A stretch of 64,000 nt of DNA from Nitratireductor pacificus pht-3B (lineage in GTDB: Bacteria; Pseudomonadota; Alphaproteobacteria; Rhizobiales; Rhizobiaceae). Both the position numbers and the translations under genes were made by a program. The stretch spans positions 62,001 to 126,000 of the forward strand of contig NZ_AMRM01000012.1 in the NCBI RefSeq assembly GCF_000300335.1, given 5' to 3'. The notes beneath the pieces were generated by a model that was not told the DNA's origin, did no database searches, and saw nothing but the letters and a program-made list of their open reading frames with translations. Of the stretch, positions 1-64,000 are shown piece by piece. How positions within the stretch are numbered: position 1 is the first letter of the stretch; each line of letters opens with the position of its first letter.

Positions 1-107
1 GAGATGACCCCGATGGCGGTCGCAACGACGATGACGACCAGCGCCACGCATGCGACCGCGATTTCAACGCGCTGGATGGCGCGACCGACACTGTTGAAGC
101 TTAGCAT
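1..107 (-). CDS. TRAP transporter small permease (DctQ-type), N-terminal fragment
   Basis: The reverse strand from 107 encodes a protein start (MLSFNSVGRAIQRVEIAVAC...) of about 35 residues that runs off the left edge. A short amphipathic stretch leads into a long hydrophobic helix rich in Val, Ile and Ala, as in the first membrane span of DctQ-type TRAP small subunits. It lies 67 bases downstream of a DctP-type binding protein on the same strand, the usual dctP-dctQ-dctM order. The large permease would lie outside the window. The family call rests on one membrane span plus position, so it is context-supported rather than proven. Confidence 0.7.
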   Translation of the reverse strand, partial: MLSFNSVGRAIQRVEIAVACVALVVIVVATAIGVI

Positions 108-157
108 TGCGATCCCGTTGCGCGTTCGGTTGCCTGCGTCCTGCCCAATGTCCGGTA

Positions 158-175
158 AAGGCCCGGGCGGGCCTT
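158..175 (-). other. Intercistronic hairpin after the TRAP binding-protein gene
   Basis: AAGGCCC-GGGC-GGGCCTT forms a perfect 7-bp stem with a 4-nt loop directly behind the stop codon of the binding-protein gene and before the small permease gene. There is no T-run, so it is not a classical terminator. Such hairpins commonly stabilise the upstream binding-protein message relative to the permease genes. Confidence 0.5.
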
Positions 176-1161
176 CACTGGCGGAGTCCCTGGATCTCCT
201 CGAACAGGCCGGCGCGCCACAGGCCGCGCGTCTCGAAATCCTGGGCGACGGCCCGGGCACGCTCGCCGAAGGGCTCAAGGTCGATGTCGGTCAGCGTCGC
301 GCCCTCGGCAACCATCTTCTCGCGCTGTTCCGTGAACTGGTCCTGGATCAGGGAGGTGTAGAAGTCGCCGGCCTCGACGGCCGCCTGGACCAGCTGGTCC
401 CGTTCTTCGGCCGAGAGCTTCTGGTATGCGCCCTCGTTCATCATGATGTTGAACGGGGCAAGGCCGTGGTTCGTCATCGTGATGTGCGGCGCGACCTGGT
501 AGAATTTCTGCGCGTAGACGGAACTCAACGGCGCTTCCATACCATCGACAATGCCTGTCTTGAGCGCGAGGAAAGCTTCCGCGAAAGGGATGATCGTCGG
601 CTTGGCGCCGAAGGCCGACCAGGTGCTGATGAAGGACTCGATGTCCGGCATCCGAAGCTTCTTGCCGTTGACGTCATCGATCGAGCCGACGGCGTCGCGT
701 GTCAAAAGGACGCGCGGCAGGCGGTACCAGTTGTCGGCCAGGATACGCACATCCTTCTGGGCAAGCATCTCGTCGCGCATGGCCGCATAGGTGCCCGACG
801 CCTGGAACGCCTTGAGGTGATCGAGGTTCTCGAACACGAAAGGCATGGAGAGGACGGCGAAGTCCTTCACCAGATGCTGGTTCCAGTCGGCCACATTGGC
901 GAACATGTCGATGGCGCCGGTGTTGATCATGTCGATCATCGAGCGCTCGTCACCCAGCTGCCCGGCCGGGTACACGGTGACGGTGACGCTGCCCCCGGAC
1001 TTCTCGGATGCAAGCTCCGCGAAGCGTTCCAGCGCCTGGACCTCGAAGCTGTTCGGCGCATGAACACCGCCCAGCTTCAGCGCAGCGGCGTTGACTGCCG
1101 GGGCCATCATTGCGGAAGCGGCGAGAACCATCGCTCCCAGCCAGTTTGAATTGATCCTCAC
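175..1161 (-). CDS. TRAP transporter substrate-binding protein (DctP family)
   Basis: This is a periplasmic solute-binding protein of about 328 residues for a tripartite ATP-independent periplasmic (TRAP) carrier, which usually captures organic acids for Na+-driven uptake. It has an N-terminal signal peptide ending near ...SAMMAPAVNAAA. A DctP-type body follows: LGGVHAPNSFEVQALERFAE, VTVYPAGQLGDERSMIDMI and, later, FVFENLDHLKAF. Start choice: a GGGAGG Shine-Dalgarno at 1168-1173 directly abuts an ATG at 1167, but lies 6 nt from a GTG at 1161 (VRINSNWLG), so the GTG has the better spacing; the ATG remains possible. The gene is followed by the small permease on the same strand. The substrate cannot be told from sequence. 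Confidence 0.9.
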   Translation of the reverse strand: MRINSNWLGAMVLAASAMMAPAVNAAALKLGGVHAPNSFEVQALERFAELASEKSGGSVTVTVYPAGQLGDERSMIDMINTGAIDMFANVADWNQHLVKDFAVLSMPFVFENLDHLKAFQASGTYAAMRDEMLAQKDVRILADNWYRLPRVLLTRDAVGSIDDVNGKKLRMPDIESFISTWSAFGAKPTIIPFAEAFLALKTGIVDGMEAPLSSVYAQKFYQVAPHITMTNHGLAPFNIMMNEGAYQKLSAEERDQLVQAAVEAGDFYTSLIQDQFTEQREKMVAEGATLTDIDLEPFGERARAVAQDFETRGLWRAGLFEEIQGLRQ

Positions 1162-1207
1162 GTCCATCCTCCCAACAAGCTGAATCAAAATCTCTGCGAC
1201 AAAAGAT

Positions 1208-1226
1208 CATGGATCAATGATCCATG
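1208..1226. promoter_or_regulatory. Perfect 19-bp palindrome, candidate GntR/FCD-type operator of the TRAP operon
   Basis: CATGGATCA-A-TGATCCATG has perfect 9-bp arms around a single A, 46 bases upstream of the GTG start of the TRAP binding-protein gene. Its length, symmetry and position resemble operators of FadR/FCD-type GntR repressors, which often control TRAP operons. No such regulator lies next to it inside the window, so the binder is inferred. Confidence 0.55.
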
Positions 1227-1780
1227 TCAAGCGGAAGCAGTCGCCCCTTTGGGGCGGCCGGAAGTCGCCGCTCCTCGGCCTGGAGCGCCGAACCATGCTT
1301 TTGAGCCGGAAACGGCGCACGGTTCCCGGAGTTTCCCTATGGTCGCGAGCCGGACAGGAAACTCCGGCCGGGAGTGACCCGCCTCGTCAGATGATTGCCG
1401 ACCGCGCCCCTGTTCAGCACGGGTCCCAGCCCCGGTATCGAGCCGACCATCCGCAAGCGCCAGCGCGCCGCCGCCTGACGATCCCCCCGCCGCCGCTCCC
1501 TGTTGCCGCCTGGGCGCATGGTTGCAAGACCCTCGGGAACGAAGCCATGCTTCCTCTACCGTCACGGTCCCGCCCACCCAGCATGACGCGACCACGGACC
1601 GCATGCGCGACAAACATGATAATTCTAATCAGCTATTGCGCAGGGCAGGATCCGGTGCTAACCGATTGGTTGGTAACATACCAATATCTCGGAGATGACG
1701 ATGGGAGTTCGGAGCAGGCTGGCGTCTGAAGGCGGCCGGCAAAGACGGGTGGCGAACCCGTTCGGTATCCGCGGGATGAC
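1227..1780. other. Intergenic region with paired dyads upstream of the MFS operon
   Basis: This is about 550 bases between the divergent TRAP and MFS operons. I see no convincing gene: the open frames here are compositionally biased and have no family resemblance. Two adjacent dyads stand out, AACC-GATT-GGTT at 1660-1671 and TTGGTA-ACA-TACCAA at 1670-1684. They overlap by two bases and lie about 100 bases before the MFS start. They are candidate operators for the TetR regulator encoded as the last gene of that operon. Confidence 0.45.
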
Positions 1781-3070
1781 ATGCGTCACCAGCTCGTCTC
1801 CGATGCGCGTGCCTCCCCCGGCGCAGACCTGCTGCGCCCGCCGTTTCGGCGAAACCCGGGTCCGCTTCTGATGACCCGGGAAAAAAGCTTCCGCATCGAA
1901 GCGCTGCCGCTGCTGGGCGCGCTCGCCGCCAACGCAGCGGCGCAATCCTTCATTCTGGTCGTGCTGCCCCCGCTTGGCCGCGACCTCGGCTTCTCGCCGA
2001 TGGAAACGGGGCTTCTGCTCGGCCTGACGGCGCTTGTTCTGCTCATATCGGCTCCGGTCTGGGGCCATGTGAGCGAGACGCGCGGCCGCCGCTTCGTGCT
2101 GCTGGCGGGACTTGCCGGCGCGGCGCTCGGCCCGGCCCTGATGGCGGCCGTGATCGCACTCCGGCTCGACGGCGCCCTCGACCAGCTGCCGGCATTCGCC
2201 TTGCTGTTTGCGGCGAGGACGGGACAATCCCTCCTCGCTGGCGGCCTGCTGCCCGCCGCCCAGGCCTGGATGTCGGACCGCACGACGCAGGAGCGCCGCG
2301 CCGAAGGCATGGGGCTTCTCGGCGCATCCTATGGGATCGGCGGCATCGCCGGCGCGGGCGTCGCCTACGCTCTGGGCGGGACCGCGCCGACCCTGGCACT
2401 GGCCGGGCTCGCCGCGACCGTCCTCGTCGGCTTCGTTCTGGTCCGGCGCTCGGTTTTCGACCGCAGGCGCGAGGACGCGACCCCCGGCATGCCCGCAAGG
2501 ATCCTTCCGCTCCTGCGTCTGGTCTGGCCCTTCCTGTGCGTGACGTTCCTGGGCGTCGCCGTCTACGGCGTCGCGCAGCATGTCACCGCATTGCGGCTCG
2601 AAGACAGCTTCGGCTTCGCCCGCACCGACGCGATCTCGCGGGCAGGCGGCGCGCTGATGGGCGCCGCCCTGGTCATGGCGCTCGTCCAGACCTACGGACT
2701 GCGACGGCTGAGGCTCCCGCCGCGCCGGCTTGCCCTGCTTGGTGCCGGCGTCGCAGGGGCAGCGATGACGGGCATGGTTCTGGCGACCGATGCGCTTGTC
2801 CTCACCATCGCCTTGCTGGCGATGGGCGCAGCGCTCGGACTGCTGCTGCCGGGCAATCTCGCGCAGCTCAGCCTGACCGCCGGACAGCGGGCGCAAGGCC
2901 GCGCCGCCGGCGTCAACGCCGTGGCGCAGGGACTCGGAATGGCCGCGGGGCCGATCGCTGGCGCAGCTCTGCATCGCTTGTCGCCGGTCGCTCCTTCGCT
3001 CGCGGCAGCCGGCATGATGGCAACCGCCGCACTCGTGATACTGACCACCCGCAGGGAGAATGGCCGATGA
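1781..3070 (+). CDS. Major facilitator superfamily transporter
   Basis: This is a 12-helix MFS permease, probably a drug or metabolite exporter. After a hydrophilic N-terminus come alternating hydrophobic spans with the MFS loop 2-3 signature in the form WGHVSETRGRRFVLL, and a central charged loop (VRRSVFDRRREDATPGMP) separating two six-helix halves. The start at 1781 has GGGA four bases upstream; an in-frame ATG at 1871 would remove a 30-residue polar extension and is also possible. The stop overlaps the next gene's ATG (ATGA at 3067-3070), so the two are translationally coupled. Operon mates are a methyltransferase, a saccharopine-dehydrogenase-like enzyme and a TetR regulator. The substrate is unknown. 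Confidence 0.88.
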   Translation: MRHQLVSDARASPGADLLRPPFRRNPGPLLMTREKSFRIEALPLLGALAANAAAQSFILVVLPPLGRDLGFSPMETGLLLGLTALVLLISAPVWGHVSETRGRRFVLLAGLAGAALGPALMAAVIALRLDGALDQLPAFALLFAARTGQSLLAGGLLPAAQAWMSDRTTQERRAEGMGLLGASYGIGGIAGAGVAYALGGTAPTLALAGLAATVLVGFVLVRRSVFDRRREDATPGMPARILPLLRLVWPFLCVTFLGVAVYGVAQHVTALRLEDSFGFARTDAISRAGGALMGAALVMALVQTYGLRRLRLPPRRLALLGAGVAGAAMTGMVLATDALVLTIALLAMGAALGLLLPGNLAQLSLTAGQRAQGRAAGVNAVAQGLGMAAGPIAGAALHRLSPVAPSLAAAGMMATAALVILTTRRENGR

Positions 3071-3738
3071 CCGCGTTTCCGGACCAGGCGGCGCTGGACT
3101 ACGACAAGAGGATCCTGCGGCTGGTGCCCGGCTACCGGGTGGCCCTCGACCTGATGGCCTGCCAACTGGCGAGCAGGACAACCGGCGAGCCCCGCATCCT
3201 CGTGCCGGGCTGCGGCACCGGGGCAGAGATCATCGCGCTGGCGCGGCATCTCCCCGACGCCCGCTTCACGGGGTTCGATCCTTCGGAAGGAATGCTCGGC
3301 GTTGCGCGGGCACGCACGGCGGCAGCGGGCATCGGGGAGCGAACCGCGCTCACGCACGGCATGCTGCACGACCTCCCCGACGAGCCCCATCACGATGCGG
3401 CGACCGTCTCGCTCGTGCTGCATTTCCTGCCTGACGACGGAACCAAGCTGACATTCCTGACCGGCATCGCGCGCCGTCTGGTTCCCGGCGCTCCGCTCCT
3501 GCTCTTCGATGCAATCGACAGGAACGGCGACGACGATACGCTGCGCATCTGGCTGCAGTCGCAGGGGCATGACGCGGAAACGGTCGAATCCGTGCTCCGG
3601 CGCATGCGCGGGCAATGGTACCGGACGACAGCGGAACGCCTGGACCAGCTGCTCGCCGATGCGGGTTTCGGCGAGGCAAGGACCTGGTTTCGGGCGTGCG
3701 GCTTTCACGGTGTTTGTGCGGAACGGAGGCAGGCCTGA
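3067..3738 (+). CDS. Class I SAM-dependent methyltransferase
   Basis: A 223-residue methyltransferase. The glycine-rich SAM-binding motif I is clear (RILVPGCGTGAEIIALARHL), followed by the acidic motif II (ARFTGFDPSEGML) and the ribose-proximal region LTHGMLHDLPDEPHHDAATVS. The fold matches small-molecule methyltransferases (Methyltransf_11/25-like) rather than RNA or DNA enzymes. It starts with an ATGA overlap with the MFS gene, and its own TGA overlaps the ATG of the next gene (3736-3740), so the three are tightly coupled. It may modify the compound that the MFS protein exports; that is inference from context only. Confidence 0.85.
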   Translation: MTAFPDQAALDYDKRILRLVPGYRVALDLMACQLASRTTGEPRILVPGCGTGAEIIALARHLPDARFTGFDPSEGMLGVARARTAAAGIGERTALTHGMLHDLPDEPHHDAATVSLVLHFLPDDGTKLTFLTGIARRLVPGAPLLLFDAIDRNGDDDTLRIWLQSQGHDAETVESVLRRMRGQWYRTTAERLDQLLADAGFGEARTWFRACGFHGVCAERRQA

Positions 3739-4781
3739 TGAGCGGCAAGGACGGAATCCTCATCGTCGGTGGCTATGGCCATGTCGGGCTGGACATCGCC
3801 ACCCGGCTTTCGCGCCCGCAGTTCCCACCCGTCAGGCTGGCGGGGCGGAATGCCGCGAAGGCACGCGAGGCGGCGGCATCCCTCGGCTGCGGCGGCGTCC
3901 ACATCGATCTCGAGGATCAGACGACCTGGGACCACGCGCTCGAGGGGATCAACGTCGTGGTGGTCTGCATCGACCAGGACGACGCCCGCTTCCCGGCCCA
4001 TTTCCTGGCAAGGGGCATGGCCTATGTCGACATCACCGCAAGCGATCCCTTCTTCCGGGAGGTCGAAGCGCTTGATGAGCTCGCCCGGGAAAAAGGCGGC
4101 AGCGCGATCCTGTCCGTCGGCCTCGCGCCCGGCCTGACCAACCTCCTGGTCAAGGCATGCGCCGACGGTCTGGAGCACCCAATGCGGGCGCGTATCGGCA
4201 TCATGCTCGGCCTCGGCGACGCGCATGGACCCGCCGCGATCGCCTGGACGCTGGAACAGTTCCGCTCCTTCCGCGGAAGAGCCATGCCGGTGGAAACGAT
4301 GCCCTTCGGCGCGCCGCCGCGGAACCATCCGGCAATTCCCTTCGATTTCGCTGACCAGCATGTGGTGCGCCGCACCCTTGGCCTGACCGCGGCGAGCACC
4401 CTGCTGACGTTCGACTCGCCTCTTCTTGCCCGCCTGACGTTTCCCCTACTGAGGTTCATCGCCGCGACCCCGTGGCTGAGCAGGTTCGCCGCGAAGGCCA
4501 TGCTCCGCTTTCGCGTCGGGTCCGATCGCGCCGCTCTCGCCGTCGAGGTGCAGGGACGCGACGGATCGCAGCGGGCGCAGCTTGAGGGACGCAAGGAGGC
4601 GCGGATCACCGCGCTGGTCACCGCACTCGCGGTCGAGCACATCCTTCGCACTGGCGCTCCGGCCGGCGTGCGTCATATAGAACAGGTCCTGTCGATCGAA
4701 ACCCTGGCCCCGGCTCTTCGCGAGCATGGCGTCGTGCTTCGCCTGCCGGACCGTCCGGCGCCCGGGAACGGAGCGGGATAG
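3738..4781 (+). CDS. Saccharopine dehydrogenase-like NAD(P)-binding oxidoreductase
   Basis: A 347-residue protein with an N-terminal Rossmann motif, ILIVGGYGHVGLDIATRLSR, followed by LAGRNAAKAREAAASLGC and the loop VCIDQDDARFPAHFLARGMAYVDITA. This is the pattern of the Sacchrp_dh_NADP domain. It lacks the full C-terminal domain of true saccharopine dehydrogenases and resembles short bacterial relatives found in secondary-metabolism clusters. It is coupled by stop-start overlap to the methyltransferase before it. The TetR gene follows 27 bases later. The reaction is unknown; an NAD(P)-dependent oxidoreduction is likely. Confidence 0.8.
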   Translation: MSGKDGILIVGGYGHVGLDIATRLSRPQFPPVRLAGRNAAKAREAAASLGCGGVHIDLEDQTTWDHALEGINVVVVCIDQDDARFPAHFLARGMAYVDITASDPFFREVEALDELAREKGGSAILSVGLAPGLTNLLVKACADGLEHPMRARIGIMLGLGDAHGPAAIAWTLEQFRSFRGRAMPVETMPFGAPPRNHPAIPFDFADQHVVRRTLGLTAASTLLTFDSPLLARLTFPLLRFIAATPWLSRFAAKAMLRFRVGSDRAALAVEVQGRDGSQRAQLEGRKEARITALVTALAVEHILRTGAPAGVRHIEQVLSIETLAPALREHGVVLRLPDRPAPGNGAG

Positions 4782-4808
4782 AAGAACGCGCATTCGGGAG
4801 TCCTGATC

Positions 4809-5354
4809 TTGCCCAGCCAGCAGAAGAACACCCGCCAGCTGATCCTCGACACCGCGCTCGACATCGTCGAGACGGAAGGGATGAAGGCGCTGACGCAGCC
4901 GAGGATCGCCAGGCTCTCCGGAATCCGCCAGTCGCATCTGACCTACTACTTCCCCCGCAAGGCGGAGCTCTATCTGGCGCTGCTCGACGCCTCGCATGAG
5001 CGGGCCGAACGCACCGGCGGCGGGGAACCCCCGACGCTGGAGGCGATGCTCGCCACCCTGTTCTTCGAACCGGAGCGGATGCGCTTCTTTCTATCGATCC
5101 TGCTGGAAGTGGGCGGCGACCCGGATCTGCTGCCGGTCATGCGCGACCATGCCGCGGGGCTGGCCGCCGAGATCGCGGCGCGGCTTGGCCGCGGGCCGGA
5201 CGATCCGGACATCCTCGCCTTCGTGGACGAATTGCGCGGCTTTGCCCTGCGGGCGCTGATGTCTCCGGAGCTGGCGAGGGACGGGCTTGGGCAGTTGCGC
5301 ACCCTTGCAGGCAAGCATGGCCTGACCCTAGATCCGCCTTCCGGCGACCCCTGA
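4809..5354 (+). CDS. TetR/AcrR family transcriptional regulator
   Basis: A 181-residue regulator. The N-terminal DNA-binding domain is typical: TRQLILDTALDIVETEGMKALTQPRIARLSGIRQSHLTYYFPRKAELYLALL. The C-terminal ligand domain is divergent. The only reasonable start is TTG at 4809, with GGGAG eight bases upstream. It is the last gene of the MFS-methyltransferase-oxidoreductase operon and probably represses it through the dyads at 1660-1684. Its 3' end overlaps that of the convergent LysR gene by 27 bases. Confidence 0.88.
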   Translation: MPSQQKNTRQLILDTALDIVETEGMKALTQPRIARLSGIRQSHLTYYFPRKAELYLALLDASHERAERTGGGEPPTLEAMLATLFFEPERMRFFLSILLEVGGDPDLLPVMRDHAAGLAAEIAARLGRGPDDPDILAFVDELRGFALRALMSPELARDGLGQLRTLAGKHGLTLDPPSGDP

Positions 5355-6278
5355 TTCCTCCGCGAAGATCCGGGCCTGCTGGTCGAGCGCCGCCCACAGC
5401 TTGCGGACGGAAGAACGCCGCGTTTCACGCAGCGAGAACAGCCTCACTTCCAGGCTGACCTGCCATTCGGGGCCGCCGACGCCGATCAGTTCACCCCGGT
5501 CGAGCGCGTCCCGGGCGCAGCTCTCCGGCAGCAGCGTCATCGCCCTGTAGCGCAGCGCCATGCGTTTCAGCACCTCCGAAGTGGGGCTTTCTCCCAACCG
5601 TCGAAAGACGACCGGCGTCGCCCTGTTTCTCCGCAGCAGGAGCTGCTCCACACCGGCGAAATAGCCGTCGGGAGAGTACCCCATGAAGGGGAAACCCTGC
5701 GCCTCGTCCGGCGACGCCGGATCGTAGAGCGCCGTTCCGTCTTCCATCGTCGGCGACACCAGCAGCATGGGTTCGAAGGTCAGGACCCTCGAATCGAAGC
5801 GCGAAGCCTCGAACAGGAGCGGCACGTCGCTATGCGCATATTGCAGCACCAGGTCGATCTCGCCCTCGGCCAGGTGATGCACCATGTCGTGGAAGTTCTG
5901 GGTGAAGATATGCGTCGTGAAATGCCCGGTAAGAGGTTCCAGCCCGTGCAGCCAGTCCGGGATGAAGTTGAGGTTCAGCGTGGTCGCCGCGGCTATGCGC
6001 AGGTCGGGCCGGTTCACGTGGACGCTCTGCTGAAACTGCGCGCGGTCCGCATAAAGCGAGGAAACGATGCTCTCGGCCGTCTCGCGAAAGGCGCGCCCCT
6101 CGTCCGTCAGCGTCACCGGATAGGTGCGCCGGTCGAAGAGCGCGACCCCCAGCCAGCTCTCCAGCGCCCTGATGCGGCGGCTGAAGGCGGGCTGGGTAAC
6201 GTTCCGCTCTTCCGAGGCGCGCGAGAAATTGCGCGTCTGGGCGAGCGTCAGGAAGTCTTCCAGCCATTTGGTTTCCAT
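5328..6278 (-). CDS. LysR family transcriptional regulator
   Basis: A regulator of about 316 residues with an N-terminal winged helix-turn-helix (METKWLEDFLTLAQTRNFSRASEERNVTQPAFSRRIRALE) and a periplasmic-binding-protein-like effector domain. The start at 6278 matches the usual LysR N-terminus; an upstream in-frame start would add 12 atypical residues. It diverges from the peptide-import operon beginning at 6463. An inverted repeat with T-N11-A geometry lies between them (6324-6340). It most likely activates that operon in response to an imported peptide or its product. Confidence 0.92.
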   Translation of the reverse strand: METKWLEDFLTLAQTRNFSRASEERNVTQPAFSRRIRALESWLGVALFDRRTYPVTLTDEGRAFRETAESIVSSLYADRAQFQQSVHVNRPDLRIAAATTLNLNFIPDWLHGLEPLTGHFTTHIFTQNFHDMVHHLAEGEIDLVLQYAHSDVPLLFEASRFDSRVLTFEPMLLVSPTMEDGTALYDPASPDEAQGFPFMGYSPDGYFAGVEQLLLRRNRATPVVFRRLGESPTSEVLKRMALRYRAMTLLPESCARDALDRGELIGVGGPEWQVSLEVRLFSLRETRRSSVRKLWAALDQQARIFAEESGVAGRRI

Positions 6279-6323
6279 GGTCCGGAAAGCACCATGCCAG
6301 CATGAAACAGACAAGCATCAAAT

Positions 6324-6340
6324 TATGCCGAATCGGCATA
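6324..6340. promoter_or_regulatory. LysR-type operator (T-N11-A dyad)
   Basis: TATGCCGA-A-TCGGCATA is a perfect 17-base palindrome between the divergent lysR gene (start 6278) and the ABC operon (start 6463). It contains T-N11-A (T6326 to A6338), the classical LTTR recognition geometry. Its location fits both autoregulation and activation of the transporter operon. Confidence 0.65.
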
Positions 6341-6462
6341 GTCCATGCGAAAATGGCGTTGGCCACCTTCCTTCCCGACGGTTTCACTGGCGGCACGGCG
6401 CGGCAACAAGCGCTGCGGTATTCGGGAGAGGGAACGGCGTACGGGTGGAAGCACAGTCCAAC

Positions 6463-8325
6463 ATGGCGGCGGCGAACGTTCTCGAACTCGCCGGCCTCGA
6501 CATCTCATTCGGCCACGGCGACTACACGTTCAACGCCGTTCGCAGCCTGTCGCTGGAGGTAAAGCGCGGCGAAACAGTGGCGATCGTCGGCGAATCGGGA
6601 TCCGGAAAATCCGTCAGCGCGCTGTCGATCATGCGCCTGGTGGAATTCGGTGGCGGCCGGATCGAGGGCGGCAGGATTCGCTTCCGCCGGCGCGACGGAC
6701 GCGAAATCGACCTGGCGTCGCTCGATCCGGAAGAGGCGCGGCGCATTCGCGGCAACGAGATCGCCATGATCTTCCAGGAGCCGATGACCTCGCTCAATCC
6801 GGTCTTCACCATCGGCGACCAGATTGTCGAAGCCATTGTGACGCATCAGAAGAAAAGCCGGCGCGAGGCGGCGAAGATCGCGCTGGACATGCTCCAGCGC
6901 GTCCGCATCCCCGATGCCGCGCAGGTGATGAAGCGGCACCCTCATCAGCTGTCGGGTGGCATGCGCCAGCGCGTCATGATCGCGATGGCCCTGTCCTGCA
7001 AGCCGCAGCTTCTGATCGCCGACGAACCGACCACGGCGCTCGACGTCACGATCCAGGCGCAGATCCTGCGGCTGATCCGCGAGTTGCAGCAGGAACAATC
7101 CATGTCGGTCGTGTTCATCACGCATGACATGGGCGTCGTTGCGGAAGTGGCCGACCGGGTGGTGGTCATGTATCGCGGCGAGAAGGTGGAGGAAGGCGAC
7201 GTCGAGACGGTCTTCCGCTCGCCCAGCCATCCCTATACGAAAGCGCTTCTGAAGGCGGTTCCCCATCTGGGGGCGATGCGCGGCACCAGCGCCCCGGCGC
7301 CCTTCCCGGTGCCGGGCAAGAGCGACGAGGCTCCGGCTGCGCCTGCCGCTCCGGCGGCGCCCATCGCCTATGACAGCGAACCGCTCCTTTCCGTTCGCGG
7401 CCTGACGACCCGTTTCGACATCGGCGAAGGCCTGTTCGGCCGCATTACGAAACGCGTTCACGCGGTCGAAGGCCTGAACCTCGACATCTGGCCGGGCGAG
7501 ACCCTGGGTCTTGTCGGGGAATCGGGATGCGGAAAATCCACCACGGGCCGCTCGATCCTGCGTCTGGTGGAAGCCGAGGCGACGAAGCTGCGCTTCGACG
7601 GCGAAGACCTGACCCGCCTGTCGAAGAGCGACCTCCAGAAGCTGCGCCGTCGCATCCAGTTCGTGTTCCAGGACCCCTATGCGTCGCTCAATCCCCGGCT
7701 GACCGTCGGATACTCCATCTCCGAGCCGATGCTGCTGCATGGGCTGGAGGACCGGCGCAATGCCTTCGACAAGGCCGTCTGGCTGCTCGAGCAGGTCGGG
7801 CTCCAGGCCGACCATGCGAACCGCTATCCGCATGCCTTTTCCGGCGGCCAGCGGCAGCGCATCGCCATTGCACGCGCGCTCGGCACCGATCCGAAGCTGA
7901 TCATCGCCGACGAGGCGGTTTCCGCGCTCGACGTTTCGGTCCAGGCGCAGGTGATCAACCTGCTGATGGATCTTCAGGCGCGTTTCGGCCTCGCCTATCT
8001 GTTCATCTCGCACGACATGGCCGTCGTGGAGCGGATCAGCCACCGCGTCGCGGTCATGTATCTGGGGCAGGTCGTCGAGACCGGACCGCGCGCTTCCGTG
8101 TTCGAGGATCCGCGGCATCCCTACACCAGGCGGCTCATGTCGGCGGCCCCGGTGCCGGACCCGCAGAAGCGGATCACCGACCGGCCGCTGATTACCGGCG
8201 AGGTGCCGAGCCCCGTCCATCCGATCGGCAATCCGCCGGCCATCAACGAGATGCTCGAAGTCGGGCCACGGCACTTCGTGGCGCGCGAGGAGAACGGCGG
8301 GCGGCCAGCGCACCGCGCCGCATGA
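6463..8325 (+). CDS. Fused double ATPase of a peptide/Opp-type ABC importer
   Basis: About 620 residues containing two complete ABC ATPase domains in tandem, equivalent to DppD plus DppF in one chain. Domain 1 has Walker A GESGSGKS, the Q-loop segment [12 protein letters not shown], signature LSGGMRQRV and Walker [13 protein letters not shown]. Domain 2 has [29 protein letters not shown] and [11 protein letters not shown]. An Ala/Pro-rich linker joins them, and each half ends with the oligopeptide-transporter C-terminal segment ([24 protein letters not shown]). The start is placed at ATG 6463; an in-frame GTG at 6445 is an alternative. It is the first gene of an importer-peptidase operon under a LysR-type box. 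Confidence 0.92.
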
Positions 8326-8368
8326 GACACCCCTTTGAGAAACACGATCAACCTGGGAGGAAGATGAC

Positions 8369-9901
8369 ATGAACGTATTGAAACGCGCCGCTTTCGGCGC
8401 CGCGCTTCTGGCAGGCACCGCCTTTGCCATGCCCGCCATGGCGGCGGACCTCGGCATCGCGATGGACCAGATCTTTCAGAAGATGGATCCCCACAATTCC
8501 AACTACAATGTCGACTACGTGGCCGCGAGCGGTGTCGTCGAGCGCCTGATCGGGTTCGACCAGAACATGAAGCTCGTTCCACAGCTCGCCACGAGCTGGG
8601 AAGGCAGCGACGACGCCAAGACCTTCACCTTCAAGCTGCGCGAGGGCGTCACGTTCCATGATGGAACCCCGTTCGACGCAGCGGCGGTAAAGGCCAATTT
8701 CGACCGGCTGGCGGACCAGTCGCAGAACCTCGCCAAGAACAGCCTGTTCAAGGTGGTGGAGAGCGTCGAGACGCCGGACGACTTCACGGTCGTCCTGAAG
8801 CTGAAGGAGCCGTTCGGCGCCATGATCAACACGGTGGCGCATCCCTCCGTCGTCATCCACAGCCCCAAGGCGCTCGCGGAACTCGGCACCGGCGTCGAGA
8901 AGAAGCTGGTGGGCACCGGTCCGTTCAAGTTCAAGGAATGGGTTCCCGGCGAGCGGCTGGTCCTTGAAAAGAACGAGAACTACTGGGACAGCGGCTGGCC
9001 GAAGGTCGACAAGGTGACCTTCTTCCCCGTGACCGAGAGCGCGACCCGCGCGTCGATGCTCCTATCCGACGAAGTGCAGTTCGTTCATATCCTGCCGGCC
9101 GAGCTGTCCGAAAGGGTTCAGTCTTCCGGCGGCTACGAGGTGCTCGAGGTTCCCGGCATCACCGTCTGGACGGCATCGCTGAACATGCTCAAGGAGCATT
9201 TCAAGGATGAGCGCGTCCGGCGCGCCTTCAACCTTGCCGTCGACCAGCAGGCCTTTGTCGACGTGGTCTATTCCGGCCACGGCATCGTGCCGGATTCGCC
9301 GATCGCCCCCGACACCCGCTTCTACGAAGCCCAGGAGCCCCTGAAGACCGATGTCGAGGAAGCCCGCCGCCTGATGAAGGAAGCGGGTTACGAGGACGGG
9401 TTCGAGATCGAGATCTGGGGAACCAACAGCTCCACCGGCGTGCGCATGCTGCAGTTCCTTCAGCAGCAGCTCTCGCAGATCAACGTGCGTGCCAAGATCG
9501 TTCCGATGGAAGGCGCGACCCGGTCCGAGAAGGTCTTCTCGTCCATGGTGCCCGAGGAATCCACCTTCGACATGCTGATGGGGGGCTGGTCGCCCTCGAC
9601 CGGCGACGCCGACTGGCATCTGCGTCCGGTCTACGCGACGGAAGGCTGGATCCCCAAGATCTACAACATGGCGTTCTACTCCAACGAGACCGTGGACAAG
9701 GCCATCCAGGACGCGCTCAATACGGCCGATCCCGAGAAGCGCCAGGCCGCCTACTCCATCGCCCAGAAGCAGATCTGGAAGGACAATCCCGTCGTCTGGC
9801 TCGCCATCGAGAACAAGATGGCAGGTCGCAAGAAGGGGCTGAGCGGGGTGTTCCAGATGCCTGACGGCACCATGCAGTACAGCAAGGCCGCCTTCGAATA
9901 A
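8369..9901 (+). CDS. ABC transporter substrate-binding protein, family 5 (peptide/Opp type)
   Basis: A 510-residue periplasmic binding protein. The signal peptide is clear (MNVLKRAAFGAALLAGTAFAMPAMA, then ADLGIA). The body carries family-5 hallmarks: LVPQLATSWEGSDDAKTFTF, LREGVTFHDGTPFDAAAVKA, GTGPFKFKEW and RVRRAFNLAVDQQAFV. A strong GGGAGG ribosome-binding site precedes the ATG. It delivers substrate to the two permeases downstream; the operon's two peptidases suggest small or modified peptides. A stable hairpin follows its stop codon. Confidence 0.93.
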   Translation: MNVLKRAAFGAALLAGTAFAMPAMAADLGIAMDQIFQKMDPHNSNYNVDYVAASGVVERLIGFDQNMKLVPQLATSWEGSDDAKTFTFKLREGVTFHDGTPFDAAAVKANFDRLADQSQNLAKNSLFKVVESVETPDDFTVVLKLKEPFGAMINTVAHPSVVIHSPKALAELGTGVEKKLVGTGPFKFKEWVPGERLVLEKNENYWDSGWPKVDKVTFFPVTESATRASMLLSDEVQFVHILPAELSERVQSSGGYEVLEVPGITVWTASLNMLKEHFKDERVRRAFNLAVDQQAFVDVVYSGHGIVPDSPIAPDTRFYEAQEPLKTDVEEARRLMKEAGYEDGFEIEIWGTNSSTGVRMLQFLQQQLSQINVRAKIVPMEGATRSEKVFSSMVPEESTFDMLMGGWSPSTGDADWHLRPVYATEGWIPKIYNMAFYSNETVDKAIQDALNTADPEKRQAAYSIAQKQIWKDNPVVWLAIENKMAGRKKGLSGVFQMPDGTMQYSKAAFE

Positions 9902-9914
9902 GAACGCTCTTCAC

Positions 9915-9943
9915 GCCGGCCCGGCATGTCCTGCCGGGCCGGC
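9915..9943 (+). other. Strong intercistronic hairpin after the binding-protein gene
   Basis: A perfect 12-bp GC stem (GCCGGCCCGGCA / TGCCGGGCCGGC) with a 5-nt loop fills the gap between the binding-protein stop and the permease start. It has no T-run. It most likely protects or partly separates the upstream message so that the binding protein is made in excess over the membrane subunits. Confidence 0.6.
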
Positions 9944-9952
9944 CTCGGGATA

Positions 9953-10879
9953 ATGTCGATGCTGCACTATTTCCTGCGCAGACTGGCCGCGCTCGTGCCG
10001 GTACTGTTTCTGATCTCGATCTTCGTCTTTCTCTTCATCCACGCTTTGCCGGGTGATCCCGCACGGCTGCTCGCTGGCGAAGCGGCGACGCAGGAAGAGG
10101 TGGAGTCCGTCCGCAAGGCGCTCAAGCTCGACCGCCCGCTTCTCACGCAATATGTGGACTTCCTGAAGAACCTGGCGACCGGCGATCTGGGAACCTCCCT
10201 GCGCACCGGGGAGCCCGTCTCCGCCATGATCGCGCGCGCCTTCATGCCGACTTTCTGGCTTTCGGTCTGCGCGCTCGCCTGGTCGCTCCTGTTCGGGCTC
10301 GTGGCCGGCGTGATCTCGGCCGTCCGGCGCGGCAGCCCCGGCGATCATGCGGGAATGTTCCTGTCGGTCTCCGGCATATCGATGCCGAATTTCTGGCTTG
10401 GCCTGCTTTTGATGCAGTTCTTCTCGGTCAATCTCGGTTGGGTCGGCACCAGCGGCTTCGATGAACCCTCCGACCTGATCCTGCCTTCGATAACGCTCGG
10501 CGCGGGCGTCGCCGCCGTGATGGCGCGCTTCACGCGCTCGGCGGTCATCGACGTCGCCCGCGAGGACTTCATCCGCACCGCGCGCGCCAAGGGACTTCGC
10601 GAGAAGGTGGTCATCTGGAAGCATGCCCTGCGCAACGCCCTCATTCCGGTCGTCACCATGGCCGGCCTGCAGTTCGGCTTCCTGCTGGGCGGCTCCATCG
10701 TCGTCGAGAAGGTGTTCCGCTGGCCGGGGCTGGGCTCGCTGCTCCTCGATGCGATCAACTTCCGCGACTACGCCGTGGTGCAGGCCGAGATCATGCTCTT
10801 CTCGCTGCAATTCCTCCTGATCAATCTGGCGGTCGACATGCTTTACGGCTTCATCAACCCCGCCATCCGCTACAAATAG
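9953..10879 (+). CDS. ABC transporter permease (DppB-like)
   Basis: An inner-membrane subunit of about 308 residues. The N-terminus MLHYFLRRLAALVPVLFLISIFVFLFIHALPGDPAR is the signature of the DppB/OppB group. The cytoplasmic EAA loop that contacts the ATPase is visible (DFIRTARAKGLREKVVIWKHALRNALIPVVT). I place the start at ATG 9953, with GGGA just upstream. An earlier ATG at 9926 lies inside the 12-bp hairpin and encodes unlikely residues; ATG 9959 is an alternative. It pairs with the next gene to form the channel. Confidence 0.92.
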   Translation: MSMLHYFLRRLAALVPVLFLISIFVFLFIHALPGDPARLLAGEAATQEEVESVRKALKLDRPLLTQYVDFLKNLATGDLGTSLRTGEPVSAMIARAFMPTFWLSVCALAWSLLFGLVAGVISAVRRGSPGDHAGMFLSVSGISMPNFWLGLLLMQFFSVNLGWVGTSGFDEPSDLILPSITLGAGVAAVMARFTRSAVIDVAREDFIRTARAKGLREKVVIWKHALRNALIPVVTMAGLQFGFLLGGSIVVEKVFRWPGLGSLLLDAINFRDYAVVQAEIMLFSLQFLLINLAVDMLYGFINPAIRYK

Positions 10880-10888
10880 GTTTCGGCA

Positions 10889-11785
10889 ATGGCTCTCGCT
10901 TCCGACACATCGCCCGTCGTGCCGAAAGAGAAAACGGCACGATCGCCCTTCAGCGAGTTTCGGCGCCGCTTCGTGACGCGCCGCGCCGCGCTGGCGTCCG
11001 GGTTCTTTCTCCTGCTCATGCTGGCGATGGCGCTGATCGCCCCGTGGATCCTTCCTTTCGGTCCGGACGAGTTCGACTACCGCAACACACTCTCCGGTCC
11101 TTCGGCCCTGCACTGGGCCGGCACCGACGAGTTCGGACGCGACATCTTCGCGCGCATCCTGAACGGCGCGAAACTGTCCATGTTCATCGGCTTCCTCTCG
11201 GTCACGATCGGTGCGGTGATCGGCGTCGTCGCCGGTCTTCTCGCCGGCTATTACGGCGGCTGGCTCGATTCCATCGTGATGCGCATCTCCGACGTCCTGT
11301 TCGCCTTTCCCGGCATCCTGCTCGCCATCGGCATCGTCGCGATCCTGGGGGCCGGGCTGACCAACGTCATCATCGCCGTGGCGGTGTTCAGCGTCCCGGC
11401 TTTTGCCCGCATCGTCCGTTCCGGAACGCTCGGCCTGAAGGAAACGACCTATGTGGAGGCCGCCCGCGCGGCCGGCGCGCCCAACGCCATCATCATGTTC
11501 AGGCATATCCTGCCCGGCGTGCTGGGCGCGGTGATCGTCTACTTCACCATGCGCATCGGCACCTCCATCCTGACGGCGACCAGCCTTTCCTTCATCGGCC
11601 TCGGCGTCGAGCCCTCGGTGGCCGAGTGGGGGGCGATGCTTTCCACCGGCCGGGAATATATGCTGGCCGGAAAATGGCACCTGACCTTCTTCCCCGGTCT
11701 GGCGATCTTCCTGACGGTGCTCTGCTTCAACATACTGGGGGACGGGCTGCGGGATGCGCTCGACCCGAAACTGGACGATAACTGA
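10889..11785 (+). CDS. ABC transporter permease (DppC-like)
   Basis: A 298-residue second permease subunit. A polar N-terminus precedes the first helix, then the OppC N-domain motif (LSGPSALHWAGTDEFGRDIFARILNGAKLS) and the EAA loop (TYVEAARAAGAPNAIIMFRHILPGVLGAVIVY). The C-terminus FLTVLCFNILGDGLRDALDPK is diagnostic of the DppC group. It starts 9 bases after the DppB-like gene and completes an importer with the fused ATPase and the binding protein. Confidence 0.93.
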   Translation: MALASDTSPVVPKEKTARSPFSEFRRRFVTRRAALASGFFLLLMLAMALIAPWILPFGPDEFDYRNTLSGPSALHWAGTDEFGRDIFARILNGAKLSMFIGFLSVTIGAVIGVVAGLLAGYYGGWLDSIVMRISDVLFAFPGILLAIGIVAILGAGLTNVIIAVAVFSVPAFARIVRSGTLGLKETTYVEAARAAGAPNAIIMFRHILPGVLGAVIVYFTMRIGTSILTATSLSFIGLGVEPSVAEWGAMLSTGREYMLAGKWHLTFFPGLAIFLTVLCFNILGDGLRDALDPKLDDN

Positions 11786-11793
11786 GTCAATTC

Positions 11794-12843
11794 ATGCGAA
11801 ACACATATCTGCGAGAGGGCTGGTGGCAGATACCGACCGGCCCCGCCAACACGATTTGCGATGTCCCCGGCGTCACCGTCGGCCACGCGGCCCTGCACGA
11901 ACAGGGAGCCTGCACCGGGGTGACGGCGATCCTGCCGCATGGCGGCGATCTCTACCGCAGGCCCGTCCCGGCCGCCGCATCGATCCTCAACGGCTTCGGC
12001 AAGAGCCTTGGCCTCGTCCAGCTCATGGAGCTTGGCGAGATCGAGACGCCGATCCTGCTGACCAACACGTTCGGCGTGCCGGCCTGCGCCACGGCGCTGA
12101 TCAGGGACGCGATCGCGAAGAACCCCGGCATCGGCAGGAAGTCGGCGACGGTCAACCCGCTGGTGCTGGAATGCAATGACGGCCAGGTCAACGACATCCA
12201 GGCCCTGCATGTGGACGAGGCCCTGGCCCGCGAGGCGCTCGCGAACACCGGCACGGCCTTCGGGCAGGGCACCGTCGGCGCCGGCAGCGGAATGAAGACA
12301 TTCGGCTTCTCCGGCGGCGTCGGCTCCGCATCGCGCGGGATCGCCCTGAAGGAGGGAGCGCATTTCACGCTGGGCGCGCTCGTTCTCTCCAACTTCGGAC
12401 AGCAGTCCGACATGCGCGTCTTCGGCGACCCTGTCGCCCTGCGCAAACCCGAGACGCCGGAGGACGAGGACAAGGGCTCGATCATCATCATCCTGGCCAC
12501 CGACGCGCCGATGGAATCGCGCCAGCTGCGCAGGCTTTGCCAGCGCGGCGGCGCGGCCCTCGGCCGGCTCGGCAGCTATTTCGGGCATCAGAGCGGCGAC
12601 ATCGCCGTCGCCTTCTCCACCGCCAACGCGTTCGACCGCGACACGGCCGACACGCACCCGGCGTCACGCCTCTGCGAGAGCCGCATGAACGCCTTCTTCA
12701 AGGCCGCCGTGGAGGCGACCGAGGAAGCGATCCTGAACGCCCTCTGGCACGCCGAGCCGCATCGCGGCTATGACGGCAGCCTTCTCCCCTCCTTCCGCGA
12801 GACCATGTCGAGCCATGTGAAGGCACATGCGCATCCGGCATAG
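11794..12843 (+). CDS. P1 family peptidase (DmpA-type L-aminopeptidase/D-esterase)
   Basis: A 349-residue N-terminal-nucleophile hydrolase of the DmpA/BapA family, which removes N-terminal residues from short, often D- or beta-amino-acid-containing peptides. Recognisable blocks are GPANTICDVPGVTVGHAAL, TPILLTNTFGVPACATALI and GQGTVGAGSGMKTFGFSGG. The autoprocessing site is the Gly228-Ser229 pair in DKGSIIIILATDAPM; Ser229 would become the new N-terminal nucleophile. It is cytoplasmic (no signal peptide) and starts 8 bases after the importer genes, so it probably hydrolyses what they bring in. Confidence 0.92.
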   Translation: MRNTYLREGWWQIPTGPANTICDVPGVTVGHAALHEQGACTGVTAILPHGGDLYRRPVPAAASILNGFGKSLGLVQLMELGEIETPILLTNTFGVPACATALIRDAIAKNPGIGRKSATVNPLVLECNDGQVNDIQALHVDEALAREALANTGTAFGQGTVGAGSGMKTFGFSGGVGSASRGIALKEGAHFTLGALVLSNFGQQSDMRVFGDPVALRKPETPEDEDKGSIIIILATDAPMESRQLRRLCQRGGAALGRLGSYFGHQSGDIAVAFSTANAFDRDTADTHPASRLCESRMNAFFKAAVEATEEAILNALWHAEPHRGYDGSLLPSFRETMSSHVKAHAHPA

Positions 12844-12924
12844 CCTGGGCCGAAACGGCATTGGTCCTTCCGTGCCGGCCACCCTCATAAAGGGTCGCAA
12901 CGATCGCAGCCATCGAGGTTTGAG

Positions 12925-13854
12925 ATGAACAACACGCCTTGGGCGCTGGCCCTGCACGGCGGCGCCGGTACCATCCTGCGCAGCAAGCTCACAAAGCAGG
13001 AGGAGGCCCGCTTCCGCGAGGGGCTGGCCGACGCGCTGCGCGCCGGAACCGCCGTCCTTGAAAAGGGTGGCGCGGCCATCGACGCCGTGGAGCGCACCGT
13101 GATCGCGCTCGAGGAGAACCCGATGTTCAACGCCGGGCGCGGCTCCGTTCTGACGTCGGAGGGCGGCATCGAGATGGACGCCGCGATCATGGACGGCCGC
13201 AATCTCGATGCCGGGGCCGTGATCGGGCTGAACACGGTCCGGAACCCGATCAGCCTCGCCCGACTGGTGATGGAGAAGAACGACCATGTCGTGCTGGCGG
13301 GCAAGGGCGCGGAAGCCTTCGCGCGGGAGCGCGGCCTTCAGTCGATGCCGACCGACTGGTTCGTCACCGAGCGCCGCCGCAACCAGCTCGAGGAGGCGCG
13401 GAAGACGCAGGCTGTTTCGCTCGACCACAATGATGGAAAATACGGCACGGTCGGCGCCGTCGCGCGGGACATGGGCGGCAATCTCGCGGCCGCAACATCG
13501 ACCGGCGGGATGACCAACAAGGCGCCCGGCCGCGTCGGCGACGCCCCGCTGATCGGCGCGGGAACCTATGCCAGCAATCGTGGCTGCGCGGTGTCGGCCA
13601 CCGGGCATGGCGAGATGTTCATCCGCCTGACGGTCGCGCGCGACATCGCCGCCATGATGGAGTATCTCGGCCTCGATCTCGAGGAAGCCGTTCGCCGCAA
13701 GGTGCACGACGAGCTGCCGGCGCTCGAAGGGGCCGGGGGCCTGATCGCGGTCGGCCCCGAAGGCCTCCCGGTCCTCAGCTTCAACACGCCGGGAATGTAC
13801 CGCGCCAGCCGGTGCGCCGGAGAAAGCGAGCAGATCGCGATCTTCGAGGCCTGA
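12925..13854 (+). CDS. Isoaspartyl peptidase/L-asparaginase (plant-type Ntn hydrolase)
   Basis: A 309-residue member of the IaaA family, which cleaves beta-aspartyl (isoaspartyl) dipeptides and asparagine after self-cleavage at a threonine. The N-terminus ALALHGGAGTI, the segment VERTVIALEENPMFNAGRGSVLT and the catalytic block (GKYGTVGAVARDMGGNLAAATSTGGMTNK) are classical. Thr175 is the predicted nucleophile and new N-terminus of the beta subunit. It follows the P1 peptidase by 81 bases on the same strand, so the operon joins a peptide importer to two specialised peptidases. Confidence 0.93.
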   Translation: MNNTPWALALHGGAGTILRSKLTKQEEARFREGLADALRAGTAVLEKGGAAIDAVERTVIALEENPMFNAGRGSVLTSEGGIEMDAAIMDGRNLDAGAVIGLNTVRNPISLARLVMEKNDHVVLAGKGAEAFARERGLQSMPTDWFVTERRRNQLEEARKTQAVSLDHNDGKYGTVGAVARDMGGNLAAATSTGGMTNKAPGRVGDAPLIGAGTYASNRGCAVSATGHGEMFIRLTVARDIAAMMEYLGLDLEEAVRRKVHDELPALEGAGGLIAVGPEGLPVLSFNTPGMYRASRCAGESEQIAIFEA

Positions 13855-13888
13855 CGCATTCGCCGTCGAAGCGCCGTGCCCGCGTGGC

Positions 13889-15466
13889 TCAGGCGAAACG
13901 CTCGATGGCCTGCCAGAACTCCCTCGGATGCGATGCCGCGATGAAATGCCCGCCGCCCGGGATGACGATCAGGGAGCGGTTCTCGTCGGCGGCCGCGAAA
14001 CGCTCGAGCTCGCCCGGCTTGGTCAGAGGATCGTCCTCGCCGTGCACGAACGAGATGGGCTTCCGTGACTTGCGCGCCTCGGCCTCCCACGAATTCATCA
14101 CGAAGTCGAAATCGTTGCTCATCCCGAACACGGAGTTGCGGTAGAGGTCGGAGAACATTCCATAGGCCTGTTTCCCGGTCGCCTTGCCGTCGAGGACAGC
14201 CATGTCGACGTCGCAATTGCCGAACAGGCGGGCGAGGATCTCCCGGCCGGTACGGTGGTCGGCATAGTATTTCTGATACTGCCAGTTGACCAGCTTGAAG
14301 GTCAGCCCGTCGCGCGACAGCCGCTTCAGGCTGCCGTAGAACGCGGCGGCGCCGCCGCCATTGGACCCGCTGCCCTGCGTCAGGTTGATGGATTGCAGGA
14401 TGAGCCGCGAGACGAGGCCCGGATATCTGTTGGCGAAACGGATCGCCAGCACGGCCCCGAGCGACTGACCGAGAATGGCCACCGGACTGCCGTTCCATTC
14501 CTCTGCGATGTAACCCGCCAGGTCGGAAAGCGATTCGGAGATCATCCCGCCCTCGGCCGCCAGTTCTCCCGGCGGGCGCGATTCCAGGAAGCCGGACCGG
14601 ATCGGAACGATCAGCCGCACCCCGGCGGTGTCGAGATAGCGCGAGATGCCGACCAGGGAGATCGGGAACATCATCCCGTGGATCATGATCAGCGGTCGCC
14701 CGTCATGGGGGCCGCATTCGTAGACGCGGATCACCCGGCCGTTCGGCAGCCGCTTGACCGTCAACGTGACGTCGTCGCTCAGGTGGCGCGCCGCGAATGT
14801 CTCCGCCGGCTCTCCATGCAGCGCCTCGCTGGAACTCACGGAAAGGAGATGGACAAGCTGCGCCACCACAACGCGCACCAGGTCCCTTTGTCCCGAGCAA
14901 TGAAGCTTGGCGCTCGCGACCTTCAGATGCGCGCGCTTGGTCTCGAACGACACGCCGTCCGTCGTCGCCGCCTCGCGCAGGGCCATGCCGGCCACGAGCT
15001 GGAACACGACCCTACGTTCGGCGACGGTGAGGCCGACCCCCGGCCGCATCAGTTCGAGCACCTCGCGGAAAACCGCCTCGCTCACCATGAAACCGCGGGT
15101 CCGGCGCTCCGCCTCGCGGTCGAAATGCGACGGCGTGAACGGCAGATAGAACGCGAACCGCTTGCCGTCCGACAGCATATGGAACGCTCCGGCGAGCGCG
15201 GAAGTCCCCTTGGCTTCGCGCGCCAGCTCGTTGATGTCGGGGTCTTCCTGCGAATTGGCGACCATCCTGGTCGACTTGCCGATCATGTCGGTGATGCCGC
15301 CCCGCAGAAAGTTCCCGGCGAGGTCGTGCTCGGTCCATTTCAGGGGCAGGGAGAATTGTGCCGCGTTGTTGCGCGCCTCGAGCAGGCGAGCCTTCGCCTG
15401 CTGCGCCAAGTCGCCCGGAAGCAGCGAGAAGGCAGCGTCGAGTTCCTGGGATAGATTGTCGTCCAT
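13889..15466 (-). CDS. LuxR-type HTH domain fused to an alpha/beta hydrolase
   Basis: A 525-residue protein with two recognisable parts. Residues about 145-205 (LTVAERRVVFQLVAGMALREAATTDGVSFETKRAHLKVASAKL) match a LuxR/GerE-type helix-turn-helix. Residues about 235-525 form an alpha/beta hydrolase with oxyanion motif HGMM, nucleophile elbow GQSLGA (Ser335), acid in HGEDDP (Asp478 or 479) and His507 in GGGHF. Residues 1-140 show no clear domain. This could be a transcription factor that senses its ligand through a hydrolase fold. It diverges from the gene at 15599, which may be a target. The function is unknown. Confidence 0.82.
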   Translation of the reverse strand: MDDNLSQELDAAFSLLPGDLAQQAKARLLEARNNAAQFSLPLKWTEHDLAGNFLRGGITDMIGKSTRMVANSQEDPDINELAREAKGTSALAGAFHMLSDGKRFAFYLPFTPSHFDREAERRTRGFMVSEAVFREVLELMRPGVGLTVAERRVVFQLVAGMALREAATTDGVSFETKRAHLKVASAKLHCSGQRDLVRVVVAQLVHLLSVSSSEALHGEPAETFAARHLSDDVTLTVKRLPNGRVIRVYECGPHDGRPLIMIHGMMFPISLVGISRYLDTAGVRLIVPIRSGFLESRPPGELAAEGGMISESLSDLAGYIAEEWNGSPVAILGQSLGAVLAIRFANRYPGLVSRLILQSINLTQGSGSNGGGAAAFYGSLKRLSRDGLTFKLVNWQYQKYYADHRTGREILARLFGNCDVDMAVLDGKATGKQAYGMFSDLYRNSVFGMSNDFDFVMNSWEAEARKSRKPISFVHGEDDPLTKPGELERFAAADENRSLIVIPGGGHFIAASHPREFWQAIERFA

Positions 15467-15521
15467 ATCCTGCGCCCCACCGCTTCCATGAACTGTTTCA
15501 CACCATTAACCGGTTTCAAAT

Positions 15522-15533
15522 ACCCATCTGGGT
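15522..15533. promoter_or_regulatory. Short dyad in a divergent promoter region
   Basis: ACCCA-TC-TGGGT lies between the divergent HTH-hydrolase gene and the gene at 15599, followed by GTAGAC at 15537. A related ACCCA-GA-TGGG occurs at 18804-18814 in the next divergent intergenic region, where GTCTAC-N7-GTAGAC also occurs. The arms are only 5 bp, so chance cannot be excluded. Confidence 0.3.
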
Positions 15534-15598
15534 GATGTAGACGTCGCGCCGCGCCGCTAGCTTCCCGTCGAACTGTCTTTTCGCGCGGGGAATTTGGG

Positions 15599-17008
15599 GT
15601 GCCGCTCATGCATCAGTCTTTTCAGTCGGCCATCATGCGGATAGTGCAGGCGCCCGGGGCGGGAAGGCCTTTCCTGGCGTCGCTGGATGCGGCCGACCGC
15701 CGCAACGGCCAGACCATCGTCGTCCACGCAGCGCGTTCGGCCATGTCGAGGGAACAGGCGCGGGAGCTCCGCCGGAAGCTGGGGGCTGTGCCCGGCGGAG
15801 CCCGCGTCAGGGTGTGCAGGCATGGCGCGCACAGCCTGAGCCGGGCGAAGAGCCTCGAGGCGTTTCTCCAGCCCTTCGCCCATGACCGGATCGTGTATGA
15901 CCCGACCGGGGTGTTCGAGCGCGGAACGAGGCTGGTGGCGCTGGCGCGCGCCGTCCGGCGGGTCGGCGGCGACAGCATCAGGCACGTGCTCTGGCACTCC
16001 GCCACGGGGTCTCTGCATCTCGTGCTCAATGCGCGGCATCTCCCTGCCTCCGCCCATGACCGGTCGGCGCATCTCGCGCTGGTCGAACGCATCCTGAGGA
16101 GCGAGATCCGCAAGATCGAGGCCGCCGGCGACCAGCTGGTGAAGGCGGTCCGGATCGGCCTGCAGCCGCCGCGCCTGCCGGCCACCCCCATCGACGTTCG
16201 CTCGGTTCACAGGCCCGACACTCCTTGGACCCGCTTCGGGCGCAGGGCTTACATCGCGTTCATGGCCGCCGGCTTCGGCTTCGGCGCCGCGGCGGCCAGG
16301 GCGGATGACACGCAACACCGTGCCGTCTCAGGCTTCAACGGTGAACTCTCCGTCATGGGTGGGGTCCATGACGGAGAGGGTGCGGGCCTGGTCGAAGGCG
16401 CGATCGTCGCGCCGCTGGGCGACAGGTTCGGCACGCGCTGGGACGGCGTCGCCGGCACGATAGACGGGCAGTTTGTCGGAGGCGGCGCCGCGCACCTGTT
16501 CTGGCGCGATCCGGGCGTCGGACTGGTCGGGCTGGCCGGCGGCTATGTGCGCGCCGACGGCGCGGTGGTCGGCACCGCCCGCGAAGTGGGCATCATCGCC
16601 GCCGAAGGCGAGGTCTATTTCAACCAGCTCACGGTCGCGGCCCTCGCCGGCTACCAGTTCTCCGACCATGACGAGGGCTTTGTCGGCCGCCTCGATTTCG
16701 AATGGTACCTCACCGACGACCTGATGCTCGTCACCGGCGTGGAGACCAATCCGCAGGTCGACTGGCTGGGCCGCTTCGGCGCGGAATACCGTCCGGGCTT
16801 CGATGCCTTGCCGGGCCTGTCGCTGTTCGCCGAAGGCGCCGTCGGAACGAACGACTACAACCGCGCCTTTGCCGGCATCCGGTTCTATTTCGGCCAGTCG
16901 GAAACGCTGAAGGAGCGGCACCGCAACGACACGTTCCGCTCCCATCTGTTGCCCACGCGCATGCTGGACGGCCTGCCATCCACGGGGACCGCCGCCTACG
17001 GCGAATAG
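15599..17008 (+). CDS. Unknown protein with internal signal-like segment and beta-rich C-terminal half
   Basis: I do not recognise this 469-residue protein. Residues 1-205 are hydrophilic, mixed alpha/beta and cytoplasmic in character. Residues about 211-235 (TRFGRRAYIAFMAAGFGFGAAAARA) look exactly like an export signal with a twin-arginine-like start and an AxA end, but sit in the middle of the chain. Residues 236-445 alternate short glycine-rich and aromatic strands (GVGLVGLAGGYVRAD, GYQFSDHDEGFVGRLDFEWYL, AFAGIRFYFGQ) as in small outer-membrane barrel proteins. Start at GTG 15599 or ATG 15608. It is either a fusion or a type-II-anchored envelope protein. It diverges from the HTH-hydrolase gene and precedes polysaccharide genes. 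Confidence 0.6.
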   Translation: MPLMHQSFQSAIMRIVQAPGAGRPFLASLDAADRRNGQTIVVHAARSAMSREQARELRRKLGAVPGGARVRVCRHGAHSLSRAKSLEAFLQPFAHDRIVYDPTGVFERGTRLVALARAVRRVGGDSIRHVLWHSATGSLHLVLNARHLPASAHDRSAHLALVERILRSEIRKIEAAGDQLVKAVRIGLQPPRLPATPIDVRSVHRPDTPWTRFGRRAYIAFMAAGFGFGAAAARADDTQHRAVSGFNGELSVMGGVHDGEGAGLVEGAIVAPLGDRFGTRWDGVAGTIDGQFVGGGAAHLFWRDPGVGLVGLAGGYVRADGAVVGTAREVGIIAAEGEVYFNQLTVAALAGYQFSDHDEGFVGRLDFEWYLTDDLMLVTGVETNPQVDWLGRFGAEYRPGFDALPGLSLFAEGAVGTNDYNRAFAGIRFYFGQSETLKERHRNDTFRSHLLPTRMLDGLPSTGTAAYGE

Positions 17009-17027
17009 AGTCACATCGCTAAGGCGA

Positions 17028-18794
17028 CTAGATCAGTTCGATCACAGCTTCCGGCGCCGTCGCGCGCAGCGTGTAGACCGCAAATCCGTCGTGCTCGTCC
17101 ACGTCGATGAGTTCGGCATTCGCCACGCCTGCCGGGTTGATGCGCGTCAGGTCGTTCGAACGGAAGCGGAAATAGGCGCCCTCGCCGGCCTCCACCCGCA
17201 CATGGTTTTCCCCGAAGCCGACGGCATAGTCCCGTCGCAGGTGTGCCTCGAGCATCGGCACCGCCGACCGCGTATCCATGTAGCGCAGCCAGGGATACGC
17301 CTGCCCGACCGATGCGAGCCAGCTGGCGAACCTGCCGAGAAGACCATGCGCGCCGCGCCAGGGCAGCGCTTCCGGATTGCGCCATTGCCCCGCTCCCGGT
17401 TCCCGCTCGGGGGTATCGAACACGTCGTCGGGGTGGATGAAATGGGTCCAGACGCCGAATGTCTCGATCTGCGATGCCATCTCGAACCGGCTTTGCGGAT
17501 GCATCTCCATGCCGCTCGTCGCCCGTGGCACGGCAAAGAGCGTTTCGGCCCAAGGCTCGGGGCCGAATTCGCGGCTTCCCCCGTGCTCGTAGTCGCCATG
17601 CCCGTAGGTGCTGCAGATCGCACCGATTTCGGGAAACGCCGCGGCCAGGGCGCGGGCACCCGTTTCGTCGTATTCGTTGTTGGGCGGCGCGTAGGAGAAG
17701 GGAAGCCTCTGGCCGGGCCAATCCTGCCAGGCCCCGCGCACCGTCTCGAGCGAAGTGCGCATGGCCTCGGGGGAGTCCCAGTGCTCCACCGTCAGGGAAT
17801 TGTGGTTGTAGCCGTGAAGGCCAAGCTCGCCGTCCCGGGCCGCCTCCCGGACGGCTGTCCGCTCGAACTGCGGCGGCATCGCCCGCGCGGGAGAGCCTCC
17901 ATCCCCGGGGTTCGCGCCAGCGTAATCGAGAATCGCGAAATAGGTGTAGGTGATGCCGAAGCGGCGCGCCAGCGCCGTCATGTCGGCATGCCAGACGTCG
18001 TAGTAGAACGCCGCCGGCTTCATGCCGGGAAACTCCGAGGCGGCCGGTTCCGGCAGCGTGTCCATGTCGGCAGGCGGAAAGTCGTCCACATGAACCAGCC
18101 CGACATTGGCGATCGGCAGCACAGTCCTTTGCTGGACGCAGGCGACCGACTGGACGATCAGTCCCCTCGCCGCCGGCACGGCGAGCACGGCGGTGTTCCA
18201 GTAGAGCACGCGGCCTTCCCCGGCCCTTTTCAGCCACGCCAGGGCCCGGCCTTCCCCGTCCGTCGCGACAATGGTTGCCGCCGACTGCGGAAGAAAATCA
18301 TAGGGCGCGTGGCCGGCCATATCCTCGCCGGACAGGGAAAGTCCGGCGAACCCCGGCATGAGATCGCTCACGAACGACAGGCCCGCGTCTCCGGCCAGGC
18401 GGAAACCCGGCCATTGCCGGTCGTCGTCGATGCCGAACAGGTCCGCCAGTTCCCGGTGCCAGCCGCGATAGATCACGGCGATCCCGCCTCCGGCGGCCAC
18501 ATAGGCGCGAATGCGCCCGACCGCGTGCCGGTCCAGCCTGTTCAGGAACTCGGAGCACAGGAGCAGGCAGCTGTAGCGGTCGAGCCGCGGCATCATTTCC
18601 GCACCCGCCATGTCCCAGCAGTCGGCGCGAAGCCGCGCGTAGTCGAGCGCCTTCAGCGCGTTGTCGCGCAATCCCGACGCATAGGCATCCGCGCTGTTCG
18701 TCAGGAGCAGGATGCGCTGCTCGCGCTCCCTCCTGGCGCCTGTGCGCCATCCGGAAAGCCAGCCGCTGATGCCGTTGCGGGCCGTTGTGAGCAT
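17028..18794 (-). CDS. DUF2194-like polysaccharide-deacetylase-fold protein
   Basis: A 588-residue protein. Residues about 25-200 resemble a class-I amidotransferase-like alpha/beta domain (LLLTNSADAYASG, YVAAGGGIAVIYRG) without an obvious catalytic cysteine. The later part carries NodB-type metal motifs: Asp237-Asp238 in VHVDDFPPADMD and His327-x3-His331 in LGLHGYNHNSL, then a distal THFIHPDDVFD. This fits a carbohydrate-esterase-4-like deacetylase fold of the DUF2194 type. No signal peptide is seen. The GT4 gene diverges from it across 104 bases, suggesting a joint role in an extracellular or capsular polysaccharide. The DUF number is from memory; the metal motif is directly visible. Confidence 0.65.
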   Translation of the reverse strand: MLTTARNGISGWLSGWRTGARREREQRILLLTNSADAYASGLRDNALKALDYARLRADCWDMAGAEMMPRLDRYSCLLLCSEFLNRLDRHAVGRIRAYVAAGGGIAVIYRGWHRELADLFGIDDDRQWPGFRLAGDAGLSFVSDLMPGFAGLSLSGEDMAGHAPYDFLPQSAATIVATDGEGRALAWLKRAGEGRVLYWNTAVLAVPAARGLIVQSVACVQQRTVLPIANVGLVHVDDFPPADMDTLPEPAASEFPGMKPAAFYYDVWHADMTALARRFGITYTYFAILDYAGANPGDGGSPARAMPPQFERTAVREAARDGELGLHGYNHNSLTVEHWDSPEAMRTSLETVRGAWQDWPGQRLPFSYAPPNNEYDETGARALAAAFPEIGAICSTYGHGDYEHGGSREFGPEPWAETLFAVPRATSGMEMHPQSRFEMASQIETFGVWTHFIHPDDVFDTPEREPGAGQWRNPEALPWRGAHGLLGRFASWLASVGQAYPWLRYMDTRSAVPMLEAHLRRDYAVGFGENHVRVEAGEGAYFRFRSNDLTRINPAGVANAELIDVDEHDGFAVYTLRATAPEAVIELI

Positions 18795-18803
18795 GATGAC
18801 CTA

Positions 18804-18855
18804 ACCCAGATGGGGGGTGATTTGTCGGGCGGCGCGGTCTACGCGATGGGTAGAC
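18804..18855. promoter_or_regulatory. Divergent intergenic region with dyads
   Basis: The 104 bases between the deacetylase-like and glycosyltransferase genes hold ACCCA-GA-TGGG (18804-18814) and GTCTAC-N7-GTAGAC (18837-18855). The second is a clean 6-bp inverted repeat with 7-base spacing. Both resemble elements upstream of the gene at 15599, hinting at shared control. This is an observation only; no regulator is assigned. Confidence 0.35.
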
Positions 18856-18898
18856 GACACTACCGTTCAACCGCTGGGTTCGCTAGGAATTTGATCGC

Positions 18899-20131
18899 AT
18901 GGATGGTTCGGTGAGCCGGCACGCTGCCGGTGAAGCAGCACAAGCGGCGTCATTTCGCCGGCCGCTGCGCGTTCTCCTTTGCCCCGACGAGCCCGACTGG
19001 GCCTTTCACAACATCGCGCGCAACATCGTCCGCCACGCGCCCGACGGCTTCGAGGTCTCGATCCATTTCATGGGCAAGCCCGGGCAGCGCGATCTGGGGC
19101 AACTGATCGAGACGATCATTCTGAACGATGTCGATGTCGTTCACATGTTCTGGCGCGAGGACATGTTCGAGATCCTGCGCCCCCGGATGCTGATCGACAT
19201 CGCCGGACAGCTGCGCATGCCGGTCGGTGACCTGATCGACCTCGTCGGCGCGCGCGCCCTCACGACCTCGGTCTATGATCATCTGCATGCCTCCGAGGAA
19301 AGCATGCACGAACGGGCCGCCGCGTTCCGGCTGATCGATGGCTACACGGTCTGCTCGGGCAAGCTTGAAGCCATCTACGGCGCCCAGCGCCTGTTCCCGC
19401 TCCCCGACGCCATCATCCCGGACGGCGTGGACCTCGCCATGTTCGGTCCCGGTGGCGAAACCGGAAGAGCGGGGCCGGAAAAACCGCTGTCCATCGGCTG
19501 GGTCGGAAACAGCAACTGGGGCCGCAGCCAGGGCGGCGACCCGAAGGGCTTTCATCGGCTGTTCCAGCCGGCCATCGACCTGTTGAGAAACGCGGGCGTT
19601 CCGGTCGAGATCCACCGCGCCGATCCGCAGCTGTCGCGCATACCCTTTGCCGAAATGCCCGCATTCTATCGCCGCATCGACGTGCTGGCCTGCACGGCAT
19701 CGATGGAAGGCACGCCGAATCCGGTGCTGGAGGCCATGGCATCGGGCGCCGCAGTCGTGTCGACCGACGTCGGCATCGTGCCGGAACTGTTCGGGCCGCT
19801 CCAGTCGCGGTACCTGCTGCGGGACGCGACGCCGGAAGCACTGGCCGAGGCGCTCCGGCAGCTTGCCGCCGATCGCGGCCGGCTGCGCGATCTCGCGCGC
19901 GAGAACCTCGAAACCATCTCCGCATGGTCGTGGCAGGAAACCGTTCGCGGATGGTGGCCCTTCTTCACTGAAGCCGCCCGCCGGGCCCGGGATCCGCGCC
20001 TCGCCGGCCGGCGGCGAGAGGCGCTTCTTCAGGGATGCCACGCCTATTTCAACCATCTCGGCCGGAGCGACAGGGGCGGGCCGGGCGCCTGCTGGAGCCT
20101 GCGCCGCGCCCTCGCCTCACTGAAGCGGTAG
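18899..20131 (+). CDS. Glycosyltransferase family 4 protein
   Basis: A 410-residue cytoplasmic GT-B glycosyltransferase. The C-terminal nucleotide-sugar domain is clear: KPLSIGWVGNSNWG, then the GT4 E-x7-E motif region EGTPNPVLEAMASGAAVVSTDVGIVPEL. The N-terminal acceptor domain (RPLRVLLCPDEPDWAFHNIARNIV) is less conserved. It would transfer a sugar from an activated donor to a growing polysaccharide or lipid-linked acceptor. It diverges from the deacetylase-like gene. No polymerase or flippase gene lies nearby, so this is a partial surface-glycan module. Confidence 0.85.
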   Translation: MDGSVSRHAAGEAAQAASFRRPLRVLLCPDEPDWAFHNIARNIVRHAPDGFEVSIHFMGKPGQRDLGQLIETIILNDVDVVHMFWREDMFEILRPRMLIDIAGQLRMPVGDLIDLVGARALTTSVYDHLHASEESMHERAAAFRLIDGYTVCSGKLEAIYGAQRLFPLPDAIIPDGVDLAMFGPGGETGRAGPEKPLSIGWVGNSNWGRSQGGDPKGFHRLFQPAIDLLRNAGVPVEIHRADPQLSRIPFAEMPAFYRRIDVLACTASMEGTPNPVLEAMASGAAVVSTDVGIVPELFGPLQSRYLLRDATPEALAEALRQLAADRGRLRDLARENLETISAWSWQETVRGWWPFFTEAARRARDPRLAGRRREALLQGCHAYFNHLGRSDRGGPGACWSLRRALASLKR

Positions 20132-20319
20132 CGTCGGGCGGCAGATGCAGCCCGCGCGCCGGCAAATCAGCAGGATGCGGCGTCCGCATTCGGGCCGACC
20201 CTTACGGGCTTGAACGAACCGGCGAATGGTTGGTGGTGTTTCCAGTCCGAAACAGACTCGCCTCTACAGGGAATTTTGGTGTGTCCGGCGTCAGTGCTGA
20301 TGGGAACAAATTGGGTTGA

Positions 20320-20448
20320 TCGAGAGCGGAGGTCGAACGAGCCTCTGTGGGGCATCTTGAGCGTGGCTCCAAGAATCCCATCGTCCTAGTGCTTGAGCAA
20401 CTGGCTACAGCCTTGGAATGCCAGATTCTCGAACCGTTCCGGCTGCCA
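20320..20448 (+). pseudogene. Remnant of an XRE-family helix-turn-helix regulator
   Basis: One frame reads ...AEVERASVGHLERGSKNPIVLVLEQLATALECQ..., matching the second half of an XRE (Cro/C1-type) HTH domain, where LERGxxNPxxxVLExLAxAL is the recognition helix and following helix. A stop codon precedes it immediately and no N-terminal half or start is present. A few residues between the ERAS and GHLERG blocks seem deleted relative to the family. It is a non-functional relic. Confidence 0.55.
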
Positions 20449-20804
20449 GTTCAGACTGACGCATGTCGAGTGCCACTGAAGCGAGGACGGCTGAAACGTC
20501 GGTTTGACAATGTGAATCGGCACGCAAAGCCGGCCCCAGATTGGAGCCTGTCCTGAATGTAAATACTGATCGGGCTGCGGTTCTGCCAATCTGCCGATGT
20601 CTTGATTGTCAAAATGCCAGTGACGACAGTGCCTTCTGCGATGCCATGACGACCACGGCGCTACTCGACTGCCTCGCTCACCATTGCCCTATCCGCGGAA
20701 CCGGAAGCGACAGCTTCGCTTCAAGACTTGTTCCACGCACGGCTCCGGAACGACAAAGGAGAAAACTTGACCACGGCCGCAGACCCGAATCATACCTGAG
20801 AGGC

Positions 20805-20850
20805 GGGTCAATTCTCGGTGGAAACGCCAAGTCAGTTCTCAATGGCAACC
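20805..20850. repeat. Imperfect 24-bp tandem repeat, possible IS21-type element end
   Basis: GTCAATTCTCGGTGGAAAC at 20807 recurs 24 bases later as GTCAGTTCTCAATGGCAAC, with 15 of 19 positions identical. IS21-family elements carry multiple short repeats of this kind at their ends. No istA or istB coding remnant is present, so only an element end could remain here. Confidence 0.4.
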
Positions 20851-20895
20851 AACACTCGGCACCATCGCGACAAAGTCGCCTTCACTCTTGCAATT

Positions 20896-20915
20896 ATCGT
20901 ATAATAGTATACGAT
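20896..20915. promoter_or_regulatory. GntR operator copy 1, in front of the ABC ATPase operon
   Basis: ATCGTATAATAGTATACGAT has perfect 8-bp arms (ATCGTATA/TATACGAT) around ATAG. The same 20-mer, with a one-base spacer change, occurs upstream of the GntR gene at 34139, and flanking bases are shared as well (TTGCA upstream, TTTACC downstream). A TTGCAA-N16-TACGAT promoter-like pair overlaps it, so a bound repressor would block transcription. It lies 6 bases before the ATG at 20922. Confidence 0.8.
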
Positions 20916-20921
20916 TTTACC

Positions 20922-21971
20922 ATGCAGACTTCGACCCGCTCCAGAACCGGCACAGCGACAGAGACACCCGACCGGAAAGCCGACGCCACATGCCTGCTGG
21001 ATGTGCGCGACCTGTGCGTGTCGTTCGGTGACCTGCCCATCGTCAACGGCGTTTCCTTCACCCTGCACGAGGGCGAGGTGGTGGGCATCGTCGGCGAATC
21101 GGGCAGCGGCAAGAGCGTCTCTTCTCTCGCCATCATGCGTCTTCTGCCGCGTCAGGCGCGCATCACCGCCTCGCGCCTGGAGTTCATGGGCGAGGATCTG
21201 CTTTCCGCCAGCGAGCGCCGCTACGAGGAGTTGCGGGGCGCCGCCATATCCATGATCTTCCAGGAGCCGATGACGGCGCTCAATCCGGTGCTGACGGTCG
21301 GCGAGCAGATCGTCGAGACGGTCCGCCGCCACGAAGGCGTCAGCCGGCGCATCGCGCGGCAGCGTGCGCTCGACGCGCTTGGCCGGGTCGGCATTCCCGC
21401 AGCGGCCCAGCGCCTCGATGACTATCCGCATCAGATGTCGGGCGGCATGCGCCAGCGCGCGATGATCGCCATGGCGCTCGCCTGCAACCCCCGCGTCCTC
21501 ATCGCCGACGAACCCACCACGGCCCTCGATGTGACCATCCAGGCGCAGATTCTCGAACTGCTCCAGGACCTGCAGGAGGAGTTCCGGATGGGCACGGTGA
21601 TGATTACCCACGATCTCGGCGTCGTCTCATCCTTCACCGACCGCGTGATGATCATGTATGCGGGTCAGGTGGTAGAGGATGCACCGGCCCAAAATGTTTT
21701 CAGCGGTCCGCGCCATCCCTACACCGAGGGCCTGCTCGCCAGCATCCCCTCGAGCGAGGAAGACACGGAGCGGCTTTACGCCATTCCCGGCACCGTGCCG
21801 CCACCCTTCGACCTGCCACCCGGCTGCCGCTTCGAGCCGCGCTGCTCCGACGCCAGGCCGCCCTGCCGGACGGCGCGGCCGAGGCTGATCGCCTGCGGCG
21901 AGGATCACATGGCCGCCTGCATCCGCAACACCGGCTACACTTTTCCGGAGGACATGAATGGCGGTCGATAA
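20922..21971 (+). CDS. ABC transporter ATPase (DppD-like)
   Basis: A 349-residue ATPase of an Opp/Dpp-type importer. Walker A is GESGSGKS, the Q-loop region is [12 protein letters not shown], the signature is MSGGMRQRA and Walker B is [12 protein letters not shown]. The C-terminal oligopeptide-transporter domain has the usual cysteines ([14 protein letters not shown]). The start is ATG 20922 ([10 protein letters not shown]); there is no Shine-Dalgarno, because the operator and -10 region sit immediately upstream, so the message may be leaderless. It overlaps the next ATPase gene by 14 bases. The matching permeases and binding protein are at 30.5-34 kb under a related operator. Confidence 0.9.
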
Positions 21972-22944
21972 TCCACCCCTGCTGCGCGTCGAGGCCCTGG
22001 AGAAACGCTTCGAGACCGGCGGCGGATTGTTTTCGCAGAGCCGCAGCGTGCGGGCAGTCGACGGGGTATCGTTTGCCATCGGAGCCGGTGAAACGCTGGG
22101 ACTCGTCGGCGAGAGCGGCTGCGGCAAGACCACCGTCGGACGGCTGGTGCTGCGCCTCCTCGAGCCGACGGCCGGCACGGTCGAGTTCGACGGTACGGAC
22201 CTGCGCACCCTGGATGCTGAACGCATGCGCGCCATGCGCCGCGATCTGCAGATCATCTTTCAGGATCCGCTTGGCGCACTGAACCCGCGCATGAGCGTCG
22301 GCGATCTGATCATGGAGCCGCTGGTCATCCATAGGGTCGGCGACGCGGTCGCTCAGCAGAAGCGGCTTGGCGAACTGCTCGAACTGGTCGGGCTTGCCAG
22401 CTACCATGCCGGGCGTTTCGCGCATGAGTTCTCGGGCGGCCAGCGGCAGCGCATCTGCATCGCCCGCGCGCTGGCGCTGAACCCGCGCTTCATCGTCTGC
22501 GACGAGGCGGCGTCAGCGCTCGACGTATCGATCCAGGCGCAGATCCTGAACCTGCTTCAGGACCTGAAGCAGGAGCTGGGGCTGACCTATCTGTTCATCA
22601 GCCACGACCTCGGCGTCATTCGCCACATCTCGGACCGCGTCATGGTGATGTATCTGGGCAAGGTGGTGGAGACGGGCAGCAAGAAGGCGATCTTCGATAC
22701 GCCGGCCCATCCCTACACCATTGCGCTGCTGCGCTCGGCGCCCTCGCGCAACCGGGGGAAGACGCGCTATTCGGCAATCAAGGGCGATCTCCCCAGCCCG
22801 TCCAACCCGCCCGCCGGCTGCCGTTTCCACACACGCTGCCCGATTGCGCGCGACATCTGCAAGACAACGCCGCCGCCGCTCGCATCGGTGGCCGAGGGCG
22901 AGCACCAGGCGGCCTGCCATTTCCCGGGCGCCATCGCTGCCTGA
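21958..22944 (+). CDS. ABC transporter ATPase (DppF-like)
   Basis: A 328-residue second ATPase. Walker A is GESGCGKT, Q-loop IFQDPLGALNPR, signature FSGGQRQRI and Walker B FIVCDEAASALD. The C-terminal cysteine cluster CRFHTRCPIARDIC is typical of DppF/OppF proteins. Its start overlaps the 3' end of the DppD-like gene by 14 bases, so the two subunits are translationally coupled and form the ATPase heterodimer. It ends 42 bases before a convergent enolase-family gene. Confidence 0.92.
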   Translation: MAVDNPPLLRVEALEKRFETGGGLFSQSRSVRAVDGVSFAIGAGETLGLVGESGCGKTTVGRLVLRLLEPTAGTVEFDGTDLRTLDAERMRAMRRDLQIIFQDPLGALNPRMSVGDLIMEPLVIHRVGDAVAQQKRLGELLELVGLASYHAGRFAHEFSGGQRQRICIARALALNPRFIVCDEAASALDVSIQAQILNLLQDLKQELGLTYLFISHDLGVIRHISDRVMVMYLGKVVETGSKKAIFDTPAHPYTIALLRSAPSRNRGKTRYSAIKGDLPSPSNPPAGCRFHTRCPIARDICKTTPPPLASVAEGEHQAACHFPGAIAA

Positions 22945-22986
22945 AGGTCTGGTGCAGACGGCGGGCCAAGCGCGCGGCAGTTTCCT

Positions 22987-24162
22987 TCAGAGGGTTGGAG
23001 TGGCGTAGAGGACACGCCCTTTCACCCGGATCTCGGTTTCGACGAGATAGGGGACAAGCCGTGCCGGATCGATCTCCATGCCGAGGCCTGGCGCATCCGG
23101 CGCCGCGATCAGGCCGTCGCCATCCAGCCGGATATGATTGGCGGTGATCTGTTCCGCCAGTTGCTTCGGCGCCGCCGGATACTCGCAGATATGGCTTTCC
23201 GAAAGACCCGCGAAAGGCTGCATCGAGGCGGACAACGCCAGATGCGAGGTAAAGGTGTGGTTCACATAGGTGACGCCGCGCGCCACCGCCATGTCGGCGA
23301 CCTTCTTGGCCGGACCGATCCCGCCGATGCGGCCGCAATCGATCTGCACGAAGCCGATCCCGCCATAATCGATCAGATGCTGCGCCATATGCACATTATG
23401 CGCCGCCTCGCCGCCGGCCACGCGCACCTGTGCGCCGCGCGCGGCCAGCGCCGCATAGGCCTCGAAAGCGCCGGCGTCGAAAGGCTCCTCGAACCACAGC
23501 GCCCCGGCGTCGTCGAGCGGCTGCAGCCGGGCCGCCGCCGCATCGATGTCCTCACCGAAGATCTGGCCGACATCCACCATCAGATGAGCGTCCCAGTCGA
23601 GCCCCTCTCGCGCTGCGGCGAAGTGGTCGGCATCAGCCGCCACTTCGCCGCGTCCAACCGGGCCCCAACCGAATTTCGCCGCCGAAAACCCGTCCCGCCG
23701 CGCCGCCCGCGCCCGTTCGAGCGTGATGTCCGGCGTCTCGCCGAACAGCAGCGAGGCATAGGGTGTCTTGCGAAGCGCCTGGCGATAGCCGAGGAGCCGC
23801 CAGACGGGTTCCCCGCGCTTCTTGCCGAGCAGGTCCCACAGAGCCATCTCGATTCCCGAAAGGGTGTGCGGCGCCTGCAGGAGGTCCATGGAATTGTAGC
23901 CGACCAGTGCCGAAATGCGCGCGATGTCGGCCGGCGTCTCCAACGTCTGGCCGAGCACCGATTCGCCGACCGGCCGGCACACACCGTGCGACTTCGGGCA
24001 GACGAAGGCCGCGATGGACGGCAACGGCGCCGCCTCGCATTCGCCCCAGCCGATGAGCCCGCCGCCGCTGACGCGGACCAGAAGCGCGTCCTGGCTGCCA
24101 TCCGCCTCATCGGTGATTTCAGGCATGGAGAGATAGAAGAGGTCGACCGCCTCGATTTTCAT
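22987..24162 (-). CDS. Enolase superfamily sugar-acid dehydratase (mandelate racemase/muconate group)
   Basis: A 391-residue enzyme of the enolase superfamily, most likely an aldonic-acid dehydratase giving a 2-keto-3-deoxy acid. The N-terminal capping domain is followed by the barrel. Metal ligands are visible as the Asp in LMVDVGQ, the Glu in LWFEEPF and the Glu in VAGGEAAH; a His in YVNHTFTSH is a candidate base. In the Lys-x-Lys motif the first lysine is replaced (SAAKFGWGP), as in the paralogue at 26849. It starts 21 bases after the M81 gene in an apparent three-gene operon (deacylase, M81, dehydratase) driven from the operator at 26769. Confidence 0.85.
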   Translation of the reverse strand: MKIEAVDLFYLSMPEITDEADGSQDALLVRVSGGGLIGWGECEAAPLPSIAAFVCPKSHGVCRPVGESVLGQTLETPADIARISALVGYNSMDLLQAPHTLSGIEMALWDLLGKKRGEPVWRLLGYRQALRKTPYASLLFGETPDITLERARAARRDGFSAAKFGWGPVGRGEVAADADHFAAAREGLDWDAHLMVDVGQIFGEDIDAAAARLQPLDDAGALWFEEPFDAGAFEAYAALAARGAQVRVAGGEAAHNVHMAQHLIDYGGIGFVQIDCGRIGGIGPAKKVADMAVARGVTYVNHTFTSHLALSASMQPFAGLSESHICEYPAAPKQLAEQITANHIRLDGDGLIAAPDAPGLGMEIDPARLVPYLVETEIRVKGRVLYATPTL

Positions 24163-24183
24163 TCTTTGCGTCCAGTGCTTCTG

Positions 24184-25674
24184 TCAGTGACGGTGATAAA
24201 GGTTTGCCTGCGCAACGAAGCCGTCGATATCGTCCAGAGGGAACATGGGCCGGGCGCAGATGGTATGCCCGAGCTGGCGGATGTCGGCCGAGGTGGCCCC
24301 CGGAGCGTCGATGTTGAAGTTCTTCTCCACCCACTGGTCATACATGGCGTATTCGGTGTGCGGCGACTTCACGACGACGAGGTCGAAATCGACCGGGTTC
24401 AGGCCGTTGGCGAAATACATGGCGCGGTCGAACAGGCTGACCGAACGGCTCATCACGACGACGGTGACATTGTCGAACGCCAGCACGGCAGTCGGCCCGG
24501 CGTCGAGCGCCAGGCGCATCGTCTCCAGCCGGCCGGAGCCGTCGGAGAGGAGCTTGACCTGCGCCTTGACCGGCATCGGCTGGAACCGTTCCGGGTCCAT
24601 CGCGCCACCGAGCGTGACCTCGATCGTCGCGCCGACGCCGGCGCGGTGCGCCGCTTCGGCCGCTGCCGGGTCGACAATCTGCGCCAGAACGCGCTTCGGA
24701 TAGCCGGCATCCCTGAGCGCGCGCAGAATGCTGTTGGAATCGCCGGTGGCGCCGGAGGATGTCGCGTCCGCGGCGTCGGTGAAGCAGACGGTCCCTTCGA
24801 TCGTCCGCGCCTGCGCGATAGCCCGGTCGAGCGCGATCAGCTTGCCCTGCATGCGATGCCGCATCGGCCAGAACTCGGACGCCAGGCGCTCCGCCTCGGC
24901 CGCCGCCGTGTCCGGGTCGTCATCGGTGATGACAATCACCTGGCTGCACAGCTCCGGCACGTCGGTGAAGGGATTGCCGATCATGATGCCGGCGGCCAGC
25001 GCCCTGCCCTCGCGCTCGAGCCTCTGGCACTCGCGGATGAGGTCGCCATAACAGCCCGTGCGGGTGATCAGTTCGTCGCCGCGCACCAGCGCCGGGATGA
25101 CGGCCCGCGCGATGGTCGGGCGCCGTCCACCCTGCATCAGGTCGAGAAGCAGGCGCGCCGCCCGCGCGCCCGTATCCGCGAAATCCACATGCGGATAGGT
25201 GTGGTAGATCGCCATCGCGTCGGCCTGGCGGATCATCCGGTCCGTCAGGATACCGTGCAGGTCAAGCGAGATGACGATGGGCTTGTCCGGGCCGGCCATC
25301 TTGCGGATTTCCGCCAGGAGATGACCCTCCGGGTCGAGCTCTCCATCGGCCCCCATCGCCCCGTGCAGCGACACATAGATGCCGTCCACTTCGTCGATGC
25401 GTTCGCCGACGGCTGCAAGCAACTCGCCGGAAAGCCGGCTCCATCCGGCTGCCGAAAGAAGCCCCGCGCTTCCCGCCCGGGCGGCGAATGTCGGGACGAT
25501 CCCGATCCCCTCAGCGCCCTCGAACACCGACAGCGCCCCGCCGATGGCGGTGTTCTTGCCCCTCTGGCCGAACAGCGCGCCGCCGCGCTCAATTTCGAAA
25601 TTCTCATACTCCGATGGAACGGGATTGAAGGAGGAGATCTCCTGCATGCATTCCACGATCAGAATGTTTCTCAT
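24184..25674 (-). CDS. M81 family metallopeptidase (MlrC-like)
   Basis: A 496-residue protein of the M81/DUF1485 family, named after the microcystin-degradation protein MlrC, a putative zinc amidohydrolase. Typical blocks are ILIVECMQEISSFNP at the N-terminus, EVDGIYVSLHGAMGADGELDPEGHLL, PIVISLDLHGILTDRM and AIYHTYPHVDFADTG, whose His and Asp residues are likely metal ligands. The start at 25674 has AAGGA seven bases upstream; a longer frame upstream lacks family resemblance. It sits between an AstE-type deacylase and a sugar-acid dehydratase, suggesting cleavage of an amide or ester in an imported conjugate. The substrate is unknown. Confidence 0.87.
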   Translation of the reverse strand: MRNILIVECMQEISSFNPVPSEYENFEIERGGALFGQRGKNTAIGGALSVFEGAEGIGIVPTFAARAGSAGLLSAAGWSRLSGELLAAVGERIDEVDGIYVSLHGAMGADGELDPEGHLLAEIRKMAGPDKPIVISLDLHGILTDRMIRQADAMAIYHTYPHVDFADTGARAARLLLDLMQGGRRPTIARAVIPALVRGDELITRTGCYGDLIRECQRLEREGRALAAGIMIGNPFTDVPELCSQVIVITDDDPDTAAAEAERLASEFWPMRHRMQGKLIALDRAIAQARTIEGTVCFTDAADATSSGATGDSNSILRALRDAGYPKRVLAQIVDPAAAEAAHRAGVGATIEVTLGGAMDPERFQPMPVKAQVKLLSDGSGRLETMRLALDAGPTAVLAFDNVTVVVMSRSVSLFDRAMYFANGLNPVDFDLVVVKSPHTEYAMYDQWVEKNFNIDAPGATSADIRQLGHTICARPMFPLDDIDGFVAQANLYHRH

Positions 25675-25699
25675 TGTCGGTCCTTGCTCCGGCTTCAGG

Positions 25700-26740
25700 T
25701 CAGCGATCCGACCAGTCGTCCGCATAGTCTTCCATGACGATGGCCACGGCGTCGCCACGCGCCACGCGTCCCGGCCCTGCGCCGAACCAGACAATGCCAT
25801 CCTTCGCATAGGTCAGCACAAGCGGTTCGGAATCGACATCCTCGATGAAATGCAGATACCCCGCGACCTGCCCGGCGCGCACCTCCTCGCCGACATAATG
25901 GGTCGGCTCGAACAGCCCGGCGCGCGGCGAGAAGACATATGATAGGGGATCGCGCACCATCATGTGCCGGGTCGCTGCCGCCCCATCGCGCTGCGCCGTG
26001 TCCGGCTCCCCCTCGATGACGCCCATATGCTTCAGGATGTTGTCGATGCCGCGCCGGCCGATCCGAACGCCCTCGATGTTCACCCGGCCCCAGCCGCCAA
26101 GCTCGGTCCCCAGCGAAACGATGCCGCGTCGCTCGACGCAGGAAGTGAAGGTGGAATCCTCGTCGACACCGCCGAAGACGACATTGAACGGCGCGCCGAA
26201 GGCGGCAGCGGCGGCAAGCGTCTTCTCGCGGATTTTCGGGTCGGCGACGTGGTGCATGTTGGTCGAGAGCGCCGAATCGAAGGAATGGCCGGCCGTATGC
26301 ATGTCGACCGAGATATCTGCCATCGGCAGGATCACGCTGTCGAGGAAGTGGGCCAGCATCTGGCTGAACGTTCCCTTCGGATTGCCCGGGAAGCACCGAT
26401 TGATGTCCCAGCCATCGATCGGCGACAGGCGCGTATCGGACATGATCGCTGGGATGTTGACGGCCGGCATCATGATGACCCGTCCCTGAACCTCCTCCAC
26501 CTTCAGACTCCTGGCGAGCCGGGAGATGGCGATCGGCCCCTCATACTCGTCGCCGTGAACGCCGCCGGTCAGGAGCACCGTCGGGCCGCTCCCGTTCTTC
26601 ACGACGACGATCGGAATTTCGACCGTGCCCCAGCCAGAATTGTTGCGCGACAATGGCGCACGCGCATAGCCCGCCTGCCTGCCATTCTTGTCGAAGTCGA
26701 TGGTGCAGACGATCCGGCTCCGGGCCGCTGTGTCGCTCAT
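25700..26740 (-). CDS. Succinylglutamate desuccinylase/aspartoacylase (AstE/AspA-like) deacylase
   Basis: A 346-residue zinc carboxypeptidase-fold deacylase. The zinc motif HGDEYEG in LLTGGVHGDEYEGPIAI supplies His and Glu; the third ligand is the His in ISVDMHTAGHSF. The C-terminal region (YVGEEVRAGQVAGYLHF) is the biotinyl-like tail seen in DUF2817/AstE relatives. The start at 26740 (MSDTAARSRIVC) has GAGAGGAA seven bases upstream. It is the first gene of the leftward operon and lies 28 bases from the operator at 26769. Such enzymes remove N-acyl groups from amino acids, so it may release the sugar acid or amine from an imported conjugate. Confidence 0.87.
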   Translation of the reverse strand: MSDTAARSRIVCTIDFDKNGRQAGYARAPLSRNNSGWGTVEIPIVVVKNGSGPTVLLTGGVHGDEYEGPIAISRLARSLKVEEVQGRVIMMPAVNIPAIMSDTRLSPIDGWDINRCFPGNPKGTFSQMLAHFLDSVILPMADISVDMHTAGHSFDSALSTNMHHVADPKIREKTLAAAAAFGAPFNVVFGGVDEDSTFTSCVERRGIVSLGTELGGWGRVNIEGVRIGRRGIDNILKHMGVIEGEPDTAQRDGAAATRHMMVRDPLSYVFSPRAGLFEPTHYVGEEVRAGQVAGYLHFIEDVDSEPLVLTYAKDGIVWFGAGPGRVARGDAVAIVMEDYADDWSDR

Positions 26741-26768
26741 GTCATGGTTCCTCTCAGAAGAAGCTTGT

Positions 26769-26788
26769 TTCGTATGATTGTATACTAT
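26769..26788. promoter_or_regulatory. GntR operator copy 2, in the deacylase/dehydratase divergent promoter
   Basis: TTCGTATGATTGTATACTAT matches the operator copy at 34139 at 16 of 20 positions and keeps the core GTAT-N5-GTATAC. It lies between the leftward deacylase-M81-dehydratase operon (start 26740) and the rightward dehydratase-SDR-hydrolase operon (start 26849), where one bound dimer could control both. Confidence 0.65.
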
Positions 26789-26848
26789 ATTGATGACTGT
26801 CAAGACGCCTCCCGGCGCTCGATCGGCAAATTCTTCCTGGAGTAGACC

Positions 26849-28048
26849 ATGCATTCGCCCACCGACAGGCCTTCCCCCCGGCAGGATCAGGCGGCCCTGT
26901 CTCCGCTGCGCATCACCGCGGTCCGTGTCGCGTCACTCCAGGGGGAGAGTCCGCAAGGCGGGTGGAGCAGTGAGATCGCGGCGGAAGATTCCGTACATGC
27001 TTTGGTGGCTGTCCATACCGATGCCGGCATTTCGGGGTATGGCAGCGTCTTCACCAATGGCCGCCTTGTCGAGGCCGCCATTGACGTGCTGATGCCGCAT
27101 CTCATCGGCGCGAACGCGCTGGAGCCGGAGCGCCTTAGCGAAACGCTGCACCAGAACACCTTCTGGATGGGGCGCGGCGGCACGCTGACCCATGCAATCA
27201 GCGGCATCGACATCGCCCTCTGGGACATATTGGGCAAGGCCACAGGCCTTTCCGTCGGACGGCTTCTCGGCGGCCGCTACCGCGACCGGGTGCAGCCCTA
27301 CTGCTCGCTCCTCATGGACGAGCCGGCCCGCATGGGCGACGTGATCGCCCCGCACCGCGACCAGGGATTCCGCGCTTTCAAGATCGGCTGGGGTCCGTTC
27401 GGCCGCCGCGATGACCCGAAGCTCGACGAGGCGATCGTCCGCGCGGCCCGCGAGGCTGCCGGCGAAGATGCGCGCCTGTTCGTCGATGCCGGCGCCAGCG
27501 ACGCCTTTTGGCCGAACGGGCTGAAATGGGCGCTCAACACCGCGCATATGCTGAAGGACTACGGCGTCGGCTGGTTCGAGGAAGCGCTGCGGCCGGACGC
27601 GCTCGACGATTTCGTCGCGCTGCGCAAGGCAAGTCCAGTCCCCATCGCCGGCGGTGAAGTGCTGACGCGCCGGCAGTCCTACACACCCTGGCTGGTGCAG
27701 GGCGCGCTCGACATCGTGCAGCCGGACGTCACAAAGGTCGGCGGAATCAGCGAGCAGCGGCGCATCGCCTGGATGGCGCAGGAATTCGGCATCCGCTACA
27801 TCGGCCATGGCTGGAACACCGCCCTTGGCCTGGCCGCAGACCTCCAGCTCGCCTCGGCGATCTTCGATTGCGACCTCGTCGAGTATATCGGCGGCAGCGC
27901 CTATGTGGACCGGCTGGCAAGCGAACCCTTCCGGCTCGACGGCGACGGCTTCCTTGCCATCCCCGACCGGCCCGGCCTCGGCATCGATCTCGATCCTGAT
28001 CACGTTGCCCGTTACGCACCCGGCGCTGCCCGCTTCTTCACCGGCTGA
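26849..28048 (+). CDS. Enolase superfamily sugar-acid dehydratase
   Basis: A 399-residue mandelate racemase/muconate lactonizing enzyme family protein, probably dehydrating an aldonic acid to its 2-keto-3-deoxy form. The metal ligands appear as the Asp in FVDAGASDAF, the Glu in WFEEALRPD and the Glu in IAGGEVLTRR; the His of YIGHGWNTAL is a candidate acid/base. The Lys-x-Lys site reads FRAFKIGWGPFG, with only the second lysine kept. It is the first gene of a rightward operon with an SDR dehydrogenase and a FAH hydrolase, the order expected for the non-phosphorylating fuconate/rhamnonate route. GGAG precedes the ATG. Confidence 0.88.
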   Translation: MHSPTDRPSPRQDQAALSPLRITAVRVASLQGESPQGGWSSEIAAEDSVHALVAVHTDAGISGYGSVFTNGRLVEAAIDVLMPHLIGANALEPERLSETLHQNTFWMGRGGTLTHAISGIDIALWDILGKATGLSVGRLLGGRYRDRVQPYCSLLMDEPARMGDVIAPHRDQGFRAFKIGWGPFGRRDDPKLDEAIVRAAREAAGEDARLFVDAGASDAFWPNGLKWALNTAHMLKDYGVGWFEEALRPDALDDFVALRKASPVPIAGGEVLTRRQSYTPWLVQGALDIVQPDVTKVGGISEQRRIAWMAQEFGIRYIGHGWNTALGLAADLQLASAIFDCDLVEYIGGSAYVDRLASEPFRLDGDGFLAIPDRPGLGIDLDPDHVARYAPGAARFFTG

Positions 28049-28097
28049 GCAGCGGACCGCGTCCGCCGCGCCCATCAATCACAGACAGGAGAGGACA

Positions 28098-28844
28098 ATG
28101 AACGAGATCGATCTCAAGGGCCGCAATGCTGTCGTGACCGGAGGCGCGCAGGGAATCGGGCGCGCCGTCACCGAACGCCTGATCGCCTCGGGCGCAACGG
28201 TCTTGATCTGGGACCGCGATGCCGCGCTCGGCGAGGCCGCAGCCGCAGAGCTGGGCGATGCCGCGCATTTCCAGCCCGTCGACCAGACGGATTTCGCAGC
28301 GATAGAAGCGGCGGCACGGGATGCGGAGAAGACACTCGGCGGCATCGACATTCTGGTCGCCAATGCCGGCATTGCCGGAGCCAACGCCACGGTGGCTGAC
28401 TATCCGGTCGACGAATGGCACCGCATCGTCGACATCAACCTCAACGGCGTCTTCCATTGCTGCAAGGCGGTGGTGCCGGGGATGATCGCCCGCAACTATG
28501 GGCGCATCGTCAACGTCGCCTCCATCGCGGGCAAGGAGGGCAACCCCAACGCGGCAGCCTATTCGGCCTCCAAGGCCGGCGTCATGGCGCTCACCAAATC
28601 GCTCGGCAAGGAGCTGGCGGACCGGAACATCGCGGTCAACTGCGTGACGCCCGCCGCCGCCCGCACCCGGATCTTCGACCAGATGTCGCAGCAGCATATC
28701 GACTATATGCTGGCCAAGATCCCACGCGGACGGTTCCTCGAAGTCGGCGAAGCCGCCGCGATGATCGCCTGGTTGGTCAGCGAGGAAAACAGCTTCACCA
28801 CCGGCGCGGTCTTCGACCTTTCCGGCGGCCGGGCAACTTATTGA
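28098..28844 (+). CDS. SDR oxidoreductase, probable 2-keto-3-deoxy-sugar-acid 4-dehydrogenase
   Basis: A 248-residue classical short-chain dehydrogenase. The cofactor motif is GGAQGIGRAV, with an acidic residue after beta-2 (LIWDRD) favouring NAD+. NAGIAG, the catalytic Ser in VNVASIAG and the Tyr-x3-Lys in AAYSASKAG are all present. The C-terminus ...FTTGAVFDLSGGRATY resembles enzymes that oxidise C4 of 2-keto-3-deoxy-L-rhamnonate or -fuconate. It lies between a dehydratase and a 2,4-diketo-3-deoxy-acid hydrolase, exactly the step needed. The precise sugar is not determined. Confidence 0.88.
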   Translation: MNEIDLKGRNAVVTGGAQGIGRAVTERLIASGATVLIWDRDAALGEAAAAELGDAAHFQPVDQTDFAAIEAAARDAEKTLGGIDILVANAGIAGANATVADYPVDEWHRIVDINLNGVFHCCKAVVPGMIARNYGRIVNVASIAGKEGNPNAAAYSASKAGVMALTKSLGKELADRNIAVNCVTPAAARTRIFDQMSQQHIDYMLAKIPRGRFLEVGEAAAMIAWLVSEENSFTTGAVFDLSGGRATY

Positions 28845-28859
28845 ACGAAGGGAGATCTC

Positions 28860-29705
28860 ATGAAACTGCTGCGCCTCGGCGAGCCGGGCCTGGAACGCCC
28901 GGCCTTGCTTCACAATGACGGGACGCTCCGCGATCTTTCAGGCACGGTCGCCGACATCGCCGGCGCTGCGCTCACGCCGGAGGGGATCGACGCCCTGCGG
29001 TCGGTCGATCCGGAGAGCCTGCCCGTCATCGATGGCGCGCGACGCTACGGTCCCTGCGTCGGCCAGGTCGGCAAGTTCATCTGCATCGGCCTGAACTACG
29101 CCGATCACGCCGCCGAGGCCGGCCAGCCGGTTCCCGCCGAGCCGGTCATCTTCATGAAGGCGACGAGCGCGATCTGTGGCCCGGACGACACGGTTCTGAT
29201 CCCGCGCGGATCGGAGAAGACCGACTGGGAGGTCGAACTCGGCGTCGTGATCGGCAAGCCGGGGAAATACATTGCCGAACAGGATGCGCTGTCACACGTT
29301 GCCGGCTACTGCGTCGTCAACGACGTTTCCGAGCGCGCATTCCAGCTCGAGCGGGGCGGCACCTGGGACAAGGGCAAGGGCTCCGACACCTTTGGCCCGA
29401 TCGGCCCGTGGCTCGTAACGACGGACGAGATCGCCGATCCGCAGGATCTTAGCATGTGGCTTGAGGTCGACGGCGAGCGCCTGCAGGACGGCTCGACGCG
29501 GACGATGGTCTTCGGCGTCGCCGAGCTGGTCAGCTATGTCAGCCGTTTCATGAGCCTGCAGAGCGGCGACATCATCTCCACCGGCACGCCGCCCGGCGTC
29601 GGCATGGGCCAAAAGCCGCCGCGCTATCTGAAACCGGGTCAGACCATGCGCCTCGGCATCGAGGGGCTTGGCGAACAGACACAGGCAGTCGCCGCCGACC
29701 TTTGA
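28860..29705 (+). CDS. FAH-family 2,4-diketo-3-deoxy-L-fuconate/rhamnonate hydrolase-like enzyme
   Basis: A 281-residue fumarylacetoacetate-hydrolase-family protein. Hallmarks are KFICIGLNYADHAAEAGQPVP, EPVIFMKATSAICGPDD, the metal-binding TDWEVELGVVIGK and the C-terminal STGTPPGVGMGQKPPRYLK. Members of this subgroup hydrolyse 2,4-diketo-3-deoxy-L-fuconate or -rhamnonate to pyruvate and a hydroxy acid. It follows the SDR by 15 bases and closes the catabolic operon. A hairpin (29727-29748) separates it from the convergent SDR gene. The assignment to the LRA6-like group is by resemblance plus context. Confidence 0.88.
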   Translation: MKLLRLGEPGLERPALLHNDGTLRDLSGTVADIAGAALTPEGIDALRSVDPESLPVIDGARRYGPCVGQVGKFICIGLNYADHAAEAGQPVPAEPVIFMKATSAICGPDDTVLIPRGSEKTDWEVELGVVIGKPGKYIAEQDALSHVAGYCVVNDVSERAFQLERGGTWDKGKGSDTFGPIGPWLVTTDEIADPQDLSMWLEVDGERLQDGSTRTMVFGVAELVSYVSRFMSLQSGDIISTGTPPGVGMGQKPPRYLKPGQTMRLGIEGLGEQTQAVAADL

Positions 29706-29726
29706 AACGGCGAACGGGAAAGGGGA

Positions 29727-29748
29727 TCGCCGCCCGACCGGGCGGCGA
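29727..29748. terminator. Hairpin between convergent genes
   Basis: TCGCCGCCC-GACC-GGGCGGCGA forms a 9-bp GC stem between the 3' ends of the FAH gene and the convergent SDR gene. There is no T-run on either strand, so it is at best a weak or factor-dependent bidirectional terminator or an RNA-end stabiliser. Confidence 0.45.
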
Positions 29749-29756
29749 CCTTGACC

Positions 29757-30497
29757 CTAGATCGACCACCCGCCATCGATGGCATAGGCCTGTCCGGTGG
29801 TGTAGGTGGCACCGGCCAGATGCACCGCAAGGGCTGCGATCTCTTCCGGCGTTCCAAGACGCCCCATCGGCTGGCGGGCGATGAAGGCCTGCCGCGCCGC
29901 CTCATAGTTGCCCTGGGCGCGCATGCGCTCCTGCAGTGAGGGGCTTTCCACCGTGCCCGGGCAGATCGCATTGCATCGAATGCCGCGTGTCACATAATCG
30001 GCTGCAACCGCCTTGGTGAGGCCGATGACCGCCGCCTTGGTGGTGCCGTAGACGAAACGGTTGGCCGCTCCCTTCAGGCTCGACACCACGGACGCCATGT
30101 TGATGATGCAGCCATCCCCATGCTCGAGCATGGCGGGCAGGAAGGCGCGGATCGTGCGCACCATTCCCTTCACGTTCAGGTCGAAGGCACGGTCGAGATC
30201 GCCATCCGCCATGTCGAGGATCGAGCCCGAATGTACCATCCCCGCGCAGTTGAACAGCACGTCGATGCGACCGGCCTCGCGCGCCGCGCCTGCGACGGAC
30301 GCATCGTCCAGCACATCGAGACGGCGCGTGGCGATGCCGCCTTCCGCAGCCAGACCGCCGAGCAAGGTTTCGTCGATGTCGGTTGCCGTCACCGAGGCGC
30401 CGGCCCGGGCAAAGGCCAGCGCGCTGGCGCGTCCGATCCCCTGTCCGGCGGCGGTGACGAACACACGCTTGCCCTTGAGTGGCTGGTCCATGGTCAT
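29757..30497 (-). CDS. SDR oxidoreductase, 2-keto-3-deoxy-L-fuconate dehydrogenase-like
   Basis: A short-chain dehydrogenase of about 246 residues, different from the one at 28098. Cofactor motif TAAGQGIGRAS, acidic residue in TATDID (NAD+), NCAGM, the catalytic Ser in INMASVVSS and YGTTKAAVIGLTK are visible. The stretch RCNAICPGTVESPSLQERM is characteristic of the BDH2/2-keto-3-deoxy-L-fuconate dehydrogenase group. GGAG precedes the two possible starts at 30497 and 30491. It follows the permease genes by 16 bases, so it is the last gene of the binding-protein/permease operon, tying import to sugar-acid oxidation. Confidence 0.87.
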   Translation of the reverse strand: MTMDQPLKGKRVFVTAAGQGIGRASALAFARAGASVTATDIDETLLGGLAAEGGIATRRLDVLDDASVAGAAREAGRIDVLFNCAGMVHSGSILDMADGDLDRAFDLNVKGMVRTIRAFLPAMLEHGDGCIINMASVVSSLKGAANRFVYGTTKAAVIGLTKAVAADYVTRGIRCNAICPGTVESPSLQERMRAQGNYEAARQAFIARQPMGRLGTPEEIAALAVHLAGATYTTGQAYAIDGGWSI

Positions 30498-30513
30498 GTT
30501 CTCCAGAGTCTGT

Positions 30514-31428
30514 TCAACCTGCACCGCGCTCGGCGGCAAGGCGTGGGTCCGTCACATCCCGCAGGCCGTCGCCCATCAAGTTGAGGCCGAGCACGGCGGC
30601 GGCGATGGCGATGCCGGGGAAGAAGGCAATCCAGCTCGCGTCCTGCAGATAGTTGCGCCCCTCTGCGATGATGTTGCCGAGCGAGGGTGCCGGCGGCGGC
30701 GGGCCGACCCCGAGGAAGCTCAGGATCGCCTCGGCCAGGATCGATACGGCGAACACGAAGGTGAGCTGCACGATCAGCGGCGACAGCGCGTTGGCCAGGA
30801 TATAGCGGAAGATGATGCGCGCATGGCCGGCGCCCACCGCCATCGCAGCCTCCACGTAGGGAAGCTCACGGATCACGAGCACGCTGGAGCGCACCACGCG
30901 GGCCGTGCGCGGCGTGAAGGTGATGGTGAGCGCGATCACCGCGTTCATCGTCGACGGTCCGAGTGCCGCGGCCAGCGCGATCGCGAGGAGCACGCCGGGA
31001 AACGCCATCAGCCCGTCCATGATGCGCATCAGCACATTGTCGAGCCAGCGCACATAGCCTGCCAGCATCCCGAGGAAGACGCCGAGAATGCCGGTCATCA
31101 CCACGACGGAAATGCCGATGCCGAGCGATACCCGGGTCCCGTGGATGACGCGGCTCATGATGTCACGGCCGAAACCGTCGGTTCCGAACCAGTGCGCCAT
31201 GGAGGGCGGCGCCAGGAGGCTGCGATAATCGTTCTTGTTGGGATCGTAGGGCGCGATCAGGTCGGCGAAGACGGCCAGCAGCACGATCACGAAGAAAAGG
31301 GCGAAGCCGACCTGGAAGGAGCGGTGTCTGGCGAGACGGCGTCCGAACAGCATCCAGCCGCGCCGGCGCGCCCGGGCAATCTCCTGCCGCAGGATTGCGG
31401 CGTTGTCGGCATTTGCTTCAACGGCCAT
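30514..31428 (-). CDS. ABC transporter permease (DppC-like)
   Basis: A permease of about 304 residues. After a polar N-terminus comes the OppC N-domain (GRRLARHRSFQVGFALFF), then SMAHWFGTDGFGRDIMSRVIHG, the EAA loop (LPYVEAAMAVGAGHARIIFRYILANALSPLIVQ) and the DppC-type end AVLGLNLMGDGLRDVTDPRL. The start at 31428 has GAGAG upstream and overlaps the previous permease gene by 11 bases. Its ATPases are not adjacent but are encoded at 20.9-22.9 kb in the same locus. Confidence 0.92.
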   Translation of the reverse strand: MAVEANADNAAILRQEIARARRRGWMLFGRRLARHRSFQVGFALFFVIVLLAVFADLIAPYDPNKNDYRSLLAPPSMAHWFGTDGFGRDIMSRVIHGTRVSLGIGISVVVMTGILGVFLGMLAGYVRWLDNVLMRIMDGLMAFPGVLLAIALAAALGPSTMNAVIALTITFTPRTARVVRSSVLVIRELPYVEAAMAVGAGHARIIFRYILANALSPLIVQLTFVFAVSILAEAILSFLGVGPPPPAPSLGNIIAEGRNYLQDASWIAFFPGIAIAAAVLGLNLMGDGLRDVTDPRLAAERGAG

Positions 31429-32365
31429 CACGCACTCTCGGATCAAGCCAACCATAGGCGAGGTCGACCAGGATATTGACGAAGACGAATGTGGCGGCGG
31501 TGATCAGCAGGCCACCCTGGATGATCGGGTAGTCGCGGCGCTGGATCGCGCCGATGATCAGGCGCCCGACGCCCGGCAGCGAAAAGACGGATTCGATGAC
31601 CACCGCCCCGCCGAGAAGCACACCGGTCATCACCCCCACCACCGTGACGATGGGCACCAGCGCATTGCGCAGCGCATGCTTGAAGATGACCGTATGGCGG
31701 CGCATGCCCTTGGCGCGCGCGGTGCGGATATAGTCCTGGCTCATCACTTCGAGCATCGACGAGCGGGTCATTCGAGCCACGACACCCATCTGGGTGATGG
31801 CCAGCGCCAGCGCCGGCAGCGTCATCGAGCGCGCCCAGCCGATCAGGCTCTCGCTGGCCGGCACATAGCCGCCCGTCGGCAGCCAGCCGAGTCCGACGGC
31901 AAAGACGGAGATCAGGATCAGTGCGAACCAGAAGTCGGGGATCGACAGTCCGAACAGGGCGATCGACATCGATCCCTGGTCGAGCCAGCTGTCATGCTTG
32001 ATCGCCGCCAGGATGCCCAGCAGAACGCCGAGCATCACCGCGAGCACGAGCGCGATCGCCGCCAGCGACAGCGTGATCGGCAGCCTTTCGAGAACCGCTT
32101 CGGTGACGGATTTGTTGAGCAGGTAGGATTGGCCGAGATCTCCCTGCAGCAGCCGCCCGTACCAGCGCACCGCCTGCTCGACCATGGGCCGGTCCAGGCC
32201 AAGCCTCTCACGGATTTCGGCGCGCTGCGCTTCCGTGGAGTCGCTGCCGGCGATCTCCGCCGTGACATCGCCCGGCACGATGGCGATGATGACGAAGCTG
32301 ACAAGCGAGACGACAAACAGCACCGGCAGAGCGCTCAAGAGACGTCGAGCCAGAAACCCAATCAA
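31418..32365 (-). CDS. ABC transporter permease (DppB-like)
   Basis: A 315-residue permease. The N-terminus MIGFLARRLLSALPVLFVVSLVSFVIIAIVPGD, the loop RERLGLDRPMVEQAVRWYGRLLQGDLGQSY and the EAA segment (DYIRTARAKGMRRHTVIFKHALRNALVPIVT) identify the DppB group. It overlaps the following permease by 11 bases. About 109 bases containing a strong hairpin separate it from the binding-protein gene upstream. Confidence 0.92.
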   Translation of the reverse strand: MIGFLARRLLSALPVLFVVSLVSFVIIAIVPGDVTAEIAGSDSTEAQRAEIRERLGLDRPMVEQAVRWYGRLLQGDLGQSYLLNKSVTEAVLERLPITLSLAAIALVLAVMLGVLLGILAAIKHDSWLDQGSMSIALFGLSIPDFWFALILISVFAVGLGWLPTGGYVPASESLIGWARSMTLPALALAITQMGVVARMTRSSMLEVMSQDYIRTARAKGMRRHTVIFKHALRNALVPIVTVVGVMTGVLLGGAVVIESVFSLPGVGRLIIGAIQRRDYPIIQGGLLITAATFVFVNILVDLAYGWLDPRVRDGR

Positions 32366-32430
32366 TATTCATGCTCCGGTAGGGCAGCCCCCGCACGTGC
32401 GGCGGGCCGGATTTCAGCCTGCGGGTGGCG

Positions 32431-32462
32431 ATCCGGGGATGGTGCGATGTCCCTCCCCGGAT
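32431..32462 (-). other. Intercistronic hairpin after the binding-protein gene
   Basis: ATCCGGGGA and TCCCCGGAT form a perfect 9-bp stem with a 14-nt loop 12 bases after the binding-protein stop. A second GC palindrome (CCGCACGTGCGG, 32391-32402) lies before the permease start. There is no T-run. As at 158 and 9915, it probably raises binding-protein output relative to the permeases. Confidence 0.5.
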
Positions 32463-32474
32463 GCTGTGAAGAGC

Positions 32475-34046
32475 CTACTCTTTTTCGATCCACACGTCAT
32501 AGACGCGCGGGAAGCGGAACGGCTTGAAACCCTTCACATCGGCGCGGGCAGCCTGCATCAGGCCGGTCTCGCCGACCTTGATGACGCCGAAGAACGCGTA
32601 GAGCCGCTTCTGGATCTCGGCGAACACCGCCTTGCGTCCCTCGACGCTGTCCGTCGCGATCAGCTCCTTGTAGAGCGCATCGAGCTGCTCGTCGTTGGCG
32701 CGGAAGTGCGGCGCCTCCCCGGTCAGGGTCGAGATCAGGGCAGCCGGTCCGAGATAGGGCTCGATACCCATCATCAGGGTCCAGCCGTTCCAGCCCTGAT
32801 CCTGCAGGCGGATGTTGAGTGCCGTCGGCCAGTCGACCTGGTTGATGACCGCGTTGATGCCGACCGCCTTCAGCTGCTCTCCGATCACCACGGCGGCCTT
32901 GCCATGCTCGGGAATGGTCGAGTCGGTCAGGATGGAGAACGGCTCGTTGTTGTAACCGGCCTCTTTCAGCAGCGCCTTGGCCCGGTCGGCATCGGCGAGA
33001 TTGTAGTACTCCTTGCCGACATCGCCCGCGTCATAGGTGGAACCTTCGTACATCCAGCCGTGATAGAGCTGGAACAGGCCCTCCGTGGCGATCGCCATGA
33101 CCTCCTCGTTGTTCAGGGCTACCTGCACCGCTTCGCGGAACTTCGGATTGTCTCCCGGCGCTTCCTTCATGTTGAAGATGAAGGTCAGGAACGCCCACGG
33201 CATGTTCTCGTAGATCTCGATGTTCTCGTTCGAGGCCAGGCGGCGCGCCGTCGGCACGGGAAGCTGCTCGAGCAACTGAACCTCGCCGGTTTCCAGCGCG
33301 GCAACGGCAGCGCCCGGCTCCGGAATGACCCGGAAGGTGACCGTGTCGAGATAGGCCGTCTTCTTGCCGCCGAATCCGTCGATGCCCTCAAAGGCTTCGT
33401 TGGCGCTGTAGTCCTCGAACCGCGCCAGCTTCACATGGCTGTCGGGAACGTACTCGACAAACTTGTACGGACCGGTGCCGATGAATTCGATCTCGTTGGG
33501 ACCCTTGGATGCTTCCTCGGCCGGAATGATGACGGCCGGCGCACGCGGCGAGGCAAAGGCCTCGAGGAAGGTCGGGGTCGCCTCCTTCAGTGTCAGGGTG
33601 ACTTCGTTGGGACCGGTGATCTCGATCTTCTCGACCGGCTTCAGCATGCTCTGCGTGGCGCCGTGCTTCACGTAGCGGTCGAGCGACGCTTTCACGTCCT
33701 CCGCCGTCATTTCCTTGCCGTTGTGAAACTTGACGCCCTGGCGCAGCGGGATGCGGTACGACTTGCCATCGGCAGAGATCTCGACGGATTCCGCGAGGAT
33801 CGGGATCGGCTGGATTTTCTCGCTGAAGCCGAACAATGGCTCGTAGATGTTCATCGTGATGTTGCGCGATGCCTGTGAAGAGGTCACCATCGCATCGAGA
33901 CTGGGCGGGTTCGAGCTCTGTACGACGACCAGGTCTCCACCCGCCGTCTGCGCCAGGGCTGTTGCCGACGACAATCCAAGGAACGCTGCAGCGGCCGCTG
34001 CCAGGCACATGTGCCTGGCTCTTCCCAGCCTACCGGTCTTTGCCAT
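32475..34046 (-). CDS. ABC transporter substrate-binding protein, family 5
   Basis: A 523-residue periplasmic protein with a signal peptide (MAKTGRLGRARHMCLAAAAAAF... ending SSATALA) and family-5 features: SVEISADGKSYRIPLRQGVKFHNGKEMTAEDVKASLDRY, GTGPYKFVEYVPDSHVKL and KFREAVQVALNNEEVM. GGGAG lies 7-8 bases before the ATG. It is the first gene of the leftward binding-protein-permease-SDR operon and diverges from gntR. Family-5 proteins bind peptides but also sugars and sugar acids, which fits the catabolic genes around it. Confidence 0.92.
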   Translation of the reverse strand: MAKTGRLGRARHMCLAAAAAAFLGLSSATALAQTAGGDLVVVQSSNPPSLDAMVTSSQASRNITMNIYEPLFGFSEKIQPIPILAESVEISADGKSYRIPLRQGVKFHNGKEMTAEDVKASLDRYVKHGATQSMLKPVEKIEITGPNEVTLTLKEATPTFLEAFASPRAPAVIIPAEEASKGPNEIEFIGTGPYKFVEYVPDSHVKLARFEDYSANEAFEGIDGFGGKKTAYLDTVTFRVIPEPGAAVAALETGEVQLLEQLPVPTARRLASNENIEIYENMPWAFLTFIFNMKEAPGDNPKFREAVQVALNNEEVMAIATEGLFQLYHGWMYEGSTYDAGDVGKEYYNLADADRAKALLKEAGYNNEPFSILTDSTIPEHGKAAVVIGEQLKAVGINAVINQVDWPTALNIRLQDQGWNGWTLMMGIEPYLGPAALISTLTGEAPHFRANDEQLDALYKELIATDSVEGRKAVFAEIQKRLYAFFGVIKVGETGLMQAARADVKGFKPFRFPRVYDVWIEKE

Positions 34047-34138
34047 TTTTCGTCTCCCTCTGTATGTGATCTTTTAGGCACTCAAGTGCAGACTACAGGC
34101 GTTTCCGAGCACAAACGGACATGCTGGACTTTGCACTT

Positions 34139-34158
34139 ATCGTATAATCGTATACGAT
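34139..34158. promoter_or_regulatory. GntR operator copy 3, gntR/binding-protein divergent promoter
   Basis: ATCGTATAATCGTATACGAT has the same 8-bp arms as the copy at 20896 and differs only in the spacer (ATCG versus ATAG). TTGCAC-N16-TACGAT overlaps it on the gntR side. It lies 37 bases before gntR and about 92 bases before the binding-protein gene, implying autoregulation plus control of the importer. Confidence 0.8.
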
Positions 34159-34194
34159 TTTACCGAGGCGATCAAGAACCGTGAGAACAGGAAA

Positions 34195-34932
34195 ATGTCC
34201 ATAGACCGCGCCAGCTCCAACAAGGGCAGTTTGCCGAAGCTTCTGCCGCTCGAGGCGAAAACCCTGGTCGACCAGGTTGTCGATGCGATTGTCGAGGCCA
34301 CCGCCACCGGTGTGTTCCTGCCCGGCGACCGGGTCGTAGAGGCGGAAGTGGCACGCTCGCTGAACGTCAGCCGGGTGCCGGTGCGCGAGGCGCTGCGCCT
34401 GCTGGAGAGCCAGGGCATCGTGGTGAGCACGCGCTATCGCGGCATGCGGCTGATGGATGTCAGCATCGACCGGCTGGAGAAGATCCTGAAGGTGCGCACG
34501 GCGCTCGAAACGCTGGCGGCCCAGGAAGTTCTCGAGCAGATGCAGAACGACCCCTCAATTGTCGAGCCGCTGGAGGATGTGGTGCGGCAACTGCATGCGG
34601 CGATGAAGCAGAAGGATTCCTTCGGTGTCGCCCGTCTCGACACCGAATTCCACCGCACGCTGTGCCGCCTGTCCGGCAATGACGTTCTGCTGCGCATGTG
34701 GGAGCCGCTGTCGCGCCAGCTGACGATCATCTTCGGCCTGTCGACCCTGCAGAAAGACCTTCATCTGATCGTCGAGGAGCATGACGAGCTTCTCGCCAAG
34801 CTGAAGGCGGGGGATGGAGATCAGTTCATCGAGCTGATGAAGGTGCACATCCTCGACTACTCGCGCGCGCTCGACTACGAGGGCCTGGTGACGGCGCGGC
34901 GGAGCGAGCGCGACAAGGCGCTCAAATCCTGA
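34195..34932 (+). CDS. GntR family transcriptional regulator (FCD/FadR type), locus repressor
   Basis: A 245-residue regulator. The N-terminal winged helix has the GntR pattern (GVFLPGDRVVEAEVARSLNVSRVPVREALRLLESQGIV). The C-terminal all-helical FCD domain shows the metal and ligand residues in DTEFHRTLCRLSGN, VEEHDELLAKL and MKVHILDY. The start has AGGAAA directly upstream. Three copies of one 20-bp palindrome in this locus, one in its own promoter, make it the likely repressor of the whole 20.9-34.9 kb regulon. The inducer is probably a sugar acid. Confidence 0.92.
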   Translation: MSIDRASSNKGSLPKLLPLEAKTLVDQVVDAIVEATATGVFLPGDRVVEAEVARSLNVSRVPVREALRLLESQGIVVSTRYRGMRLMDVSIDRLEKILKVRTALETLAAQEVLEQMQNDPSIVEPLEDVVRQLHAAMKQKDSFGVARLDTEFHRTLCRLSGNDVLLRMWEPLSRQLTIIFGLSTLQKDLHLIVEEHDELLAKLKAGDGDQFIELMKVHILDYSRALDYEGLVTARRSERDKALKS

Positions 34933-35643
34933 TCGCCCGGAACAACGGAAAGCCGCGCCGATCTTGGTTGCTGGCGCCCGGCGCCAATGGCTGCAAGCCC
35001 CGTTCGCAGAATACGGAACCCGTTCCGGTCCCGGCAGATGCAATAATTCAGCAGCAACGATGGCGGGCATTCAGCGAGACTTGCCTTTGCCGTAAGCAAA
35101 CGTTCCGCCGAGCGCGTGACAAGGCCGTGGCTGCCCAAGTCTCGGCCAGTCGCGACCCCTTCAGCATCACCCACAAGTAGCGGGTGGCGGACGGATGATT
35201 AATTCGAATGCGGTGAGCAGGCCGGGCATTTATCGGAGCGTTCGATCGTCCGTTCATTCTGTTGTCGAGCTTTCCAGGCGTCCACCAATCGCATCCTGAA
35301 ATCGGTCTCCCGTCCCGGGGAACCGTGTCGATGGCATGACCCAGTGCAAGCGTCGCAGCATCTATTGCCGCACCGATGGCGGCAAGATCTTCTAAACGCT
35401 GAACATCCTCGAAGTCTTGAGCAATCTGTTCATCCTGCGCGATGTGCCCGCGTTCATACGATCCGACAACGGTTCGGAGCTCGTTGCTCATGACTTACCT
35501 ACTGGACCACTCAGATGGGGGTGATCAGTTTCACACACGATGCACTTCTTACAGAAAGCACTGACCGCTAGATTTCGTCAGAATTAGTCAGAATTGATTG
35601 GTGGAATCTGGTGCATGACACTCTGTAATAGAAGAAGGGTTGA
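34933..35643. other. Gap with IS3-type remnant, upstream of the autotransporter
   Basis: About 710 bases without an intact gene. The right part holds a decayed IS3-family transposase fragment (35321-35524). The left part (34933-35320) shows no recognisable coding sequence or structure. The autotransporter's ribosome-binding site (GAAGGG) is at its right end. This is the left boundary of the region that differs in composition from the flanking catabolic genes. Confidence 0.6.
35321..35524 (+). pseudogene. IS3-family transposase (OrfB, DDE domain) remnant
   Basis: One frame reads RTDGGKIF, then a stop, then TLNIL, directly followed by EVLSNLFILRDVPAFIRSDNGSELVA. The first part matches the start of the IS3 OrfB catalytic domain (DGxxxxxLNIxDE), and the second the segment around the second catalytic Asp (RSDNGxEF). 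The stretch normally between them is missing, and an in-frame TAA interrupts the frame. It is an internally deleted, dead copy. Confidence 0.7.
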
Positions 35644-37947
35644 ATGGATGATCTTCTTCCGAACCGGCAGATTTGGAAGCGATTGAAAGAGTCTTTTAGT
35701 CACCGGATGGCAGTCAACCGGCAATGGATGATGTCGAGCGATGGGATCCAAATGGATGCATTCGCACGGCGGGAGAGGAAGCTCACGATGGCCGATTTTA
35801 CGCTATTGATGTGTGGATTAGGCCTGTTCTTGGGTACAGCCCTGCTCGTTCTTTCGGCCGTGATTCAGCAAGCGGCGTTCGGGACCAAGAGGCCAACTTG
35901 GTCTACGCAGTTGTTCGCCGAGAGCCGGTTCATCCTCTTGGGTCTTACGCTTCTGATTGGCCTGCTGGTCTCGCCAGCGACGGCTTTCGCCGCACCGTCT
36001 GTCTACTGCCCGACCCTGAACGCCACTGTCGCAAATGGCGGATCGGTGGCCATCGATGTCAGCACATGCGATGGACCGCCAGATGGGGGTATGAGCGGGC
36101 CGATCTTGCCAGATGCCCAGCACGGCACGGTGACCATCGGCACCAACAGCGGCGGCACGCAGTTCGTGACCTATGCGCACAGCGGCGATTCGGCGACGAG
36201 CGACCAGTTCTTTCTGGAGGACAACGACCTCGGGGTCGTGACGGTCAACATAACCATCGATCCGCCGGCCTCGCCCATCACGGTCTCGCCGGGGACGCTG
36301 CCGGCCATGACCGCGGGAACGGCCTTCAGCCAGGCGCTGTCGGCAAGTGGCGGTACGGCGCCTTACACCTACAGCCTGCAGTCGGGATCGTTACCTCTCG
36401 GAATCTCCCTAACCTCCGGGGGACTGCTGAGCGGAACGCCAACGCAGCGCGGAGGTTACGCATTTACCGTAAGGGCGATCGACAACATCGGCCAGTTTGT
36501 CGACAAGGGCTACACCGGCACGGTGCTGAATCCGACGATCTCCATTTCCCCGACATCGGCGACAGCCATCCAGGGCGTATCGTTCTCGCAGACCATCTTC
36601 GCCAGCGGCGGCGTCGGCCCGCACACCTTCTCCGTGGAGAGCGGTCTTGTGCCCGCGGGATTGTCCCTGTCCAACACCGGCCTTTTCAGCGGCACCACCT
36701 CCAGCGCGCCCGGATCTTACCCTCTGATGCTGCGGGTCACGGATTCCAGCACCGGACCGGGTGCCTATTTCGAGCTTGAGAGCTTCACTGTGACGGTGGC
36801 ACCGGCACCGTCCGTGTCCATCAGCGCCAGCCCGGCCTCGGTGAGTGAGGACGGCGCAGCCGATCTGGTTTACACGGTCACGCGCAGCCAGAACCTGTCG
36901 TCATCCACGATCGTCAATCTCGGTTACACGGGCAGCGCTGATGCCAGCGACTATACCGGTGCGACCTTGACCGTGACCATTCCGTCCGGCTCGACGAGCG
37001 GCATCGTGGTGATAAACCCGTCCGCCGATGTCACCGTGGAGGCGGACGAGACTGTAACCGTTAGCATACAGAGCGGCTCAGGCTATACCATCGGTGCGCC
37101 GTCCTCTGCCACAGGCACGATCCTGAACGACGACCTTGGGGTTCTGACGATCAACAATGTCACCTTTTCCGAGGATGACTCCGGAACTCAAGCGATACCG
37201 TTCACAATATCGCTCAGCAGTCCCGCCGGACCCGGTGGTGTAACGTTCGACATCGCAACCGCCGACGGCACAGCGACAGCAGGCGAGGACTATCAGGCGA
37301 AAAGCATCGTGGGCGCCACCATCGCGCCGGGGGAGAGCACTTATGTCTTCTCTGTTGATGTATACGGCGATACGTCCAACGAACCCAATGAGACGTTTTT
37401 CGTCAACATCACCAACGTGACAAACGCTATCACGGGCGATGGCCAGGGCGTGGGCACCATCGTCAACGACGACCTTGCGGGCCCGTCGGTCACTTCCATT
37501 TCGCCGAACAATGGTCCGGAGGCAGGCGGCACGTCAGTGACGATCACCGGAACGAACTTCACCGGCGCAACGGCCGTGACCTTTGGCGGCGCGGCGGCTG
37601 CGAGTTTCACGGTCAACAGCGGCACGACTATTTCGGCAGTGACGCCGGCCGGGACGGCCGGCGCGGTGGATGTGGCGGTGACGACACCCGGCGGCACGGA
37701 TACGGAAACAGGTGGCTTCACCTACAATCCGCCCGTTCCTCCTTCCCTGTCGATCAACAACGTCACCTTACCCGAGGGTGACACCGGAACTCTATCAATA
37801 CCATTTACAGTGACGCTCAGCAGCCCCGCCGGTACCGGCGGGGGGTTTACACGGTCACGCGCAGCCAGAACCTGTCGTCATCCACGATCGTCAATCTCGG
37901 TTACACGGGCAGCGCTGATGCCAGCGACTATACCGGTGCGACCTTGA
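35644..37947 (+). CDS. Giant autotransporter adhesin, N-terminal part (frame-disrupted)
   Basis: This encodes the export signal and first repeats of an adhesin. Residues 1-50 are charged, then two hydrophobic segments follow; the second (RFILLGLTLLIGLLVSPATAFA) looks like the cleavable signal. Then come putative-Ig (He_PIG) repeats (GTAFSQALSASGGTAPYTYSLQSG...), Calx-beta repeats (FSEDDSGTQAIPFTISLSSPAGPGG...) and an IPT/TIG domain (SVTSISPNNGPEAGGTSVTITG). The frame is lost at a G6 run (37840-37845) at the start of a 384-bp exact repeat; it ends at TGA 37945-37947, which overlaps a TTG in the second frame. One extra G would join both parts into about 2,000 residues. Confidence 0.8.
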   Translation: MDDLLPNRQIWKRLKESFSHRMAVNRQWMMSSDGIQMDAFARRERKLTMADFTLLMCGLGLFLGTALLVLSAVIQQAAFGTKRPTWSTQLFAESRFILLGLTLLIGLLVSPATAFAAPSVYCPTLNATVANGGSVAIDVSTCDGPPDGGMSGPILPDAQHGTVTIGTNSGGTQFVTYAHSGDSATSDQFFLEDNDLGVVTVNITIDPPASPITVSPGTLPAMTAGTAFSQALSASGGTAPYTYSLQSGSLPLGISLTSGGLLSGTPTQRGGYAFTVRAIDNIGQFVDKGYTGTVLNPTISISPTSATAIQGVSFSQTIFASGGVGPHTFSVESGLVPAGLSLSNTGLFSGTTSSAPGSYPLMLRVTDSSTGPGAYFELESFTVTVAPAPSVSISASPASVSEDGAADLVYTVTRSQNLSSSTIVNLGYTGSADASDYTGATLTVTIPSGSTSGIVVINPSADVTVEADETVTVSIQSGSGYTIGAPSSATGTILNDDLGVLTINNVTFSEDDSGTQAIPFTISLSSPAGPGGVTFDIATADGTATAGEDYQAKSIVGATIAPGESTYVFSVDVYGDTSNEPNETFFVNITNVTNAITGDGQGVGTIVNDDLAGPSVTSISPNNGPEAGGTSVTITGTNFTGATAVTFGGAAAASFTVNSGTTISAVTPAGTAGAVDVAVTTPGGTDTETGGFTYNPPVPPSLSINNVTLPEGDTGTLSIPFTVTLSSPAGTGGGFTRSRAARTCRHPRSSISVTRAALMPATIPVRP
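36867..37250 (+). repeat. 384-bp direct repeat, copy A
   Basis: By eye this segment is base-for-base identical to 37844-38227, 977 bases away. It encodes the Calx-beta region from VYTVTRSQNLSSST to GGVTF. The offset is not a multiple of three, so the two copies are read in different frames relative to the autotransporter start. Confidence 0.85.
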
Positions 37948-38227
37948 CCGTGACCATTCCGTCCGGCTCGACGAGCGGCATCGTGGTGATAAACCCGTCC
38001 GCCGATGTCACCGTGGAGGCGGACGAGACTGTAACCGTTAGCATACAGAGCGGCTCAGGCTATACCATCGGTGCGCCGTCCTCTGCCACAGGCACGATCC
38101 TGAACGACGACCTTGGGGTTCTGACGATCAACAATGTCACCTTTTCCGAGGATGACTCCGGAACTCAAGCGATACCGTTCACAATATCGCTCAGCAGTCC
38201 CGCCGGACCCGGTGGTGTAACGTTCGA
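37844..38227 (+). repeat. 384-bp direct repeat, copy B
   Basis: This is the second copy of the segment at 36867-37250. Its left junction is a G6 run in which the sequence changes abruptly from a Calx-beta beginning (SSPAGTGGG) to the middle of another Calx-beta unit. Downstream the copies diverge gradually, as expected of older repeat units. The junction is either a recombination product or an assembly artefact. Confidence 0.85.
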
Positions 38228-41200
38228 TATCGCCACCGCCGACGGCACGGCAACAGCAGGCGAGGACTACGCAGCAACCAGCATCGTGGGCGCCAGCATA
38301 TCCGCAGGGCAGAACACCTATGTTTTCAACGTTGATCTCTACGGCGATACAACCCATGAAACCACCGAGACGTTTTTCGTCAACATCACCAACCTGACAG
38401 GCGCTACCGGGGCCGATCTCCAGGGACTGGGCACAATCGTCAACGACGATTCCATACCCACGATCACTCTGACTCCTGCCAGCCTTTCAGCAGCAACAGT
38501 CGGGGCGCCCTACAGCGAAACCGTGACCGCCAGCGGCGGAACAGGGCCCTACACCTATGCCGTCACCGCGGGCGCCTTGCCCGGGGGCTTGACGTTGAGC
38601 GCCTCGGGCGTGCTATCCGGCACGCCGACGAATGAGGGAACAGTCAACTTCACCATCACCGCAACCGACAGCGGCGGTGGAACCGGGCCATACAGTGGCA
38701 GCAGGGCCTACACGATTGACGTCGCTGCGCCCACAGTGACCGTGAGCCCAGCCACATTGCCTGCCGCAATCGTCGGCACGCCCTTCAGCCAATCCGTGAC
38801 CGCCACTGGCGGAACAGCACCGCATAGTTATGCAGTTACGACCGGCGCTTTACCCCTGGGCCTAGACCTGAGCCCAGCGGGGTTACTTTCCGGTACCCCC
38901 ACGGCCGGCGGGACGTTCAATTTCACCATCACCGCCACCGACAGCAGCGGCGGAACCGGGCCGTACAGCGGGAGCAGGGCCTATACGCTCACCGTTGCAG
39001 CGCCCGTCATCACCGTGAGCCCCACCACGTTGCCACCCGCCACCCAGGGTGTCCCCTACTCACAGACCATAACTGCCAGCGGCGGCACGGCGCCTTATAC
39101 TTACTCAGTTACCGCCGGCGGCTTGCCTTCGAACCTGAGCCTGAGCAGCACCGGTGTGCTCTCAGGCTCGCCAACTGTAAACGGAACATTCAACTTCACC
39201 ATCACCGCCACTGACAGCAGCACCGGCAACGGTCCATATGGCGGCAGCCAGGCCTATTCGTTCCAGATAGGCGTCGGCACTCCGCCGGTGGTCGGTTCCG
39301 TGAGCGTTCCCGCCAACGGGTATTATCGCGCGGGGGAGGTTCTTTCCTTCACGGTCAATTTCAACGAAACCGTTCTGGTGGATACGTCGGGCGGTTCGCC
39401 AAGCGTTCCCCTGGTAATCGGCGCTGCAACGGTCGATGCCAGCTATGTGTCCGGAAGCGGATCGAACGCACTTGTCTTCCAGTATCTGGTCGATCCGGGC
39501 GATCTGGACCTGAACGGCATTCAGATCGGAGGCGTCATCGGTCTGAACGGCGGCGCAATTGCAAACGCCTTCAGCACGCCTGCCGACCTGGCCCTCAACA
39601 ACGTTGGGAGCACCACAGGTGTCCTCGTTGACACAATAGCGCCGACGGCAACCTCCAGCTCGGTGAGCGGCAGTCCGGCGCCGGATGCGGTCGCCGTTGA
39701 TTTCCTGGTGACATTCTCGAAGCCGGTAAATGGCGTCGATTCATCGGATTTCGTCCTGACGAGGACGGGGAGTGCCTCAGGGGCGGTCACCAACGTCGCC
39801 ACCTCGGACAACGTGACATATACGGTCAGCGTCACTGGTGTTTCCGGAACAGGCTCGCTGCGGCTCGATGTTCTGGCGGACGGATCGATTACCGATACGC
39901 CCGGCAATCCGATGACCGCAGCGTACGCGTCCGGAACGCCCTGGGTGCGCAGCGGATCCTCCAACGCCTCGCTGGCCGGCCTTGCACCGAGTGCTGGTGC
40001 CCTCGATCCCGCGTTCAATGCGGCTACGTTCGGTTATGCCGTTGCTGTCGCCAATTCGGTTGCAAGCCTCACCCTGACCCCGACCGCCGATGACGCCAAC
40101 GCGACGATCACCGTCAACGGCACGGCGGTTGCTTCCGGCAACGTCAGCCAGCCGATCACCCTTTCAGTCGGAGCAACGGCGATCCCTGTCGTGGTCACGG
40201 CACAGGACGGCGCAACCACGCGCACCTATACGGTCACGGTCACGCGGGCTTCCCCCGCCCCGACCGTTGTGTCCCGCATCGTCGCGATCAACGCGGGCCA
40301 GACGGCGTCTGTCGAACTCACGGACGGCGCGACGGGCGGTCCGTTCACCGGCGCGGCGATTATAGACATATCCGACAGCAGCGCCGGTTCCGCTCACATC
40401 GAACAGAACGGGCAGAGTTTCCTGCTTGTGTTCGCATCCAGCCCGACCTTTTCAGGTGGCGCCGACGTCCGGTTCACACTTTCGAGCGCTCATGGAACTT
40501 CGGCTCCCGGAACGATCTCCTTCACTGTTCTCGCACGGCCCGACCCCGCACTGGATGCCGAAGTCCTTGGACTGTTGAGAGCTCAGGTCGATGCTTCTAA
40601 GCGCTTCGCGCAGGCGCAGACACGCAATTTCAACGGGCGGCTCGAGCAGCTTCACGACGAGGGCGACCGCCGCAGAAACAGCCTGAATGTGCGGTTGGGC
40701 TATAGTGAGAGTGCGGAGCGCGGCGACCGCACGGCCGGATCACTGAACGAGGCAGGAGCCGATGCGCCCGGTCTTCTCGGCTATGCTCCTCAATCTTCCG
40801 GCGGAGCCAGCGAAGGGGGGCTTGCTGCGGGCAAGGCGAACGGGCTGGGTGCCTCGGATGGCAGCATGGACCTCGGACCCTACGCCATATGGACGGGTGG
40901 CTTCGTCGATTTCAGCCAAAGCGACAATGGCGGCATCGATCTTGACGGCACGCTCGTCGGGGTAAGCGCCGGCATCGACTACCGCTTTTCCGACAGGTTC
41001 ATCGGCGGGTTCGGCGTCGGGTTTGGCCGCGACCGTACCGATATCGGCGCAAACGGCACCGAAAGCACGGGACTTGCCTACAGCGCCGCACTTTACGGAA
41101 GCTACAAGCCGGCCGACAATTTCTTCATCGACGGGCTCATCGGTGCGAGCTGGCTCGACTTCGACAGCCGCCGCTATATCACCGCCACCGGCGATTTCGC

Positions 41201-41696
41201 CATGGGCAGCCGGTCGGGCCAGCAGGTCTTCGGATCGTTGAGCGCCGCTTACGAGTTCCGCGACGAAACATGGCTCCTGTCACCCTACGGCCGCATCGAG
41301 ATGTCCCGGACATGGCTCGACGGCTTCGCTGAGGAAGGCGGAGGCACTTTCGGCCTGCGCTATGGAGACCAGACCATCGACACGGTTTCCGGCGTCATCG
41401 GTCTTCGTGCGGAATATGCGTTCAAAAGGAGCTGGGGCACGCTGACGCCCGGCGCGCGTATCGAATACACGCATGATTTCGCCGGGTCGAGCCAAGCGAA
41501 GCTGGGCTATATCGACCTAGATCACCTACCCTACTGGCTCGACGTCGAGGCCTCCAGCAGGAGTTACGTGACGCTGGGGCTCTCACTTGATGCGGAACTG
41601 CCGCAGGCATGGACGCTCGGCGTCGACTATCGGACCGCCTTCGGAAATGCGCGCCAGGATCACACGTTCGGGCTGAAAGTCGGCAAACAGTTCTAG
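37944..41696 (+). CDS. Giant autotransporter adhesin, C-terminal part with beta-barrel
   Basis: This frame is open from about 37845 and carries the rest of the adhesin. Visible in order are a Calx-beta unit, three tandem He_PIG repeats of about 90 residues (TVSPATLPAAIVGTPFSQSVTATGG...), Ig-like units (VGSVSVPANGYYRAGEVLSF), a cadherin-like beta-sandwich (LAGLAPSAGALDPAFNAATFGY...) and, from about residue 970, a C-terminal autotransporter barrel of about 280 residues ending in GLKVGKQF, with the final Phe used in outer-membrane assembly. It has no signal peptide of its own; the only start is an internal TTG overlapping the first part's stop. It is probably functional only if the frame is restored. 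Confidence 0.82.
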   Translation: MTVTIPSGSTSGIVVINPSADVTVEADETVTVSIQSGSGYTIGAPSSATGTILNDDLGVLTINNVTFSEDDSGTQAIPFTISLSSPAGPGGVTFDIATADGTATAGEDYAATSIVGASISAGQNTYVFNVDLYGDTTHETTETFFVNITNLTGATGADLQGLGTIVNDDSIPTITLTPASLSAATVGAPYSETVTASGGTGPYTYAVTAGALPGGLTLSASGVLSGTPTNEGTVNFTITATDSGGGTGPYSGSRAYTIDVAAPTVTVSPATLPAAIVGTPFSQSVTATGGTAPHSYAVTTGALPLGLDLSPAGLLSGTPTAGGTFNFTITATDSSGGTGPYSGSRAYTLTVAAPVITVSPTTLPPATQGVPYSQTITASGGTAPYTYSVTAGGLPSNLSLSSTGVLSGSPTVNGTFNFTITATDSSTGNGPYGGSQAYSFQIGVGTPPVVGSVSVPANGYYRAGEVLSFTVNFNETVLVDTSGGSPSVPLVIGAATVDASYVSGSGSNALVFQYLVDPGDLDLNGIQIGGVIGLNGGAIANAFSTPADLALNNVGSTTGVLVDTIAPTATSSSVSGSPAPDAVAVDFLVTFSKPVNGVDSSDFVLTRTGSASGAVTNVATSDNVTYTVSVTGVSGTGSLRLDVLADGSITDTPGNPMTAAYASGTPWVRSGSSNASLAGLAPSAGALDPAFNAATFGYAVAVANSVASLTLTPTADDANATITVNGTAVASGNVSQPITLSVGATAIPVVVTAQDGATTRTYTVTVTRASPAPTVVSRIVAINAGQTASVELTDGATGGPFTGAAIIDISDSSAGSAHIEQNGQSFLLVFASSPTFSGGADVRFTLSSAHGTSAPGTISFTVLARPDPALDAEVLGLLRAQVDASKRFAQAQTRNFNGRLEQLHDEGDRRRNSLNVRLGYSESAERGDRTAGSLNEAGADAPGLLGYAPQSSGGASEGGLAAGKANGLGASDGSMDLGPYAIWTGGFVDFSQSDNGGIDLDGTLVGVSAGIDYRFSDRFIGGFGVGFGRDRTDIGANGTESTGLAYSAALYGSYKPADNFFIDGLIGASWLDFDSRRYITATGDFAMGSRSGQQVFGSLSAAYEFRDETWLLSPYGRIEMSRTWLDGFAEEGGGTFGLRYGDQTIDTVSGVIGLRAEYAFKRSWGTLTPGARIEYTHDFAGSSQAKLGYIDLDHLPYWLDVEASSRSYVTLGLSLDAELPQAWTLGVDYRTAFGNARQDHTFGLKVGKQF

Positions 41697-41697
41697 C

Positions 41698-42136
41698 GGC
41701 TCTGTCGCAAACCATCGGGTGATGGCCAGGGGAGCATGAAGGCTCCGTGGTTTCGGCAGCGTTCGTCATGTTCGAGGCCCATCATTTTGATCGCCCGGCG
41801 ATCCTGCTTTCCGTACGCTGGTACCTTGCCTACAAACTCGGCCTTCGCGATCTGGAAGAGATGATGGCCGAGCGCTGCATTCCTCGAAGCCGATCCGCAT
41901 CCGGCAGAGCCAGCACCTCAGCAATCAGACGGAGCAGGAACACCGGCGCATGAAGCACCCAGTCCGATCAAGGCTCGGCTTCAACCGGTCGGCGGACGTC
42001 GGGGAAATTGCGATCCTGACGGTCTTTGCCACCTATGAGCCACGGGAAGGTGGATGCAGAACATCAGGCGCTTTTTGGCTCGGCCCAACGCCTTTCACCA
42101 ACACGGCCACCCCTTTCGAGGATTCTATCGCAAACC
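41698..42136 (+). mobile_element. Decayed IS6-family insertion sequence
   Basis: GGCTCTGTCGCAAA at 41698-41711 closely matches the IS6-family terminal inverted repeat (GGCTCTGTTGCAAA type) and begins two bases after the autotransporter stop. A broken IS6 transposase follows. A near copy of the end (TCTATCGCAAACC, 42124-42136; 12 of 13 identical to 41701-41713) lies in the same orientation, suggesting nested or rearranged copies. No intact right inverted repeat was found. Confidence 0.65.
41768..42018 (+). pseudogene. IS6-family transposase, internally deleted
   Basis: The first frame encodes [37 protein letters not shown], the N-terminal helix-turn-helix region of IS6/IS26 transposases. After about 41887 the +1 frame encodes [20 protein letters not shown] and then [12 protein letters not shown], the C-terminal end of the catalytic domain with its Glu-containing EQxHR motif. 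The middle 120 or so residues, including the first two catalytic aspartates, are missing. It cannot be active. Confidence 0.75.
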
Positions 42137-42233
42137 AAGGCTCAGGACCCATTGAACGGCAGGTCGTGTGTCGACAGAAAACCCGCCGCTGTTCGGATCG
42201 AGACTTGTGGGCGAAATTTAACCGGCGGACGGT

Positions 42234-42309
<76 letters not shown>

Positions 42310-42567
42310 GTTTCGCCGGTGGGCCGCATTTAGGTCCGCCTCCCCCCGCCTGTCAAGCAGCGAGTGCGTGTCGGGGCCGGGGACGATGCGTCGCGCCGGC
42401 ATCTTTCGAAGATGCTCCCGCGCGGCAAAAAAACCATGCAGACTTGTCGGGCTTGGCTGCAATGGCTACATGTCGCAGAATTCGCGTCGCGGCGGCGCAG
42501 GACGGCATCCCGTCCGGCGCTCACGCGTCGCACCCGGACAAGGCCCAACACCCATCAGGAGACCGGC

Positions 42568-42858
42568 ATGATCGCGCTAATCCAGACCATCGTCATGGCG
42601 CTCGATATCTACTGGTGGCTGATCATCGCCTCCGCCATCTTCTCCTGGCTCTACGCCTTCAACGTGGTCAACCCGCGCAACCAGTTCGTCGGCTCTGTCG
42701 GCAACTTCCTGTTCCGCGTGACGGAGCCGGCGCTGCGACCGATCCGCAGGATCCTCCCCGATCTCGGCGGCATCGACATCTCGCCGATTATCCTGCTGCT
42801 GATCCTGTTCTTCGTGCGCCAGTTCATCCTGACAACGGTTGCCCCGGCCCTGATCTGA
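42568..42858 (+). CDS. YggT family membrane protein
   Basis: A 96-residue protein with two long hydrophobic helices: [30 protein letters not shown] and [21 protein letters not shown]. Between them is the family-typical [33 protein letters not shown] precedes the ATG by six bases. YggT proteins act at the inner membrane in osmotic tolerance or division-related roles that are poorly defined. It is followed by a DUF167 gene, a common pairing. Confidence 0.9.
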
Positions 42859-42876
42859 TCCGGCCTGATCGGAGAC

Positions 42877-43206
42877 ATGGCCGATCATCCCGCATGCTGC
42901 CGGCCCGTTGAAGACGGGCTGCTGCTGTTCGTCCGGCTGACGCCGAAATCCTCCCGCGACGCCGTGGAAGGGATGGTGAGCGCCGATGATGGCAGCGCCC
43001 ATCTCAAGGCACGCGTCCGCGCCGTGCCGGAAGGCGGCAAGGCCAACGCCGCGCTCGAAAAGCTCCTCGCGAAGACCTTCGGCATCCCTGCCGGTGCCGT
43101 TTCCCTGAAAGCCGGGGCGACGGCACGGTTGAAGACCATCGCGCTGCGTGGCGAGACATCGGCCCTGCTTGCCCGGCTCACGCAACTGGTGCAAGACAGC
43201 CGATAG
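42877..43206 (+). CDS. DUF167 (YggU) family protein
   Basis: A 109-residue cytoplasmic protein. The family pattern is clear: LFVRLTPKSSRDAVEG, LKARVRAVPEGGKANAALEKLLAKTFGIP and VSLKAGATARLKTIAL. CGGAG precedes the start. The function is unknown. It is located 18 bases after the YggT gene, as in many proteobacteria. Confidence 0.9.
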   Translation: MADHPACCRPVEDGLLLFVRLTPKSSRDAVEGMVSADDGSAHLKARVRAVPEGGKANAALEKLLAKTFGIPAGAVSLKAGATARLKTIALRGETSALLARLTQLVQDSR

Positions 43207-43270
43207 AAGCCGCCGGCGAAACCCGCTATGGTGCGCGCGAGGATCGTTGGAGATTTCGGGAGCATCGTCC

Positions 43271-43870
43271 ATGCGGCTGACCCTATGCGCGTTCTTTCTC
43301 GCTGCCACGGCGGGACTTGCCGGCGCGGCGGAACTGGAGAGCGCCTACACCGAGATCGACGTCGAGAAGGATTGCGCGCCTTTCGCCAATGCCGGCGACG
43401 ACGGGGGCGACTGGACGAACTTCGTCTGCCCCGGCTGGCGCGGCTACCCGGTCCTGATCTACTACAGCGACCTGCGCGAATCCGTCTTCTACGGCTTCCC
43501 GCCGGCCGGCGAGATGGCGCCGGAATGGGAGAGCTTCGCCGGCTTCAACAACACGGGGCCGACCATCGAGTGGCGCATCCTCGTGGACGGAAACCGCCGC
43601 ACGCCGGTCGCCACGATCCATCGCTGGTTCGTCGCCAACGCCGACGAGACCGAGAAGGACATCGAGGTTCTGGTGGTGGAAAGGGTCGGGCAGCTTCTGC
43701 AGCACGAGGGCTGCGTCATGGGCTATGTGGTGGCGACGGGCAACGAAGGCGCCAATGAAAAGGCCCGCCGCATCGCCGATGAGCAGGCCTTCGATTTCGC
43801 CTGCGGCGCCGATCAGCCCGTGATCGACGCCGGAACGGTCCCGCTGCCGGAGCCTTCCGGCGGGGAATAG
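43271..43870 (+). CDS. Secreted protein of unknown function
   Basis: A 199-residue protein with a signal peptide (MRLTLCAFFLAATAGLAGAAE). The mature part has few family cues: CAPFANAGDDGGDWTNFVCPGWRGYPVLIYYSDLRESVFYGFPP, with paired cysteines that could form disulfides in the periplasm. A GGGAG lies upstream of the ATG. It lies between DUF167 and the convergent pyrophosphatase gene. I do not recognise the family; similar small envelope proteins of unknown role are common in Hyphomicrobiales. Confidence 0.75.
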   Translation: MRLTLCAFFLAATAGLAGAAELESAYTEIDVEKDCAPFANAGDDGGDWTNFVCPGWRGYPVLIYYSDLRESVFYGFPPAGEMAPEWESFAGFNNTGPTIEWRILVDGNRRTPVATIHRWFVANADETEKDIEVLVVERVGQLLQHEGCVMGYVVATGNEGANEKARRIADEQAFDFACGADQPVIDAGTVPLPEPSGGE

Positions 43871-43878
43871 GAGAGGGT

Positions 43879-44418
43879 CTACCCGGCCTTCTTCGCCTTT
43901 GCCCGATCGATCGCCTCGACGATCAGCTTGCGCGCATGCGCGGCATCCAGCCAGTCGCCGATCTTCACCCACTTGCCGGGTTCCAGATCCTTGTAGTGCT
44001 CGAAGAAGTGCTGGATCTGCTGCCGCGTGATCTCCGGCATGTCCGTGTAGTTCTTGACGTCCTCGTAGCGGCGCGTCAGGTGCGGCGAGGGCACGGCGAT
44101 GATCTTCTCGTCCTGGCCGGAATTGTCCTCCATCACCAGCACGCCGATCGGCCGCACATTGATCACGCAGCCGGGAATGAGCTGGCGCGTGTTGCAGACC
44201 AGAACGTCGATCGGGTCGCCGTCGTCGGACAGCGTGTGCGGGACGAAGCCGTAATTCCCCGGATAGGTCATCGGCGTGTACAGGAAGCGGTCGACGACCA
44301 GCGTCCCGGACTCCTTGTCCATCTCGTACTTGATCGGCTGGCCGCCGACCGGCACTTCGACGATGACGTTGACGTCTTCGGGGGGATTATCGCCGATGGC
44401 GATGGCGTCTATGCGCAT
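43879..44418 (-). CDS. ppa: Inorganic pyrophosphatase
   Basis: A 179-residue family I soluble pyrophosphatase that hydrolyses pyrophosphate to orthophosphate in the cytoplasm. The active-site signature D-G-D-P-I-D is visible in [15 protein letters not shown], plus [42 protein letters not shown] and the C-terminal block [20 protein letters not shown]. Length and organisation match the bacterial enzyme. It is single, convergent with the secreted-protein gene. Confidence 0.96.
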
Positions 44419-44631
44419 GGAAAGAGAAACCCTTCGTTCTGGCAGGTGGCGGCTGTTCTCCCCGGTGCGGTCGCTACGGATGACGACCAGCCGGACGTGC
44501 AGCCAGGAAATGAATGGGTGCGCTTTATCGCGTCATGCGCCGCATGGCAATGCGCACGATGTTGCACTGCGAAACAATTGGCGTTCCGCAGGCACGTCAA
44601 AACCCTGGATGACGGTGATGAAACCGGAAGA

Positions 44632-45138
44632 TCAGTCCCAGACGAAGGCCAGCTTGCGCAGGGCCCTGTTGTCGAAAACCTCGACCCCTTCGGCCACGTC
44701 GCGGCCGCCGGCGCCGGCGTAGAAGGCCAGCGCATTGCCATTGTCTTCCAGCGCCCACACGACGAGTCCTTTCAGGCCATGTGCCGAAAGCATCTCGCGC
44801 GCCGCCCTGAACAGCCGGGAACCGAGGCCGACGCCCTGATACTCGGGCCGGAGGTAGAGCTCGTAGATTTCGCCTTCCTGCGATAATTCGCGGGCGCGGT
44901 TGCGGCCGAGCGTCGCATAACCGGCGATCTCGCCGCCGATCTCGATGACGAGCACCGTCGCCGACCGGCGAATCGCGTTCGACCACCATTTCGGGCCGCG
45001 CCTGCCGATCATCCGGTTCAGCGCCTGATAGGGGATGATGCCGGTATAAGCGCCGCGCCAGGCGCTGTCATGCACCTCCGCCACCGCTTCCGCGTCCCTC
45101 GGTTCTGCCCGTCTGATGTCGATCGTCAGCGTGTTCAT
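44632..45138 (-). CDS. GNAT family N-acetyltransferase
   Basis: A 168-residue acetyltransferase. The acetyl-CoA-binding motif appears as LYLRPEYQGVGLGSRLFRAARE (the R/Q-x-x-G-x-G/A pattern), preceded by beta-4 GEIAGYATLGRN and followed by GLVVWALEDNGNALAFYAGAGG. The substrate is unknown; the overall type resembles RimI-like or aminoglycoside-like small GNATs. It is a monocistronic gene. The 213 bases between it and ppa contain nothing recognised. Confidence 0.88.
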   Translation of the reverse strand: MNTLTIDIRRAEPRDAEAVAEVHDSAWRGAYTGIIPYQALNRMIGRRGPKWWSNAIRRSATVLVIEIGGEIAGYATLGRNRARELSQEGEIYELYLRPEYQGVGLGSRLFRAAREMLSAHGLKGLVVWALEDNGNALAFYAGAGGRDVAEGVEVFDNRALRKLAFVWD

Positions 45139-45225
45139 GGTTTCTTAACCATAGCTGCGCCGGCGGGGTATGCGCAAGCATTAGAACCCCCCTCATTCCG
45201 GTAGCGCACAGATGGGCAAAACGGC

Positions 45226-45870
45226 TCAGATTTCCGTCAGACGGTCGTCGATTTCGTTGCGGTCGCCCGCCTGCGCCGGGAAGTGCTCGCCAAGCACCGC
45301 GCCGACCCGCGCCACGGCCTCGACGAAGCCGTCGGCGAGCGTGGCGCGCCGCCCGTGGGCGAGCAGCATGGCCACCGTCTCGTTCCACACGCTCTGGTCG
45401 ACGCAGGCGTCGATCTCGCGATCGGCGACCACTTCCACGTAACGCTCGGCGAGCGAGACGAAGATGAGCACGCCCGTGCGGTGTTCCGTGACGTGGATGT
45501 TGTGGGCGAGGAACTGCTTCTGCGCATTGTCGTGCGCGCGGCGATATTTCAGCGCGCGCGGCACCAGCCAGGCGCGCAGGCCAGGCAGCGCGACGACCAG
45601 CAGCGCCGCGGCGGCAAACGCCGCCAGTTGCGCCGAGGCGAACAGCACCGGTCCGACGTCGATCCACCATGTGTGCAAGCCGATCGCCAGGAGCGGACCG
45701 AGGATCAGGATCGCGATCGCGACCATCAGGCAGGCCGGATAGAGATAGCTGTCGCTGTCGCGCGCCAGCACGCAGTAGATTTCGCCGCTGGTGCCGCGCT
45801 CGGCCGCGCCGATCGCCGCAGTGACCCGGGCATGTTCCTCCGCGGAAAGCATCGTCTTGCGCCCTGCCAT
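45226..45870 (-). CDS. TPM-domain membrane protein
   Basis: About 214 residues. The N-terminal SAEEHARVTAAIGAAERGTSGEIYCVLARDSD begins a split TPM fold interrupted by two membrane helices (CLMVAIAILILGPLLAIGL; FASAQLAAFAAAALLVVALPG). The second TPM half (HRTGVLIFVSLAERYVEVVADREI) lies on the other side. Start ATG 45870 has GGAG eight bases upstream and lies one base from the stop of the YgcG-like gene. It is the last gene of the lemA-TPM operon, likely involved in envelope homeostasis. Confidence 0.87.
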   Translation of the reverse strand: MAGRKTMLSAEEHARVTAAIGAAERGTSGEIYCVLARDSDSYLYPACLMVAIAILILGPLLAIGLHTWWIDVGPVLFASAQLAAFAAAALLVVALPGLRAWLVPRALKYRRAHDNAQKQFLAHNIHVTEHRTGVLIFVSLAERYVEVVADREIDACVDQSVWNETVAMLLAHGRRATLADGFVEAVARVGAVLGEHFPAQAGDRNEIDDRLTEI

Positions 45871-45871
45871 C

Positions 45872-46729
45872 CTACCAGCTCCCCGAAGCACCGCCGCCGC
45901 CGGACGAACCGCCGCCGCCGGAGAATCCACCACCGGACGAGGAGCCCCCCGAAGACCATCCGCCGCCGGACGAGCGTCCCCCCGACTTGTTGTAGTTCAC
46001 ATTCATGCCGAGCCAGCGATAACGGCCCGGGCCGATCTTCCGGCCGAAGATCGGCGGCAGGATCGTCATGGAGAGACCGCCGAAGAAGAAGAAGCACCAG
46101 ACCATGAGAAACAGGATGCCCGGCCAGTCCATATCCGAGCTCTCGTCGGAATTGCGCTCGGCGCGCGCTTCCAGCTCGGCGGCATTGCCCTCCAGCACCA
46201 TGACGATGTCGTCGACGGCGCCGCTGATCCCGCCGGCGAAGTCGCCGGCCCGGAAGGCCGGCACCATGGTGTTCTCGATGATCAGCTTGGAGTGCAGGTC
46301 CGTCAGCGTACCTTCAAGGCCGTAGCCCACCTCGATGCGCATCTTGCGGTCGTCGACGGCAACCAGCACGAGGACGCCGTTGTCTTCCCCGGCCTGCCCC
46401 AGCCCCCAGGCGCGGAACAGGCGGTTGGCGAAAGGCTCCAGCGCCTCGCCATCGAGGCTCCTGATGGTGGCGACGACGATCTGATCGGAGGATTTCTGCT
46501 CGAAGGCGGCAAGACGGGCGGTCAGCGCCTCCTCGCTCGCCGCGTCGATGATGCCGGCATTGTCGACGACCCGTCCCGTCAGCGCCGGCAGTTCGGCGGC
46601 CGACAGCGCCCCCGACAACACCAGGACGGGCAGCAGCAGGCCGACCAGCAGCGCCAGCAGCAGCGCCCTCACCGGACGGCGGCCACCCTGTTGAAGCCGC
46701 GCCGGGACCGACCCGATCGCATCCCCCAT
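45872..46729 (-). CDS. YgcG-like TPM-domain protein with Gly/Ser-rich tail
   Basis: A 285-residue exported protein. A long n-region precedes the signal helix (VRALLLALLVGLLLPVLVLSGALSA), then the TPM domain (LTGRVVDNAGIIDAASEEALTARLAAFEQKSSDQIVVATIRSLDG), a second membrane helix (IPLFLMVWCFFFFGGLSM region) and a tail of SGGGWSSGG-type repeats. LemA and YgcG proteins are regularly encoded together. It starts 14 bases after lemA ends. Confidence 0.9.
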   Translation of the reverse strand: MGDAIGSVPARLQQGGRRPVRALLLALLVGLLLPVLVLSGALSAAELPALTGRVVDNAGIIDAASEEALTARLAAFEQKSSDQIVVATIRSLDGEALEPFANRLFRAWGLGQAGEDNGVLVLVAVDDRKMRIEVGYGLEGTLTDLHSKLIIENTMVPAFRAGDFAGGISGAVDDIVMVLEGNAAELEARAERNSDESSDMDWPGILFLMVWCFFFFGGLSMTILPPIFGRKIGPGRYRWLGMNVNYNKSGGRSSGGGWSSGGSSSGGGFSGGGGSSGGGGASGSW

Positions 46730-46743
46730 CTGCCGGACCCCGC

Positions 46744-47373
46744 TCAGCCGCCGCTGTTCGTGCCGAAGTTCACCTGCGGCACCGACATCTTGTCCTCGGC
46801 GATGCTGAAGGTCTCATAGGGCTGCGCACCGGTGAACCAGAACTTCGCCCACAGCATCGAGGGCAGCGTCCTGAGCGACGTGTTGTAGAGGCGGACGGCC
46901 TCGATATAGTCGCGCCGGGCGACGGCGATGCGATTCTCGGTCCCCTCGAGCTGCGCCTGCAGGGCGAGGAAATTCTGGTTCGACTTCAAGTCCGGATAGT
47001 TCTCGACCACCGCCAGAAGCCGCGACAGGGCGCCGGTCAGACCGGACTGTCCCTCCTGGAACGCCTTGAAGGCTTCCGGATTGCTCAGCATCTCGGGCGA
47101 GACCTGCACCTGCGTCGCCTTCGCCCGCGCTTCCACGACACCCTGCAGAACCTCGCGCTCCTGCGCCGCGAAGCCCTTCACCGTCTCGACCAGGTTGGGG
47201 ATCAGGTCGGCGCGCCGCTGATACTGGTTCAGCACCTCGCTCCAGGCGGCCTTCGCCTGTTCCTCGCGGGTCGGGATCGTGTTGAAGCCGCAGGCGGAAA
47301 GCAGCGGCAGCATGACGAACAGCGCCACGAGGGCGGAAACCGGCCGGACAGCAGACATCTTGGCGGCGGACAT
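46744..47373 (-). CDS. lemA: LemA family lipoprotein
   Basis: About 209 residues. The signal ends in a lipobox (MLPLLSAC), so the protein is probably lipid-anchored. The LemA core follows: AWSEVLNQYQRRADLIPNLVETVKGFAAQEREVLQGVVEARAKA and LKSNQNFLALQAQLEGTENRIAVARRDYIEAVRLYN. GAGAGG seven bases upstream favours ATG 47373 over the ATG 15 bases earlier. It heads an operon with the two TPM proteins. Confidence 0.93.
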   Translation of the reverse strand: MSAAKMSAVRPVSALVALFVMLPLLSACGFNTIPTREEQAKAAWSEVLNQYQRRADLIPNLVETVKGFAAQEREVLQGVVEARAKATQVQVSPEMLSNPEAFKAFQEGQSGLTGALSRLLAVVENYPDLKSNQNFLALQAQLEGTENRIAVARRDYIEAVRLYNTSLRTLPSMLWAKFWFTGAQPYETFSIAEDKMSVPQVNFGTNSGG

Positions 47374-47499
47374 GAAGCGACCTCTCATCGGACTTGGATC
47401 TCGACGACCTTAGAACATGGTCCAGTGATAGGAAACCAATTCCGATCGCGGGAGGCTTGCTGTAGGGTCTGCCCTCGGCAGTATCAAGCGGATTGTATT

Positions 47500-47736
47500 A
47501 TGGCGCGAAGACAGTCGGACGACGACCAGCGGAGCGAATCGCGCCGCATCCTCGACCGCGTCGGCCAGGAGAGCGAGAACGCCCTGCTGCACCGCATGCG
47601 CAGACACGTGGCCGCCGACGATGCCCGGCAGGACGATCCGATCGAGCTGTGGGGAACGCGCATCGGCCGGGTGATCGCCCTCGCCGTTCTTGCGGCGACG
47701 ATCCTGTGGCTCCTCCTCAATGTTTTTGGTGGATAG
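47500..47736 (+). CDS. Small single-span membrane protein
   Basis: A 78-residue protein with a charged N-terminal half (MARRQSDDDQRSESRRILDRVGQE) and one C-terminal membrane helix (IGRVIALAVLAATILWLLLNVF). It lies six bases before the pyridoxal kinase gene, so it may be co-transcribed. No family is recognised. An upstream start would add residues with no resemblance to anything. Confidence 0.65.
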   Translation: MARRQSDDDQRSESRRILDRVGQESENALLHRMRRHVAADDARQDDPIELWGTRIGRVIALAVLAATILWLLLNVFGG

Positions 47737-47742
47737 CACTCC

Positions 47743-48627
47743 ATGAGCAAACCGTTTCCCGAAGGCGCTCCGCCTGCCGTCATCGTCATCTCCAGCCATG
47801 TGGCGCGGGGCAGCGTCGGCAATCGCGCCGCCGTTTTCGCCCTCGAGACCCTGGGCTTCCCCGTCTGGGCCGTCCCGACCGTTCTCTTGCCCTGGCATCC
47901 GGGCCACGGCCCGGCCACGAGGATCGTTCCGGATACGGAACAGTTCGCCGCCTTCCTCGCCGATCTGGGCAACGCCCCGTGGCTCGGCGAGGTCGCCGCC
48001 GTCATGACCGGCTATCTCGGCGCGGCGAGCCAGGCGGACGCCGTCGCCAGCCTCGTGGAGAAGGTCAGGACGAAAAATCCCTCGGCGCTCTATGTCTGCG
48101 ACCCTGTGCTGGGCGATCGGCAGGGGCTTTACGTGCCCGAGCAGACGGCCATCGCCATCCGCGACACGCTGATGCCGCTGGCCGATCTCGCCACGCCCAA
48201 CCGCTACGAGCTGGAATGGCTGACGGGCAGCGCAACGCCCGACACCGCCGCCACCGTCGCCGCCGCCCGCAAGGCCGCGCCGCCGCGCATGCTGGTGACC
48301 TCCGCACCGACCGACCGCGAGGGACGGCTGGCCAATCTGCTCGTCGGGCGTGACGATGCGCTGCGCGCCGAGCACGATGCCATCGCGAAGGCGCCCAACG
48401 GCACCGGCGACCTGACGGCCGCCCTGTTCCTGGCGCACACGCTGCAGGGCGACAATGCCGGACAGGCGCTTGCGCTCACCACCGGTTCCGTGGTCGAGAT
48501 CCTGGGCAAGGCAGCCGCGCGCGGGGCCGACGAGCTGATGCTGGAAACCGACCGGCCGAGCCTGACCCGTCCGCAAACCGCCATCGAGGTGAAACCCATG
48601 CGGCAGCCATACGCGCATTCCGCCTGA
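47743..48627 (+). CDS. pdxY: Pyridoxal kinase
   Basis: A 294-residue ribokinase-fold kinase of the PdxY/PdxK group, which phosphorylates pyridoxal in vitamin B6 salvage. Typical blocks are VIVISSHVARGSVGNRAAVFALETLGFPVWAVPTVLL, ALYVCDPVLGD, TPNRYELEWLTG and the ATP-site NGTGDLTAALFLA with the catalytic Asp. It starts six bases after the small membrane protein gene. Confidence 0.93.
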   Translation: MSKPFPEGAPPAVIVISSHVARGSVGNRAAVFALETLGFPVWAVPTVLLPWHPGHGPATRIVPDTEQFAAFLADLGNAPWLGEVAAVMTGYLGAASQADAVASLVEKVRTKNPSALYVCDPVLGDRQGLYVPEQTAIAIRDTLMPLADLATPNRYELEWLTGSATPDTAATVAAARKAAPPRMLVTSAPTDREGRLANLLVGRDDALRAEHDAIAKAPNGTGDLTAALFLAHTLQGDNAGQALALTTGSVVEILGKAAARGADELMLETDRPSLTRPQTAIEVKPMRQPYAHSA

Positions 48628-48688
48628 GCCTCGGCACCGCGCACAAAGCGCATTGCCTGATGGCGCATTTCCCGCTATCTCGCATTCC

Positions 48689-49330
48689 ATGACCCATCTG
48701 CCCGAACGCCTTCTCGCCGGTTATCGCAACTTCATGGCGGGGCGTTATTCCGCCGAAAGCGACCGCTATCGCTCGCTGGCCAAGGATGGCCAGTCTCCGA
48801 CAACCATGGTGATCGCCTGCTGCGATTCACGCGCCGCGCCCGAAACCATCTTCGACGCCGGTCCGGGCGAACTGTTCGTCGTGCGCAACGTGGCCAATCT
48901 CGTGCCGCCCTATGCGCCGGACGGCCAGCATCACGGCACGTCGGCGGCGCTCGAATTCGCCGTCCAGAGCCTGAAGGTGAGCAGCATCGTCGTCATGGGC
49001 CATGGCCGTTGCGGCGGCATCGGCGCGGCCCTCAACCCGTCGGCCGAACCGCTCTCGCCCGGCGACTTCATCGGCAAGTGGATGGGGCTGGTGGCGCCTG
49101 CCGCCGAGGCGCTGTCGGGCAATCTGATGACCGCCGCCGAGCGCCAGACCGCGCTGGAGCGCATCTCCATCCGCTACCAGGTGGCCAATCTGCGCAGCTT
49201 TCCCTGCGTCAAGATCCTGGAAGGCAAGGGACGCCTGACCCTGCATGGCGCATGGTTCGACATCTCGACCGGCGAGTTGTGGGTGATGAACCCGGAAACC
49301 GGCGATTTCGAACGGCCGCAGCTTAAGTAG
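48689..49330 (+). CDS. Beta-class carbonic anhydrase
   Basis: About 213 residues. Zinc ligands and catalytic residues are visible: CCDSR (Cys, Asp, Arg) in MVIACCDSRAAPETIF and HGRC (His, Cys) in IVVMGHGRCGGIGAAL, plus LFVVRNVANLVPP. It interconverts CO2 and bicarbonate in the cytoplasm. I place the start at ATG 48689 (MTHLPERLL); an upstream in-frame TTG at 48653 is less likely. It is convergent with the Bcr/CflA exporter gene. Confidence 0.93.
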   Translation: MTHLPERLLAGYRNFMAGRYSAESDRYRSLAKDGQSPTTMVIACCDSRAAPETIFDAGPGELFVVRNVANLVPPYAPDGQHHGTSAALEFAVQSLKVSSIVVMGHGRCGGIGAALNPSAEPLSPGDFIGKWMGLVAPAAEALSGNLMTAAERQTALERISIRYQVANLRSFPCVKILEGKGRLTLHGAWFDISTGELWVMNPETGDFERPQLK

Positions 49331-49345
49331 ACGTTTCTGCCGGCG

Positions 49346-50608
49346 CTACACCGGTGTGGAGGGCGTCGGATGGACCGCCGTCGCCAGCTCTGGCTCCGGC
49401 AGGCGGTGCCAGATCAGCCACGCGATGATCGCCGTCGCGCCCAGGGACGGAATGATGATCGCCATGCCCAGCACCGGGTCGCCGATCAGCGCCGCCAGCG
49501 TTCCGCCCAGAAGCCCCATGCCCATCTGCAGGAAGCCCGTCAGCGACGAGGCTGACCCGGCGATGCGCGGGAATGGCGCCAGCGAAGCCGTCATCATCGC
49601 CGGCGTGACGAAGGCGATGCCGAAGGCATAGACGCCCACCGGCGCCATCACACTGACGAAGCTGAGGGGCACGAAGGTCAGCGACAGCGCCACCGCCGTG
49701 CTTCCGATGCCGATGAAGGTCAGCCCCACCGGCACCAGCCGATAGGCCCCGTAGCGCTTCATCAACTGCCGCACGATCAGCGAGCCGGTGAAGTACATGC
49801 CGGTCTGCGCAAGCATGCCGATGCCGAACTCGGAGGGCGAAAGACCGACGCGCCCCATCAGGATGAAGGGCAGCACCGTCGCCTGCGTGTAGAGCGCGCC
49901 CACCGAGCCGGCGATGACGATGCTCGACAGCATGAAGTAACCGCTGCGCAGGAGCAGTCCGTAGGACTGGATCAGCGCCGCCGGTCGGATGCGCGACAGG
50001 TCCCGCTGCACCGTCTCCCGCAGGCAGAAATGCACCACGAGGACGATGGCGCAACCGGCTGCAAGCATCAGCCCGAAGATGGCGTGCCAGCCGGCGATTT
50101 CCATCGTCAGGCCGCCCAGCGTCGGCGCGAAGGCCGGGCCGACCGCCAGGATGATGCCGATCAGGTTCATGATGCGCGCCGAGCGCTCCTGCGTGAAGAG
50201 ATCGCGCACGATGGCGCGCGACACCGCGACCCCGACGGCGGCGCCCACGCCCTGCAGGAAGCGCGCCGCGATCAGCACCTCGATCGTCGGCGAGAGCAAT
50301 GCGATCAGGCTCGCCACCGCGTAGATGCCCATGAAGGCGAAGGTCACCGGCTTGCGCCCGAGACCGTCCGACAGCGGACCGCAGACGAGTTGCGCCAGGG
50401 CGAAGCCGGCAAAATACAGCGACAGCGTCATCTTCACCGCCGCCTCGGTCGTGCCGAAGGCGTTCACGATTTCCGGCATGGCCGGCGTGAACAGGGCCAT
50501 GGAGAGCGGACCGACCGCCACCAGGACCGCGCCGATGATGCTGACGCGGCGCTCGCTCATCAGCGGCGCGGCGGCGGACGCTTCCAGCCTTTCGGGACGC
50601 TCGTTCAT
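49346..50608 (-). CDS. Bcr/CflA family drug-resistance MFS transporter
   Basis: About 420 residues and 12 membrane spans. The N-terminus GPLSMALFTPAMPEIVNAFGTTEAAVKMTLSLYFAGFALAQLVCGPLSDGLGRKPVTF is the Bcr/CflA signature, including the MFS motif A in GPLSDGLGRKP. Start ATG 50608 has AAGGAGG seven bases upstream; a longer frame upstream is spurious. Its ATG overlaps the MarR gene's stop (ATGA, 50605-50608), so regulator and pump are co-translated. Confidence 0.93.
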   Translation of the reverse strand: MNERPERLEASAAAPLMSERRVSIIGAVLVAVGPLSMALFTPAMPEIVNAFGTTEAAVKMTLSLYFAGFALAQLVCGPLSDGLGRKPVTFAFMGIYAVASLIALLSPTIEVLIAARFLQGVGAAVGVAVSRAIVRDLFTQERSARIMNLIGIILAVGPAFAPTLGGLTMEIAGWHAIFGLMLAAGCAIVLVVHFCLRETVQRDLSRIRPAALIQSYGLLLRSGYFMLSSIVIAGSVGALYTQATVLPFILMGRVGLSPSEFGIGMLAQTGMYFTGSLIVRQLMKRYGAYRLVPVGLTFIGIGSTAVALSLTFVPLSFVSVMAPVGVYAFGIAFVTPAMMTASLAPFPRIAGSASSLTGFLQMGMGLLGGTLAALIGDPVLGMAIIIPSLGATAIIAWLIWHRLPEPELATAVHPTPSTPV

Positions 50609-51066
50609 GTCGCATCCTCCTTGGGGGTCTGTCCGGCAAGGTTGCCGCGCACGGTCTTCAGCTGCTCGAGCAGCGCATTCCATTCATCATCGGAGAGTGC
50701 GCCGGCAGCCTTGCGCCGCACCTGCACGGCCACATCGGAAACTGCATCGAGCACCGCATCGGCAGCCTCCGTCAGTTCCACCAGCTTGGCGCGGCGATCC
50801 TTTGGATCGCCGATCCGGGTCACCAGCCCGTGGGCCTCTAGCCGGTCAAGATAGCCGCTCAGCGTCATCGCCTCGACGCCCATGCGTTCAGCGAGCACGT
50901 TTTGCCGCACGCGCCCGGCGCGCGCCGCATGGAAAAGGGCGCGCGCCTCGCCTGCGGTCACGCCGATGCCGGCTTCGGCGATGGCGCGGTCCATCTCCGC
51001 GCGGATCAACCGCGAGATGTCGGCGACGAGATGGCCGATGGACTCCGTGTTGGCGCGACGAGGCAT
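50605..51066 (-). CDS. MarR family transcriptional regulator
   Basis: A 153-residue regulator with the winged-helix core RVRQNVLAERMGVEAMTLSGYLDRLEAHGLVTRIGDPKDRRAKLVELTEAAD, where DxRxR forms the wing. It is first in a two-gene operon with the Bcr/CflA pump and probably represses it, binding the dyad 16-34 bases upstream of its start. Confidence 0.93.
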   Translation of the reverse strand: MPRRANTESIGHLVADISRLIRAEMDRAIAEAGIGVTAGEARALFHAARAGRVRQNVLAERMGVEAMTLSGYLDRLEAHGLVTRIGDPKDRRAKLVELTEAADAVLDAVSDVAVQVRRKAAGALSDDEWNALLEQLKTVRGNLAGQTPKEDAT

Positions 51067-51081
51067 GAGGACTCACTGATG

Positions 51082-51100
51082 TAATAAGGAATACTTATTA
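51082..51100. promoter_or_regulatory. MarR-type operator dyad
   Basis: TAATAAG-GAATA-CTTATTA is a perfect 7-bp inverted repeat in an AT-rich patch just upstream of marR and before the divergent M3 peptidase gene. Its size and AT-rich character fit MarR-family operators. Autoregulation of the marR-pump operon is inferred. Confidence 0.6.
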
Positions 51101-51225
51101 TATGTCATACTTACTTTTATTGGACACCCGCGTCAACGCCCGCCCATTGCGCTCTCCAGCCGCCGCGCCTACATCGCTTGTGCATCTTCAGCCGCCCATC
51201 ATCCCCTCTTGCCCCGGAACAGAGC

Positions 51226-53277
51226 ATGGAAACCCCCGCCGCGACCCTCGCAGACAACCCGCTCACCCGCTGGGACGGACCGCTTGGACTGCCCGCCTTC
51301 TCCGCCTTCGACGATGCCGCCTTCGCGCCGGCCTTCGATGCAGCCCTCGCGGCGCATGCGGCCGAGATCGAGGCGATCGCGGAGAACCCCGCCACGCCGA
51401 CCGTCGAGAACACGCTTGCCGCGCTGGAGCTGGCGGGCGACGCGCTCTCGCGGGTCTCGGCCATCTTCTGGTGCCGCGCCGGCGCCCACACCAACGAGAC
51501 CATCCAGGCGCTGGAGCGGGAGATTTCGCCGCGCATGGCCCGGCATTTCTCGGCCGTCGTGATGAACGCCGCCCTGTTCGCCCGCATCGACCGGCTCTAC
51601 CGGGAGCGCGACACGCTCGGGCTGGAGGCGGAAACCGCCCGCGTGCTGGAAAAGACCTGGAAGCACTTCGTGCGCGGCGGCGCCAGGCTCGGCGACGACG
51701 ACAAGGCGCGGCTCGCGAAGATCAACGAGGAACTGGCCGGGCTTGGCGCCCGATTCGGCCAGAACGTGCTCGCCGATGAAAGCGGCTGGGTCCATTTCCT
51801 CGACGAGGGCGACCTCGCCGGCCTCTCGGACGCGCTGAGGAGCGCCATGGCGGAGGCCGCCGAATCGCGCGGACAGGCGGGCCGCTATGCCGCGACGCTG
51901 TCGCGCTCCATCGTCGAACCGTTCCTCGCCTCCTCCGAACGGCGCGACCTGCGCGAAAAGGTGTTCACCGCCTTCGCCCGGCGCGGCGAGAACGGCGGGG
52001 AGACGGACAATGCCGAAACCGTGGCCCGCACCCTGGCGCTCCGCACCGAGAAGGCGCGCCTGCTCGGTTATGACACCTATGCCGCGCTGAAGCTGGACGA
52101 CACCATGGCGAAGACGCCGGACGCCGTTCAGAACCTGCTGCGGCCGGTCTGGCAGAAGGCCCGCGAGAAGGCGGCCGAGGACGAATGGGAACTGGCCCGC
52201 ATCGCCGCCGGCGAGGGCCACAACCATGCCATCGCCCCCTGGGACTGGCGCTTCTACGCGGAAAAGCGCCGCGCCGAACGGTTCGCCTTCGACGAAAGCG
52301 CACTAAAGCCCTATCTGGCGCTGGAGAACGTCATCGCCGCCGCCTTCGATGTCGCCGCTCGCCTGTTCGGCCTCACCTTCGAGGAAGAAAAAGGCATCGC
52401 GGCGTGGCACGAGGATGTGCGCGTCTTCACCGTGCGCAACCCCGACGGTACGCGGCGCGGCCTGTTCCTCGCCGACTATTTCAACCGCCCGTCGAAGCGC
52501 TCCGGCGCCTGGATGAGCGCGCTCCAGTCCGGCTACCGGCTGGGCGAAGGCCAGGCGCCGATTATCTACAACGTGATGAACTTCGCCAGGCCGCCGAAGG
52601 GCCGGCCGGCGCTGCTCTCCATCGACGAGGCGCGCACCCTGTTCCACGAGTTCGGCCACGCCCTGCACGGCCTGCTGACCGAGGTGACCTGGCCGTCGAT
52701 CTCTGGCACGTCCGTCCCGCGCGACTTCGTCGAACTGCCCTCCCAGCTCTACGAGCACTGGTTCACGGTTCCGCAGGTGCTGCGCAAATTCGCGGTGCAT
52801 CACGAGACCGGCGCGCCGATGCCGCAGGAACTGCTCGACAAGATGCTGGCGGCGCGCACCTTCGACGCCGGTTTCGCCACCGTCGAGTTCACCGCCTCCG
52901 CGCTGGTCGACATGGCCTTCCACAGCGCCGGCGACGCGCCGGGCGACCCGCTCGCCTTCGAGGCGGCGACGCTGGCGGAGCTGGAGATGCCGGATGCCAT
53001 CGTGATGCGCCACCGCACGCCGCACTTCCTGCACATCTTCTCCGGCGACGGATATTCGGCAGGCTATTATTCCTACATGTGGTCGGAAGTGCTCGACGCC
53101 GACGCGTTCCGCGCCTTCGAGGAGGCGGGCGACCCGTTCGACCCCGAAACGGCGGAAAAGCTGCGCCGGCACATCTATTCCGCCGGCGGGTCGGCGGACC
53201 CGGAAGATCTCTACAAGGCGTTCCGCGGCCGCATGCCGACACCGGAAGCCATGATGGAGAAGAAGGGGCTGGCCTGA
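51226..53277 (+). CDS. M3 family metallopeptidase (oligopeptidase A/Dcp type)
   Basis: About 683 residues with the zinc motif HEFGH in RTLFHEFGHALHGLLTEV (near residue 474) and the downstream Glu ligand region. The family blocks GLFLADYFNRPSKRSGAWM, QAPIIYNVMNFARPPKG and HIFSGDGYSAGYYSYMWSEVLDADAF are present. It has no signal peptide, so it degrades short peptides in the cytoplasm. I place the start at ATG 51226 (METPAATLAD). It is divergent from the MarR-pump operon. Confidence 0.94.
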   Translation: METPAATLADNPLTRWDGPLGLPAFSAFDDAAFAPAFDAALAAHAAEIEAIAENPATPTVENTLAALELAGDALSRVSAIFWCRAGAHTNETIQALEREISPRMARHFSAVVMNAALFARIDRLYRERDTLGLEAETARVLEKTWKHFVRGGARLGDDDKARLAKINEELAGLGARFGQNVLADESGWVHFLDEGDLAGLSDALRSAMAEAAESRGQAGRYAATLSRSIVEPFLASSERRDLREKVFTAFARRGENGGETDNAETVARTLALRTEKARLLGYDTYAALKLDDTMAKTPDAVQNLLRPVWQKAREKAAEDEWELARIAAGEGHNHAIAPWDWRFYAEKRRAERFAFDESALKPYLALENVIAAAFDVAARLFGLTFEEEKGIAAWHEDVRVFTVRNPDGTRRGLFLADYFNRPSKRSGAWMSALQSGYRLGEGQAPIIYNVMNFARPPKGRPALLSIDEARTLFHEFGHALHGLLTEVTWPSISGTSVPRDFVELPSQLYEHWFTVPQVLRKFAVHHETGAPMPQELLDKMLAARTFDAGFATVEFTASALVDMAFHSAGDAPGDPLAFEAATLAELEMPDAIVMRHRTPHFLHIFSGDGYSAGYYSYMWSEVLDADAFRAFEEAGDPFDPETAEKLRRHIYSAGGSADPEDLYKAFRGRMPTPEAMMEKKGLA

Positions 53278-53398
53278 TCCGGCAGGGACCGGCCACCCGT
53301 CACACAATCTTCAGACAGGCGTCATCCGGCCGATAACCGGCTGCAACATTCGCACCCGAGATTGCTCCCGAGAATCACACAGATCCAGGGAGACTGTC

Positions 53399-54967
53399 AT
53401 GACGTCCTTTGCAGTGAGTACCCGCCGCCGGTTCCTCATCGGAACCGGCGCAACCGCGCTGGCCACCACGTTGGGCGGGCTGGCGATGCCCGCCATCTCG
53501 CGCGCCGCAGCGCGCCCGGTCTTCACGCATGGCGTGCAGTCCGGCGATGTCGACACGACAAGCGGCATGATCTGGACGCGGGCTGACCGTCCAGCGCGGG
53601 TAGAATTCGAGGTCTCCTCCACGGAGAGTTTTGCGAATGCCACCCGCCTGCCCAGCATGGATGCGCTGCCGGAGAGCGATTTCGCGGTAAAACGTCTCCT
53701 GACGGAGCTGACACCGGATCAGGAGATCTTCTATCGCATGCGCGCTGCCGACCTCAACGACGGCAACGCCACATCCGAATGGATCGTCGGCCGCTTCCGC
53801 ACGGCACCGTCTGCCCGTCGCAACATCCGCTTCGCCTGGTCGGGCGACACGGCCGGCCAGGGCTGGGGCATCGACGAGATGGGCATGAAGACCTACGCCA
53901 CCATGGAAAAGCACCGTCCGGATTTCTTCCTGCATTCGGGTGACACCATCTATGCCGATGGGCCGATGGAAGACGAGGTAACGCTGAAGGACAGCAGCGT
54001 CTGGAAAAACACCGTTCTCATCGACGAAAAGCGCAAGGTCGCCGAGACGCTCGACGAGTTCCGCGGCCAGTGGAAGTACAACATGATGGACGAGCACGTG
54101 CTGGCGCTGAACGCCGTCTGCCCGACCTTCTTCCAGTGGGACGACCACGAGGTGGTCAACAACTGGTCGGCCTCGAAGGACCTGACCGCCGACGACCGCT
54201 ACACGGTCAAGTCGGTGCCGCTGCTGCAGGCCCGCGCTGCCCGTGCCTTCCACGAGATGACGCCCATCCGCTACACCCCGGCCGAACCGGGGCGCGTCTA
54301 CCGCAAGATCGCCTACGGGCCGATGCTCGACGTCTTCTTCCTCGACATGCGCTCCTATCGCGCTGCCAATTCGGACAGCCTTCAGGAGGCCGTGAGCGAG
54401 GAAACCCGCTTCCTCGGTGATGAGCAGATTCGCTGGCTCAAGCGTGAACTCGCCAATTCCCGCGCCACCTGGAAGGTCATTGCCGCCGACATGCCCATCG
54501 GGCTGGTGGTGCCGGATGGCGAGAAGATCGAGGCAATCGCCAATGGCGACGATGCCGGCCCGAAGGGCCGCGAGTTCGAGATTGCCGATCTCCTGCGCTA
54601 CATCAAGAATGCCGGCATCGAGAACACCGTCTGGTTCACCGCCGATGTGCACTACACGGCCGCCCACTACTACAATCCCGACAAGGCCGCCTTCCAGGAC
54701 TTCAAGCCTTTCTGGGAATTCGTTTCCGGCCCGCTGCACGCCGGCACGTTCGGACCCAACAAGCTCGACGGCACATTCGGGCCCGAGCTCAAATTTGTGA
54801 AGGCTCCCAGCGAGGAACAGGGTGCCAACCTGCCGCCCTCCGCCGGCTTCCAGTTCTTCGGCCTGGTCGATATCGACGCGGCGACCGAGCAGATGACGGT
54901 CCGCCTGATGGATCGCGACGACAACGAGCTCTACAAGATGACGCTCGACCCCGTGCGATCCGCCTGA
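53399..54967 (+). CDS. phoD: Alkaline phosphatase D family protein (PhoD)
   Basis: A 522-residue protein with a twin-arginine signal (STRRRFLIGTGATALATTLGG), so it is exported folded. The PhoD core shows FTHGVQSGDVDTTSGMIWTRADRPARVEFEVS, the metal-binding HSGDTIYADGPM, WDDHEVVNNW and VWFTADVHYTAAHYY. PhoD enzymes are Ca2+/Fe-dependent phosphodiesterase/phosphatases used in phosphate scavenging. AGGGAGA precedes the start, and a rho-independent terminator follows (54991-55020). No Pho box was identified. Confidence 0.94.
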   Translation: MTSFAVSTRRRFLIGTGATALATTLGGLAMPAISRAAARPVFTHGVQSGDVDTTSGMIWTRADRPARVEFEVSSTESFANATRLPSMDALPESDFAVKRLLTELTPDQEIFYRMRAADLNDGNATSEWIVGRFRTAPSARRNIRFAWSGDTAGQGWGIDEMGMKTYATMEKHRPDFFLHSGDTIYADGPMEDEVTLKDSSVWKNTVLIDEKRKVAETLDEFRGQWKYNMMDEHVLALNAVCPTFFQWDDHEVVNNWSASKDLTADDRYTVKSVPLLQARAARAFHEMTPIRYTPAEPGRVYRKIAYGPMLDVFFLDMRSYRAANSDSLQEAVSEETRFLGDEQIRWLKRELANSRATWKVIAADMPIGLVVPDGEKIEAIANGDDAGPKGREFEIADLLRYIKNAGIENTVWFTADVHYTAAHYYNPDKAAFQDFKPFWEFVSGPLHAGTFGPNKLDGTFGPELKFVKAPSEEQGANLPPSAGFQFFGLVDIDAATEQMTVRLMDRDDNELYKMTLDPVRSA

Positions 54968-54990
54968 GGAAGACGACGCGCGCATTTCAG

Positions 54991-55020
54991 CCGGGGCGGT
55001 CGCCGCCCCGGATTTTTATT
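54991..55020 (+). terminator. Rho-independent terminator after phoD
   Basis: CCGGGGCGG-TCG-CCGCCCCGG forms a 9-bp GC stem followed by ATTTTTATT, 23 bases after the phoD stop codon. This is the clearest intrinsic terminator in the window. Confidence 0.85.
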
Positions 55021-55170
55021 GCGTGGTTTCCGCCTGTTCCGCACATGGATCATGGCATTACGCCGATTGAAGCAAATCCATGCCCATTTGGTCGCAGTCT
55101 GCGAAATTGCTTCTTCGCGCGCGGAGGGCTAACTAGCGCAATCGGACCTGTTCAGACCATGGAGAAGACG

Positions 55171-56097
55171 ATGGACCAGACGCGTGACAATCGATCCGCG
55201 CCCGTCACCGGAGACAATGGCGGCAAGCCACGCGTCACCGTCTTCTTCGACAAGCGCACCTTCTCCGCGCAATATGTCGTCGCCGACCCGGCAACGGGCA
55301 AATGCGCCATCATCGATCCCGTGCTGGATTTCGACGAGAAATCGGGCGCCACGGCGACCGACAATGCGGACCGCATCCTCGCCTTTATCCGCGACGAGGG
55401 CCTCGAGCTGGAATGGATCCTCGACACGCATCCGCATGCGGACCATTTCTCCGCCGCCCATTATCTGAAGGGCAGGACCGGCGCCCCGACGGCCATCGGC
55501 CAAAAGGTGGTCGAGGTGCAGAAGCTCTGGAAAGCCATCTACAACTGGCCAGATTTCCGCGCCGACGGCTCGCAATGGGACCGCCTCTTCGCCGATGGCG
55601 ACAGCTTCGCCATCGGCACGCTGCCGGTGCGTGTGCTGTTCTCGCCCGGCCACACGCTGGCCTCGATCACCTATGTGGTGGGCGATGCCGCCTTCGTGCA
55701 CGACACGCTGTTCATGCCCGATTCCGGCACCGCGCGCTGCGACTTTCCCGGCGGCAGCGCCAGCCGCCTCTGGACGTCGATCCAGGCGATCCTCGCCCTG
55801 CCGGACGAGACCCGCATCTTTGTCGGCCACGACTATCAGCCCGGCGGCCGCGCGCCGCGCTTCGAGAGCACCGTCGCCGAGCAGAAGGCCACCAACAGCC
55901 ATATGTCGAAATGCGCGACCGAGGCGGAGTTCGTGGCGCTGCGCGAAGCGCGCGATGCGACGCTCCCCATGCCGAAGCTGATCCTGCATGCCCTGCAGGT
56001 CAACATCGACGGCGGCCGCCTGCCCGAACCGGAGGCCAATGGGAAGCGCTATCTGAAGTTCCCCCTCGACGCGCTGGACGGCGCAGCCTGGGGTTAG
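55171..56097 (+). CDS. Metallo-beta-lactamase-fold hydrolase, persulfide dioxygenase-like
   Basis: A protein of about 308 residues of the ETHE1/Blh-like MBL group. The metal motif is THPHADHFSAAHYLKG, with further ligands in FSPGHTLASITYVV, HDTLFMPDSGTARCDFPGG and VGHDYQPGGR. Related enzymes oxidise glutathione persulfide, linking to sulfide detoxification. GGAGAAG lies 4-6 bases before ATG 55171; ATG 55159 is an alternative. It stands alone between phoD and typA. Confidence 0.88.
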   Translation: MDQTRDNRSAPVTGDNGGKPRVTVFFDKRTFSAQYVVADPATGKCAIIDPVLDFDEKSGATATDNADRILAFIRDEGLELEWILDTHPHADHFSAAHYLKGRTGAPTAIGQKVVEVQKLWKAIYNWPDFRADGSQWDRLFADGDSFAIGTLPVRVLFSPGHTLASITYVVGDAAFVHDTLFMPDSGTARCDFPGGSASRLWTSIQAILALPDETRIFVGHDYQPGGRAPRFESTVAEQKATNSHMSKCATEAEFVALREARDATLPMPKLILHALQVNIDGGRLPEPEANGKRYLKFPLDALDGAAWG

Positions 56098-56283
56098 TGC
56101 ATGTCGCCCGGCGCGGCGGCCATCGGCCCCCGCCAGGCGCAATCCTCTGACGTTTGACGTGCGGTCGGCCGGCGCGCGGGAAAGCTGCACCCTTTCGCAT
56201 CCGCAAAAAAACCTGTATGAGCGCGGCAACGCAACAGGCCGCGCCATGCCTTTCGCGCGCCCGCCGACCCCAAAAGAGCACCT

Positions 56284-58107
<1,824 letters not shown>

Positions 58108-58121
58108 GAGCGGTGAAACCG

Positions 58122-58150
58122 CCAGGCCCGCATCCAGCCTGCGGGCCTGG
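58122..58150 (+). other. Strong hairpin after typA, without T-run
   Basis: CCAGGCCCGCA and TGCGGGCCTGG form a perfect 11-bp stem with a 7-nt loop 14 bases beyond the typA stop. No T-run follows, so it is more likely an mRNA 3'-end stabiliser or an imperfect terminator. Confidence 0.5.
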
Positions 58151-58231
58151 CCCGACGCCCGGCGCGACAGCCGGGTTGACAGTTTGCAAACCTCGGCCAC
58201 TAATCTCCGCCGGTTGTGGAGGAGATTTCAC

Positions 58232-58843
58232 ATGGACCCGGCATTCCTGCTGACTGCGCTCGTCGTCGTGCTCATTCCCGGCACGGGCGTCATCTACACG
58301 CTGGCTATCGCGCTCGGGCGCGGCGGGCTGGCATCGGTTTCCGCGGCCTTCGGCTGCACGCTGGGCATCCTGCCGCACATTGCGGCCGCGATCCTCGGCA
58401 TCGCCGCCCTGCTGCATGCCAGCGCGGTGCTGTTCCAGATCGTCAAGTTCGCCGGCGTGCTCTATCTCCTTTGGATGGCATGGGGCGCCCTGAAGGAGAA
58501 CGGCCTGCTGAATGCCGAGCCTGACCGCAGCGCGATCCGGCACCGGGCCATCGTCCGGCGCGGTTTCCTGATCAACATCCTGAACCCGAAGCTGTCGATC
58601 TTCTTCCTGGCCTTCCTGCCCCAGTTCATTCCAGCCGACAGCGCCGTTCCGGCGCTCGACATGGCCTGGCTCGGCTTCATCTTCATGGCCATGACCTTCG
58701 TGGTCTTCGTCATCTACGGGCAGATGGCCTCGCTGGTGCGCGGCAGGGTGCTCTCCAGCCCGGTCATCATGAAGTGGCTGCGCCGCTCCTTCGCGGCGGC
58801 TTTTGCCGCGCTCGGCCTGCGGCTGGCGCTTTCGGCGCGATAG
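58232..58843 (+). CDS. LysE/RhtB family amino-acid exporter (first of two)
   Basis: A 203-residue inner-membrane exporter with about six spans. The N-terminus DPAFLLTALVVVLIPGTGVIYTLAIALGRG carries the LysE signature PGTGVIYT. The middle segment RRGFLINILNPKLSIFFLAFLPQFI contains the family NPK motif. GGAGGAG lies eight bases before ATG 58232. It precedes a second LysE gene by 10 bases, suggesting a joint or heteromeric efflux role. The substrate is unknown. Confidence 0.92.
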   Translation: MDPAFLLTALVVVLIPGTGVIYTLAIALGRGGLASVSAAFGCTLGILPHIAAAILGIAALLHASAVLFQIVKFAGVLYLLWMAWGALKENGLLNAEPDRSAIRHRAIVRRGFLINILNPKLSIFFLAFLPQFIPADSAVPALDMAWLGFIFMAMTFVVFVIYGQMASLVRGRVLSSPVIMKWLRRSFAAAFAALGLRLALSAR

Positions 58844-58853
58844 GGAGACTTCC

Positions 58854-59465
58854 ATGGACATCTCGGCCCTGATCATCTTCGCCGGCGCGCTTGTTGTTGC
58901 CGCCGGCTCGCCCGGTCCCAGCGTCGCGGCCCTCGTGGCCCGCGTCATCACACGGGGCTATCGCGATGTTTTACCGTTTCTCGCGGCCATGTGGATCGGC
59001 GAGGCCATCTGGCTGTCCTGCGCCATTTTCGGCCTGGCCTTCGTCGCCGAGAGTTTCCACATGGCCTTCACGGTCATCAAATATGCCGGCGTCGCCTATC
59101 TGCTCTATCTCGCCTGGAAGATGTGGACGGCACCGGTGGGCGTCTCGGAGGAGGACATGCCGCGCGCCGGCTCGCGCTGGCGCCTGTTCCTCACCGGCAT
59201 GGCGGTGACACTGGGCAATCCCAAGATCATGATGTTCTACATCGCGCTTCTGCCGACCATCATCGATCTCGCGTCCGTCACGCTGGTCGGCTGGGCCGAA
59301 CTGACGCTGACCATGGTGCTCGTCCTGGTGGCCGTCGACACGGCATGGATGGTCGCAGCCTCCCAGGCGCGTCGGCTGCTGAGAAGCCCGCGCGCCATGC
59401 GCATCGCCAACCGCACCAGCGCCTCGATGATGGCCGGCGCAGCGGCGGCGATCGCCGCGCGCTAA
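58854..59465 (+). CDS. LysE/RhtB family amino-acid exporter (second of two)
   Basis: A 203-residue paralogue of the upstream exporter. The signature is IIFAGALVVAAGSPGPSVAALVARVITRG, and the NPK motif is in TGMAVTLGNPKIMMFYIALLPTII. GGGAGA precedes ATG 58854. Both genes have almost the same length but differ clearly in sequence, so the pair is an old duplication rather than a recent one. Confidence 0.92.
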   Translation: MDISALIIFAGALVVAAGSPGPSVAALVARVITRGYRDVLPFLAAMWIGEAIWLSCAIFGLAFVAESFHMAFTVIKYAGVAYLLYLAWKMWTAPVGVSEEDMPRAGSRWRLFLTGMAVTLGNPKIMMFYIALLPTIIDLASVTLVGWAELTLTMVLVLVAVDTAWMVAASQARRLLRSPRAMRIANRTSASMMAGAAAAIAAR

Positions 59466-59673
59466 GGCACAATCTTATTTGGTTCTGCAAATCAACTTAG
59501 CTACCATCTTGTAGAGAAGTTTGCTGGAGCGGATAGATAGCCTGAGCCAACTGGCAAAGCACTGACACGGCCTGATAGGATTAGCTTCCATCAATGCTGA
59601 TCAAGAGAATCAACAAGATTGACGTGCATCTCATACACTTTTCGTGTACGAAAAAGCTAGGAAGCGATGGAAT

Positions 59674-59691
59674 ATGCCCAGGACAGGCTTC
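59674..59691. repeat. 18-bp direct repeat of a tRNA segment (distal copy)
   Basis: ATGCCCAGGACAGGCTTC is identical to 60217-60234, which is the variable-arm region of the tRNA at 60189-60276. The two copies are 543 bases apart in the same orientation. The surrounding 59466-59707 region has no gene. It is a candidate attachment-site scar or partial tRNA duplication. Confidence 0.65.
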
Positions 59692-59707
59692 GGTCGATTC
59701 CTAGAAC

Positions 59708-59736
59708 AAACGCCGGGGTTATGCCTCGGCGTTTTT
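59708..59736 (+). terminator. Intrinsic terminator-like hairpin
   Basis: AAACGCCGGGG-TTATG-CCTCGGCGTTT forms an 11-bp stem (one G-T pair) running into TTTTT on the + strand. It lies between the att-like repeat and the end of the leftward gene at 59753. On the reverse strand it has only a short T-stretch, so it works best for rightward transcripts, for example from the LysE pair. Confidence 0.75.
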
Positions 59737-59752
59737 CATGCCTTAAAGGCAT

Positions 59753-60163
59753 TCAGTTAAAGGTCGTGGGCGCCTGCTCAAAAGGGCTTGTAGAATCCTT
59801 TGGCGCGAAGCGCTTCTCGAAATACCGCTCACCAATATAGACTAATGCCCCCTCGCTTTTCAGCCGCGAGAGAACGGACCCAACCGTATCCTTTGCAACT
59901 GTAGGGACTTTCAGGCGTACTTGCTCATCAACTTCGCCAGTTGTAGCCCCCGATGTTCCTGCGGCCCTCATAATATCCAACACTACGGGTTTAACATTAG
60001 GGGAGCGTGTACGCACCGTTTTCGCCACAGTACCTACAGCGCCTCCCATTTTACCAAGCATCTTTATCAAGAGCGCTTCTTCGACACGTAGCTTTTCTAT
60101 CTCGGCCCGAACTCGCTCCAGCTCTGCTTCGATCATTCTCATTTGATCTCTCGCATTCGCCAT
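59753..60163 (-). CDS. Unknown protein: coiled coil plus winged-helix-like domain
   Basis: A 136-residue protein of no family I recognise. Residues 1-45 form a heptad-rich coiled coil (ARDQMRMIEAELERVRAEIEKLRVEEALLIKML). Residues about 55-120 look like a winged helix (KPVVLDIMRAAGTSGATTGEVDEQV, DTVGSVLSRLKSEGALVYIGERYFEKRF). AAGG lies nine bases before ATG 60163. The gene is 25 bases from the 3' end of the unusual tRNA, on the same strand, and lies within the 18-bp direct repeats. Base composition is lower in GC than its neighbours, suggesting a mobile origin and DNA binding. Confidence 0.7.
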   Translation of the reverse strand: MANARDQMRMIEAELERVRAEIEKLRVEEALLIKMLGKMGGAVGTVAKTVRTRSPNVKPVVLDIMRAAGTSGATTGEVDEQVRLKVPTVAKDTVGSVLSRLKSEGALVYIGERYFEKRFAPKDSTSPFEQAPTTFN

Positions 60164-60188
60164 TTGGATTTACCTTCTGGTTGCGACG

Positions 60189-60276
60189 TGGTGTCCGCAG
60201 CCGGATTCGAACCGGCATGCCCAGGACAGGCTTCAGTTTTCAAGACTGCTGCGTCTACCAATTCCGCCATGCGGAC
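60189..60276 (-). tRNA. Class II tRNA with UGA anticodon on a leucine-type body
   Basis: The reverse strand gives an 88-nt tRNA: acceptor GTCCGCA/TGCGGAC, discriminator A73, encoded CCA, long variable arm and T-arm GCCGG-TTCGAAT-CCGGC. The anticodon loop CTTGAAA gives anticodon UGA, which reads serine codon UCA. However, the D-arm (GCGGAATTGGTAGACGC) and A73 are typical of tRNA-Leu, while tRNA-Ser usually has G73 and a different D-arm. The first anticodon-stem pair is a G-A mismatch. Automated tools would probably call Ser(UGA); its charging identity is uncertain. Confidence 0.85.
60217..60234. repeat. 18-bp direct repeat of a tRNA segment (copy inside the tRNA)
   Basis: ATGCCCAGGACAGGCTTC inside the tRNA variable-arm region, identical to 59674-59691. 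The identity ends abruptly on both sides. Confidence 0.65.
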
Positions 60277-60338
60277 ACACTTGATACGCTATTCTATCGA
60301 CAAAGATCTGTCAATTGATATCTCATTGATAGGGGAAT

Positions 60339-61382
60339 TTATAAATCTGCAAGCCATTCGATCCAGCGGCCGTGAAAGTCGCATCGCGCCAGGTCGCGCG
60401 TCGTTCCTTCCGGCCAGAGAGTGAGCTGGACGAGCGCGTAGGGTTCGTTCGCACTGCCCGGCTCCATGCGCAGCCAGGCGATCGGCGCGCCACCGGCAGC
60501 GCCTGCGACCGCCAGAGCCGCCGCAATGCGCTGGCGCGTCGGCACCGGCAGATACTGCCACATGATCGAGTGAAACAGCACGAACACGGCGTCGCTGCGT
60601 CGCCCGGCCAATGCGCGCTCGACGAAGATTGCGGCATCCTCCCGTTCCAATTGATACGGTTCATGCGCGGCGAGGCCGATGGCCGCCGCAAGCCGTTCGA
60701 GCCGCGCGGTCTGGTCGGCCCAGACATAGGATGTCAGGCGCAGCCTTTCATCTGGCAGCGACACGTCTATGGGCGCGATGTCGCTGCCCCGGCGGCCGGC
60801 GACATGGAGCGCACCCTCGAGGACCGGCGCCCCGCCCCGCACTTCCGGCGCAAGCTGCACGGAAGCGCTGCCCTCGCCCCAGGCGGCGTCGCCATAGCGG
60901 TAGTGGAACCGGTCGAACAGCAGGTTCAGGCCAGCGCTCGAGCCGATCTCGTGGAGATCGAGCGGCAGGCCCGTCTCCCGCGCAATGGCGAGAAACCCCG
61001 GCAGAAGCATCGCCGAACGGCCGATCTCATTGGTCTGCGGCGCGCTGTCGAGATTGGTGCAGAGCCGGTCGTCATGCCCGGCGATGGCGTTTGCGACGGC
61101 TTGGCGCAGCGCGGTTTCCGAAACCGCGTTGGGCGGATAGGCGGCGGCAAGCACCGTGTCATGGCCGGACAGGACCAGCCCATGCAACCCGCCGCAAAGA
61201 CGCAGCGCCAGCGCATCCCCGCGCGGATCGCCGGGCCATTCCAGAACCCGCCGCCCCGTCTGCGTGTCAGCTTCAAGCAGATCGGGCAGCAGCCGGCAGA
61301 GACGCGCCGTGAAGGGCGAACCCATGCGGTCGCAGGCCTGCGCCTGCTTCTCGAAATGTCCGGCGATGTCGTTCCTGTCCAT
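60339..61382 (-). CDS. DUF2332 family protein
   Basis: About 347 residues matching the DUF2332 pattern: FEKQAQACDRMGSPFTARLCRLLPDLL, TNEIGRSAMLLPGFLAIARETGLPLDLHEIGSSAGLNLLFDRFHYRYG and, near the end, VFVLFHSIMWQYLPVPTRQRIAAAL. The HEIGSSAGLNL segment resembles a methyltransferase motif I, so a SAM-binding fold is possible. ATG 61382 follows GAGGGC; an upstream TTG at 61409 is less likely. The function is unknown. Confidence 0.85.
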   Translation of the reverse strand: MDRNDIAGHFEKQAQACDRMGSPFTARLCRLLPDLLEADTQTGRRVLEWPGDPRGDALALRLCGGLHGLVLSGHDTVLAAAYPPNAVSETALRQAVANAIAGHDDRLCTNLDSAPQTNEIGRSAMLLPGFLAIARETGLPLDLHEIGSSAGLNLLFDRFHYRYGDAAWGEGSASVQLAPEVRGGAPVLEGALHVAGRRGSDIAPIDVSLPDERLRLTSYVWADQTARLERLAAAIGLAAHEPYQLEREDAAIFVERALAGRRSDAVFVLFHSIMWQYLPVPTRQRIAAALAVAGAAGGAPIAWLRMEPGSANEPYALVQLTLWPEGTTRDLARCDFHGRWIEWLADL

Positions 61383-61481
61383 GGCGCCCTCGCTTGCTTC
61401 AGGCGTCAATTGTTAGCACATGCAGCAAAACGGTATTGCGGCAGTGCAGCAAATCGCCTGAACCATGACGGGAAAGGCGGC

Positions 61482-62066
61482 TCAGTCCGAAGGCGTCCCG
61501 GCCAGGGCCTTCTCGATCTGCGGCATCAGATCGTCGCGGATGCTCTCGGGCGAGAAGGGGCCGACATGCTTGTAGCGGATCGTGCCGTCCGGACCGACGA
61601 GGAAGGTCTCGGGAACGCCGTAGACGCCCCAGTCGATGGCGGTCCGGCCGCTCTGGTCGACGCCGATCGCGGCAAAGGGATTGCCGAGGTCGCCGAGGAA
61701 GCGGCGCGCATTCTCCGGCTTGTCCTTGTAGTTCAGGCCGGCCAGGGCGAAACGCCCGTCGGCGGCCAGTTCCATCAGCAGCGGATGCTCCTGTCGGCAT
61801 GGCACGCACCAGGAGCCCCAGACGTTCACCAGCGTCACCTTGCCGGCGAAATCCGTCGAGGAGAGCCCGGGAAGGCCCACGCCCTCCAGCGGAGGAAGAT
61901 CCGTCTGCGGGGCCGGCTTGTCGATCAATGCCGACGGAACGATCGCCGAATCGCGGCCTGAAACGAGTTGCAGCAGGAAGATCGCAGAAAGCGCCAGGAA
62001 TGCCGCCAGCGGCAGAAGCATCATCAGCCGCCGCGACCGGACGGCCTTCCCGTCGCCGGCGCTCAT
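61482..62066 (-). CDS. ccmG: Cytochrome c biogenesis thiol:disulfide interchange protein CcmG/DsbE
   Basis: A 194-residue protein. An N-terminal anchor (LMMLLPLAAFLALSAIFLLQLVSG) is followed by a periplasmic thioredoxin fold with the CxxC active site WCVPC in LVNVWGSWCVPCRQEHPLL and the cis-Pro region YGVPETFLVGPDGTI. It reduces apocytochrome c haem-binding cysteines before haem attachment. It is the last gene of the ccm operon; its ATG overlaps the ccmD stop (ATGA at 62063-62066). Confidence 0.95.
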   Translation of the reverse strand: MSAGDGKAVRSRRLMMLLPLAAFLALSAIFLLQLVSGRDSAIVPSALIDKPAPQTDLPPLEGVGLPGLSSTDFAGKVTLVNVWGSWCVPCRQEHPLLMELAADGRFALAGLNYKDKPENARRFLGDLGNPFAAIGVDQSGRTAIDWGVYGVPETFLVGPDGTIRYKHVGPFSPESIRDDLMPQIEKALAGTPSD

Positions 62067-62260
62067 TTGCCGGTTCTCTTTCCGCCGGAGTCCGTCTTGC
62101 CCGGCTCCCTGCGCTCGGACCGGCGGCGGATGCCGCGCTGTTCCAGCTCCTTCAGCTCCCGCTTGCGCGACGCCTGGTCGATCAGGATCCAGATGCCGAC
62201 GGCGGCGATCACCAGGGCCGAGATGCCGTAGGCCGCGAAGACATAGGCCGCATGGGTCAT
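62063..62260 (-). CDS. ccmD: Heme exporter protein CcmD
   Basis: A 65-residue single-span protein: MTHAAYVFAAYGISALVIAAVGIWILID, then a basic cytoplasmic tail (SRKRELKELEQRGIRRRSERRE). The pattern (Tyr-x-Phe-x-Ala-Tyr before the helix) is diagnostic. CcmD helps release holo-CcmE from the CcmABC complex. Its ATG overlaps the ccmC stop (62257-62260), and its stop overlaps the ccmG start. It is short and easily missed. Confidence 0.93.
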   Translation of the reverse strand: MTHAAYVFAAYGISALVIAAVGIWILIDQASRKRELKELEQRGIRRRSERREPGKTDSGGKRTGK

Positions 62261-63033
62261 CGCGCCGCCCTTTCGGCCGCGCGGGCGGAAAGCCTGCGCA
62301 TGGCGATCACCCGGCGACGCCAAATCTCGGCTCGCATCGCCATCAGGTGCAGTGTCAGGAACAGGAGCGTGAAGCCCAGCGCGCAGATCAGCAGCGGCCA
62401 TAGCAGGCTCGTATGGATGGTCGGCCCGTCGAGCCGGAACACCGAGGCCGGCTGGTGCAGCGTGTTCCACCAGTCGACGGAGAACTTGATGATCGGGATG
62501 TTGATGAAGCCGACCAGCGTCAGGATCGCCGCCGCCCGCGCCGAGCGGCCGGGATCGTCCATGGCGCGCGTCAGCGCGATGATGCCGAGATACATCAGGA
62601 ACAGCACGAAGACCGAGGTCAGCCGCGCATCCCACACCCACCACGTTCCCCACATGGGCTTGCCCCAGATCGAGCCGGTCAGGAGCGCCAGCGCCGTGAA
62701 GGCCGCCCCGATCGGCGCCGCCGATTTCAGCGCCACATCCGCCAGGGGGTGCTTCCAGACCAGCGTGCCGAGTGCGGCGGCGGCCATCAGCGAATAGCAG
62801 AACATGGCGAGCCACGCGAAGGGCACATGGATGTACATGATGCGCACGGTTATGCCCTGCTGGTAGTCCTCCGGCGCAGCGAAGGCCAGGTAAAGTCCGC
62901 CGGCAACGACGACCAGCGCCGTCGCGCCCAGCCACGGCACCAGACGGTCGGCCAGCGCCAGGAAGCGCGTCGGGTTGGCGAGTGCTGTCAGGCGGCCTGA
63001 AAGCGTCGAAGCTTGTGGGGTGGCGTCTGTCAT
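62257..63033 (-). CDS. ccmC: Heme exporter protein CcmC
   Basis: About 258 residues and six membrane helices. The tryptophan-rich haem-handling motif WGTWWVWDARLTSVFVLFLMYLG is present, with conserved His residues in the periplasmic loops (YIHVPFAW; WNTLHQPAS). CcmC attaches haem to CcmE. The start is set at ATG 63033; ATG 63045 is possible. It is coupled to ccmD by a 4-base overlap. Confidence 0.95.
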   Translation of the reverse strand: MTDATPQASTLSGRLTALANPTRFLALADRLVPWLGATALVVVAGGLYLAFAAPEDYQQGITVRIMYIHVPFAWLAMFCYSLMAAAALGTLVWKHPLADVALKSAAPIGAAFTALALLTGSIWGKPMWGTWWVWDARLTSVFVLFLMYLGIIALTRAMDDPGRSARAAAILTLVGFINIPIIKFSVDWWNTLHQPASVFRLDGPTIHTSLLWPLLICALGFTLLFLTLHLMAMRAEIWRRRVIAMRRLSARAAERAAR

Positions 63034-63112
63034 GCCTGAACCCATAACCCTGCCCGTCCCGTTCCGCAATCTTCCCGTTTGCTGCAGATCGCCGCTCCCG
63101 CGCCCCCGATGC

Positions 63113-63778
63113 TCAGTCGCCGCTCCAGCGCAGCGCCAGCGCCGCGGCCAGCGGCCCGATCACGGCGAACAGCAGCGTCAGCGCGGCGAGGATGAGGAAA
63201 GGCGGCAGGAACGGGTCAGGATCGGCGATCGCGCCGCGCGCTGCGGCGACGCCGAAGATCAGGACGGGAATGACGAGCGGCAGGATCAGCACCGACACGA
63301 GCAGCCCGCCGCGCGGCAGCGCCACCGCCAGCGCCGCGCCCACCGCGCCGATGAAGGTGATCGCCGGCGTGCCGACGGCGAGCGTCAGCGTGGCCGCCAT
63401 GATGCCGGTGGGTTCGACATTCATGAAAAGACCGAGCAGCGGCGCCACCACCACCAGCGGCAGCACGTTGACGGTCCAGTGGGCGAGGCATTTGACGAAG
63501 ACGGTCAGTGCCGTCATGTGCCGGCTGCCGGCGAGCAGCAGGAGATCCAGCGAGCCGTCGTCCCGGTCGGCCTGGAACAGCCGCTCGAGGCCGAGAAGAC
63601 TGGCCAGCAGCGCACCGATCCACAGGATCGCCGGGCCGATGCGGGCCAGCAGGTTGAGGTCGGGTCCGACGCCGAACGGAATGACGGCGACGACGGCGAG
63701 GAAGAACAACACCCCCGTCAGCGCCCCGCTGCCGGCGCGGGTACCAAGTCGTGCTTCGCGCAGGAAGAGGGCTAGCAT
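63113..63778 (-). CDS. ccmB: Heme exporter protein CcmB
   Basis: A 221-residue, six-helix membrane subunit of the CcmAB ABC complex. Family blocks are LFLREARLGTRAGSGALTGVLFFLAVVAVIPFGVGPD, LLASLLGLERLFQADRDDGSLDLLLLAG, FVKCLAHW and PRGGLLVSVLILPLVIPVLIFG. It lies 61 bases downstream of ccmA and 79 bases upstream of ccmC. Confidence 0.95.
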   Translation of the reverse strand: MLALFLREARLGTRAGSGALTGVLFFLAVVAVIPFGVGPDLNLLARIGPAILWIGALLASLLGLERLFQADRDDGSLDLLLLAGSRHMTALTVFVKCLAHWTVNVLPLVVVAPLLGLFMNVEPTGIMAATLTLAVGTPAITFIGAVGAALAVALPRGGLLVSVLILPLVIPVLIFGVAAARGAIADPDPFLPPFLILAALTLLFAVIGPLAAALALRWSGD

Positions 63779-63839
63779 GGTGTGGGAGATCCGTCTGATG
63801 GGAGAGGGGGGCGCGAAGGAGCGCCATCAGCCAACGTTC

Positions 63840-64000
63840 TCACTCCACTCTCTCCCCCATCCGCAGCTCCCGCACCCCGTCCAGCCCGAGCGGCAGGTGC
63901 GTCGCCGCGACGATGATCCCGCCATCCTCCAGATGCACGCCCATCAGCTCCGCGAACTGCGCCTCCGAAGCCCTGTCGAGGCCGGAGGTCGGTTCGTCGA
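63840..64000 (-). CDS. ccmA: Heme exporter ATPase CcmA, C-terminal fragment
   Basis: The reverse strand from the window edge encodes about 53 C-terminal residues of an ABC ATPase. The Walker B/D-loop sequence [11 protein letters not shown] is followed by the H-loop [10 protein letters not shown] and a short end ([10 protein letters not shown]). Together with ccmB directly downstream this identifies CcmA. The rest lies outside the window. Confidence 0.9.

Follow-up and report, generated by a model that had tools for sequence, protein, structure and literature searches.

A leucine-bodied tRNA with a serine UGA anticodon belongs to a rare conserved cassette in Nitratireductor pacificus

The tRNA gene at positions 60189-60276 (minus strand) of the window, the 64,000-nucleotide stretch of the Nitratireductor pacificus pht-3B genome analysed here, combines a leucine-type body with the anticodon UGA, which reads the serine codon UCA, and it does not stand alone but belongs to a conserved cassette that is rare. 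The cassette consists of the tRNA, a gene for a 136-aa protein (ORF136) and a hairpin whose apical part repeats the variable arm of the tRNA. We directly observed the anatomy of these parts, the foreign island in which they lie, a homologous second locus in a Methylocystis MAG, the retention of the tRNA fold and anticodon between the two loci, and a linked change of the variable arm and the hairpin. The reading that we prefer is a rare, horizontally moved tRNA-plus-regulator cassette whose tRNA puts leucine at UCA, and we give it a probability of about one half.

ARAGORN calls the gene tRNA-Ser(tga), and it matches Rfam RF00005 with 57.4 bits (E 9.4e-10). It is a class II tRNA, continuous over 88 nt and without an intron, with the anticodon TGA at 60240-60242 (minus strand; position 35 of the gene), an acceptor stem that is paired throughout and a CCA encoded in the genome. 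The 7-bp acceptor stem and the 5-bp T stem make an ordinary 7/5 body. A preceding reading of the letters alone (hereafter the sequence-only reading) had described a leucine-type D-arm and discriminator, an anticodon loop CTTGAAA giving UGA, and a G-A mismatch topping the anticodon stem; all of these are present, as the D-arm GCGGAATTGGTAGACGC with A73, as that same loop, from which ARAGORN also reads tga, and as G.A at 27.43. The mismatch may weaken decoding. Two simple origins were excluded: a hybrid made by integration into a tRNA, because the acceptor stem is fully matched, and a tRNA-Leu(UAA) split by a group I intron, because the gene is continuous at 88 nt.

The claim of a leucine body under a serine anticodon was supported by profile scoring. 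We compared the window tRNA with identity profiles of 52 Leu and 14 Ser tRNAs with the anticodons masked, six Leu-bodied UGA genes having been removed from the Ser set beforehand. It scored 54.5 bits with the LEU profile and 6.8 bits with the SER profile, a difference of +47.7. When each of the 52 Leu tRNAs was left out in turn, the LEU scores ran from 32.9 to 73.2 bits, a range that includes that of the window tRNA; 28 of the 52 had no SER match and the other 24 differed by +18.3 to +67.8. The 14 Ser tRNAs treated in the same way gave SER scores of 54.8-76.6 bits, a range in which the window tRNA does not fall, and LEU minus SER differences of -68.8 to -47.4. By eye in the alignment, A73, the D arm, A20a and the two unpaired bases after the variable stem are those of the genome's own Leu genes, and A20a, G18-G19, the large variable region and the standard T loop are leucine features; the leucine anticodon (NAG or YAA) is absent, with UGA in its place. 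The anticodon arm GTCTTGAAAAC, on the other hand, is that of normal Ser(UGA) genes: it is carried with T31-A39 by all six distinct normal Ser(UGA) genes compared and differs from the Leu(UAA) arm. Therefore the body is leucine and the anticodon arm serine-like, so that the word chimeric used in the sequence-only reading fits, and a simple A35G mutation of Leu(UAA) is ruled out as the whole story because the arm has the T31-A39 of the Ser(UGA) genes.

The bacterial Leu and Ser identity sets were taken from the relevant part of PMC9976931. The window tRNA has three of the six Ser elements (C72, C11-G24 and G30-C40) and lacks G73, G2-C71 and R4-Y69, having A73, T2-A71 and C4-G69 instead. According to that part of PMC9976931, A73 is crucial for E. 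coli LeuRS and the anticodon is no determinant. In an excerpt of PMC12269064, leuW, leuX and leuZ given a UGA anticodon reassigned TCA well to leucine. These published rules, which come from E. coli and may not hold in this organism, lead us to expect leucine charging of the window tRNA.

The gene is an extra one. The genome to which the window belongs (G000; 4.47 Mb in 51 contigs) has 44 tRNA matches, and ARAGORN run on these 44 places gave Ser genes with the anticodons TGA, CGA, GCT and GGA, the window gene being a second Ser TGA, and Leu genes with TAA, CAA, TAG, CAG and GAG; an ordinary Ser(UGA) gene is thus present along with the usual Ser and Leu genes, and the window gene comes on top of them. 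The sequence-only reading had suggested looking for such a second, normal Ser(UGA) gene, and had named as a possibility that the window tRNA is the sole conserved Ser(UGA) tRNA throughout the order. The latter is excluded, since the normal copy exists and the window tRNA turned up in none of the other genomes sampled from the order. With the tRNA as a blastn query, 53 of 100 relatives, the window's own genome included, gave a match, every non-self match reaching at most 53.6 bits, and all 29 of the loci among relatives that were typed by ARAGORN are ordinary Leu genes. A pattern for a Leu body with any NGA anticodon was found in 1 of 397 genomes of the order and one for a Leu body with UGA in 1 of 385 genomes of the class, in each case the window's own, although such tRNAs may have been missed because these patterns permit no mismatch. 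The codon concerned is rare here, with 1.1 UCA per 1000 codons (4 of 3668 in ten neighbouring ORFs), so that leucine at UCA would cost the host little and an AT-rich invader more. Modification of U34 can widen UGA decoding to UCG, which would raise the cost, and changes at 27-43 can raise wobble.

The cassette lies in an 883-bp foreign island (59466-60348) between a LysE-type gene and a DUF2332 gene, recognised by congener comparison and by its GC content, which is 48.9% against 65-68% in the flanks. The foreign-looking gene that had been said to adjoin the tRNA is ORF136, and it does sit in this AT-richer island. At all seven congener loci examined (G001-G007; G008 and G009 lay outside the search) the island is absent: the gap between the LysE-type and DUF2332 genes is 3, 205, 105, 83, 15, 144 and 206 bp there and 883 bp in the window, and ARAGORN found no tRNA at any of the seven. 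A locus from another family (L217), which aligned within the DUF2332 gene only, was left out of the congener count. The island holds no recombinase-sized ORF; its ORFs of at least 80 aa besides ORF136 are overlapping frames only.

ORF136 (59753-60163, minus strand) starts 25 bp past the tRNA on the same strand, and the two may share one transcript. A putative promoter region upstream of the tRNA (60291-60314, minus strand) has a TTGACA motif in common with the Methylocystis locus, and a stem-loop after ORF136 (59708-59734, minus strand) with a short T tract is a possible terminator; the promoter and terminator scan called none at the tRNA or after ORF136, these two places included, and gave one promoter-like site within ORF136 that is not above chance. 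The AlphaFold2 model, made from two sequences, predicts a long N-terminal helix (residues 4-38) and a C-terminal winged helix (58-116), with a mean pLDDT of 78.7 and a pTM of 0.49. Searches of Pfam, PHROGs and NCBIfam assigned ORF136 to no family at E below 0.01, PADLOC gave nothing up to E 0.1, and no solved structure is related to it by sequence below E 0.05. Foldseek with the model returned winged helices of many kinds, none at E <= 0.001, and the RNA-hairpin-binding winged helix of SelB was among these weak matches (E 0.05). The protein was found in 1 of 100 relatives and in 1 of 398 genomes of the phylum sample, both times its own genome, and in 3 of 397 genomes of the order, namely its own and two with weak matches. 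No member of the family was found in phages or, in a collection-wide scan, in viral contigs. The plasmid search gave one match to ORF136, at E 0.07, and none to its Methylocystis homolog. The idea of a code-locked neighbour gene found no support: ORF136 contains no UCA codon and the Methylocystis homolog has one in 135 codons including the stop.

That homolog belongs to a second cassette, which a pattern scan of genome contigs located in a Methylocystis MAG (L164, G483). There, a Leu-body UGA tRNA (L223:1350-1438), found by the pattern scan and ARAGORN, is directly followed on the same strand by an ORF136 homolog (L223:1460-1864), and then by a stem-loop, a second irregular tRNA and a hairpin with a copy of the variable arm. 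The two proteins share 47% identity across 124 aa, with a pairwise E of 2e-35. The MAG was the only one of ten genomes behind our loci, and the only one of 149 in its own family, to have an ORF136 homolog; like the window's genome, it carries an ordinary Ser(UGA) gene besides. When aligned, the UGA tRNAs of the two loci agree in 75 of 89 columns with the anticodon loop unchanged, and each is the other's nearest among the class II tRNAs compared (next best 0.769 for the window tRNA and 0.800 for the Methylocystis one). Between them, the pairs 2:71, 29:41 and 51:63 are changed on both sides in a compensatory manner and 6:67, 7:66 and 49:65 on one side; no acceptor, anticodon or T-stem pair is broken, and 27.43 is unpaired in both. 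The two protein genes differ at 54, 49 and 91 of the first, second and third codon positions over 133 aligned codons, a distribution which, judged from the sequences, resembles that of a constrained protein. Directly upstream of the Methylocystis cassette lies a transposase gene of the IS1595 type (ISXO2-like). The second irregular tRNA there (L223:1909-1985), between the ORF136 homolog and the hairpin, has a 6-nt anticodon loop according to ARAGORN and received no assignment. Next to the cassette, a small protein encoded at L223:2183-2629 (minus strand) looks by eye like a coiled coil plus a winged helix and has no Pfam match; relatives of it with 30-38% identity occur in five plasmid records from Alphaproteobacteria, and one of these matches overlaps an annotated IS1595 transposase.

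At both loci the variable arm of the tRNA is repeated downstream. In the window, 18 bases of it (60217-60234, minus strand) recur exactly at 59674-59691 (minus strand) within the hairpin (59660-59701, minus strand), and these are the only two exact copies in the genome; six further sites have 2-3 mismatches, compared with two for the reversed control pattern. None of 2000 first-order Markov shuffles reached a repeat of this length, the longest having 14 bases. The hairpin, identified by folding and by the same element at the Methylocystis locus, has a folding z of -2.83 (2 of 200 shuffles fold equally well), and the Methylocystis hairpin has one of -2.81. The Methylocystis repeat is exact over 14 bases, a length reached in none of 2000 shuffles, the tRNA copy being longer by one base. 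A hairpin pattern was matched in no viral contig, and among 250 loci only in those of the two cassettes. The repeat differs between the window and Methylocystis at three positions, and at all three the two copies of each locus agree, which argues against a dead gene. The sequence-only reading had mentioned att-like repeats beside the tRNA: such a repeat does exist (59674-59694 and 60217-60237, alike in 20 of 21 bases), and reading it as att-like is probably wrong. Since the 5' half of the tRNA on one side and TTCCATCGCTTCC on the other are conserved between the loci outside the repeats, these are unlikely to mark the borders of what was transferred; the island, too, extends past both copies, which speaks against an attL/attR element flanked by integrase sites.

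How the parts of the cassette might work together can be proposed as follows. LeuRS would charge the tRNA with leucine, as the published identity rules suggest because the enzyme relies on A73 and the D/T-loop core and takes no account of the anticodon. The ribosome would then insert leucine at UCA and perhaps at UCG too. The winged-helix protein may bind, as DNA or RNA, the segment common to the variable arm and the hairpin, a step for which there is less support, and could control the tRNA there. Binding to both copies would explain their joint change. The variable arm of E. coli tRNA-Leu tolerates change without loss of charging and so could hold a protein site. With the full cassette at two loci only, the linked change rests on three positions, and the distal copy, lying beyond the possible terminator, may be outside the transcript. 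Against this reading also stand the extra variable-arm base relative to the copy in Methylocystis, the irregular tRNA that intervenes there and the partial Ser set. The complete scheme, a natural regulated mistranslation cassette in which a mobile leucyl-tRNA overwrites UCA serine and is switched by the winged-helix protein through the variable-arm site, we regard as unlikely in all its parts together.

The other explanations make different use of the same observations. The repeat could be a core site for recombination (an integrase site) or the hairpin that ends a single-strand transposon (IS200/IS605-like), with the tRNA and ORF136 as passengers, which would account for a direct repeat, exact over 18 bases, that brackets most of the gene, for its hairpin form in both loci, for the foreign island and for the transposase gene directly upstream in Methylocystis; we think this possible though improbable, because sequence is conserved outside both repeats (the tRNA 5' half and TTCCATCGCTTCC), there is no third exact copy in the genome and the island holds no ORF of recombinase size. 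If instead an accessory tRNA and gene had simply been left by a mobile element, neutral and being lost, their rare and patchy occurrence, the mismatch at 27.43 and the lack of a promoter call at the tRNA would be natural, and one decayed copy of Leu(UAA) that reads UGA was indeed seen at another locus, L122. Two diverged copies with compensatory changes and an identical anticodon loop, frames open in both loci and codon-position differences of 54, 49 and 91 speak against such a relic, and we doubt it somewhat more.

A decoy or scaffold of tRNA shape that does not decode, serving for example as bait for an anticodon nuclease or as an RNA target of ORF136, would suit a tRNA that is accompanied by a mimic of its variable arm and by a protein with a predicted winged helix, as well as the weak SelB match at E 0.05; ties of irregular allo-tRNA-like sequences to transposons and toxin-antitoxin systems have been proposed in an excerpt of PMC7609411. 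We find it distinctly unlikely, since the window tRNA keeps the loop and proximal stem of normal UGA tRNAs, neither of which a bait for another tRNA's nuclease would need, and the structural matches are winged helices of many kinds with none at E <= 0.001. The preferred leucine reading has a direct opponent in a strongly diverged, serine-charged tRNA-Ser that adds UCA decoding for an AT-rich mobile element. Its anticodon arm is indeed like that of normal Ser(UGA), C72, C11-G24 and G30-C40 are in place, and odd-bodied natural tRNAs can accept serine, as the allo-tRNAs do according to the same excerpt of PMC7609411. With A73 rather than G73, no G2-C71 or R4-Y69, 6.8 bits in the SER profile against 54.8-76.6 for the 14 Ser tRNAs and a Ser(UGA) tRNA already in the cell, however, we consider serine charging very improbable.

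Among known systems, the closest are the engineered Leu tRNAs with UGA or CGA anticodons in Syn61-derived E. coli, which in an excerpt of PMC12269064 have the same kind of Leu body with UGA and turn TCA to leucine. They were made by man through a change of the anticodon, whereas the window tRNA is natural and comes with a protein gene and a hairpin, and its cell has its own Ser(UGA) tRNA. The allo-tRNAs (Mukai et al. 2017, as described in part of PMC7609411) are natural and bacterial and have a mismatch of body and anticodon as the window tRNA does, and some irregular ones overlap transposon genes or sit in polycistrons; they have, however, Ser-type identity and a 12-bp acceptor branch of 8/4 or 9/3, against the 7/5 leucine body here. 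Similar too are the alloacceptor anticodon shifts, described in an excerpt of PMC3923123, by which a tRNA gene changes its amino acid family, mostly at position 35; those were found by synteny among host genes, whereas the window tRNA is a mobile extra whose whole anticodon arm is Ser(UGA)-like. Phage-borne matches are annotated tRNA-Leu or unannotated, among the matches listed, and five matches in plasmid records are Leu genes that, unlike the window tRNA, keep leucine anticodons (four UAA, one CAA). We found no description of a natural bacterial Leu-body tRNA with a serine anticodon in titles and abstracts, a coverage with most subscription journals outside it.

Laboratories make serine-anticodon leucine tRNAs to scramble invading genes. 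If the mistranslation reading is true, the cassette would be a natural counterpart with its own regulator, and evolution would be exploiting the ambiguity of sense codons much as the laboratories do. Its harm to a GC-rich host would be far smaller than that to stressed hosts or to invaders rich in AT and UCA, so that it could work in defence, under stress or as an addiction module. How a regulatory or recombination site can be concealed within a functional tRNA could be tested directly on the shared variable-arm segment. Should the tRNA turn out serine-charged or silent, it would be a clean case of body-anticodon drift on mobile DNA.

Similar tRNAs were seen elsewhere. A viral scan with a spacing that fits the known cases gave three contigs, and their Leu-bodied UGA tRNAs are at L086:4876-4957, L087:8285-8370 and L221:3918-4002; a tRNA-Gly that overlaps a tmRNA call lies in L086 as well. 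A Mucilaginibacter locus (L154) resembles a Leu-bodied UGA tRNA, and ARAGORN gives no call there. In another MAG (L122), a Leu(UAA) gene and a decayed copy 3 kb off that reads UGA lie at 1195-1282 and 4119-4206; this copy, unlike the window tRNA, looks like the product of a plain A35G change in Leu(UAA). Among L086, L087, L221, L154, L122 and L164, the cassette was found only with L164, and an ORF136 homolog is present in the genome of L164 and absent from that of L122. One of the weak ORF136 relatives is a 205-aa protein encoded at L229:1462-2079 (minus strand), with E 5.4e-4 in the order search and an hhalign probability of 74%. It adjoins a 74-nt class I tRNA with the serine anticodon GCU (L229:1292-1365), whose nearest matches among the compared tRNAs are Arg genes (0.70 and 0.69), and an IS1-type transposase gene lies beside the two. 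As a similar arrangement, this tRNA and the weak relative are suggestive only.

Searches with a pattern of the D-arm and TTGAA met many mimics, with at least 119 matches in genome contigs. We examined 130 matches (119 listed, 10 in viral contigs and the window locus), of which ARAGORN found five to be continuous tRNAs, namely L086, L087, L090 (the window), L122 and L164. In the remaining 125 the T-arm motif follows 257-440 bases on in 107, at other distances in 7, and is not within reach in 11; a distance of 257-440 bases is what an intron interrupting the anticodon of tRNA-Leu(UAA) should give. Eight such loci were sampled: Rfam Intron_gpI scored above the gathering score in two and, at E <= 0.01, below it in four, and had no match in L091 and L205. 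Among the matches listed (L091-L209), tRNA-Leu(UAA) genes apparently split by a group I intron, which mimic UGA in pattern searches, are widespread, occurring in many Achromobacter and in several Sphingomonas, Caulobacter and Stutzerimonas genomes. Four plasmids of 93-816 kb (L075-L078) carry Leu(UAA) genes, and those of L075 and L076 are near other tRNA genes.
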